The translations under genes were made by a program, and so were the position numbers. Under the pieces are notes generated by a model that saw only the letters and a program-made list of their open reading frames with translations, searched no databases and was not told the origin of the DNA. Shown piece by piece: positions 1-34,727 of a stretch of DNA of 34,727 bases; the stretch's first letter is position 1; every line of letters begins with the position of its first letter. The stretch is from Bacillota bacterium (GTDB taxonomy: Bacteria > Sysuimicrobiota > Sysuimicrobiia > Sysuimicrobiales > Segetimicrobiaceae), in the NCBI GenBank assembly GCA_021324255.1, contig JAJPJL010000137.1:1-34727 (forward strand), in the 5' to 3' direction.

Positions 1-467
1 AGCCGGAGCACGGCCCCGCCGACGCTCCATGCCACGGCGGGCATGGGGTTCGGGTAGTTGAGCGCCGCGGCGCCCATGGTCAGCAGGACGATGTTGTACA
101 GGATGTACGAGATGCCGATCGTGGTGATCATCGCCGCGGTCCCGCGCACGTGACGCATCGGCCGGAGCGCGACGCGCTCGATCACGACCCCGAGCACGCC
201 GCAGATCAGCATCGCGCTGGCGAACGCCAGCGCCAGCGCGTCCACCAGCGGCATCCCGGTCAGGACGCGGGACTGCCCGGACAGACCGATCCACTGGAGC
301 ACGAACATCGCGATGAACGAGCCGACCATGAAGACGTTGAAGTGCGCGAAGTTGATCAGCTCGATGATGCCGTACACCATGGTGAACCCGAGCGCCAGCA
401 GCGCGTACATCGCCCCGAGGCTCAGGCCGTTGATGATCTGCTGGAGGAGAATGTCGCTCAGGTGCAC
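1..467 (-). CDS. livH: Branched-chain amino-acid ABC transporter permease, LivH type (partial, 3' end outside window)
   Basis: Inner-membrane permease subunit of a LIV-type ABC importer. The reverse strand reads from a GTG at 467 through about 155 codons to the window edge. The N-terminus has the LivH pattern: a short leader, then INGLSLGAMYALLALGF and MVYGIIELINFAHFNVFM, followed by a conserved segment around VIERVALRPMRHVRG and TTIGISYILYNIVLL. An in-frame TGA lies four codons upstream of the GTG, so this start is nearly forced. It follows the binding-protein gene in the same direction, separated by a strong hairpin (485-518). The second permease and the ATPases would be expected further left. 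Substrate could be leucine-type amino acids, amides or urea; the family does not decide. Confidence 0.93.
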   Translation of the reverse strand, partial: MHLSDILLQQIINGLSLGAMYALLALGFTMVYGIIELINFAHFNVFMVGSFIAMFVLQWIGLSGQSRVLTGMPLVDALALAFASAMLICGVLGVVIERVALRPMRHVRGTAAMITTIGISYILYNIVLLTMGAAALNYPNPMPAVAWSVGGAVLR

Positions 468-484
468 CGGCGGCGCCTGTCAAA

Positions 485-518
485 CGGCGGAGCGGGCCTG
501 GTCCCGCCCGCTCCGCCG
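485..518 (-). terminator. Strong hairpin between livK and livH (attenuator-like)
   Basis: A perfect 13-bp stem (485-497 pairing with 506-518) closes an 8-base loop, lying between the binding-protein stop codon and the permease start. On the transcribed strand only three Ts follow, so full intrinsic termination is doubtful. Partial termination, or protection of the upstream mRNA from 3' decay, would give more binding protein than permease, as is usual in such operons. The role is inferred. Confidence 0.55.
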
Positions 519-535
519 CCGGATCTCACCGCGGC

Positions 536-1798
536 CTACTCCTGCGGCGCCACGCCGATATACTTGAACTGGTGCAGGATGTCGTCGTCCTTGTATTCCG
601 GGTTGTGGTGGACCTGGAACACGCTCACGACCCGGCTCTTGATGTCGCCGTTCTGGTCGAACTCGACCATGCCTTGGAGCGTTTGCAGGTGCGTGGTTTG
701 GATGGCGTCGCGAACGCTGTGCCGGTCGACCGGCTTGCCGCTCGCGGCGGCCCGCTTGATCGCGTCAATGATCACGAGCGCGGCGTCGTACGCCGTAATC
801 GAGTAGTCGCCGGGATACTTCCCGTACTTCGTGTGGAACCGCTCGACCCACGGCTTCACCTGCGGGCTCTCCGTCAGATGCGGCCCGGCGATCGTCGCGT
901 ACCACCCCTCCGACGCCGGGAACCCGGCCCCCTTGAGGAGGTTCGCGCTGTACATGCCGTCCCCGCCGCCCTTGATCACCTTCGGCATGACGTCGTAGGA
1001 TTGCTTCGCGAGCTTCGACCCCGCCTGGTCCACGCCGCCGTAGTAGATGGCGTCGGGATTCATCCCCTTGATCTTGGTGAGCACGGTCGTGTAGTCGGCT
1101 TCCTTGGGGTTGAGCTGGTCGCGGCCGAGCACCTTGATCCCCTTCGCCGCCGCGCGCTTCTGGAACGAGTCGGCGATCCCCACGCCGTAGGCCCCGGAGT
1201 CGTCCAGCACGTACACCGACTTCACGTTCAGCTTCTCCGCGAAGAAGTTCGCCATGTTCGGACCCTGGTACGCGTCGGTCGTGACGGTCCGGAAGTAGAT
1301 CGCCTTGCCGTTCGGCCGGAACTGCGACGCGAACTTCGGATCGGTGATGTCGGGGTTCGTCGAGCTCGGGGTGATCGTCGCGAGGTCGCCCTCGCTCAGG
1401 ATCGGCGACATCGCCTTGCCGGAACCGCTCATCTGCGGGCCGACGACGGCCACCACGCCCACGTTGGCGACCAGTTGCCGCGCGTTGGTCGCGGCCTGGG
1501 CGGGATCGTACTGCCCGGCCGTCGCGGTCGCGTCATTGAGCACGATCGCCTCGAGCTTGTAGCCCGCGACCCCGCCTTTGGCGTTCTGATCGTCGATCGC
1601 CATCATCGCGCCGTCTTTAATCAGCTCCGCGTCCTCGGCGTCGGCGCCCGTGAGCGGCAGATTGATGCCGATGTAGAGCGTCTTGGCCTGGGCGAACGAA
1701 CTGGGCGACTTGCCGAGCAAGCTGAGGGTGACGACGAGCGTGGCGACGAGACCGAACGCGAGAACCTTTCCGAGCACTGCGGTCTTCCGTCTATGCAT
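536..1798 (-). CDS. livK: Branched-chain amino-acid type ABC transporter substrate-binding protein
   Basis: Extracytoplasmic binding protein of the Leu/Ile/Val-binding family (Peripla_BP_6), 420 residues. It opens with a basic stretch and a hydrophobic signal segment (about residues 9-37, ending SSFAQA with a likely cleavage site). The mature part starts LYIGINLPLTGADAEDAELI, the usual first strand of the family. VVGPQMSGSGKAMSPILSE and YVLDDSGAYGVGIADSF are further family landmarks, and the C-terminal lobe has YSITAYDAALVIIDAI. A purine-rich ribosome site (GGGGAGGGAG) precedes the ATG. It is the first gene of the liv-type operon seen here and is divergent from coxB. No lipobox cysteine is seen. 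The ligand cannot be told from sequence. Confidence 0.93.
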   Translation of the reverse strand: MHRRKTAVLGKVLAFGLVATLVVTLSLLGKSPSSFAQAKTLYIGINLPLTGADAEDAELIKDGAMMAIDDQNAKGGVAGYKLEAIVLNDATATAGQYDPAQAATNARQLVANVGVVAVVGPQMSGSGKAMSPILSEGDLATITPSSTNPDITDPKFASQFRPNGKAIYFRTVTTDAYQGPNMANFFAEKLNVKSVYVLDDSGAYGVGIADSFQKRAAAKGIKVLGRDQLNPKEADYTTVLTKIKGMNPDAIYYGGVDQAGSKLAKQSYDVMPKVIKGGGDGMYSANLLKGAGFPASEGWYATIAGPHLTESPQVKPWVERFHTKYGKYPGDYSITAYDAALVIIDAIKRAAASGKPVDRHSVRDAIQTTHLQTLQGMVEFDQNGDIKSRVVSVFQVHHNPEYKDDDILHQFKYIGVAPQE

Positions 1799-1949
1799 AG
1801 CTCCCTCCCCTCACGCTGAACGATCCACTCGACCTGCGCATCCCGCGCCCGGATGCCTCCATATATGTTGCGCGTAAGATTCCGCGCTGTACTGAACTCT
1901 CCTTCGGTGTTATCAGCAACATCTCGGACTTTCCTTCACACGGCATGAA

Positions 1950-1963
1950 CGAACGCGCGTTCG
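1950..1963. promoter_or_regulatory. 14-bp perfect palindrome, operator candidate
   Basis: CGAACGCGCGTTCG is its own reverse complement and lies in the livK/coxB divergent region, about 150 bases upstream of livK. Regulators often bind such sites. In GC-rich DNA short palindromes also occur by chance, and no second copy was seen in the window. Confidence 0.3.
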
Positions 1964-2147
1964 CCCGGCGTCACCTCCCCCGCCGCCGCCCGATCGCCGC
2001 GGGCGACGACGCGCAATTACCCGCAGTACGGCGGCGCGGCGCGACTTGTTCCCATGCCCGGCGGGCGAGGTCTGGGACACCGGCCGGGCCGGGTCTCCGC
2101 GTCCGGCGCCGGCGACCGGGAGGGTTTACGAAGCCCCGGGATGAAGA

Positions 2148-2161
2148 GAGCGCCAGCGCTC
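2148..2161. promoter_or_regulatory. Inverted repeat upstream of coxB, operator candidate
   Basis: GAGCGC-CA-GCGCTC is a perfect 6-bp inverted repeat with a 2-base spacer, about 137 bases before the chosen coxB start. It may be a binding site for a regulator of the oxidase operon. The evidence is symmetry and position only. Confidence 0.25.
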
Positions 2162-2183
2162 CGCCAACGCGTGACGGCGGCCG

Positions 2184-2226
2184 CGGGCCGTAGCATGGGG
2201 CGACGGTTCCGCGGCCCGGCGTTTTT
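2184..2226 (+). terminator. Possible leader hairpin followed by a T run, upstream of coxB
   Basis: CGGGCCG (2184-2190) can pair with CGGCCCG (2212-2218) across a 21-base loop, and five Ts follow at 2222-2226. On the plus strand this has the outline of an intrinsic terminator or attenuator in front of the cox operon. The long loop makes it weak. Confidence 0.22.
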
Positions 2227-2297
2227 GGGCGCCTGTGCGTGAGGCGGCAACCGTCGCGACGCCGCGGACGAGCGCGCCGGAGGTGACGACGCGACCG

Positions 2298-3122
2298 ATG
2301 GAAGACACGGGCCGGACCCACGACGAACGACGCGCGGGGCGCTGGACGTCCGTGCTGATCATGTTCACCCTCGTCGCGGGCGTGCTCTCGTTCGTGTGGT
2401 CGGCGAGATCCTACTGGCTGCTCCCGCTGGCTTCGGCTCAGGGAGCTAGCATCGACGAGCTGTTCGACATCATCCTGGTCCTCACCGCGATCGCCTTCGT
2501 CGCGGTGCACCTGTTCATCGGCATCGCGCTGTGGCGGTTTCCCGCCCGGCAGGGCGCCAAGGCCGCGCACTGGCACGAGCACCTCGGCGCGGAGTTGACG
2601 TGGACGGTGGTACCCGCCATCGGGATCATCATCCTCGGCATCGCCGGCGAAGTGGTGTGGGCCAAGGTGTACAGCGCGCCGCCCGCGAACGCGGAGCAGG
2701 TCGACGTCGTCGGGCGCCAGTTCGAATGGCAGTTCCGCTACCCCGGCCCCGACGGCAGGTTCGGCCGGTCGGCGCCCAGGTTCGTCACGTCGGGAAATCC
2801 GTTTGGGATGGACCCGAGCGATCCGGAGAACAAACAGAACGTCGTCACCATCAACGACCTGCATCTCGTCGTCAACCGGCCCGTGCTGCTGCACATCACG
2901 TCCATCGACGTCATCCACAGTCTGTCCCTGCCGAACTTCCGGATGAAGCAGGACGCCGTGCCCGGCCGGGTCGTGGACATCTGGTTCACCCCGAACAAGG
3001 AAGGCGCGTATCAGATCGTGTGCGCGCAGCTCTGCGGCGTGGGGCACTACACGATGCGCGGCAACATCACGGTCCAGTCGCAGAGCGCGTTCGACCAGTG
3101 GCTCCAGTCGCAGATCAAGTAG
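2298..3122 (+). CDS. coxB: Cytochrome c oxidase subunit II (CuA subunit)
   Basis: Membrane-anchored subunit that takes electrons from cytochrome c at the binuclear CuA centre and passes them to subunit I. From the ATG at 2298 it has 274 residues: two N-terminal membrane helices (about residues 20-40 and 55-80), then a cupredoxin domain. All CuA side-chain ligands are visible: H207, C242, C246, H250 and M253, in CAQLCGVGHYTM. The usual Glu between the cysteines (CAELCG) is Gln here. There is no C-terminal haem c domain, so the enzyme is not of the fused caa3 type. The ATG is preceded by GGAGGTGA with a rather long spacer; an upstream in-frame GTG at 2235 lacks a ribosome site. Confidence 0.95.
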   Translation: MEDTGRTHDERRAGRWTSVLIMFTLVAGVLSFVWSARSYWLLPLASAQGASIDELFDIILVLTAIAFVAVHLFIGIALWRFPARQGAKAAHWHEHLGAELTWTVVPAIGIIILGIAGEVVWAKVYSAPPANAEQVDVVGRQFEWQFRYPGPDGRFGRSAPRFVTSGNPFGMDPSDPENKQNVVTINDLHLVVNRPVLLHITSIDVIHSLSLPNFRMKQDAVPGRVVDIWFTPNKEGAYQIVCAQLCGVGHYTMRGNITVQSQSAFDQWLQSQIK

Positions 3123-3201
3123 CACCGCGCCGGCGCGCCGCCGCGGAGCGGCGCCGGGCGCCGCAACACCGATGACGCAATACGCATAAGGAGAGAGCGC
3201 G

Positions 3202-4965
3202 ATGGACGCCGTCGCCGTACGCCAGCCCGAGATGGCCCATGAGCCCCATCCCCGGGAGAGCTTCATCCGGCACTACATCTTCAGCATCGACCACAAGATG
3301 ATCGGCAAGCAGTACTTCCTAACGACGATGTTCATGGCGCTCGTGGGCGGGGCGATGGCCATGCTGATGCGGGCGCACCTCGGGTGGCCGGACAACGGGG
3401 TGCTCAGCCCGGAGCAGTACCTGCAGGCCGTGACGATGCACGGGACGATCATGATCTTCTTCTTCCTCACGGTCATGCTGACGGGCGGGCTCGGCAACCT
3501 CCTGATCCCGCTCATGATCGGAGCCCGGGACATGGCGTTCCCGTTCCTGAACATGATCTCGTACTGGACGTTCGTGCCCGGCGTCATCACGATTCTGTTG
3601 TCGTACTTCGTCCCCGGCGGCCCGGCCGGGAACGGCTGGACGGCGTACGCGCCGCTGTCCGCGGTGCCCGCGGCCGAGGGGGGCGCCGGGCTCGGCCAGA
3701 CGCTGTGGATCATCGCGATCCTGTTCGTCGTCATCTCCTCCCTCTTCGGGTCGCTCAACTTCCTCACGACGGTGATCAACCTGCGGACCCGGGGCATGTC
3801 GATGGGGCGCCTCCCGCTCACGATCTGGGGCGCGTTCGTGACCGCCGTGCTCGCGCTGCTGAGCTTTCCCGTGCTGATGGCGGCGCTGGGGCTCCTGCTG
3901 CTGGACCGGCTGGCGGGCACGAGCTTCTTCGAAGCCTCAAATCTGATCATCGGCGGCGCCGCGAGCACCCATCAAGGCGGCGACGCCCTCCTGTGGCAGC
4001 ACCTCTTTTGGTTCTTCGGCCACCCCGAGGTCTACATCCTGATCCTCACGCCCATGGGGGTGGTCTCCGACATCATCTCCACGTTCTCGCGCAAGCCGAT
4101 CTTCGGGTACAAGGCGATGGTGCTGTCCCTGGCCGCGATCGGGTTCCTGAGCTTCCTCGTCTGGGGCCACCACATGTTCGTGAGCGGCATGCATCCCCTG
4201 CTCGGCGCGGCGTTCATGGGCTCGACCATCATCATCGCCATCCCTTCGGCGATCAAGACGTTCAACTGGTGCACGACGCTCTGGCACGGCCGGATCCACT
4301 TCACCACCGCCATGCTGTTCGCGATCGGCTTCGTCTCGGTCTTCGTCACGGGAGGCCTGAGCGGCATCTTCCTGGCGATCGCGCCGGTGGATCTCTACCT
4401 GCACGACACCTACTTCATCGTCGCGCACTTCCACTTCGTCATGGCGAGCGCATCGCTCTTCGCGATCCTCGCCGGCACGTACTACTGGTTCCCGAAGTTC
4501 TTCGGGCGGATGATGAACGAAACGCTCGGCAAGATCCACTTCGCCCTCACGTTCCTCGGCATCTACGGCACGTTCTACCCGATGCACTTCATCGGGCTCC
4601 ACTCCAACGACCGCCGGCTCTACGAAACGACCGCGTACCCGTTCCTCTCGCACACCGGGCCGGTGGACGTGTTCGTGTCGCTGTCCGCGTTCCTGCTGGG
4701 GTTCGCCCAGCTGTTCTTCATCGCCAACTTCCTGTGGAGCCTCAAGTACGGGCCCGTGGCCGGCGACAACCCGTGGCACGCGAACGGCCTGGAGTGGACG
4801 ACGACGACGCCTCCGCCGCACGGCAACTGGGAGGGCGCGCTGCCGGCCGTGTACCGGTGGCCGTATGATTACAGCGTGCCGGGGGCCCGGGACGACTACG
4901 TACCGCAAACGGTGCAGGCGATCCCGCTGGTCGCCGCGGCGGGCGCCGGCGGGGGCGAGGCGTAG
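3202..4965 (+). CDS. coxA: Cytochrome c oxidase subunit I (haem-copper catalytic subunit, A1 type)
   Basis: Twelve-helix catalytic subunit holding haem a, haem a3 and CuB, which reduces O2 to water and pumps protons. It has 587 residues. Visible landmarks in order: FSIDHKMIGKQY at the N-terminus, MHGTIMIFFF with a haem a ligand His, the D-channel entry in GARDMAF, FFGHPEVYIL with the CuB His, the Tyr of the His-Tyr crosslink and the Glu that marks the A1 subtype, GHHMFVSGM with two CuB ligands, IPSAIKTFNW with the K-channel Lys, and HDTYFIVAHFHFVM with the haem ligands. A good ribosome site (AAGGAGAG) precedes the ATG. The subunit III gene starts six bases after its stop codon. Confidence 0.97.
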   Translation: MDAVAVRQPEMAHEPHPRESFIRHYIFSIDHKMIGKQYFLTTMFMALVGGAMAMLMRAHLGWPDNGVLSPEQYLQAVTMHGTIMIFFFLTVMLTGGLGNLLIPLMIGARDMAFPFLNMISYWTFVPGVITILLSYFVPGGPAGNGWTAYAPLSAVPAAEGGAGLGQTLWIIAILFVVISSLFGSLNFLTTVINLRTRGMSMGRLPLTIWGAFVTAVLALLSFPVLMAALGLLLLDRLAGTSFFEASNLIIGGAASTHQGGDALLWQHLFWFFGHPEVYILILTPMGVVSDIISTFSRKPIFGYKAMVLSLAAIGFLSFLVWGHHMFVSGMHPLLGAAFMGSTIIIAIPSAIKTFNWCTTLWHGRIHFTTAMLFAIGFVSVFVTGGLSGIFLAIAPVDLYLHDTYFIVAHFHFVMASASLFAILAGTYYWFPKFFGRMMNETLGKIHFALTFLGIYGTFYPMHFIGLHSNDRRLYETTAYPFLSHTGPVDVFVSLSAFLLGFAQLFFIANFLWSLKYGPVAGDNPWHANGLEWTTTTPPPHGNWEGALPAVYRWPYDYSVPGARDDYVPQTVQAIPLVAAAGAGGGEA

Positions 4966-4971
4966 CGGCGG

Positions 4972-5622
4972 GTGACGCCGATGCCGACCCTGGTGCTGGA
5001 GCGGCACCGAGGCGGAACCCTTCGCGACGTCGGAGGCCGGGGCCGCGGACCGTCCGGAGGGGACGCCGCGCCGGGGCGCGAGCCGGCGCCGGTGGGGACC
5101 GGCCTGCTCGGCGTCGCGGCGTTCCTTGCCGCGGTCACCATGCTGTTTCTCGCGTTCACGAGCGCGTATCTGGCACGCCGTCAGGAGGCGGGCTGGCCCG
5201 CGTTCAGCCCGCCGTGGGTGCTCTGGGTCAACACCGCCGTGCTCCTCGTGAGCAGCGGCACCCTGGACTGGGCGCGGCGCCGCATCCGGTCCGGGGACGC
5301 AGCCGGGCTCCGCCGGGGCGTCGAGTGGACAGCGGCGCTCGGGCTCCTGTTCGTGCTGGGGCAGCTGGCGGCGTGGCGGCAGCTCGCGGCGCGCGGGCTG
5401 TACCTGACGACCAATCCGCACAGTTCGTTCTTTTATGTCCTCACCGCGGTGCACGGGGCGCACCTGCTGGGCGGCGTCGTCGCGCTGGCGACCGTGCTGC
5501 TGCGCTCGTGGCAGGGCCGGTACACCGCGCAGGCGCACGCGGGCGTCACGAACTGCGCGGTGTACTGGCACTTCATGGACCTGTTGTGGCTCTACCTGTT
5601 CGTGCTCCTGTTCTGGGTGTAG
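4972..5622 (+). CDS. coxC: Cytochrome c oxidase subunit III, first copy
   Basis: Integral-membrane subunit III of the haem-copper oxidase, 216 residues, which stabilises proton uptake into subunit I. About 45 residues of Gly/Arg-rich leader precede five hydrophobic segments, so this is the short five-helix form. The last helix carries the canonical VYWHFMDLLWLYLF (family pattern YWHFVD.vW), and an earlier helix has TAVHGAHLLGG (family HG.Hv..G). The GTG at 4972 is six bases after coxA; an in-frame ATG at 4981 is an alternative start, and neither has a strong ribosome site. A second, diverged subunit III gene follows. Confidence 0.9.
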   Translation: MTPMPTLVLERHRGGTLRDVGGRGRGPSGGDAAPGREPAPVGTGLLGVAAFLAAVTMLFLAFTSAYLARRQEAGWPAFSPPWVLWVNTAVLLVSSGTLDWARRRIRSGDAAGLRRGVEWTAALGLLFVLGQLAAWRQLAARGLYLTTNPHSSFFYVLTAVHGAHLLGGVVALATVLLRSWQGRYTAQAHAGVTNCAVYWHFMDLLWLYLFVLLFWV

Positions 5623-5647
5623 CGGCGACGCGCCGGGGAGGGCATTG

Positions 5648-6271
5648 ATGGCGGCAGTCGGAACGCACGAAGCCGAGCAGACGGCGGCCTCGCGCTGGGC
5701 CGGAGGGCGATCGCCGTTCGACGTCGGCTGGGGCAAGCTCATGATGTGGCTGTTCCTGATGTCGGACGCGCTCACGTTCTCCGGCATGCTGGTCGGCCTG
5801 TGGACGCTCCGGCTCGGGAGTCCGACGTGGCCGGACCGCGCGCACATCATGAACATCCGCCTGGTCGGCGTGATGACCGCCATCCTGATCTGCAGCAGCA
5901 CGACGATGGCGCTGTCCGTCTACGAGACCCGGCGGGGCGCGCGCCGGCGCGCCGTGTGGTTCCTCACGGCCACGATCCTCGCGGGGTTTGCCTTCGCCGC
6001 GCTCCAGGCGACGGAGTGGACGCACTTTATCCTGGACGGCGCCCGACTCAACACCAACCCGTGGGGGGTGCCGGCGTTCAGCTTCACCTTTTTCATCATC
6101 ACCGGATACCACGGTCTGCACGTGGTCGGCGGCTGCGTCTACCTGTGGGCCATGGCGCACCGCATCGCCAAAGGCTTGTCGGGAGCCGGCGGCCTGGAGG
6201 TGGCGGGCCTGTACTGGGGCTTCGTCGATCTGGTGTGGGTCTTTATCTGGCCGTCGATCTACCTGTTGTGA
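5648..6271 (+). CDS. Cytochrome c oxidase subunit III, second diverged copy
   Basis: A second subunit III family protein of 207 residues. It has a helix ending LQATEWTHF (family Q..EW), then FFIITGYHGLHVVGGCVYL (family GfHG.Hv..G), and ends GLYWGFVDLVWVFIWPSIYL. In the last motif the usual His of YWHFVD is Gly. The ATG at 5648 follows the first copy by 25 bases, so both are probably co-transcribed. Paired subunit III-like genes occur in some bacterial oxidase operons, sometimes with one copy resembling NorE; which one contacts CoxA cannot be told here. The operon is interrupted after this gene by the IS110 element. Confidence 0.9.
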   Translation: MAAVGTHEAEQTAASRWAGGRSPFDVGWGKLMMWLFLMSDALTFSGMLVGLWTLRLGSPTWPDRAHIMNIRLVGVMTAILICSSTTMALSVYETRRGARRRAVWFLTATILAGFAFAALQATEWTHFILDGARLNTNPWGVPAFSFTFFIITGYHGLHVVGGCVYLWAMAHRIAKGLSGAGGLEVAGLYWGFVDLVWVFIWPSIYLL

Positions 6272-6273
6272 CG

Positions 6274-6317
6274 GGCCGGTGCGGCGCCGCCGAACGCCGG
6301 CGAACGCGTCACCGGCC
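6274..6317 (+). terminator. Long imperfect hairpin after the second coxC
   Basis: GGCCGGTG (6274-6281) pairs with CACCGGCC (6310-6317), and an inner CGGCG/CGCCG pairing is possible. It begins three bases after the coxC-like stop codon. There is no T run. The stretch 6281-6322 also resembles, more weakly, the start of the repeat found after potC (14649-14690), so it may be repeat-derived rather than a terminator. Confidence 0.3.
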
Positions 6318-6334
6318 GGGCGCCAGGGCAACAC

Positions 6335-6380
6335 CTTTGATGTTTGACGAGGGTGGATGAGCCGGCCGGATCCGCTCGGA
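6335..6380 (-). repeat. 46-bp repeat at the 5' end of the transposase gene, inverted match to 14805-14850
   Basis: From CTTTGATGT to GCTCGGA, 41 of 46 bases match the reverse complement of 14805-14850. The block supplies the first twelve codons of the transposase reading frame and its TTG/GTG start codons. After it the two loci diverge completely. This shows that the 5' end of the transposase gene is made of sequence that also exists apart from any transposase. Confidence 0.85.
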
Positions 6381-7552
6381 AGACGGTCACGGTACACGTC
6401 GACGTACCGGAAGGGGGCGAGACTCGCACGTATGGCACGACCACCACGGACCTGCTCGGGCTGGTGGAGTGGTTGCTGGCCTCCCGGGTGACCCATGTGG
6501 CGATGGAGAGTACCGGGGTGTATTGGAAGCCCCTGTACAATCTGCTCGAGGCTACGGGGCTCACGGTGTTTGTGGTCAACACCGCCCATATGAAAGCCGT
6601 CCCGGGCCGGAAGACCGACGTCCACGACGCCGTCTGGATCTGCGACCTGATGCAGCATGGCTTGCTCAAGCCCAGCTTCATTCCGTCCCGGCCCCAACGC
6701 GAGTTGCGGGAACTCATTCGGTACCGCATCTCCCTGATTCAGGAGCGAACAGAGGAAGCCAACCGGATCCAGAAGGTGCTGGAGGGCGGGAACATCAAGC
6801 TGGCCTCGGTCGTGTCGGAGATCCTGGGCAAGACCGGACGCCGCATCCTGACCGCCATTGTCGAAGGGACCAGCACGCCGGAAGAGCTGGCGGGCATGGC
6901 GGACAGCCGCGTGCGCGCGACGCGAGCAGAATTGGTCGAGGCCCTGCGAGGACGGCTGACCGACCACCAGGGTACGCTGCTCCGCATGCAATTGGACCAT
7001 GTCCGCTACCTTGATCAGCAGATTGCGGCCCTGGATACGGAGGTGGCCAAGCGGCTGACCCCTTTCGAACCGCAGCTCCGGCAACTGGACACGATCCCGG
7101 GCGTCAATGAGCGCACCGCGGAGAATATGGTTGCGGTCATCGGGACGGACATGACCCGCTTTCCCAACGCGGACCACTTGGCCTCGTGGGCGGGGATGTG
7201 CCCGGGGAGCAATGAGAGTGCCGGGAAACGGCGGTCGTCCCGCACGCGCAAAGGGAACCCGATCCTCCGCAGCACCCTCACGCAGGCGGGCCACGCGGCC
7301 GGACGCACGAAGAACACCTACCTCGGGGCCACGTACCGGCGAATCGCTGCGCGTCGAGGAAAGAAGAGAGCCGCTGTCGCTGTCGGGCGGAGCATTTTGG
7401 AGATCGCGTACTTCGTGTTGCGAGACGGTGTGGCGTACGAGGAATTGGGCGTCAACTACTACGACGAGCGCAAGAAGGATGCCGTGGTCCGCAACGCGGT
7501 CAAACGGCTGGAACGGCTGGGCTATCGGGTTGCGATTCAACCGGCAGCCTAA
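6344..7552 (+). CDS. IS110-family transposase, probably 5'-truncated or chimeric
   Basis: DNA recombinase with an N-terminal RuvC-like DEDD domain and a C-terminal transposase_20 domain carrying the catalytic serine. Seen: AMESTGVYWKPLYNLL with the Glu, VPGRKTDVHDAVWICDL with the two later Asp residues, LIQERTEEANRIQKVLE, the helix-hairpin-helix part LDTIPGVNERTAENM, and CPGSNESAGKRRSSRTRKGN with the serine motif; the C-terminus looks complete. The family's N-terminal CAG(I/L)DVHK, which holds the first catalytic Asp, is not present: the frame reads DEPAGSARKTVTVHVD. No ATG precedes the conserved part, only TTG (6344) or GTG (6353). The gene is therefore probably inactive, or a recombined derivative. 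The call of family is certain; activity is doubtful. Confidence 0.9.
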   Translation: MTRVDEPAGSARKTVTVHVDVPEGGETRTYGTTTTDLLGLVEWLLASRVTHVAMESTGVYWKPLYNLLEATGLTVFVVNTAHMKAVPGRKTDVHDAVWICDLMQHGLLKPSFIPSRPQRELRELIRYRISLIQERTEEANRIQKVLEGGNIKLASVVSEILGKTGRRILTAIVEGTSTPEELAGMADSRVRATRAELVEALRGRLTDHQGTLLRMQLDHVRYLDQQIAALDTEVAKRLTPFEPQLRQLDTIPGVNERTAENMVAVIGTDMTRFPNADHLASWAGMCPGSNESAGKRRSSRTRKGNPILRSTLTQAGHAAGRTKNTYLGATYRRIAARRGKKRAAVAVGRSILEIAYFVLRDGVAYEELGVNYYDERKKDAVVRNAVKRLERLGYRVAIQPAA

Positions 7553-7630
7553 CCTCCGCCGCCGCTGGGCAGAACGGCGTTTTTCAGGGGAGCGGGCGTC
7601 GAGGACCGGGTAGGAGCGAGGAGGACGGGC

Positions 7631-7954
7631 ATGCATCACCACGATCCGGAGATCATGGAACACGAGAACATGGCGGCGCCGCGCACGTTCCTCACGGCGT
7701 GGCTGATCCTCCTCGTGCTCACGGCGGTGGAGGTCAGCGTCGTCGTCGTCTTCACGCTCCCCACCGCGCTCCGGGTCACGATCCTGTTGATCACGGCCTG
7801 CCTGAAGGCGAGCCTGATCGGCGCGTACTACATGAACCTCAAATTCGAGCGGCTGGTGATGAGCTACATCATCGTCATCCCGCTGATCGCGCTGGCGCTC
7901 GTGATGTTCTGGGGCGTGGTGCCGGACGCGGCGAGGATCCTCGGCTTGCGCTAG
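7631..7954 (+). CDS. coxD: Cytochrome c oxidase subunit IV (small membrane subunit)
   Basis: Small hydrophobic subunit of the bacterial aa3/caa3 oxidase, 107 residues, proposed to help assembly of the CuB centre. It has a His-rich start (MHHHDPE), then three membrane segments (about residues 18-40, 47-66 and 74-96). [15 protein letters not shown] matches the family pattern K..lv..yFMhLk.e. A good ribosome site (GAGGAGG) precedes the ATG. It is separated from its operon partners by the IS110 gene, so its expression may depend on read-through or on a promoter inside the element. Its stop codon shares the palindrome CTAG with the stop of the convergent malate synthase gene. Confidence 0.92.
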
Positions 7955-9528
7955 GCGCCGTCGAGCCGCTCGTAGCCGGGAATCGTCAGGAACTCCACGA
8001 AGCGCTCGCCGAGCGCGACCTCCTCGAAGAGCCCCCGCGCCCGGTCCAACCCGTCCGGCGCGGCCGCGCCGCGGCCGCGCCGCACCTTGGCAATTTCCTC
8101 GTCGCACACGCCCCGCACGAGCTCGCGGGTCACGCGCTCCCCGGACGCGAGCGCCGTCCCGTGTCGCACCCACTGCCAGACCTGGCTCCGCGAGATCTCC
8201 GCCGTCGCCGCATCCTCCATGAGGTTGTAGATGCCCGCGGCGCCCGTGCCGGCGAGCCAGGCTTCGAGGTACTGGATCGCGACGGCGACGTTGTTGCGCA
8301 GGCCCGCCTCGGTGGCCTGGCCGCCCGGCACGCGGGCATCCAGCAGCTCGCGGGCCCCTACCCGGACCTCCTCCCGCAGCCGATCCACCTGGTGCGGCCG
8401 CGTCCCGAGCACGTGATCGAACACGGCGGCCGCGACGGGCACGAGGTCCGGGTGCGCGACCCAGGTCCCGTCGAAGCCGTCGGTGGCCTCGCGGACCTTG
8501 TCCTCCCGGACCTTCGCGAGCGCCACCTCGTTCACGGCGGGATCCCGGCGGCTCGGGATGAACGCCGCCATGCCCCCGATCGCATGGGCGCCGCGGCGGT
8601 GGCAGGTGCGGACCAGCAGCTCCGTGTACGCGCGCATGAACGGCACCGTCATGGTCACCTGGGCCCGGTCCGGCAGCACAAACTCCGGCCGCTCGCGGAA
8701 CTTCTTGATGATGCTAAAGATGTAATCCCACCGGCCGGCGTTGAGGCCCGCGGAGTGCTCCCGGAGCTCGTACAGGATCTCGTCCATCTCGAACGCCGCG
8801 AGCACGGTCTCGACGAGCACGGTCGCTTTGATGGCGCCCCGCGGGACGCCGAGCGCGTCTTGCGCCGCGAGGAACACGTCGTTCCACAGGCGCGCTTCGG
8901 TGTGGCTCTCGAGCTTCGGCAGATAGACGTAGGGCCCGGTGCCGCGTTCCAGCAGGCGCCGCGCGTTGTGGAAGAAGTACAGCCCGAAGTCGAAGAGCGC
9001 GGCGGCGATCGGGCGGCCGTCCACGCGCACGTGGCGCTCGAGGAGGTGCCAGCCGCGCGGGCGGACGAGCAGGGTCGCGACCTTGTCCCCGAGCCGGTAC
9101 GTCCTCCCCTCCGGGCCCGTATACGTGATGGTGCGGGCGACGGCGTCGATGAGGTTCTGCTGCCCCTCGATCACATTCCGCCACGTCGGCGAGAACGCGT
9201 CCTCGAAGTCCGCCATGAACACGTCGGCGCCGGAGTTGAGCGCGTTGATGATCATCTTTCGCTCGGCGGGACCGGTGATCTCGACGTGACGGCGCTGCAG
9301 GTCCGAGGGGACCGGCGCCGTCCGCCAATCGCGCGCCCGGATCTGCTGCGTGGCGGAGAGGAAGTCCGGAAGCGCGCCGGCGTCGAATTGAGCCTGGCGG
9401 TTGGCGCGGGCGCGGAGCAGCGCCTCCCGCCTGGCGTTGAACTCGCGATGCAGGCCGGCAACGAACTCGAGCGCCGGCCGGCTGACGACGTGGGAGAGTT
9501 CGGCGCCGACGCCCGCGGTGATCTCCAC
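7951..9528 (-). CDS. aceB: Malate synthase A
   Basis: Condenses glyoxylate with acetyl-CoA to malate, the second step of the glyoxylate shunt. It has 525 residues, the length of the A isoform. Motifs: [20 protein letters not shown] and [12 protein letters not shown] (family MvDfEDs..PTw), [40 protein letters not shown] with the active-site Glu region, [11 protein letters not shown], and [14 protein letters not shown] near a C-terminal substrate loop. The GTG at 9528 is the first plausible start. The gene lies 22 bases after an AroM-family gene and is convergent with coxD. No isocitrate lyase gene is in the window, so glyoxylate may come from another route (glycolate, purines, glycine). Confidence 0.95.
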
Positions 9529-9550
9529 GCCGCCCGCGCCGGCGGCGCCG

Positions 9551-10315
9551 TCAGCCGTGATACACGCTCCCCGTCGAGGTAGCGGCGCTCGGCGCCCGTC
9601 GCGCGCTCTCGCCGGCGTGTTGCGGCGCCCGTCCCGCCAGCAGTTCGCGCATGATCATCGACACCGCCGCGGCGGCAAAAATCGCCGGGACCCCGGAGAC
9701 CCTCGCGACGATCTCCTGCATGGCCCGCGTGTAGCCGAGGCAGTCCATCACCACGAGAGAGACCTCCGCGCCGCGCAAGGTTTCGGCAGCGGCGGCGAGC
9801 TCAGCGGCGTCGCCGTACGGCGACGCGCAGGCAACGACGCTCGGCGCGAGGCTGCGCCATCGCGCCTCGGCCGGCCCGATCTGCGCCGCGTCCGGCACGA
9901 GCACGCCGAGCCGCGGGGCGCGCCCGGGAGTCCGCACGCCCTCGAGCGCCGCCGCCACCACGTGCGGCAGCACGCGGCGAGGATACAGCATCGACGCGGG
10001 AGGGGCGAGCTCCGGAAATTCCCCGGTGCACAAGAGCACCAGCAACTCCGCGCCCCCGGCGGCGAGGCGATCCAGGCACGCCTGCACCCGGGGCACGACG
10101 TGGCGATGGGCCAGGCGGACGTTCCGGCCGCTGCGGAGCCGGCTCACGAGCACCGCATCGTCGCCGCGCGGCGCAAGCGATGCGACCTCGGCGTCGCTCA
10201 AGCCGTCGAGCGCGCCCGCCTCCACGGAGCGCGCGCCGGCGAGGCCTCGCGCAAACTCCCCCATGATGTCCGGCCTCGGCGCCTGCCCGATGGTGACGAA
10301 CCCGACCGTCGTCAT
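9551..10315 (-). CDS. AroM family protein
   Basis: Member of the AroM family (named from the E. coli aroL operon; biochemical function not established; the fold is related to Asp/Glu racemases). It has about 254 residues and begins [17 protein letters not shown], a family hallmark, with [13 protein letters not shown] and [14 protein letters not shown], where Cys residues sit at racemase-like positions. The ATG at 10315 has a GAGGG site upstream; a GTG at 10321 is the alternative. The last 35 residues are low-complexity. It lies upstream of malate synthase on the same strand and divergent from the polyamine-type transporter, so a link to amino-acid or amine catabolism is possible but inferred. 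Confidence 0.85.
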
Positions 10316-10340
10316 CGACACACCCTCTCATCCCCGACGT

Positions 10341-10353
10341 GGAGATATTCTCC
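10341..10353. promoter_or_regulatory. Palindrome between aroM and the potD-type gene
   Basis: GGAGA-TAT-TCTCC is a perfect 5-bp inverted repeat around an AT centre, 25 bases upstream of the aroM-family start in a divergent region of about 150 bases that otherwise shows no features. It could be an operator for the aroM-aceB unit. Evidence is symmetry and location only. Confidence 0.3.
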
Positions 10354-10463
10354 CGGACTGCGCGGATGCCCTCGTGCCGCGGCCGCTGGAGGAGCGCGCC
10401 CCGCCGGGGTGGAACACTCGCCTCGTCGCCCCGCACCCGATTGCGCTACTGTGGAGGGAACGG

Positions 10464-11624
10464 ATGAACATCGCCGATCTGCTCCGCCATCGTGAGATCC
10501 GGAGCCTGCTGCACCCGGACGTCACCGCGCGGCTGACCCGGCGCGAGCTGCTCGGGCGGCTGACGTCGCTCGGGATCGGGCTGGGCGCGGCCTCGACGCT
10601 GATCGGCGCGTCGAGCGACGGGTACCCGGCGTTCGCTCAGACCGGTCAGTTCAAGGGCCAGACCCTCGTCATCACCAGCTACGGCGGCACGTGGCAACAG
10701 TTTATGGAGGACGAGCACATCCCGCCGTTCGAGGCGCTCACGGGCGCGAAAGTCGAGCTGGCGGTCGGTCTCGCGAAGGACTGGTTTGCCAAGATGCAGG
10801 CCGCGGGCAAGCGGAATCCCCCATACGACGTCTTTGTGACCAACGAGACGTATCTGGCGCAACTGCGCATCGAGGGATTCTTCGCCCCGCTGCCGCAGGA
10901 CAAGCTGCCGAACCTCGCGTTCGTGCCGAAACCGCTCCGGCAGCCCCAGGACGTCGGCGTGCTCGGGCTCGTGGGCGCCCTCGGCATCACGTACCGGTCG
11001 GACAAGGTGCAGGACGCGCCCAAGTCGTGGATGGACCTCGCCAAATACGGCAACAAGTCGACGATCTTCACGATCGGCAACTCCGGCGAGCCGCAGCACG
11101 TGATGAAGATGGCGCAGATCCTCACCGGCAGCTACAAAAATTACAAACCCGCGGTGGACTGGATCGGCAAGAACCTGTGCGCCGCGCGCCAGGTCGACTT
11201 CAGCGGCACCGAGCAGACGATGCTGACCCAGGGGGAGACGTATGTCGGCCTGATCGACGCGCCGGACTGGGCGTTCCTCAAAGCCAGGAACCTCCCCGTG
11301 GAGTGGGTGCTCCCCAAGGAAGGATACTGCGGCATGTTCGAGCAGGACATGAACGTCACCGCCGGGAGCAAGGTCAAGGACCTCGCGTACGCGTTCATCA
11401 ACTACTGGCTCAGCCCGCCCGTGCAGCAGAAGTGGGCGGAGAAGTTCTACTGGACGCCCGCGAACAGCCACGTCCAGATCAGCCCCGACCTCGCGAAGCT
11501 GATCCCCGTCACGCAGAGCCAGCTCACGAGAATCCCGCGGTGGGACTACGTCTGGCTCAACAACTCGGGGGCGCGCGAGGCGATGACCGACGCCTGGAAC
11601 CACACGGTCACCGGCCACTGCTAA
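10464..11624 (+). CDS. potD: Spermidine/putrescine-type ABC transporter substrate-binding protein, Tat-like signal
   Basis: Extracytoplasmic binding protein of the PotD-like SBP_bac_8 group, 386 residues from the ATG at 10464 (ribosome site GTGGAGGG). The N-terminus has LTRRELLGRLTSLGIGLG, a twin-arginine export signal, then a hydrophobic stretch and an AFAQT cleavage region. The mature part begins LVITSYGGTWQQFMEDEHI (family strand with an S/T-Y-G-G start), with VTNETYLAQLRIEGF, GALGITYRSDKV and YVGLIDAPDWAFL typical of the fold. It is followed by ATPase and permease genes after a 235-base gap that holds a repeat. The true ligand (polyamine, opine, amino-acid derivative) is not decidable; the symbol names the family. 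Confidence 0.88.
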   Translation: MNIADLLRHREIRSLLHPDVTARLTRRELLGRLTSLGIGLGAASTLIGASSDGYPAFAQTGQFKGQTLVITSYGGTWQQFMEDEHIPPFEALTGAKVELAVGLAKDWFAKMQAAGKRNPPYDVFVTNETYLAQLRIEGFFAPLPQDKLPNLAFVPKPLRQPQDVGVLGLVGALGITYRSDKVQDAPKSWMDLAKYGNKSTIFTIGNSGEPQHVMKMAQILTGSYKNYKPAVDWIGKNLCAARQVDFSGTEQTMLTQGETYVGLIDAPDWAFLKARNLPVEWVLPKEGYCGMFEQDMNVTAGSKVKDLAYAFINYWLSPPVQQKWAEKFYWTPANSHVQISPDLAKLIPVTQSQLTRIPRWDYVWLNNSGAREAMTDAWNHTVTGHC

Positions 11625-11625
11625 T

Positions 11626-11803
11626 GCGTCGTTGCCGAACTCCGGCAAGGGGGGCGAGCCGGCCGGACCTGCCCTTCGCCGGGCCCACGGCGTGAGCCGG
11701 CACGCGGCCGACGCCTCCCCGATTCCGGGTTGTCGCTTTGTCCCCCGTGCAATCGAAAGGGCGGAGGCACACGTCCCCGCCGCGGGCGTCGAACGTCCGC
11801 ACC
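11626..11803. repeat. Intergenic repeat copy A, between potD-type and potA-type genes
   Basis: This block starts two bases after the binding-protein stop codon. Aligned by eye with 14651-14806 it is about 85% identical apart from one insertion of about 20 bases (roughly 11681-11701). Shared segments include CCGGCAAGGGG, CGAGCCGGCCGGA, CTGCCCTTCGC, GGGTTGTCGCTTTGTCC, GAGGCACACGT and CGCGGGCGTCGAACG. No gene-like frame is credible on either strand. Unlike copy B it lacks the last 46-base block. Confidence 0.85.
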
Positions 11804-11859
11804 GCCGGCGGACCGAGGACTCCCGCCGACGACGCATTAGGTAGCACGCGACAGCCGCG

Positions 11860-12939
11860 ATGGCGCAGATCGTCCTCGACCACCTGACCAAGCGCTTCGG
11901 GGACACGCCGGCCGTCACCGACCTGAGCCTGGAGCTCGCGTCGGGCGAGCTCGTCGCGCTGCTCGGTCCCTCGGGCTGCGGCAAGACGACCACCCTCCGG
12001 ATGGTCGCGGGGTTCGAGACGCCGACGGCCGGACGGGTGTGGCTCGCGGACCGGGACCTGACGGATGCGCCGCCGGAGCGGCGCAACTGCGGCATGGTGT
12101 TTCAGAACTACGCCCTGTTTCCGCATCTCACCGTGGAGCAGAACGTCGCGTTCGGCCTGGAGATGCGCGGGGTCGAGCGCGCCGAGATCCGGCGCCGGGT
12201 CGCCGACATTCTCGACAAGGTCGAGCTCGGGGGCCTCGGCGGACGGTATCCGCGGCAACTCTCCGGAGGGCAGCAGCAGCGGACCGCGCTGGCCCGCGCC
12301 CTCGTCGTCAACCCCAGCGTCCTCCTGCTCGACGAGCCGCTCGCCAACCTCGACGCCAAGCTGCGCGAGGAGATGCGCTTCTACATCCGGTCGCTGCAAC
12401 GAGAGTTCCACATCACGACGCTGTACGTGACCCACGACCAGGCCGAGGCGCTCGTGCTGGCCGACCGCGTCGCGATCTTGATGGGCGGCGTCCTCCAGCA
12501 GTACGGCCGTCCCGAGGACGTCTACCACCGCCCGCGATCCGCCGCGGTCGCGGGATTCATCGGGCTCACCAACCTGATCCCCGGGCGCGTGCGCGCGCGC
12601 GGGGCCGGCCGCGTGATCGTCGACACCGCGCTCGGCCCCGTGACCGCCGGGGGCGACCCGGCACTCCGGGAGGGAGCGGACGCGCTGCTCAGCGTGCGCC
12701 CCGAGCAGCTGGACCTGCTGCGTCCGGACGCCGCGCCCCGGAACGGAGCCAACGTGCTCCGCGGGACCGTCCGGGAACGCACGTTTCTCGGGAGCCTCGC
12801 GGACTTCCGGGTGGACGTAGGCGGCGGCGTGGTGCTGCGCGTGCAGGGGCGTCCGAGCGCGGTGGAGCGCGCCGGCGACGCCGTGGCCGTGGCGTTCGAT
12901 GCCGACGCGGCGTGGGCGCTCCCGCGCGCGACGTCCTAG
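11860..12939 (+). CDS. potA: Spermidine/putrescine-type ABC transporter ATP-binding protein
   Basis: Cytoplasmic ATPase that drives the importer, 359 residues. It has Walker A GPSGCGKTT (about residue 38), Q-loop FQNYALFPHLT, signature LSGGQQQRTALARAL, Walker B LLLDEPLANLDAKLR and H-loop YVTHDQAEA. The C-terminal part (from about residue 240) is a TOBE domain: GFIGLTNLIPGRV, SVRPEQLDLL, GTVRERTFLGSLADFRVDV. The ATG at 11860 has only a weak ribosome site. The first permease gene starts three bases after its stop codon. Confidence 0.95.
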   Translation: MAQIVLDHLTKRFGDTPAVTDLSLELASGELVALLGPSGCGKTTTLRMVAGFETPTAGRVWLADRDLTDAPPERRNCGMVFQNYALFPHLTVEQNVAFGLEMRGVERAEIRRRVADILDKVELGGLGGRYPRQLSGGQQQRTALARALVVNPSVLLLDEPLANLDAKLREEMRFYIRSLQREFHITTLYVTHDQAEALVLADRVAILMGGVLQQYGRPEDVYHRPRSAAVAGFIGLTNLIPGRVRARGAGRVIVDTALGPVTAGGDPALREGADALLSVRPEQLDLLRPDAAPRNGANVLRGTVRERTFLGSLADFRVDVGGGVVLRVQGRPSAVERAGDAVAVAFDADAAWALPRATS

Positions 12940-12941
12940 CC

Positions 12942-13841
12942 GTGGAACTCGTCGGGGCCGGGCCGCCGCCGGAGCGCCGCCTCGCGCGGCACGCCGGCCG
13001 GCACGTGCTGATCGTGCCGGCGCTCGCGGTCCTGATCGTCTTCTTCGTGCTGCCGTATCTCAACCTGACGCTGATCAGCCTGATGACGCCGAGCCACCAG
13101 GCGCCGTACGCGCGGGTCCTCACGCTCGGCAACTACGCGACGCTGCTCCGCGACCCGTTCACGTGGCGGGTCATCTGGCACACCCTGTGGATCGGCGTCG
13201 CGACGACCGCGATCTGCCTCGTGATCTCCTACCCGCTGGCCTACCATCTCGCGCGGGCCCCGCGGCGCCTGCGGGGGCTCTTGATGATCCTCGTGATCTC
13301 CCCCTTGCTCGTGGGCGTCCTCATCCGCACGTATGGGTGGATGATCCTGCTCCAGGACACGGGGCTCATCAATCAGACGCTGCGCGCGCTCCACCTCCCG
13401 GCCGCGCCGCTCATGTACAACGACACCGGGGTGCTGATCGGCCTCGTGCACGTCTTCGTGCCGTTCATGGTGCTGTCGATCGCGGGCACGATCCAGACCA
13501 TCGACCCGGAGCTCGAGTTCGCGGCCCGATCGCTCGGGGCCGGCGCGTGGCGGACGTTCCGGCGGGTCGTTTTTCCGCTGAGCCTGCCGGGCGTGCTCGC
13601 CGGGACGGTCCTGGTGTGGGTCTTGACGATCAGCTCGTACGTGATTCCGTCCCTGCTCGGCGGCTTCACGGTGCTCACGGTGCCGATCCTCGTCGTGCGC
13701 ACGGTGACCGAACTGTTCAACTGGCCGGGCGGGAGCGCGTTTGCGATCCTGTTCTTCGTGATCACGCTCGCCGTGGTCGGCCTGTACGTGCGCGCGATGG
13801 GGCATGCCGGCCGGCTGCCCGACCAGGGGGACGATCGATGA
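12942..13841 (+). CDS. potB: Spermidine/putrescine-type ABC transporter permease, PotB type
   Basis: First membrane permease of the importer, 299 residues from a GTG at 12942, just after the ATPase stop. A long first periplasmic loop follows helix 1 (VPALAVLIVFFVLPYLNL), then five more helices. The EAA loop that docks on the ATPase reads EFAARSLGAGAWRTFRRVVF followed by PLSLPG. LIRTYGWMILL and SYVIPSLLGG are typical of PotB. The 3' end overlaps the next permease gene by ATGA, implying translational coupling. Confidence 0.93.
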   Translation: MELVGAGPPPERRLARHAGRHVLIVPALAVLIVFFVLPYLNLTLISLMTPSHQAPYARVLTLGNYATLLRDPFTWRVIWHTLWIGVATTAICLVISYPLAYHLARAPRRLRGLLMILVISPLLVGVLIRTYGWMILLQDTGLINQTLRALHLPAAPLMYNDTGVLIGLVHVFVPFMVLSIAGTIQTIDPELEFAARSLGAGAWRTFRRVVFPLSLPGVLAGTVLVWVLTISSYVIPSLLGGFTVLTVPILVVRTVTELFNWPGGSAFAILFFVITLAVVGLYVRAMGHAGRLPDQGDDR

Positions 13842-14641
13842 TCCGCCCGCGAGAACGCCGGTGGATGGCGGTCGCCGTGGCCGTGCTGTACGTCTTTTTG
13901 CTCGCCCCGATCGCGATCGTGGTGCTCGCGGCGCTCAACTCGGGCGCCTACCTCCGGTTCCCGCCCGAGGGGTTGTCCCTGCGCTGGTTCGTGGCGTTTG
14001 CCGAGAGCCGGTCGTTCACGAGCTCGCTCAGGTTCAGCCTCAAGCTGGCCGCCCTGGCGACCGCCGCCTCCACGGTCGTGGGCACCATGGCCAGTGTGTG
14101 GATCGTGCGGTTTTCCGGGCGGTGGCGGAACGCGTTCCGGGTGCTCTTCGTCGCGCCCCTCGCCGTGCCGGGGATTCTCACCGGCATCGCGCTCCTCATC
14201 TTCTTCTATGCCGTCGGGTGGGGCAACACCGGGTTCGTGGGGCTGGTGATCGGCCACACGTTGATCTGCACACCGTACGTGTTTCTCATCACGAGCGCCG
14301 GGCTGCTGCGGTTCGACCGCACGCTCGAAGAAGCGGCGCGCAACCTGGGCGCGGGCGCGCTGCGGACGTTCTGGCGGATCACGCTGCCGCTCATCAAGGG
14401 CGGGATCATCTCCGGCGCGGTGTTCGCCTTCGTCGCCAGCTACGACGAGTTCAACATCTCGTTGCTGCTGAGCGGCGTCGGCATGACGCCGCTGCCCATA
14501 CAGCTGTTCGACTACCTGCGGTTCTCGTTCGATCCCACGGCGGCCGTCGCCGGCACGATCAGCATCGGCATGGCGTTCGTCGTGGTGCTGGTGACGCAAA
14601 AGCTGGTGGGCCTGGACGCCTTGTACCTCGGCGGCGGGTGA
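13838..14641 (+). CDS. potC: Spermidine/putrescine-type ABC transporter permease, PotC type
   Basis: Second permease, 267 residues. Helix 1 is AVAVAVLYVFLLAPIAIVVL, followed by FPPEGLSLRWFVAF, a PotC-like loop. The EAA loop is EEAARNLGAGALRTFWRITL followed by PLIKGG. AFVASYDEFNISLLLSG is the PotC hallmark (family F..S.DEf..s.f..g). It starts inside the end of the PotB gene (ATGA overlap) and ends the operon. A repeat begins about ten bases after its stop codon. Confidence 0.94.
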   Translation: MIRPRERRWMAVAVAVLYVFLLAPIAIVVLAALNSGAYLRFPPEGLSLRWFVAFAESRSFTSSLRFSLKLAALATAASTVVGTMASVWIVRFSGRWRNAFRVLFVAPLAVPGILTGIALLIFFYAVGWGNTGFVGLVIGHTLICTPYVFLITSAGLLRFDRTLEEAARNLGAGALRTFWRITLPLIKGGIISGAVFAFVASYDEFNISLLLSGVGMTPLPIQLFDYLRFSFDPTAAVAGTISIGMAFVVVLVTQKLVGLDALYLGGG

Positions 14642-14650
14642 CGGCCTGGT

Positions 14651-14850
14651 GCGCCATCGCCGAACCCCGGCAAGGGGTCGAGCCGGCCGGATCTGCCCTT
14701 CGCTCCGCGGACCGACGCCTATCCGATTCTGGGTTGTCGCTTTGTCCGCCGCGCAAGCGAAAATGCAGAGGCACACGTGCGCACCGCGGGCGTCGAACGC
14801 CCGCTCCGAGCAGACCCGGCCGGCCCATCTACCCTCGTCATACATCAAAG
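14651..14850. repeat. Intergenic repeat copy B, after the potC-type gene
   Basis: Direct copy of the block at 11626-11803, so the two copies bracket the ATPase and both permease genes. Within it ACCCC-GGCAA-GGGGT (14664-14678) and GCGGGCG-TTCGA-CGCCCGC (14786-14804) can form hairpins. Its last 46 bases (14805-14850) recur inverted at 6335-6380, at the start of the IS110 transposase gene. It ends eight bases before the stop of the convergent dgt gene. An open frame on the minus strand is shared with copy A but has no family features. Confidence 0.85.
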
Positions 14851-14858
14851 ACGCTGCG

Positions 14859-15953
14859 CTAGAAGCTCCACGCCCGCGGCACGAAGAGCCGCTGCTGTGT
14901 CCGGATCGCGAACCGGTCGGTCATCCCGGCCAGGAAGTCGCACACGGTCCGGTGGATGGTCGCGCGCCCGTCGTCGAGCAGCCGCCGGGCGTCGGGACCG
15001 ATCTCCTCCGGATGCTCGACGTAGTAGCCGAAGAGCGTCTCGAGCAGCCGGCCGACGGCGACCACCTCGGCCCTCGCGGCCGGCCCCAAGTAGACCGTCG
15101 TGAACAGAAACTCCTTGAGCTCGTCGAGCGCGGTGCGGACCGCGTCGCTCATCCTCAGGCACGGCGCGCCGGCGGAGTGCGCCACGATGTCGCGCACCGT
15201 CGTGTCAACCCACCGGCCGCGCGTCTCGCCGAGGACCTCGCGGACGGACGCGGGAACGTCGCGCTCCCCGATGAGGCCGGCGCGGATCGCATCGTCCGTG
15301 TCGTGGTGAATATAGGCGACCCGATCCGCCACGCGCGCGAGCTGGCCCTCCACCGTTTCCGGCACCGCGTGGGGGAGGGCCTCGTCGAGTCCCGGCAACG
15401 CCGCCAGATCCGTGCGTCCCTTGGAGTGCCCCCTGATGCCGTCCCGCACCTCGTACGTGAGATTCAGGCCGTCCTCGTCGATCCCGTCGCGCGTGCGGCG
15501 CCGCTCGAGCACCTCGACGATGCGCAGACTCTGCCGGTCGTGCCGGAACCCGCCGTGCTCCGCCATCAGCCGGTCCAACGCTTCCTCCCCGGCATGGCCG
15601 AACGGCGGATGGCCCAAGTCGTGGGCCAGCACGATGGCCTCGGTCAGATCCTCGTTGATCCGGACGGCGCGGGCGATCGTGCGGGCGATCTGGGCGACCT
15701 CGAGCGTGTGCGTGAGCCGGGTACGGTAATGGTCGCCCTCCGGGGCGATGAACACCTGGGTCTTGTGCATCAGCCGGCGAAACGCCTTCGAGTGCACGAC
15801 CCGGTCGCGGTCGCGCTGGAACGCGGTGCGCACGTCGTCGGGGCCCTCGGGCCGCACCCGCCCTTTCGATCGCGCGCTCCGCGCCCCGTGCGGCGAGAGC
15901 ACACGGTCCTCCCACGCCTCGGTGATCTCGCGCGGCGTCACGGGCGCGCCCAT
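14859..15953 (-). CDS. dgt: Deoxyguanosinetriphosphate triphosphohydrolase-like protein (HD family)
   Basis: Metal-dependent hydrolase of the dGTPase family, cleaving dNTPs to nucleoside and triphosphate; about 364 residues. The HD-domain ligands are visible: RTRLTHTLEVAQIARTI with the first His, VLAHDLGHPPFGHAGEEALD with the HD pair, and RVAYIHHDTDDA with the last Asp. An N-terminal ERxV-like segment (FQRDRDRVVHSKAFRRLMHK) is typical. GTG at 15956 and ATG at 15953 are adjacent start choices behind GGGGAGG. It follows ppdK by about 35 bases on the same strand, an order known from Clostridia, where dnaG and sigA usually come next; they do not here. Confidence 0.93.
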   Translation of the reverse strand: MGAPVTPREITEAWEDRVLSPHGARSARSKGRVRPEGPDDVRTAFQRDRDRVVHSKAFRRLMHKTQVFIAPEGDHYRTRLTHTLEVAQIARTIARAVRINEDLTEAIVLAHDLGHPPFGHAGEEALDRLMAEHGGFRHDRQSLRIVEVLERRRTRDGIDEDGLNLTYEVRDGIRGHSKGRTDLAALPGLDEALPHAVPETVEGQLARVADRVAYIHHDTDDAIRAGLIGERDVPASVREVLGETRGRWVDTTVRDIVAHSAGAPCLRMSDAVRTALDELKEFLFTTVYLGPAARAEVVAVGRLLETLFGYYVEHPEEIGPDARRLLDDGRATIHRTVCDFLAGMTDRFAIRTQQRLFVPRAWSF

Positions 15954-15987
15954 CACCCTCCCCGCGCGACCGGACGGCCCGCGGCGG

Positions 15988-18762
15988 CTATCGGTCGCGT
16001 TCGGCGCGCGCGCGCTTCTCCTTGAGCACCGCCTGCGCCGCGGCCAAGCGCGCCGTCGGCACCCGGTACGGCGAACAGCTGACGTAGCTCAGCCCGGCGC
16101 GGTGGCAGAACTCGACGCTCTGCGGTTCGCCGCCGTGCTCGCCGCAGATGCCGAGCTCGATGTCCGGCCGCGCCGCGCGGCCCGCCCGCACCGCCTGCTC
16201 GATCAGCGCTCCCACGCCGTTCCGGTCCAGCACCTGGAACGGATTGTCGGGGAGGATCTTCCGCTCCACGTACTGCAGGAGGAACTTGCCCTCCGCGTCG
16301 TCGCGGCTGAAGCCGAAGATGAGCTGCGTGAGATCGTTGCTGCCGAAGGAGAAGAACTCGGCCACCTGGGCAATTTCGCCGGCCACGACGCAGGCCCGCG
16401 GCACCTCGATCATCGTGCCGAACTTGTAGCGGACCCGCACGCCCTGCTCCGCCATGATGCGATCCGCGAGCGGCCGCACGCGGCTCTCCACGATCTTGAG
16501 CTCGTTGACGTGCCCGACCAGCGGGATCATGATCTCCGGATGGGTGCGGACACCTTCCTTCGCCAGCTGGCACGCGGCCTCCAGGATGGCCCGCACCTGC
16601 ATGTCGATGATGCCGGGAAACATGATCCCCAGGCGGATGCCGCGGAGGCCGAGCATCGGGTTTTGCTCGCGCATCTTGGCGACCTCGCGCAGCAGGCGCT
16701 CCTTCTCCGCGAGCTCGGACGGGTTGTTGCCCCGCACCCGCAACTCCGTGACCTCGACGAGCAGGTCGTCGTACGGCGGCAGAAACTCGTGCAGCGGAGG
16801 ATCGATGAGCCGGATGACCACCGTCATCCCGGCCATCTCGCGCAGGATGCCGGCGAAATCCCCGCGCTGGATCGGCAACAGCTCGCCGAGCGCCCGCTCG
16901 CGCTCGTCCTCGGTCTCGGCCAGGATCATGCGCCGAACGATCGGCAGCCGGTCCTCCTCGAAGAACATGTGCTCCGTCCGGCACAGCCCGATGCCGCCCG
17001 CGCCGAACGCCCGGGCGCGGGCCGCGTCGCGGGGATAGTCCGCGTTGGCCCAGACGCCGAGCCGCCGCACGTGGTCCGCCCACCCGAGCAGTGTCTGCAG
17101 GTCTCGATCCCGGCTCAGGTCGGGATCGATCGTGCGGATGGCGCGGCCGAACACCTCCCCGGTCGTGCCGTCGATCGAGATCGGGTCGCCGCGATGGACC
17201 ACGCGGCCGTCGACGCTGAACTGCTGGCGCTGCGGGTCGACGCGAAGGGCTTCGGCGCCGGCCACGCAGGGCTTGCCGAGGCCGCGGGCCACCACCGCGG
17301 CGTGGCTCGTGCCGCCTCCGCGCGCCGTGAGGATGCCGCGCGCGACGAGCATGCCGTGCACGTCGTCCGGGTTGGTCTCGGGCCGCACGAGGATGACCGC
17401 CGTGCCGGACTGTCCCAGCTCCACCGCGGTGTCCGGGTCGAACACGGCCACGCCCGTGGCGGCCCCCGGCGACGCATTGAGACCTCGGGCCAGCAGCATG
17501 CCCTCGCGCTCCGCCGCGGTCTTGTCCTCGGGATCGAAGCGCGGCAGCAGCAACTGGTAGATCTGATCCGGCTCGACGCGCAGGAGGGCCTCCTCCCGGG
17601 AGATCAGCTTCTCCCGGACCATGTCCACCGCGATCTTCACCGCGGCTTGCGCGGTGCGCTTCCCGCTGCGCGTTTGCAGCATCCACAACTTGCCGCGCTC
17701 GACCGTGAACTCGAGATCCTGCACGTCCTTGTAGTGCTGCTCCAGCATCTTCGCGACTTTGTGAAACTGCGCGTACACGCCCGGCATCTCGTTGCCCATC
17801 TCCGTGATCGGGTGGGGCGTCCGGATGCCGGCCACCACGTCCTCGCCCTGGGCGTTCGGCAGGTACTCGCCGTAGAGCACCTTCTCCCCGGTGGACGGGT
17901 TGCGCGTGAACGCCACGCCGGTCGCGCTGTCGTCGCCCATGTTGCCGAAGACCATGGCCTGGACGTTGACCGCGGTGCCGAGATCGTGCGGGATCTTGTT
18001 GAAGTTGCGGTAGTCGACGGCGCGCTTGCCCATCCACGAGTCGAACACCGCGCGGATCGCGAGCTCGAGCTGCCTCCACGGGTCCTCCGGAAACTCGACC
18101 CCTTGCTCGCGGCGGATCAGGTCCTGAAAAGCCCGGGCGATCTCGCTCAGATCCGCCGGCCCCAGGTCCGTGTCGACGCGCGCCCCCGTGCGGCGCTTGT
18201 GCTCCTCGATGATCGCCTCGAAGCGCTCTCCCGGAACGCCGAGCACGATCTTGCCGAACATCTGGACGAACCGGCGGTAGGCGTCGCGCGCGAACCGCTC
18301 GTTTCCCGTGAGCGCCGCCAGCCCGCGGAGCGTCTCCTCGTTCAGGCCGAGATTCAGCACGGTGTCCATCATCCCGGGCATCGAGAAGCGGGCGCCCGAG
18401 CGGACCGAGACGAGCAGCGGGTTTGCGGGGTCGCCGAACTTCTTGCCCATCTTGCGCTCGACCGTCCAGAGCGCCCGCCGCACCTCGTCCATGAGCCCCG
18501 GCGGGAACTGCCGGCCGCGGGCGTTGTACTCGTTGCACACCGCGGTGGTGATCGTGAAGCCGGGCGGAACGGGAAGGCCCACGCGGCTCATCTCCGCGAG
18601 GCCCGCCCCCTTGCCGCCGAGCAGGTCGCGCATCGTCGCGTTGCCTTCCTCGAAGAGCCAGATCCGCTTGCGGGACGCGCGCTTGGCCGGGGCCGCGGCC
18701 GGGCGCCGCCGGGGCGCGGTCGCCCGGCGAGCCGGGGACTTCGCGCGAATGCGTACAACCAT
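15988..18762 (-). CDS. ppdK: Pyruvate, phosphate dikinase
   Basis: Interconverts pyruvate + ATP + phosphate and phosphoenolpyruvate + AMP + pyrophosphate. It has 924 residues, with the N-terminal ATP-grasp part (MRDLLGGKGAGLAEM, VSVRSGARFSMPGMMDT), the central swivelling domain with the phospho-His H487 in ARGGGTSHAAVVARGLG, and the C-terminal TIM barrel (GIGLCRTEHMFF, FSFGSNDLTQ) ending near the catalytic Cys at about 896 in YVSCSPYRVP. About 30 extra Arg/Lys/Ala/Pro-rich residues precede the usual start (KRIWLFEEG); no other in-frame ATG/GTG lies between, and GAGGTG precedes the ATG, so the tail seems real. It sits between glyS and dgt on the same strand. Confidence 0.95.
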   Translation of the reverse strand: MVVRIRAKSPARRATAPRRRPAAAPAKRASRKRIWLFEEGNATMRDLLGGKGAGLAEMSRVGLPVPPGFTITTAVCNEYNARGRQFPPGLMDEVRRALWTVERKMGKKFGDPANPLLVSVRSGARFSMPGMMDTVLNLGLNEETLRGLAALTGNERFARDAYRRFVQMFGKIVLGVPGERFEAIIEEHKRRTGARVDTDLGPADLSEIARAFQDLIRREQGVEFPEDPWRQLELAIRAVFDSWMGKRAVDYRNFNKIPHDLGTAVNVQAMVFGNMGDDSATGVAFTRNPSTGEKVLYGEYLPNAQGEDVVAGIRTPHPITEMGNEMPGVYAQFHKVAKMLEQHYKDVQDLEFTVERGKLWMLQTRSGKRTAQAAVKIAVDMVREKLISREEALLRVEPDQIYQLLLPRFDPEDKTAAEREGMLLARGLNASPGAATGVAVFDPDTAVELGQSGTAVILVRPETNPDDVHGMLVARGILTARGGGTSHAAVVARGLGKPCVAGAEALRVDPQRQQFSVDGRVVHRGDPISIDGTTGEVFGRAIRTIDPDLSRDRDLQTLLGWADHVRRLGVWANADYPRDAARARAFGAGGIGLCRTEHMFFEEDRLPIVRRMILAETEDERERALGELLPIQRGDFAGILREMAGMTVVIRLIDPPLHEFLPPYDDLLVEVTELRVRGNNPSELAEKERLLREVAKMREQNPMLGLRGIRLGIMFPGIIDMQVRAILEAACQLAKEGVRTHPEIMIPLVGHVNELKIVESRVRPLADRIMAEQGVRVRYKFGTMIEVPRACVVAGEIAQVAEFFSFGSNDLTQLIFGFSRDDAEGKFLLQYVERKILPDNPFQVLDRNGVGALIEQAVRAGRAARPDIELGICGEHGGEPQSVEFCHRAGLSYVSCSPYRVPTARLAAAQAVLKEKRARAERDR

Positions 18763-18794
18763 GTGTGGGTCACCTCGCCTTGTCGGGGTCTACG

Positions 18795-18820
18795 ACGGCG
18801 GCGCCGGGGGGCGCCGCCGT
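18795..18820 (-). terminator. Hairpin between glyS and ppdK
   Basis: ACGGCGGCGCC and GGCGCCGCCGT form a perfect 11-bp stem with a four-G loop (four Cs on the transcribed strand), in the 74-base gap between the glyS stop and ppdK start. No T run follows on the minus strand, so it may be a processing or attenuation hairpin rather than a full terminator. Confidence 0.4.
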
Positions 18821-18836
18821 GATCCTGCCATGCTGT

Positions 18837-21017
18837 TCAAGACGGCGCCGCCGCCTTTCCTTCTCCAACGACGACGCGCGAGAGGTCCGCGATGGGACGC
18901 ACGAGCGCGACCACGCCCGCCAGCAGCGCCAGGCGGTTTTGGCGGACCCCCTCGTCCGGATCCATCACGAGCACGTCCTCGAAGAAACGGTCCACCGGCG
19001 CCGCCAGCGCGGCGAGCCGCTCGAGCGCGGCGCGATAGCGCCGCGCCAGCTCGTCCGCCCCCGGCGCCGTCCCGTCCCCGGCCGTCGGGTCGCCGAGCGC
19101 CGCCCACGCCTGCGCGTCGGTCTGCGCGTCGCGCAGGGACTGGAGGAGCGCCCGCTCCGCGGGCGCGGCGCAGAGGTCTTCGCGCACCGGGCCGGGCGCA
19201 CCGTCCGGCAGGATGCGCGCCGCCCGGTCAAATGCCGTGTAGACGCCGGCGAACGCCGCCGTGCGGCGAAACTCCCAGAGGGCTCGCGCCCGCGCCGCCG
19301 CGTCGACGAGATCATCCGCGCCGGCGTCGAGCGCCGCGTCGACGGTGTCATAGCTGATCCCCTCGTCGATCAGCATCGCGCGCAGCCGCTGGCGCAGCGC
19401 GCTCTGCCACTCCTCGAGCACGCGGGCGCCGTCCGGGCCAGCGGCCGCCCCGGCCCCGCGCGCCAGGTCCGCGAGGCTCAGGCGCATGCCCCGGCGGAGG
19501 ATGATCGCCACGATCCCGGCCGCGGCGCGCCGGAGGCCGTACGGGTCCTGCGAGCCGCTCGGGGCCATCCCCGCGGCGAGGGCGCTCAACAGCGTGTCGG
19601 CCTTGTCCGCGAGGGCGAGGTATGCGCCGGTCGGCGTCGACGGAAGGACGGCGCCGCGCGGCAAATACTGCTCCCGAATCGCGTCGGCCACGGCGGCCGG
19701 CTCGCCGTCGAGACGCGCGTAGATGCCGCCCATCACGCCCTGGAGCTCCGGGAGCTCGCGTACCACCTGCGTGATGAGGTCGGCCTTGCTGAGATGGGCG
19801 GCCCGTCGCAGCAGGTCGCTCTGGGACGGCGCCAGGTGGAGCAGCCGGGCGAGCACCCCGGCCAAGCGCTCCAGGCGGACCGTCTTGTCGGCCATCGTGC
19901 CGAGCCGGTCGAGAAACACGAGGTCCTGAAGACCCTGGACGCGGTCCGCGAGGCGCCGCTTGCGGTCCTCCTCGAAGAAGAAACGGCCGTCGGCCAGCCG
20001 CGCGCGCAGGACCCACTCGTTGCCCTCGCGCACGATCGCCAGCCCGCGGCGGTCGCCGTTCCGCACGCCCACAAACGCCGGCAGCAGCGCGCCCCCGGCG
20101 TCCTCCACCGCAAAGTACTTCTGGTGGTGCTGCATCACGGTGATGAGCACCTCGCGCGGCAGCGCCAGAAACTCGTCGGCAAACCGGCCGACAAACGCCT
20201 CGGGCCACTCCACGAGCTGCACGGTCTCGTCCAGCAGGTCGGCGTCCAGGACCACCCGCCCGCCGATTTCGCCGGCCGCCTTCCGCGCCGCGTCCGCGAC
20301 GCGCCGCCGCCGCTCCTCGGGATCCAGCAGCACAAAGCTCCGCTTGAGCACGGCCTCGTACGATCCGGCGCGCGGCACCGGCACCGCCGCCGGATGGAGG
20401 ATCCGGTGGCCGTACGTCCTGCGACCCGCCGCGACGCCGGCGAACTCACAGGCAATCACCCGGCTGCCGAGTAACGCCACGAGCCACCGCACCGGACGGG
20501 CAAACCGGACCGTCCCCGTCCCCCACCGCATCGCCTTCGGAAATGTCAGGCCGGCGGCGAGCTCCGGCAACAGCGTCCGGAGGACCTCCGCCGCGGCCGC
20601 GCCCGGCTCGCGCCGCACCGCGTACACGTACTCTCCTTGCGGCGTGACGCGGCGTTCGAGCGCGCTCACCGGCACGCCCTGACCTCTGGCAAACCCCTCC
20701 GCCGCGGCCGTGGGCCGGCCGTGCGCGTCATACGCGACCCTGACGGCCGGCCCGCGGACCTCGCGGACGAGGTCGCGCTGCCGAGGCTGCACGTCGTCGG
20801 CGATCAACACGAGCCGGCGGGGCGTCGAGAAAGACGTCACCCGCCTCACCGCGATGCGCGCCGACTCCAGGGCGCGAGGCGCCTGCTCGGCCAACTGGCG
20901 GGCGCCGTCCCACGCGGCCTGCGGCGGCAGCTCCTCCGTGCCGATCTCGAACACGAGACGCGCCCCGGCCCGGGGGCTCCGGCGGCGGCCGGCGGCCGGC
21001 CCCGGCCTACGCGGCAT
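18837..21017 (-). CDS. glyS: Glycyl-tRNA synthetase beta subunit
   Basis: Beta subunit of the two-gene bacterial glycyl-tRNA synthetase, recognising tRNA-Gly; 726 residues. It begins [12 protein letters not shown] after about 19 Arg/Pro-rich residues. Further landmarks: [70 protein letters not shown]-like [23 protein letters not shown], and a C-terminal DALR-like anticodon domain ending [20 protein letters not shown]. The ATG at 21017 overlaps the glyQ end by 11 bases; an internal GTG in LVFEIG would give a start closer to the family norm. Confidence 0.95.
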
Positions 21018-21891
21018 CGGGGCGCCCCCGCAGCAGCGGCCAGCCGAGTTCTTCGCGATGCTTGAGGTACTGCTCGGCGCACCGTCGCGCCAGCACGCGG
21101 CAGCGCGCCATCAGGCTCGCGCGCTCCGCGACCCCGACCGCTCCCCGCGCATCGAGGAGGTTGAAGGTGTGGGAGCACCGCAGCACGTGCTCGTACGCCG
21201 GCACGGTCAACCCCGCGTCCAGCAGCCGGCCGGCTTCCGCCTCGGCCGCGGCGAAGGTATGGCGCAGCATGTCCACGTCCGCCGTCTCGAACGCGAACGT
21301 GGAATGCTCGAACTCATCCTCGCGCCGGATTTCGCCGTACGTGATGCCGGGCGCCCACTCGAGGTCGAAGACGTTGTCCTTGCGCAGCACAAACTGCGCG
21401 ATCCGCTCCAATCCGTACGTCAGCTCCACGGGTATCGCCGGCAGCTCCAGACCGCCCGCCTGCTGAAAGTACGTGAACTGGCTGATCTCCTGCCCGTCGA
21501 GAAACACCTGCCAGCCGACGCCCGACGCCCCGAGCGTCTGATCCGCCCAATCGTCCTCGAGAAACCGGAGATCGTGGTCTCGCAGCTCGATCCCCAGCGC
21601 GCGGAGACTCCGGAGGTAGGCATCCTGGACGTCGTCGGGAGACGGTTTGAGAATGACCTGATACTGATGATGCTGGTAGAGCCGGTTGGGGTTCTGTCCG
21701 TAGCGCCCGTCGGCGGGGCGGCGGCTCGGCTGCACGTACGCGACCCGCCACGGCTCCGGGCCGAGCGCCCGCAGAAACGTCGCGGGATGCATCGTACCCG
21801 CCCCGACCTCGAGGTCGTACGGCTGCGCGATCACGCATCCCCGCGCGGCCCAGTAACGTTCCAGGCCGAGCACGAGGTCCTGAAAGGTCAT
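21007..21891 (-). CDS. glyQ: Glycyl-tRNA synthetase alpha subunit
   Basis: Catalytic alpha subunit of the alpha2beta2 glycyl-tRNA synthetase, 294 residues. Very conserved: [118 protein letters not shown], and [14 protein letters not shown]. An AGGAGG ribosome site precedes the ATG. The 60-base gap to the upstream small gene is too short for a T-box leader, which many Firmicutes glyQS operons carry. Confidence 0.97.
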
Positions 21892-21951
21892 GGAGATCCT
21901 CCTGACTCTACGCCGGCCATCCGGGGGAACGAAGCAGACCAGCCGAGGCCG

Positions 21952-22194
21952 CTAACCGATCCCGAGCGGTTCCTCCTCGCGCTCGCGCCGCACCGGCAGC
22001 GACGTCAACATGGTGGCGAGGGCGAAGGCGGCGAGCCCGGCGGCTGCCCACGTGAGCGGGAGCTCGATGACCCGATCGTCCGTGTGGATCCGCACCGCGC
22101 CGGAGGGACCGCGCCGCACGATGCGCTGCGCTTCCTCCATCGCGGACCCAAAGAGGGCGAGCGCCCGCTGGACTCGTTCCAGGTCGATCTCCAT
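21952..22194 (-). CDS. Small single-helix membrane protein, DUF4342-like C-terminal part
   Basis: An 80-residue protein with a good ribosome site (GGAGGTGG) before its ATG. The N-terminal half is an amphipathic helix (DLERVQRALALFGSAMEEAQ), followed by a basic segment and a short strand, AVRIHTDDRVIELPLTW, that runs into a membrane helix AAAGLAAFALATMLTSL; the tail is charged (RREREEEP). The strand-to-helix junction (VR...R.v.eLPLTW) recalls the C-terminal part of DUF4342 proteins, which usually also carry a UBA-like domain, absent here. It sits between recO and glyQ. Function unknown; the family link is tentative. Confidence 0.7.
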   Translation of the reverse strand: MEIDLERVQRALALFGSAMEEAQRIVRRGPSGAVRIHTDDRVIELPLTWAAAGLAAFALATMLTSLPVRREREEEPLGIG

Positions 22195-22213
22195 GGGACC
22201 ACCTCCGCGCCTT

Positions 22214-22222
22214 ATCTTATCA
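22214..22222 (-). promoter_or_regulatory. Candidate extended -10 promoter for the small gene/glyQS unit
   Basis: On the minus strand TGATAAGAT reads as an extended -10 (TG-N-TAAGAT), in the only A+T-rich patch of the recO-to-small-gene gap and about 20 bases before the ATG at 22194. No clear -35 is seen. It would allow the small gene, glyQ and glyS to be transcribed independently of recO. Confidence 0.35.
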
Positions 22223-22261
22223 CGCGCGCCGGTGCGGCGATACCGCAGCCGGCCGTCCTCC

Positions 22262-22282
22262 GTCCTCCCCTGTCCGGAGGAC
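22262..22282 (-). terminator. Hairpin in the gap after recO
   Basis: GTCCTCC and GGAGGAC form a perfect 7-bp stem around a 7-base loop, in the 272-base gap (22195-22466) between the recO stop and the small gene. There is no T run on the minus strand. Apart from this and the candidate promoter, the gap shows no gene or structure. Confidence 0.35.
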
Positions 22283-22466
22283 CCAGACGCGAAGCGCGCG
22301 GGCCATCCCGTCGTGTGCGGCTCGGACGAGCGCGCAAGATTCGTCGCGCGGCGGGACCGGCCCCTCGGCGTTATTCCCCATGGGAGATGCCCGGTGCGGG
22401 AGAGGCCGAGACGCCCGGCCGGGCCGCCGCGGTGTGTCTTGCGCGCGGGGGCCGGTGAGACGCGGA

Positions 22467-23294
22467 TCAGCGCGTGGGACCGGCGTCCGGCCCCGCGCCG
22501 CGCGAGGTCGACGTCGATGCGCCCGCGGCGCGCAAACGCCCGATGACCGCCGGGGATCGCAGCTTGGCGTCGAGTTGATGTTCGAGATGCGCCTGCACCA
22601 GCCGGGCGAGGTCGCGCCGCTGCCCGGGCGGCGTGCGAAGGCGCACGGCATGCTCCGGAGCTGCGCGAAGCAGATAGCCGCACGTCGCGAACACCCCGGG
22701 GACGGTGCGCATCGCCTCCGCGTGGCCGGCGAGGCACGCCGGGCACACGGCGCCTCCCGCGTCCGCGGCGAACCCCCACGCCGCCGCGGGCCCGCTCGCC
22801 CCCCGGGGCAGCGCGCGCCCGCATCCGACGCACGCGTCCACCTCGGGCCGGTAGCCGAGCTCGGAAGCGAGCCGCAGCCCGCACCAGAGCGCGGCCATCT
22901 CGGCCGCGTCCTCGGACGCGTCCTCCAGCACATCGAGCGTCCGCAGGACGATCGTAAACGCCTCCTCGTGGCGGTCTCGTTCCGGAAGCAGGCGGTCCAC
23001 CACCTCGGCCACATAGCCGGCGTACGCGCCTCTCAGGAGATCCGTGTGGATGCCCGGAAAGGTGCGGAGCACTTCGACCTGCGCGATCACGTCCAAGGAG
23101 CGGCCGCGGGCCAGCAGGAAGCCGCCGTGGGTAAACGGCTCGACGCGCCCGGCGAGCCGGCTGGTGATGCGCCGCGTACCGCGGGCCACCGCTCGAAGGC
23201 GGCCGTACTCCCGGGTCAAGAGCGTGATGGTCCGGTCGGCCTCGCCGATGACCTGCCGCCGCAGCACGATGCCTTCGGCCTTATAGACCGGCAC
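22467..23294 (-). CDS. recO: DNA repair protein RecO
   Basis: Recombination mediator that loads RecA with RecR/RecF and anneals single strands. From the GTG at 23294 it has 275 residues. The N-terminal OB-fold is clear: VYKAEGIVLRRQVIGEADRT, ITLLTREYGRLRAVARGTRR, LAGRVEPFTHGGFLLARG. The central helical part includes LLRGAYAGYVAEVVDRLLPE. Four cysteines in CVGCG and CPACL form the zinc site of this branch of RecO. A GAGGTGGG site precedes the GTG, and the start overlaps the end of cdd by 14 bases. Confidence 0.92.
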   Translation of the reverse strand: MPVYKAEGIVLRRQVIGEADRTITLLTREYGRLRAVARGTRRITSRLAGRVEPFTHGGFLLARGRSLDVIAQVEVLRTFPGIHTDLLRGAYAGYVAEVVDRLLPERDRHEEAFTIVLRTLDVLEDASEDAAEMAALWCGLRLASELGYRPEVDACVGCGRALPRGASGPAAAWGFAADAGGAVCPACLAGHAEAMRTVPGVFATCGYLLRAAPEHAVRLRTPPGQRRDLARLVQAHLEHQLDAKLRSPAVIGRLRAAGASTSTSRGAGPDAGPTR

Positions 23295-23787
23295 GCCGCC
23301 CACCTCGCGACGGCCGCCGCCGCCGTGACGCCCGCCGCATCGGCGATTCGGCGCCGTCGCGTCGAACGGCGGCCGGTGCGGTCGCACCGCGCGGACTCGC
23401 GGAGCTCGCGCGCAGCGCGAACGGATGCGGAAGGAGCTCGCGAAGCGTCCGGACAGTCGGGCGCGTGCCCGGCGACACCAGCAGCACGGTCTCGACGCCA
23501 AACTCGTCCATGACCTGGCGGCACGCCCCGCACGGACTGATGCCGGCCGGTCCCGCGACCGCCACCGTCCGGAGCCGGCGGTGGCCGGCCGCGACCGCCG
23601 TGAGCATCGCGACGCGCTCGGCGCACAGCGTCAGGCCGTAGGATCCATTCTCGACGTTCGCGCCCGTGTAGACGGCGCCGCCGGCCGTCAACACGGCGGC
23701 CCCGACGGCGAATCCGGAGTACGGCGCGTAGGCGCGCCGCCGCGCGGTGACCGCCGCCCGGGCGATCCGCCGCAGCGACGGCGGCAC
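23281..23787 (-). CDS. cdd: Cytidine deaminase
   Basis: Zinc enzyme that deaminates cytidine and deoxycytidine to the uridines in pyrimidine salvage. Motifs: RRAYAPYSGFAVGAAV (family AYAPYS.F.VGAA), TGANVENGSYGLTLCAERVA with the CAE zinc ligand and catalytic Glu, and GPAGISPCGACRQVMDEF with the PCGxC ligands. It is the tetrameric one-domain form. The GTG at 23787 gives a standard N-terminus (about 168 residues); an ATG at 23856 would add 23 low-complexity residues and overlap the upstream gene. After the usual end (LLPHPFAL) it runs on for about 45 Arg/Ala-rich residues, not a known domain, into the recO start. Confidence 0.9.
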   Translation of the reverse strand: MPPSLRRIARAAVTARRRAYAPYSGFAVGAAVLTAGGAVYTGANVENGSYGLTLCAERVAMLTAVAAGHRRLRTVAVAGPAGISPCGACRQVMDEFGVETVLLVSPGTRPTVRTLRELLPHPFALRASSASPRGATAPAAVRRDGAESPMRRASRRRRPSRGGRRAGL

Positions 23788-23839
23788 GGCGTTCGCCGCC
23801 GGCGGGCGGGGCCCCGGCGAGGCGAGGCGTCCGGTGCGC

Positions 23840-24421
23840 CTACTGCGGTTGCGCATCTTGCAGCCGCAGCTGCCGCAGGATGTCCCCGAGGCGCGTCTCG
23901 ATCGCGTTCAGCCGGCCGTCGAGGTGGTGAAAGCGGTCGTCGAGCGTGGTGCGCGGGACCACGCTGATGACACCCCCCGTCTCCAGCACCGCTTCCGCCA
24001 CCTGCCCCAGAGCCGCGAGCCCCTGCTTTCTCACCGCCTCCATCAACTCTTCCTCGGTAATCGCTTCGCGGTCCAGGTTGTCCCGCACGACCTCGCCGTC
24101 CTTGATCAACGTGACGGGCCCGCCCTCCAGGAGGCGGTCGATCTGGGGGCGGCGGTACAGGAAACGGACGACGAGGGCGTTCACGAGCAGGAGCGCGCTC
24201 ACCCCGATGAGGCCGCCGACCATGGAGTTGTCGTTGCCGATCGTCGCGTTCTGTACCGTGTTTGCAAGCATCATCAGCACCACGAGGTCGAAGGAATTGA
24301 GCTGCGCGAGTTGCCGGCGCCCGGCGAGCCGGACTACGATCACAAGAAAGAGGTAGACGAGAACGGGCCGGATCACTTTTTCGGCAATCGAGAGCTCGGG
24401 AACGAAGATATTGTGCCACAC
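23840..24421 (-). CDS. DUF421 / YetF-family membrane protein
   Basis: Membrane protein of the YetF/DUF421 family, 193 residues; the biochemical function is not established. Three N-terminal helices (about residues 13-100) include VYLFLVIVVRLAGRRQLAQL (family v.lllR..Gkrq..ql) and SFDLVVLMMLANTVQNATIG, followed by the soluble domain with GPVTLIKDGEVVRDNL, a second strand-rich part LMEAVRKQGLAALGQVAEAV and ETGGVISVV. The C-terminal 40 residues look like a short coiled coil (DDRFHHLDGRLNAIETRLGD). The GTG at 24421 is preceded by GGAGGAAAGG. It heads the minus-strand run towards cdd and recO and is divergent from the histidine kinase. Confidence 0.88.
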   Translation of the reverse strand: MWHNIFVPELSIAEKVIRPVLVYLFLVIVVRLAGRRQLAQLNSFDLVVLMMLANTVQNATIGNDNSMVGGLIGVSALLLVNALVVRFLYRRPQIDRLLEGGPVTLIKDGEVVRDNLDREAITEEELMEAVRKQGLAALGQVAEAVLETGGVISVVPRTTLDDRFHHLDGRLNAIETRLGDILRQLRLQDAQPQ

Positions 24422-24708
24422 AGGCCTTTCCTCCCTCCACCGTGGCGTGGGCGGCGCGTATCGGACCGGGGCAGGTTCGGTGCGCGACCACGCACCTCCC
24501 GCACCCCGCCGGCTCCTTGCCGCCGATTGCTGGGACGCGCGCGGGCATGTGGAGCGGGAACGGCCGGGCGGCGGCGCGAACCGGTCGGTGGCCCCCCGCG
24601 CGGACCGTCTCGGATCCGGACCCCTGTCCCAATGGACAGGCGGAGACCGGTCGAGACATCCGTGTCGCGGCCTGCGGCCGCGGCGTACTGTGGTGGCGGG
24701 ACGATCCC
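24422..24708. other. Divergent intergenic region, DUF421 gene / histidine kinase
   Basis: About 290 bases with no credible gene, though the kinase frame remains open through most of it (back to 24442). Promoters for both directions should lie here but no standard -35/-10 pair is visible. It contains the palindrome CGGATCCG (24611-24618), an inverted repeat at 24623-24640, and a direct repeat ACCGGTCG (about 24590 and 24646). Confidence 0.5.
24623..24640. promoter_or_regulatory. Inverted repeat upstream of the kinase/regulator pair, operator candidate
   Basis: CCTGTCC-CAAT-GGACAGG is a perfect 7-bp inverted repeat, about 70 bases before the kinase start. LuxR-type regulators often bind such imperfect or perfect dyads, so autoregulation by the response regulator at 25947-26567 is possible. 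A single copy was seen. Confidence 0.35.
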
Positions 24709-25950
24709 GTGGCGACGAAGCGAGCAACGGAACGAGCGCGCGCGGCTCGTGGTGACGCGGGCCGGCCGGCAGTACCGGCGGGCCAGGTCCCCGCGGCCCT
24801 GCGCGCCCGGCATACCCGCGATCTCCGCATTCTCGCCGCGATCGCGGAGGCGCTGAACAGCGCCCCGGACGTCCAGCAGGCGCTGGAGCAGACACTCGGC
24901 ATGGTGGCCGAACTGCTGGGCCTGGAAACGGGGTGGGTCTGGCTCCGCGATCCGGAGACCCAGCGTTTCTACAACGCCGCGGCCCGCAACTTGCCGCCGT
25001 TCCTGCGGGAGCCCGTCCGCATGACCGGCCGGTCCTGCTGGTGTCTCGATGAGTTCCGGGCCGGCGACCTCACGCCGAAGAACATCGACGTGATGGAGTG
25101 CAGCCGGCTGCGGCCGGCGGTGCGGCAGCGCGCCACGGAGCTGACGCACGGGCTAGCCTACCACGCGAGCATCCCGCTCTACTTCCAGACCACGCCGCTC
25201 GGCGTCATGAACGTCACCGGGCCGGCCTGGCGCCAACTGACGGCCGACGAGCTGCGCGTGCTCGCGACGATCGCGTATCAAGTCGGCATCGCGATCGAGC
25301 GCGCGCGGCTCGCGGAAAGCATGACCCGGCTGGCCCGCGCGGAGGAACGCGCGCGTCTGGCCCGCGAGATCCACGACACCCTCGCCCAGGCGCTCACCGC
25401 GATCGCCCTGCACCTGGAAGCGGGGGCGCGGCACCTCGCCCGCAACCCCGAGCGTGCCGGGGAGCGGATCCAGCGCGCGCTCGAGATCACGCGACAGAGC
25501 CTCGGCGAGGCCCGACGGTCCATGCTCGAGTTGCGCGGCCCCCTCCCGGCCGGGCGCCCGCTCCCGGAAGCCCTGACGGCGTTGGCGCGAGCCCTGAGCG
25601 CCGATTCCGGCGTGCGCATCCACGTCCGCGTCGCCCCGGCGCCGCCGCTGCCCGCCGGCGTGGAATCCGAGCTGTTCCAGATCGCGCGGGAGGCGCTCAC
25701 CAACGTGGGGCGACACGCCCACGCGAGCGATGCGACCGTGACGTTGGCCGTGCGAGGGCGCCGCGCACGCCTCACCATCCGCGACAATGGCCGCGGGTTC
25801 GCGCCCGAGCGCACGGCGCCGGGACGCGTGGGCCTGGTCGGCATGCGGGAGCGCGTGGAGCTGCTGCGGGGAACCCTCCGCATTCGCAGCGCGCCCGGCC
25901 GCGGCACCTGGGTCAGCGTGTCCGTCCCGCTGGAGGGCTCCCGGCGATGA
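24709..25950 (+). CDS. GAF-domain sensor histidine kinase, NarL/NreB type (HisKA_3)
   Basis: Cytoplasmic sensor kinase, 413 residues from the GTG at 24709; no membrane helix. A helical N-terminus (about 35-60) leads into a GAF domain (about 60-200, including GLETGWVWLRDPETQRFYNA and IPLYFQTTPLGVMNVTGPAW). The HisKA_3 dimerisation helix follows, with phospho-His H222 in EERARLAREIHDTLAQALTA, then a HATPase_c domain: FQIAREALTNVGRHAHA (N box), IRDNGRGFAP (G1), GLVGMRERVELLRG (G2). Within the GAF domain C110, C112 and C131 (CWC...EC) could bind a metal or redox cofactor; this is inference. The stop overlaps the regulator start (ATGA). Confidence 0.93.
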   Translation: MATKRATERARAARGDAGRPAVPAGQVPAALRARHTRDLRILAAIAEALNSAPDVQQALEQTLGMVAELLGLETGWVWLRDPETQRFYNAAARNLPPFLREPVRMTGRSCWCLDEFRAGDLTPKNIDVMECSRLRPAVRQRATELTHGLAYHASIPLYFQTTPLGVMNVTGPAWRQLTADELRVLATIAYQVGIAIERARLAESMTRLARAEERARLAREIHDTLAQALTAIALHLEAGARHLARNPERAGERIQRALEITRQSLGEARRSMLELRGPLPAGRPLPEALTALARALSADSGVRIHVRVAPAPPLPAGVESELFQIAREALTNVGRHAHASDATVTLAVRGRRARLTIRDNGRGFAPERTAPGRVGLVGMRERVELLRGTLRIRSAPGRGTWVSVSVPLEGSRR

Positions 25951-26567
25951 TCCGCGTCCTGCTGGTGGACGACCACCCGGTGGTCCGGGAGGGGATCGAG
26001 GCGATCCTGGAGGACGATCCGGACATCGAGGTCGCCGGGGACGCGGGTTCGGCGGCGGACGCGATCGCCGCGGCCGGCCGCATCCACCCCGATGTGGTGC
26101 TCCTGGACCTCGAGCTGCCCGACATGAACGGCGTCGACGCGATTCCCCGGATCGCCGCCGAGGCGCCGGACGCGCGCGTGATCGTGTTGACCGCGTACGA
26201 TACGGAAGAGCGTGTGCTGGGGGCCGTCCGCGCGGGCGCCCGCGGCTACCTCCTCAAAGGGGCCACCGGCCGGGAGATCACGGCGGCGATCCGGGCCGTC
26301 GCGGCCGGCGGCTCACACCTCGCCCCGCGCGTCGCGGAACAGGTCCTCGGGCAGGTGCGCGCCCCGGGACGGCGCACGTCGCTGACGCCGCGCGAGCGGA
26401 CCGTGCTGCGGCTCGTCGCCGACGGACTGTCGAGCAAGCAGATCGCCAGACGCTTGACGATCACCGAGCGCACGGTGAAGTTCCACGTGGGGTCGATCCT
26501 CAACAAGCTCGGCGCGGAGACCCGGGCCCAGGCGGTCGCGGAAGCGGCGCGCCGCGGGCTTCTCTAA
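25947..26567 (+). CDS. LuxR/NarL-family response regulator
   Basis: DNA-binding partner of the kinase upstream, 206 residues. The receiver domain has the acidic pair D8/D9 (VLLVDDHPVV), phospho-acceptor D54 (VVLLDLELPDMNG), T82 (VIVLTAYD) and K104 (GYLLKGA). The C-terminal LuxR helix-turn-helix (about 145-206) shows LTPRERTVLRLVADGLSSKQ, IARRLTITERTVKFHVGSIL and NKLGAETRAQAV. It starts at the ATG overlapping the kinase stop codon, so the two are made together. The target is unknown; the dyad at 24623-24640 is one candidate. Confidence 0.95.
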   Translation: MIRVLLVDDHPVVREGIEAILEDDPDIEVAGDAGSAADAIAAAGRIHPDVVLLDLELPDMNGVDAIPRIAAEAPDARVIVLTAYDTEERVLGAVRAGARGYLLKGATGREITAAIRAVAAGGSHLAPRVAEQVLGQVRAPGRRTSLTPRERTVLRLVADGLSSKQIARRLTITERTVKFHVGSILNKLGAETRAQAVAEAARRGLL

Positions 26568-26626
26568 CCGCACGCCCGCACCTGTCCGCGCGGCCAGCCC
26601 CTGTCCCCGCCGGCCGGCACGCGCGC

Positions 26627-26657
26627 CGCCCCGCCCATCGCCGGATGCGGCGGGGCG
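26627..26657 (+). terminator. Hairpin between the response regulator and the SDR gene
   Basis: CGCCCCGCC (26627-26635) pairs with GGCGGGGCG (26649-26657), and inside it CATC pairs with GATG around a GCCG loop, with one bulged C. It is a long stable stem about 60 bases after the regulator stop. No T run follows, so termination may be Rho-assisted or partial. Confidence 0.45.
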
Positions 26658-26707
26658 CCTCCCAGGCTCATACTTCCTGGTGACACCCGCATATGGAGGC
26701 GCCACCG

Positions 26708-27463
26708 ATGGAACTCAGAGACTCTGTTGCGCTCATCACCGGCACGTCGCGCGGGCTCGGCTTCGAAGTCGCGCGGGCGTTTGCGAAGCGAGGCGCGCGG
26801 CTCATCGTCACCGCGCGCGACCGCGATGCGCTCGCCCGGGCGGCCGAGATGATTCGCCGGGACGCGGCCGGCGCGGCGCCGCCGGAGGGCCTGCTCGCGA
26901 TCCCGGGCGACGTGGGCGACCCCGACCACGCCGAGCGGCTGGTGCGGGAAGGCCTGCGCCGCTTCGGACAGATCGACATCCTGGTCAACAACGCATCGGC
27001 GCTGGGGCCGAGCCCGATGCCGCCGCTCGCCGATCTCAGCCCCTCGGCGTTGTGGAGCATCTTGCGCGTCAACGTGCTCGCCCCGCACGCGCTCGCGCGG
27101 CTCGTGCTGCCGCCGATGCGGGCCCGCCGGTCGGGGATCATCGTCAACGTGACGTCGGACGCGGGCGTCGAAGCGTACCCCGGGTGGGGCGGCTACGGCG
27201 CGAGCAAGGCGGCGCTGGAGCACCTCTCCCGGGTCCTCGCCGCCGAGCTCGACGGCAGCGGCGTCCGCGTGTACGTCGTCGACCCCGGCGACATGAACAC
27301 GCAGATGCACCGGGAAGCCGAGCCGGGCGTGGACCTCTCGCACCTCCCCGCACCCGCCGCCGTGGCGCCCGCGTTTGTCACGCTCGTCGAGCGCGGGGCC
27401 GCGCCGTTCGGGCGCTTTGTCGCCCGGTGCGTCGAACGCGAGATCGGACGGGTCGCCTCATGA
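26708..27463 (+). CDS. Short-chain dehydrogenase/reductase (SDR)
   Basis: Classical SDR oxidoreductase, 251 residues. The cofactor motif TGTSRGLG (TGxxxGxG) lies near residue 12, followed by the NNAS-type structural motif in ILVNNASALGP and the catalytic Ser in VNVTSDAGV and Tyr/Lys in YGASKAALEHL; VDPGDMNTQM follows the active site as usual. The ATG at 26708 has GGAGG eight bases upstream; an ATG at 26693 lacks a ribosome site. The residue after the first strand suggests NADP(H) preference, but this is not certain. Its stop codon overlaps the start of the QueA-like gene (ATGA), so the two products probably act in one pathway. Substrate unknown. Confidence 0.92.
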   Translation: MELRDSVALITGTSRGLGFEVARAFAKRGARLIVTARDRDALARAAEMIRRDAAGAAPPEGLLAIPGDVGDPDHAERLVREGLRRFGQIDILVNNASALGPSPMPPLADLSPSALWSILRVNVLAPHALARLVLPPMRARRSGIIVNVTSDAGVEAYPGWGGYGASKAALEHLSRVLAAELDGSGVRVYVVDPGDMNTQMHREAEPGVDLSHLPAPAAVAPAFVTLVERGAAPFGRFVARCVEREIGRVAS

Positions 27464-28524
27464 GCGCCCCGACCGCGGCGCTCCTCGAAGCCGGCGGCGC
27501 GCCGGCCCGCGGGGCAGCGGCGCCCGCGTTCGACTTCGCCCTCCCGCCGGCGCTGGAGGCGCAGGAGCCGCCTGAAGCCCGCGGCCTGCGGCGCGACGGG
27601 GTCCGGCTGCTCGTGACACGCCGCCGTGACGGCGCCGTGGCCCATGCCGCGTTTGCCGACCTGCCGCGGTACCTCGCGCCCGGCGACCTGCTCGTCGTCA
27701 ACGACTCGGCGACGATCCCGGCGGCGCTCGCGGCGCGGCGGGCCAACGGCGACCCGGTCGCGCTCCACCTCTCCACGCGCCTCGCGGCGGGGTTGTGGGT
27801 CGTGGAGCCGCGCGCCATCCGCGCTGGCTCCGGCGAGACGCTGGACTTGCCGGGCGGGGCGCAGGCGCGCCTGCTGGTGCCGTATCCGGGATCCACGCGG
27901 CTCTGGATCGCCCGGCTGGACCTGCGGGCGCCGTGGCTCGAGTACCTGCGGAGCCACGGCCGGCCGATCGCCTACCCGTATGTTCGCGGACGGTGGCCGC
28001 TCGAGATGTACCAAACGGTCTACGCGCGGAATCCCGGATCCGCGGAGATGCCCTCCGCCGGCCGCCCGTTCACGCACGAGGTGCTCGCCGGCGCCGCGCA
28101 GCGGGGCATCGGCCTCGCGCGCATCACGCTGCACGCCGGCGTGGCCAGTCCCGAGCGCGACGAGCCGCCCATCGAGGAATGGTACTCGGTGCCCCCGGAG
28201 ACGGCGCGCGCCGTGGCGGCCGCGCGGCGGCGCGGGCGGCGCGTTGTCGCCGTCGGCACTACCGTGGTGCGCGCGCTGGAGAGCGCCCTCGCCCCGTCCG
28301 GCGAGGTGATCGCGGCCGCGGGGTGGACCGACCTCGTGGTGACCCCGGCGCGCGGCGTGCGAGCCGTCGACGCCCTCCTGACGGGCTTTCACGAGCCGCG
28401 GGCGTCCCACCTCGCCATGCTCGAGGCCTTCGCCGACCGCGCCCATCTCGAAGCGGCGTACCGCGCCGCGCTCGACGGCGCCTACCTCTGGCACGAGTTC
28501 GGCGACGTCCACCTGATTCTCTAG
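27460..28524 (+). CDS. QueA-like protein (S-adenosylmethionine:tRNA ribosyltransferase-isomerase family), diverged
   Basis: QueA transfers and isomerises the ribosyl group of SAM onto preQ1 in tRNA. This 354-residue protein has the fold outline: FDFALPPALEAQEPPEARG, LPRYLAPGDLLVVNDSATIP (family LRPGDLLVlNdTrViP), YPYVRGRWPLEMYQTVYA, then the C-terminal VVAVGTTVVRALES and VDALLTGFHEPRASHLAML (family VGTTsvRtLES, LiTNFHlP.StLlmL). Conserved QueA blocks are altered: HVG.GTF reads HAGVASPE, and the end SYGDAMLI reads EFGDVHLI. About 20 extra residues precede the core. It starts inside the SDR stop codon; no tgt, queG or other queuosine gene is near. It may have a different substrate from true QueA. 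Confidence 0.82.
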   Translation: MSAPTAALLEAGGAPARGAAAPAFDFALPPALEAQEPPEARGLRRDGVRLLVTRRRDGAVAHAAFADLPRYLAPGDLLVVNDSATIPAALAARRANGDPVALHLSTRLAAGLWVVEPRAIRAGSGETLDLPGGAQARLLVPYPGSTRLWIARLDLRAPWLEYLRSHGRPIAYPYVRGRWPLEMYQTVYARNPGSAEMPSAGRPFTHEVLAGAAQRGIGLARITLHAGVASPERDEPPIEEWYSVPPETARAVAAARRRGRRVVAVGTTVVRALESALAPSGEVIAAAGWTDLVVTPARGVRAVDALLTGFHEPRASHLAMLEAFADRAHLEAAYRAALDGAYLWHEFGDVHLIL

Positions 28525-28537
28525 GGGCGGTGGTGCG

Positions 28538-29830
28538 CTACGGTGCGGCGGGCTGCTGCTGCGGTGCGGGGGACGGAAGCGTGATGCGCACCTTGGTGAT
28601 GCGCTGCCCCAGGGTCCGTTCCACGCGAAGCTCGGCGCCGCCGGCCGTGAGGATCTCGCCCTGCTGCGGGACGCGTCCGAGCAGCTCGTAGATCAGCCCG
28701 GCGACGGTATCCACGTCGACGTTCTCGTCCGGCAACGCCAGCCCCAGCGCCTCGTTCACCTCGTGGATGTGCGTGCGTCCGCTGACGACGGCCGTGCGGT
28801 CGTCCACGAGGTGGATCGGTTTTTCCTCCAGGTCGTATTCGTCCTGGATCTCGCCCACGATCTCCTCGACGAGGTCCTCCATCGTCAGCAACCCGGCCGT
28901 CCCGCCGTACTCGTCGAGCACGATCGCCATGGAGACCTTTTTCCGCTGCATTTCCCGGAACAGCTCGTCCACCTTCTTCGTTTCCGGCACGAAGAACGCC
29001 GGGCGCAACACGTCCAGCACCGGCCGGTCGTGCTTCCCCTCGCGCAGGGGGACGAGGAGGTCCCGCACGTACACGACGCCGGTGATATGGTCCGTATTGC
29101 CTTCGTAGACCGGAAGCCGCGAGTGCCCGTGCTCGATCATGAGCACGAGCGCCTGATCGATCGTGGCGGACGCCGGGACGCCGACGATGTCGATCCGGGG
29201 CCGCATCACCTCGCGCACGACGGTGTCGCCGAACTCGAAGATGGAGTGGATCATCTCGCGCTCCCGTTCCTCGATCACGCCCTCCTCCTCCCCGACTTGC
29301 ACCAGAAACCGCAGCTGCTCCTCGGTCACGAGCGGAGGCCGGCTGGTGATGGGCGCGCCGAACGGCCGGATCAGCACCGTCGCCGCCAGGGAGAGGACGC
29401 GGTTCAACGGGGCCAGCACGCGGCCGATGGTGCGCACCGGCTCCGCCACCCAGAGCGCCAGACGGTCGGCGTGGCGCGCGGCGAGGGTCTTGGGCCCGAT
29501 CTCGGACACGACGAGCACGAGCAGCGTCACGCCGACAAAGGCGATCCACTCGCCGTGCCGGCCCGCGAGCGAAATGGCGATCGACGTCGCCAGCACCGAG
29601 GCGCCCACGTCCGCGATCGTGTTGCCGACGAGCAGCGTCGTCAACAGATCCGCCGGGGCTTCGAGCAGGCGGTGCGCCACGCCGGCCCGACGGTCGCCGC
29701 GGTCGCGGAGGCGCCGGAGCGTCATGCGGTTCGAAGCAAAGAGCGCGGTCTCGGACGCGCTGAAAAACGCGCCGAAGAGGATGAGCAACGCAAGCACTGC
29801 AACCCACAAGGCGGACGGCGACCGCGTCAC
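28538..29830 (-). CDS. CNNM/CorC-family membrane protein with CBS domains (hemolysin C-like)
   Basis: Integral membrane protein of the DUF21-CBS-CorC_HlyC architecture, 430 residues, related to Mg2+/Co2+ export proteins (CorB/MpfA/CNNM). The DUF21 membrane domain (about 1-190) has FGAFFSASETALFASNRMTL, LLVGNTIADVGASVLATSIA and VLVVSEIGPKTLAARHADRL. The helix EEEGVIEEREREMIHSIFEF leads into paired CBS domains (VMRPRIDIVGV, HSRLPVYEGNTDHITGVVY; SMAIVLDEYGGTAGLLTMED). The C-terminal CorC_HlyC domain includes VSGRTHIHEVNEALGL. It starts at GTG 29830 with a promoter-like site upstream. The gene converges on the QueA-like gene with 13 bases between. Confidence 0.93.
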   Translation of the reverse strand: MTRSPSALWVAVLALLILFGAFFSASETALFASNRMTLRRLRDRGDRRAGVAHRLLEAPADLLTTLLVGNTIADVGASVLATSIAISLAGRHGEWIAFVGVTLLVLVVSEIGPKTLAARHADRLALWVAEPVRTIGRVLAPLNRVLSLAATVLIRPFGAPITSRPPLVTEEQLRFLVQVGEEEGVIEEREREMIHSIFEFGDTVVREVMRPRIDIVGVPASATIDQALVLMIEHGHSRLPVYEGNTDHITGVVYVRDLLVPLREGKHDRPVLDVLRPAFFVPETKKVDELFREMQRKKVSMAIVLDEYGGTAGLLTMEDLVEEIVGEIQDEYDLEEKPIHLVDDRTAVVSGRTHIHEVNEALGLALPDENVDVDTVAGLIYELLGRVPQQGEILTAGGAELRVERTLGQRITKVRITLPSPAPQQQPAAP

Positions 29831-29913
29831 AGGAACGTCCTACCCTTCCCGCGTGGGGCGCGCGCCGCGCGCCGGCTCGACCAACAATGCGTCCGCCATC
29901 GGCCTTCGTGTTA

Positions 29914-29922
29914 TTTATACCA
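29914..29922 (-). promoter_or_regulatory. Extended -10 promoter candidate for the CorC-family gene
   Basis: On the minus strand the sequence reads TGG-TATAAA, close to the extended -10 consensus TGN-TATAAT, within the only A+T-rich stretch between dgkA and the CorC-family gene. The start of transcription would fall near 29907, giving a leader of about 77 bases. No -35 match is seen, which is usual for extended -10 promoters. Confidence 0.5.
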
Positions 29923-29975
29923 TACCCAGGGAGCCGGGCCCCGGGCGGCGATGAGCCCCTAGACCCCCGGAGGCC

Positions 29976-30461
29976 CTACGGCGCCCCCGGACCGCGCGTG
30001 GCGCCGCCGCTCCGCACCGCGCCGGCCGCGAGCACCGTCAGGCACCCTAAGGCGACGAGCGCGGCGATCCCGCGATCGATCACGGCCGCCCGCATCCCCA
30101 CGTGACGCCCCAGCACCAGCGCCCCCGCGGATGCGGCCATGACGGCCGCGACCAGCACCGAGGCGGCGGCGGCGTTCTTGATCGCCGCCGCCGCGGGGCT
30201 CACGTCCGCCGAGACCGTGTCCACGAGCCGTTCGATCGCGGTATTGAGGAGCTCGGCCGAAAGCACGAGCCCGATGGCGAGCGCGAACACGGCCAGCTCG
30301 ACGCCGGTCGCGCCGGCCGCGACCCCCGCGCCGAGCGCCAGGATCGCCACCATGAGATGCGCCCGCATGTGGGGCTCCGCGCGCGCGGCCGCGCGCAGGC
30401 CGTGCCAGGCGAAGGTCACGGATGCGGTAAAGGACCGCGGCCGCCGCGCGTGCGAGCCCAC
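29976..30461 (-). CDS. dgkA: Diacylglycerol/undecaprenol kinase (DgkA family)
   Basis: Small integral-membrane lipid kinase, 161 residues; in Gram-positive relatives the substrate is undecaprenol, recycling the cell-wall carrier lipid. FTASVTFAWHGLRAAARAEP is the N-terminal amphipathic start (family F..A..G...a...e.N). The active-site helix carries ELLNTAIERLVDTV (E70, N73, E77). The next block reads IKNAAAASVLVAA, where the family normally has K-D (aKD.aa.aVL), so D is replaced by N96. Three membrane helices, plus an extra helix at the C-terminus (about 130-150). The GTG start lies one base after the ybeY stop. Confidence 0.88.
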   Translation of the reverse strand: MGSHARRPRSFTASVTFAWHGLRAAARAEPHMRAHLMVAILALGAGVAAGATGVELAVFALAIGLVLSAELLNTAIERLVDTVSADVSPAAAAIKNAAAASVLVAAVMAASAGALVLGRHVGMRAAVIDRGIAALVALGCLTVLAAGAVRSGGATRGPGAP

Positions 30462-30462
30462 G

Positions 30463-30918
30463 TCAGCGGGCGTCGCGCGCGGAGGTGCCGAGGAGGTGTT
30501 CGAGCAGCGACTTTTGCCTGGACCACATGGCCGACGCGCCGGCCTCGGTCTCGTCCTCGTACCCCAGCAAGTGCAGCACCCCGTGGATGGCGAGGAGCGC
30601 CAGCTCGCGGCGCAGCGGATGCCGGAACTGCCGCGCCTGCTCGCGGGCGCGCTCGACGGAGATGACGACGTCCCCGAGCGCGGGCTCCGCGGAGTCGTCG
30701 CGCTCCGGCTCCATGGGAAAAGCCAGCACGTCGGTCGCCTGATCGACGCCGCGGTACTCGCGGTTCAGCACGCGGATGTACGCGTCATCGACGAGCGCCA
30801 CGCTCACGTCGGGGACATCGCGGCGTCCCTCGAGGCGCAACACCTCGCAGACAATCTCCCGGATGAAGTTCGGCTCGACGGTGATCTTGTGCTGCAGGTT
30901 GGTGACCCACACATCCAT
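30463..30918 (-). CDS. ybeY: Endoribonuclease YbeY (rRNA maturation factor)
   Basis: Metal-dependent single-strand endoribonuclease acting in 16S rRNA 3' processing and ribosome quality control, 151 residues. Seen: VSVALVDDAYIRVLNREYRG, DQATDVLAFPM (family ..TDVLSFP), ALGDVVISVERAREQARQF (family lGDI.Is...a..QA), and the metal site IHGVLHLLGYEDETEAG. The family motif is HGxLHLxGYDH; the third His ligand is Asp here (GYED). Start ATG at 30918. It directly precedes dgkA, an arrangement common in Firmicutes. Confidence 0.93.
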   Translation of the reverse strand: MDVWVTNLQHKITVEPNFIREIVCEVLRLEGRRDVPDVSVALVDDAYIRVLNREYRGVDQATDVLAFPMEPERDDSAEPALGDVVISVERAREQARQFRHPLRRELALLAIHGVLHLLGYEDETEAGASAMWSRQKSLLEHLLGTSARDAR

Positions 30919-31012
30919 TGGCCGTGCGCCTCAGCGAGCGACACCGAGCGATGACATCGCGGGGAGGTTCGGCTCACGGCGAGAGGACACCTTCCACACC
31001 GCCCGCCGCCCG

Positions 31013-31071
31013 TGTGCGCAGCGCACATCGCGGCGCCGGACGGCGCCCTCGACCGCCCGGGCTACCCGGGC
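31013..31071 (-). terminator. Three hairpins at the end of argR
   Basis: Three inverted repeats follow one another: GCCCGGG-CTA-CCCGGGC (31055-31071), whose loop is the argR stop codon; GGCGCC-GGAC-GGCGCC (31032-31047); and TGTGCGC-A-GCGCACA (31013-31027). Together they fill the 3' end of the arg operon and the gap to ybeY (which otherwise, 30919-31012, shows nothing clear). No T run is present. They probably end or stabilise the arg transcript. Confidence 0.5.
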
Positions 31072-31577
31072 ATCCGCCCGTCCATGAGGTCCCGCAGACG
31101 GCGGAGCACGCGATCGCGCATCGCCCGGCGGCGTGGCACCACGAGAATCGTATCGTCGCCGGCCACGGTGCCGACGACGTCGTCCCACTGCATCTCGTCG
31201 ATCGCCGCGGCGACCGCGTTCGCGCGGCCGGTGAGCGTGTGGACGACCACCAGCTCTTCGCCCGTGTCGGCGGACAGGACGTACTCCGTCACCGCGTGCT
31301 GCAGGCGGCGCAGCACGTCGGCGGGCGAGGGTTTCTCGGGCGCGACGTAGTGCGACCGGCCGTCGGTCCACGGCACCTTCACCAGGCCCATCCGCTTGAT
31401 GTCGCGGGACACCGTGGCCTGCGTGACCGCGAGCCCCTGGCGCCGGAGCAGATCGACCAGCTCCTCCTGGGTTTCCACGGGACGTTGGGCGAGGATGTCG
31501 CGGATCCGGCGCTCGCGCTCGGCCCGCGTGGAGTCGCGTCCGCCGGCGGGCCCCGGGGCGGCTCGGGGGCGCGCCAT
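31062..31577 (-). CDS. argR: Arginine repressor
   Basis: Arginine-sensing hexameric repressor of arginine biosynthesis genes, 171 residues. The winged-helix DNA-binding part (about 18-85) has RIRDILAQRPVETQEELVDL and VTQATVSRDIKRMGLVKVP (family ..T.aTvSRDI.el.l.kv). The C-terminal arginine-binding core includes YVLSADTGEELVVVHTLTGR, ANAVAAAIDEM and VVGTVAGDDTILVVPR (GT.aGDDTi). It begins with about 17 residues of low-complexity sequence. It is the last gene of the arg operon, four bases after argH, so it is probably autoregulated. ARG-box operators would lie upstream of the operon, outside the window. Confidence 0.95.
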   Translation of the reverse strand: MARPRAAPGPAGGRDSTRAERERRIRDILAQRPVETQEELVDLLRRQGLAVTQATVSRDIKRMGLVKVPWTDGRSHYVAPEKPSPADVLRRLQHAVTEYVLSADTGEELVVVHTLTGRANAVAAAIDEMQWDDVVGTVAGDDTILVVPRRRAMRDRVLRRLRDLMDGRMPG

Positions 31578-31581
31578 CAGC

Positions 31582-33075
31582 TCATCGCCCCGGCGCGGGG
31601 CCGGGCTCGGCCGCCGCCGTCTCGCGCTCGACCGGCGGCGCCGGCAGGGCGGCCAGCCAGGACAGCGTCTCGGTGACGGCCGTACGCGCCGCGCTCAGCT
31701 GCTCCGCGACGCGGGCCGGTGCCGTCCCCCCGGCGGAGCGCTTGTTCGCGACCGCGCCCGCCGGCGTGGCCAGCTCCGCGCCGTCGGCGAGCAGCGCGTT
31801 GAACTGCCGGTACTCGTCGGGCGTGAGCTCCCACAGTTCCCGCCCGCGATCCTGCGCGTACAGCACGATCCTGCCGACCAGCTCGTGCGCTTCGCGAAAC
31901 GGCATCCCGCGGGTGGCGAGCGCGTCGGCCAGCTCGGTGGCGCCCATGAGGCCGCCGCGCAGGTGCGCCGCGATCCGCTCGCCGTTGAACCGGATGCCGT
32001 GCAGCACGAGGCCCATGGCCTGGAGGCTGGCGTGCGCCGTATCCACGGCGTCGAACACCGCCTCTTTGTCCTCCTGCATGTCGCTGTTGTAGGCGAGCGG
32101 CAGGCCGCGCAGCATCGACAGGAGCGTCACGAGGTCCCCGGTGACGCGGGACGCCTTGCCGCGGATGAGCTCGGCGGCGTCCGGGTTCTTCTTTTGCGGC
32201 ATGATCGAACTCCCCGTGCTGATCGAGTCCGCGAGGTCCACGAACCCGAACTCCGTCGTCGACCAGAGGACGATCTCGGCGGCGAGACGCGAGAGGTGCG
32301 CCATCAACACCGCGACCGCCGCGGTGAACTCGACCGCGAAGTCGCGGTCCGCGACCGCGTCCAGGCTGTTGGGGATGACGCCCGCAAACCCGAGCAGCGA
32401 GGCGACGAGCTCGCGATCGATCGGGTACGAGGTGCCGGCCAGCGCCGCCGCCCCGAGCGGTAGCGCGTCCGTGCGGGCGAACACGTCCCGGAGGCGCCCG
32501 GCGTCGCGGTGCAGCATCCACAGGTAGGCCAGCAGGTGGTGCGCGAGGAGCACGGGCTGGGCGCGCTGCAGATGCGTATACCCGGGAACGATGACCGACG
32601 GATGCCCCTCCGCCAGCGCCAGCAACACCTGTTCCAGCGCCACGACGCGGCCCACGACCTTGACGATTTCCGTCTTGAGGTAATACCTGAGATCCGTGGC
32701 GACCTGGTCGTTGCGGGACCGCGCCGTGTGGAGCCGCGACGCGGCGTCGCCGATCCGCCGTCGCAGCGTCGCTTCGACGAACGTGTGGATGTCCTCGGCG
32801 CCCTCGATGGCCAGCAGGCCGGCGTCGATCTCGGAGAGAATCTCGCGCAGCCCTCGGACCATCGCCGCCGCGTCGTCCGCGGGGACGATCCCGCACCGGC
32901 CGAGCATCGTGGCGTGCGCGATGCTGCCCAGGATGTCGGCGCGGTACAGCCGCCGGTCGAACGGCAGCGAGGTCGTAAACGCGGCGATGGTGGGATCGAG
33001 GTCGCCGCGAAACCGGCCGCCCCAGAGACGCGCGCTCGCGGGATCGTCCGGCTGCCGCCGTGTCGGCTCGGCCAC
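31582..33075 (-). CDS. argH: Argininosuccinate lyase
   Basis: Splits argininosuccinate into arginine and fumarate, the last step of arginine synthesis; 497 residues. LWGGRFRGDLDP at the start, HTARSRNDQVATDLRYYLK (HtgrSRNDQ), VPGYTHLQRAQPVLLAHHLL and the signature TGSSIMPQKKNPDAAELIRG with the catalytic Ser loop are all present, as is YNSDMQEDKEAVFD. The final 25 residues (after SWLAALPAPP) are a low-complexity extension. GTG start at 33075, with GAGGCGA upstream, nine bases after the argG stop. Confidence 0.97.
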   Translation of the reverse strand: MAEPTRRQPDDPASARLWGGRFRGDLDPTIAAFTTSLPFDRRLYRADILGSIAHATMLGRCGIVPADDAAAMVRGLREILSEIDAGLLAIEGAEDIHTFVEATLRRRIGDAASRLHTARSRNDQVATDLRYYLKTEIVKVVGRVVALEQVLLALAEGHPSVIVPGYTHLQRAQPVLLAHHLLAYLWMLHRDAGRLRDVFARTDALPLGAAALAGTSYPIDRELVASLLGFAGVIPNSLDAVADRDFAVEFTAAVAVLMAHLSRLAAEIVLWSTTEFGFVDLADSISTGSSIMPQKKNPDAAELIRGKASRVTGDLVTLLSMLRGLPLAYNSDMQEDKEAVFDAVDTAHASLQAMGLVLHGIRFNGERIAAHLRGGLMGATELADALATRGMPFREAHELVGRIVLYAQDRGRELWELTPDEYRQFNALLADGAELATPAGAVANKRSAGGTAPARVAEQLSAARTAVTETLSWLAALPAPPVERETAAAEPGPAPGR

Positions 33076-33084
33076 GTCGCCTCG

Positions 33085-34362
33085 CTAGCGCCGCGGCGCG
33101 CCGGGGCCGCGCCGGCCCGCGGGCGTCTCGACCGGGAGGGCCGGCCCGTCGCGCGTCAAGTCCGGATGGCTCGCGGCAAACACCTTGGCCGGCAGGCCGA
33201 ACAGCCGGATGAAGCCGGCGGCATCCTTGTGATCGTACCCTTCGCCCCGCCCGAACGTCGCCAGGTCGTGGCTGTAGAGCGACTGCGCGGCCGCGCGCCC
33301 CACCACGACGCACGCGCCCTTGAACAGCTTCACGCGCACGGTCCCCGTCACGGTCTCCTGCGTCACCGCGGTAAACGCGTCCAGCGCCCGGCGCAGCGGC
33401 GAATACCACAGCCCGTTGTAGACGAGCTCGGCGTACCGTGGGGCGACGAGCGCCTTGTAGTGCTGCGTGTCCCGGTCGAGCGTGATCGTCTCCAGGTGGT
33501 GGTGCGCCTCCATCAACACGGTCCCGCCGGGCGTCTCGTAGACGCCGCGGCTCTTCATGCCCACGAGGCGGTTCTCCACGAGGTCGGCGCGGCCGACGCC
33601 GTGCGCCCCCGCCCGCCGGTTCAGCGCCTCCACCAGCGTCACGGGGTCGAGCGGCCTGCCGTCGAGCGCGACGGGCGCCCCGCGCTCGAACCCGATCTCG
33701 ACGTACTCCGGCGCATCGGGCGCGGCGGCCGGATCGACCGTCAGGCGGAACATGTCCGCCGGCGGCTCCGCCCACGGGTCCTCGAGGACGCCGCTCTCGA
33801 AGCTGAGATGCCACAGGTTCTGATCCATGCTGTAGGGCTTCTCCCGCGTCACGGGCACCGGCACGCCGTGGGCCCGGGCGTAGTCGATTTCCTCCTCGCG
33901 GGAACCGAGCGTCCACTCGCGCCACGGCGCGATGACGGCGAGATGCGGCGCCAGGGCCTGGTACGCCAGCTCGAAGCGGACTTGGTCGTTGCCTTTGCCG
34001 GTGCACCCGTGGGCCAGGGCGTCGCAGCCCTCCGCGAGCGCCACCTCCACCTGCACCCGCGCGATCAGCGGGCGCGCAAGCGACGTCCCGAGCAGGTACC
34101 GCCCTTCGTAGACGGCGCCCGCCCGCAGCGCCGGGTAGATGTAGTCGGTCACGAACTGGCGCCGGACGTCCACGACGTGCACGGCGTCCGCGCCGCTCGC
34201 CCGGGCCTTGGCGCGCACCTCGTCGAAGTCGTCACCCTGGCCGACGTCCGCGACGACCGCGGTCACGCGGCACCCGCCGTAGTGCTCCTTCAGCCAGGGA
34301 ATGATCACGGACGTGTCGAGCCCGCCGCTGTACGCGAGGGCCACGTGGCTCGGCTGCGCCAT
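33085..34362 (-). CDS. argG: Argininosuccinate synthase
   Basis: Joins citrulline and aspartate with ATP to form argininosuccinate; 425 residues. The N-terminal PP-loop is [96 protein letters not shown] and [20 protein letters not shown] are the usual blocks. The ATG at 34362 has GGGAGGTGA at ideal spacing and starts five bases after argD ends. The last 25 residues are Gly/Pro/Arg-rich and not part of the family core. Confidence 0.97.
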
Positions 34363-34367
34363 CGCCG

Positions 34368-34727
34368 TCACCTCCCGGCCGGGTTCCCGGCGGCCGCGCC
34401 CGCCACCCGTGCCTGCTCCGCGAGGACGCGGCCGAAGATGCCGAGCCCCTCGTCGATGTCCTGCCGTGTGACGATGAGCGGGGGCACGAAGCGGACCGCC
34501 GTGGGGCGCACGGCGTTGACGAGCAGGCCGTTCGCGGCGCACGCCGCCACCACCCCGTCGGAGGGGATGCCGAGCTCCGCGGCCACCATCAGGCCCCGCC
34601 CCCGGACTTCGCGGATCGCCGGCTGCGTCCGGGCCAGCGCCCGCAGGCCGCCCATCAAATACTCGCCCATCGCGGCCGCGTTGGCGACGAGGTCCTCCTC
34701 CTGGATCGTCCGGATCACCGCCGCGGC
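34368..34727 (-). CDS. argD: Acetylornithine aminotransferase, C-terminal part (gene continues beyond window)
   Basis: About 119 codons of the 3' end of a class III PLP aminotransferase. The segment has [20 protein letters not shown] (family ..vRG.GLm.giel), [20 protein letters not shown] and [20 protein letters not shown] (family R..PpL.it..ei...l..l..vl), as in ArgD. The lysine that binds PLP lies outside the window. It precedes argG by five bases, so an argD-argG-argH-argR order follows. The position makes ArgD much likelier than other class III enzymes. Confidence 0.88.

What the first reader, a model, noticed from the sequence alone, without database searches (positions are those of the whole stretch)
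6335..6380. The IS110 transposase gene begins with sequence from the intergenic repeat family
A 46-base block at the start of the transposase frame is 41/46 identical to the reverse complement of 14805-14850, the end of repeat copy B, where no transposase exists. It provides the start codons and first twelve residues. Beyond GCTCGGA the two loci are unrelated. Either both loci descend from the same IS110 left end, or the element landed in, or recombined with, a repeat copy.
Basis: seen in the sequence. Interest (0 to 1): 0.6.

Follow-up and report, generated by a model that had tools for sequence, protein, structure and literature searches.

The report
Truncated IS110 element inside a repeat
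The start of this transposase gene is the left arm of a short mobile repeat that was already there: an IS110 element landed inside the repeat and later lost its own left end and first codons, so what remains is an inactive relic of a known kind of event.

Summary
The 46-base match is real (41/46 to copy B, 43/46 to the family consensus). The block belongs to a ~217-bp MITE-like repeat: ~50-bp imperfect terminal inverted repeats, 4-bp CTAG-type target duplications (identical at 10 of 14 complete copies), about ten near-full copies in this genome, and a clean empty site for copy B in a congener. No other complete copy holds a transposase. IS110 relatives lack the block: they begin ...YERCCGLDVHKK..., and the closest (same genus, 74% identical) begins MAGVRVVYERCAGCDVHK, then a group II intron, then the shared body.

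At the orthologous cox3-cox4 site one congener has neither repeat nor IS, another has the repeat without the IS, and the window has both. The IS right end is intact (...TTTTTCAGG-GGAG), and the next bases, CGGGCGTCGA, resume the repeat where the left junction (GCTC-GGA) leaves it. So an IS110 element inserted into a resident repeat at GCTC-GGAG-CGGGCG, then lost its left end and first ~12 codons, including the first catalytic Asp. The repeat now supplies start codons and twelve residues of a probably dead recombinase.

One oddity remains: the truncation falls within a few bases of the group II intron site in the congener.

The parts
6278..6320 (-). Degenerate arm of the same repeat family, in the opposite orientation to the block, just after the cox3 stop codon; older, shared with G001.
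   Evidence: Local alignment to the right arm of the consensus; 0.15% of random windows score as high. Homologous sequence in G001.
6323..6380 (+). Left arm (positions 1-58) of a MITE-like repeat; contains the 46-base block and supplies the TTG/GTG starts and twelve residues of the frame.
   Evidence: 50/58 to the consensus; a repeat copy at the orthologous site in G001.
6378..6380 (+). GGA, the remnant of the left copy of the GGAG insertion core, now joined to codon 13 of the recombinase.
   Evidence: Comparison with the repeat consensus (GCTCGGAGCGGGCG) and with intact relatives.
6380..7552 (+). 5'-truncated IS110 recombinase (PF01548 + PF02371); lacks the GLDVHK segment with the first Asp of the DEDD site. 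The whole open frame is 6344-7552.
   Evidence: Pfam, alignment with relatives, IS621 and ISCro4 matches.
7553..7592 (+). IS110 right non-coding end, ending TTTTTCAGG followed by the core GGAG (7589-7592).
   Evidence: Comparison of right ends; boundaries from multi-copy elements in Ktedonobacter and Leptolyngbya.
7593..7603 (+). CGGGCGTCGA(G), continuation of the repeat from position 59; the rest of the repeat's right half is lost.
   Evidence: Among 1245 GGAG-anchored 20-mers only true repeat copies and this site reach the score.
14646..14862 (-). Copy B of the repeat, full length, without transposase.
   Evidence: empty site in G001.
11621..11804 (-). Copy A of the repeat, partial and diverged.
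   Evidence: 77% to the consensus.

Best explanation
A MITE-like repeat inserted between cox3 and cox4 in a common ancestor of this genome and congener G001. Later, in this lineage, an IS110-family element integrated into that repeat at GCTC-GGAG-CGGGCG, leaving the repeat's left arm upstream and its right part downstream (shown by comparison). Afterwards the left non-coding end, which in the IS110 group carries the bridge RNA, and the first ~12 codons were lost, joining the left core remnant GGA to codon 13 (the absence is shown; deletion through one or a few shared bases is inferred). The repeat arm now supplies in-frame TTG/GTG start codons, so the frame is open, but the product lacks the first Asp of the DEDD site and the element lacks its guide RNA, so it should be unable to move. 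Most of the repeat's right half was also lost.
For: Repeat family defined: ends, arms, target duplications, clean empty site of copy B. Orthologous cox3-cox4 site: G002 empty, G001 repeat only, window repeat plus IS. IS relatives start YERCCGLDVHKK and lack the block; the closest congener has MAGVRVVYERCAGCDVHK and a normal left end. Right end boundary and resumption of the repeat after it. No left end sequence anywhere in G000 or G001. Loss of the first Asp (D11 of IS621 is essential, PMC11208158).
Against: The intact ancestral element is not preserved in this genome, so the deletion step is inferred. The resumed right arm is short (about 11 bases beyond the core, one gap). The left breakpoint coincides both with the IS insertion core and with the intron site of the congener, which a random deletion does not explain.
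Confidence: 0.87

Rival explanations
1. The block is the genuine left end of this IS110, and the repeat family consists of solo left ends or MITEs derived from it.
For: The block sits at the very start of the frame and is multi-copy.
Against: Relatives have GLDVHK and a conserved left end without the block. The repeat has two inverted arms and CTAG target duplications, which do not fit IS110. G001 has 48 repeat matches and no close IS; G002 has the IS and no repeat.
Confidence: 0.02
2. The truncation was caused by group II intron activity at the conserved GLDVHK codons: either the inserted IS carried an intron that was lost together with the 5' part, or a cut at the homing site was repaired by deletion up to the IS left boundary.
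For: The nearest relative has an intron between HK and KT, within a few bases of the breakpoint here; the other breakpoint is the insertion core itself.
Against: No related intron RT found in this genome; no intron sequence remains at the junction; a single coincidence noticed afterwards; a short-homology deletion is sufficient.
Confidence: 0.08
3. Assembly artefact: the junction joins a repeat read to an unrelated IS read.
For: The genome is in 142 contigs and the repeat is multi-copy.
Against: Both flanks are orthologous to one contiguous locus in G001, the repeat arm here has its own private differences, and the repeat resumes on the other side of the IS.
Confidence: 0.03

Closest known systems
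IS110-family elements inserted in REP sequences (IS621, ISPa11, ISPpu9, ISPpu10, ISRm19; PMC1525189, PMC11208160)
   Same: IS110 recombinase domains; insertion into a multi-copy intergenic palindromic repeat at a short core; no target duplication beyond the core.
   Different: Here the left end and N-terminus are gone, the element is single-copy, and the target is a ~217-bp MITE-like repeat rather than a REP; preference for this repeat cannot be judged from one insertion.
Bacterial MITEs with 4-bp CTAG-type (YTAR-like) duplications, as for IS5-group elements (target type from general knowledge)
   Same: Short multi-copy repeats with terminal inverted repeats and 4-bp CTAG-type duplications; a clean empty site.
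   Different: No autonomous partner was identified, and the arms were not matched to any catalogued IS.

Membership tests
IS110 family (functional element) | RuvC-like DEDD domain (PF01548) and Tnp domain (PF02371) | tested here: met
   E 8.5e-29 and 3.7e-21
IS110 family (functional element) | Complete DEDD active site | tested here: not met
   First Asp (GLDVHK) missing; E55, D92, D95 present
IS110 family (functional element) | Left non-coding end with bridge RNA | tested here: not met
   No left end upstream of the frame; no match to the congener's left end in G000. So it is a decayed descendant, not a working member
IS110 family (functional element) | Right end and core shared with relatives | tested here: met
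   TTTTTCAGG-GGAG, compare TTTTCGGA-GGAG in G002
MITE (the repeat) | Short, multi-copy, terminal inverted repeats | tested here: met
   ~217 bp, ~50-bp imperfect arms, hairpin z = -5.6
MITE (the repeat) | Target duplication and empty sites | tested here: met
   10 of 14 identical 4-bp flanks; copy B empty in G001
MITE (the repeat) | Autonomous IS with matching ends | tested here: inconclusive
   None seen among the hits in G000 and G001; no systematic search was made

The most novel reading that the evidence does not exclude
The IS110 gene was broken at a group II intron homing site: an intron, or its RNP, acting at the conserved GLDVHK codons repeatedly disables IS110 recombinases, and the window is the fossil of such an event (exon loss or abortive homing) inside a repeat.
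Probability: 0.07. Interest if true: 0.5.

Novelty: new member of a known kind. Interest (0 to 1): 0.22.

Why it matters
It documents a layered insertion (MITE first, then IS110 inside it) with the order fixed by congeners, and adds a MITE-like repeat to the known repeat targets of IS110 elements. For annotation, the frame at 6344-7552 should not be called an intact transposase: its first twelve residues are repeat sequence and it lacks a catalytic residue. If the coincidence with the intron site is more than chance, it would point to group II introns shaping IS110 decay.

Tried and rejected
Shared IS110 left end: rejected by intact left ends in relatives. Orphan left end elsewhere in the genome: none. 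Group II intron related to the congener's in this genome: none found. Other intact IS copies in the own genome: none, single copy. Closer intact relatives in the phylum: only G002. Viral contigs: only distant relatives, 47% identity or less. Rfam: no match in the locus around the junction. The first test of the right flank against the whole repeat was weak (7% of random windows reach it); anchored at the IS boundary it is strong. Comparison of copy A's site with congeners was not clean: G001 has other sequence there.

Full report
Observation. 6335-6380 and the reverse complement of 14805-14850 agree at 41 of 46 positions, and the block agrees with the family consensus at 43 of 46. The inverted pair extends to 56 bases at 84%. 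A search of the window's own genome (G000) returned ten further places, best E-value 1e-13. The open frame starts at TTG 6344 and its first twelve residues lie in the block.

The repeat. Searches with copy B and a consensus define a ~217-bp element, CTAGTGC...GCACTAG, with ~50-bp imperfect inverted arms that share GCCGGCCGGATCTGC. About ten near-full copies and many partial ones lie in this genome. G001 (same genus) gives 48 matches and G002 (same genus) none. Ten of 14 complete copies (from G000 and G001) have identical 4-bp flanks, mostly CTAG but also TTAG and GTAG, so the flank is a target duplication. Copy B is a clean insertion: G001 reads TGACGGC-CTAG-AAGCTCC and the window TGACGGC-[CTGGTGCG...GCTGCG]-CTAG-AAGCTCC. 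The consensus folds into a long hairpin (z = -5.6). This is a MITE-like repeat; its autonomous partner was not found.

The IS. The frame has both IS110 domains and resembles the IS621 and ISCro4 recombinases of known structure. It is single-copy in this genome. Homology to relatives starts at residue 11 or later in nearly all of the 79 loci fetched. Where the upstream frame was read, relatives continue as ...YERCCGLDVHKK..., whereas the window has MTRVDEPAGSAR. The lost segment holds the first Asp of the DEDD motif; E55, D92 and D95 remain. D11 of IS621 is essential for recombination (PMC11208158).

The closest relative, G002 C56, is 74% identical and also appeared to start at residue 12. Its upstream sequence is a group II intron (Rfam RF02005 at L109:51-283) with a reverse transcriptase. 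The first 141 bases of C56 are identical to the end of contig C5, and C5 carries the IS left end and MAGVRVVYERCAGCDVHK. So in G002 the gene has a normal N-terminus interrupted by an intron, and neither its left end nor its N-terminus contains the 46-base block.

Order of events. At the orthologous cox3-cox4 site G002 has 16 bases between the stop and start codons and no insertion; G001 (99% identical cox3 protein) has a degenerate arm and a short repeat copy but no IS; the window has the same flanks plus the IS. The repeat came first.

Insertion point. The right ends of relatives end in TTTTCAGG or similar followed by a short core, with the boundary fixed by a two-copy element (Leptolyngbya) and a three-copy element (Ktedonobacter). 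In the window this gives ...TTTTTCAGG-GGAG, with the core at 7589-7592. The next bases, CGGGCGTCGA, continue the repeat from position 59. Among 1245 GGAG-anchored 20-mers taken from the window and other loci, only true repeat copies and this site reach the score. The congener's IS is also flanked by GGAG on both sides: CACAAA-GGAG at the left and CGGA-GGAG-ATGAG at the right. The insertion site in the repeat was therefore GCTC-GGAG-CGGGCG. Upstream, GCTC-GGA is still present but is joined directly to codon 13.

Truncation. The left end and first ~12 codons are absent, and no sequence similar to the congener's left end exists elsewhere in the genome. A deletion from the left core to codon 13, using one or a few shared bases, is the simplest account; it is inferred. 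The IS-side breakpoint falls at the same codons (HK|KT) as the intron in G002. This may be chance (about 1% by a rough count, noticed after the fact), and no related intron RT was found here. I list it as unexplained rather than as a mechanism.

Function. Without a left end (and hence a bridge RNA, which lies in the left end in the IS110 group, PMC11208160) and without the first catalytic Asp, the element should be immobile. The frame stays open because the repeat arm happens to offer TTG/GTG starts in frame. Whether it is translated is unknown.

Known context. IS110 elements often target repetitive elements (PMC11208160), and REP targeting by IS621, ISPa11, ISPpu9 and ISPpu10 is documented (PMC1525189). 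The present case is a decayed member of that kind in a MITE-like target.

Noticed in passing
L109:1-1922 with L237 (G002 C56 and C5): A group II intron with its own reverse transcriptase interrupts an IS110 recombinase gene between the codons of GCDVHK and KTVVVHV in a congener, within a few bases of where the window's IS is truncated.
   Followed up: partly
L028, L033 (G000 C16 and C51): Some repeat copies carry a ~22-bp direct repeat (CTGGCTCACGCCGTAGGC) on both sides of the core, between core and arms; the C51 copy looks like a deletion between the two, leaving arm-repeat-arm.
   Followed up: partly
G000 C10:82178-82255 and C108:24380-24458: Very short (~80 bp) versions of the repeat consist of the two arms alone, with no core.
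   Followed up: no
6278-6320: A second, degenerate repeat arm in opposite orientation precedes the block, so the cox3-cox4 gap took up repeat sequence more than once before the IS arrived.
   Followed up: partly
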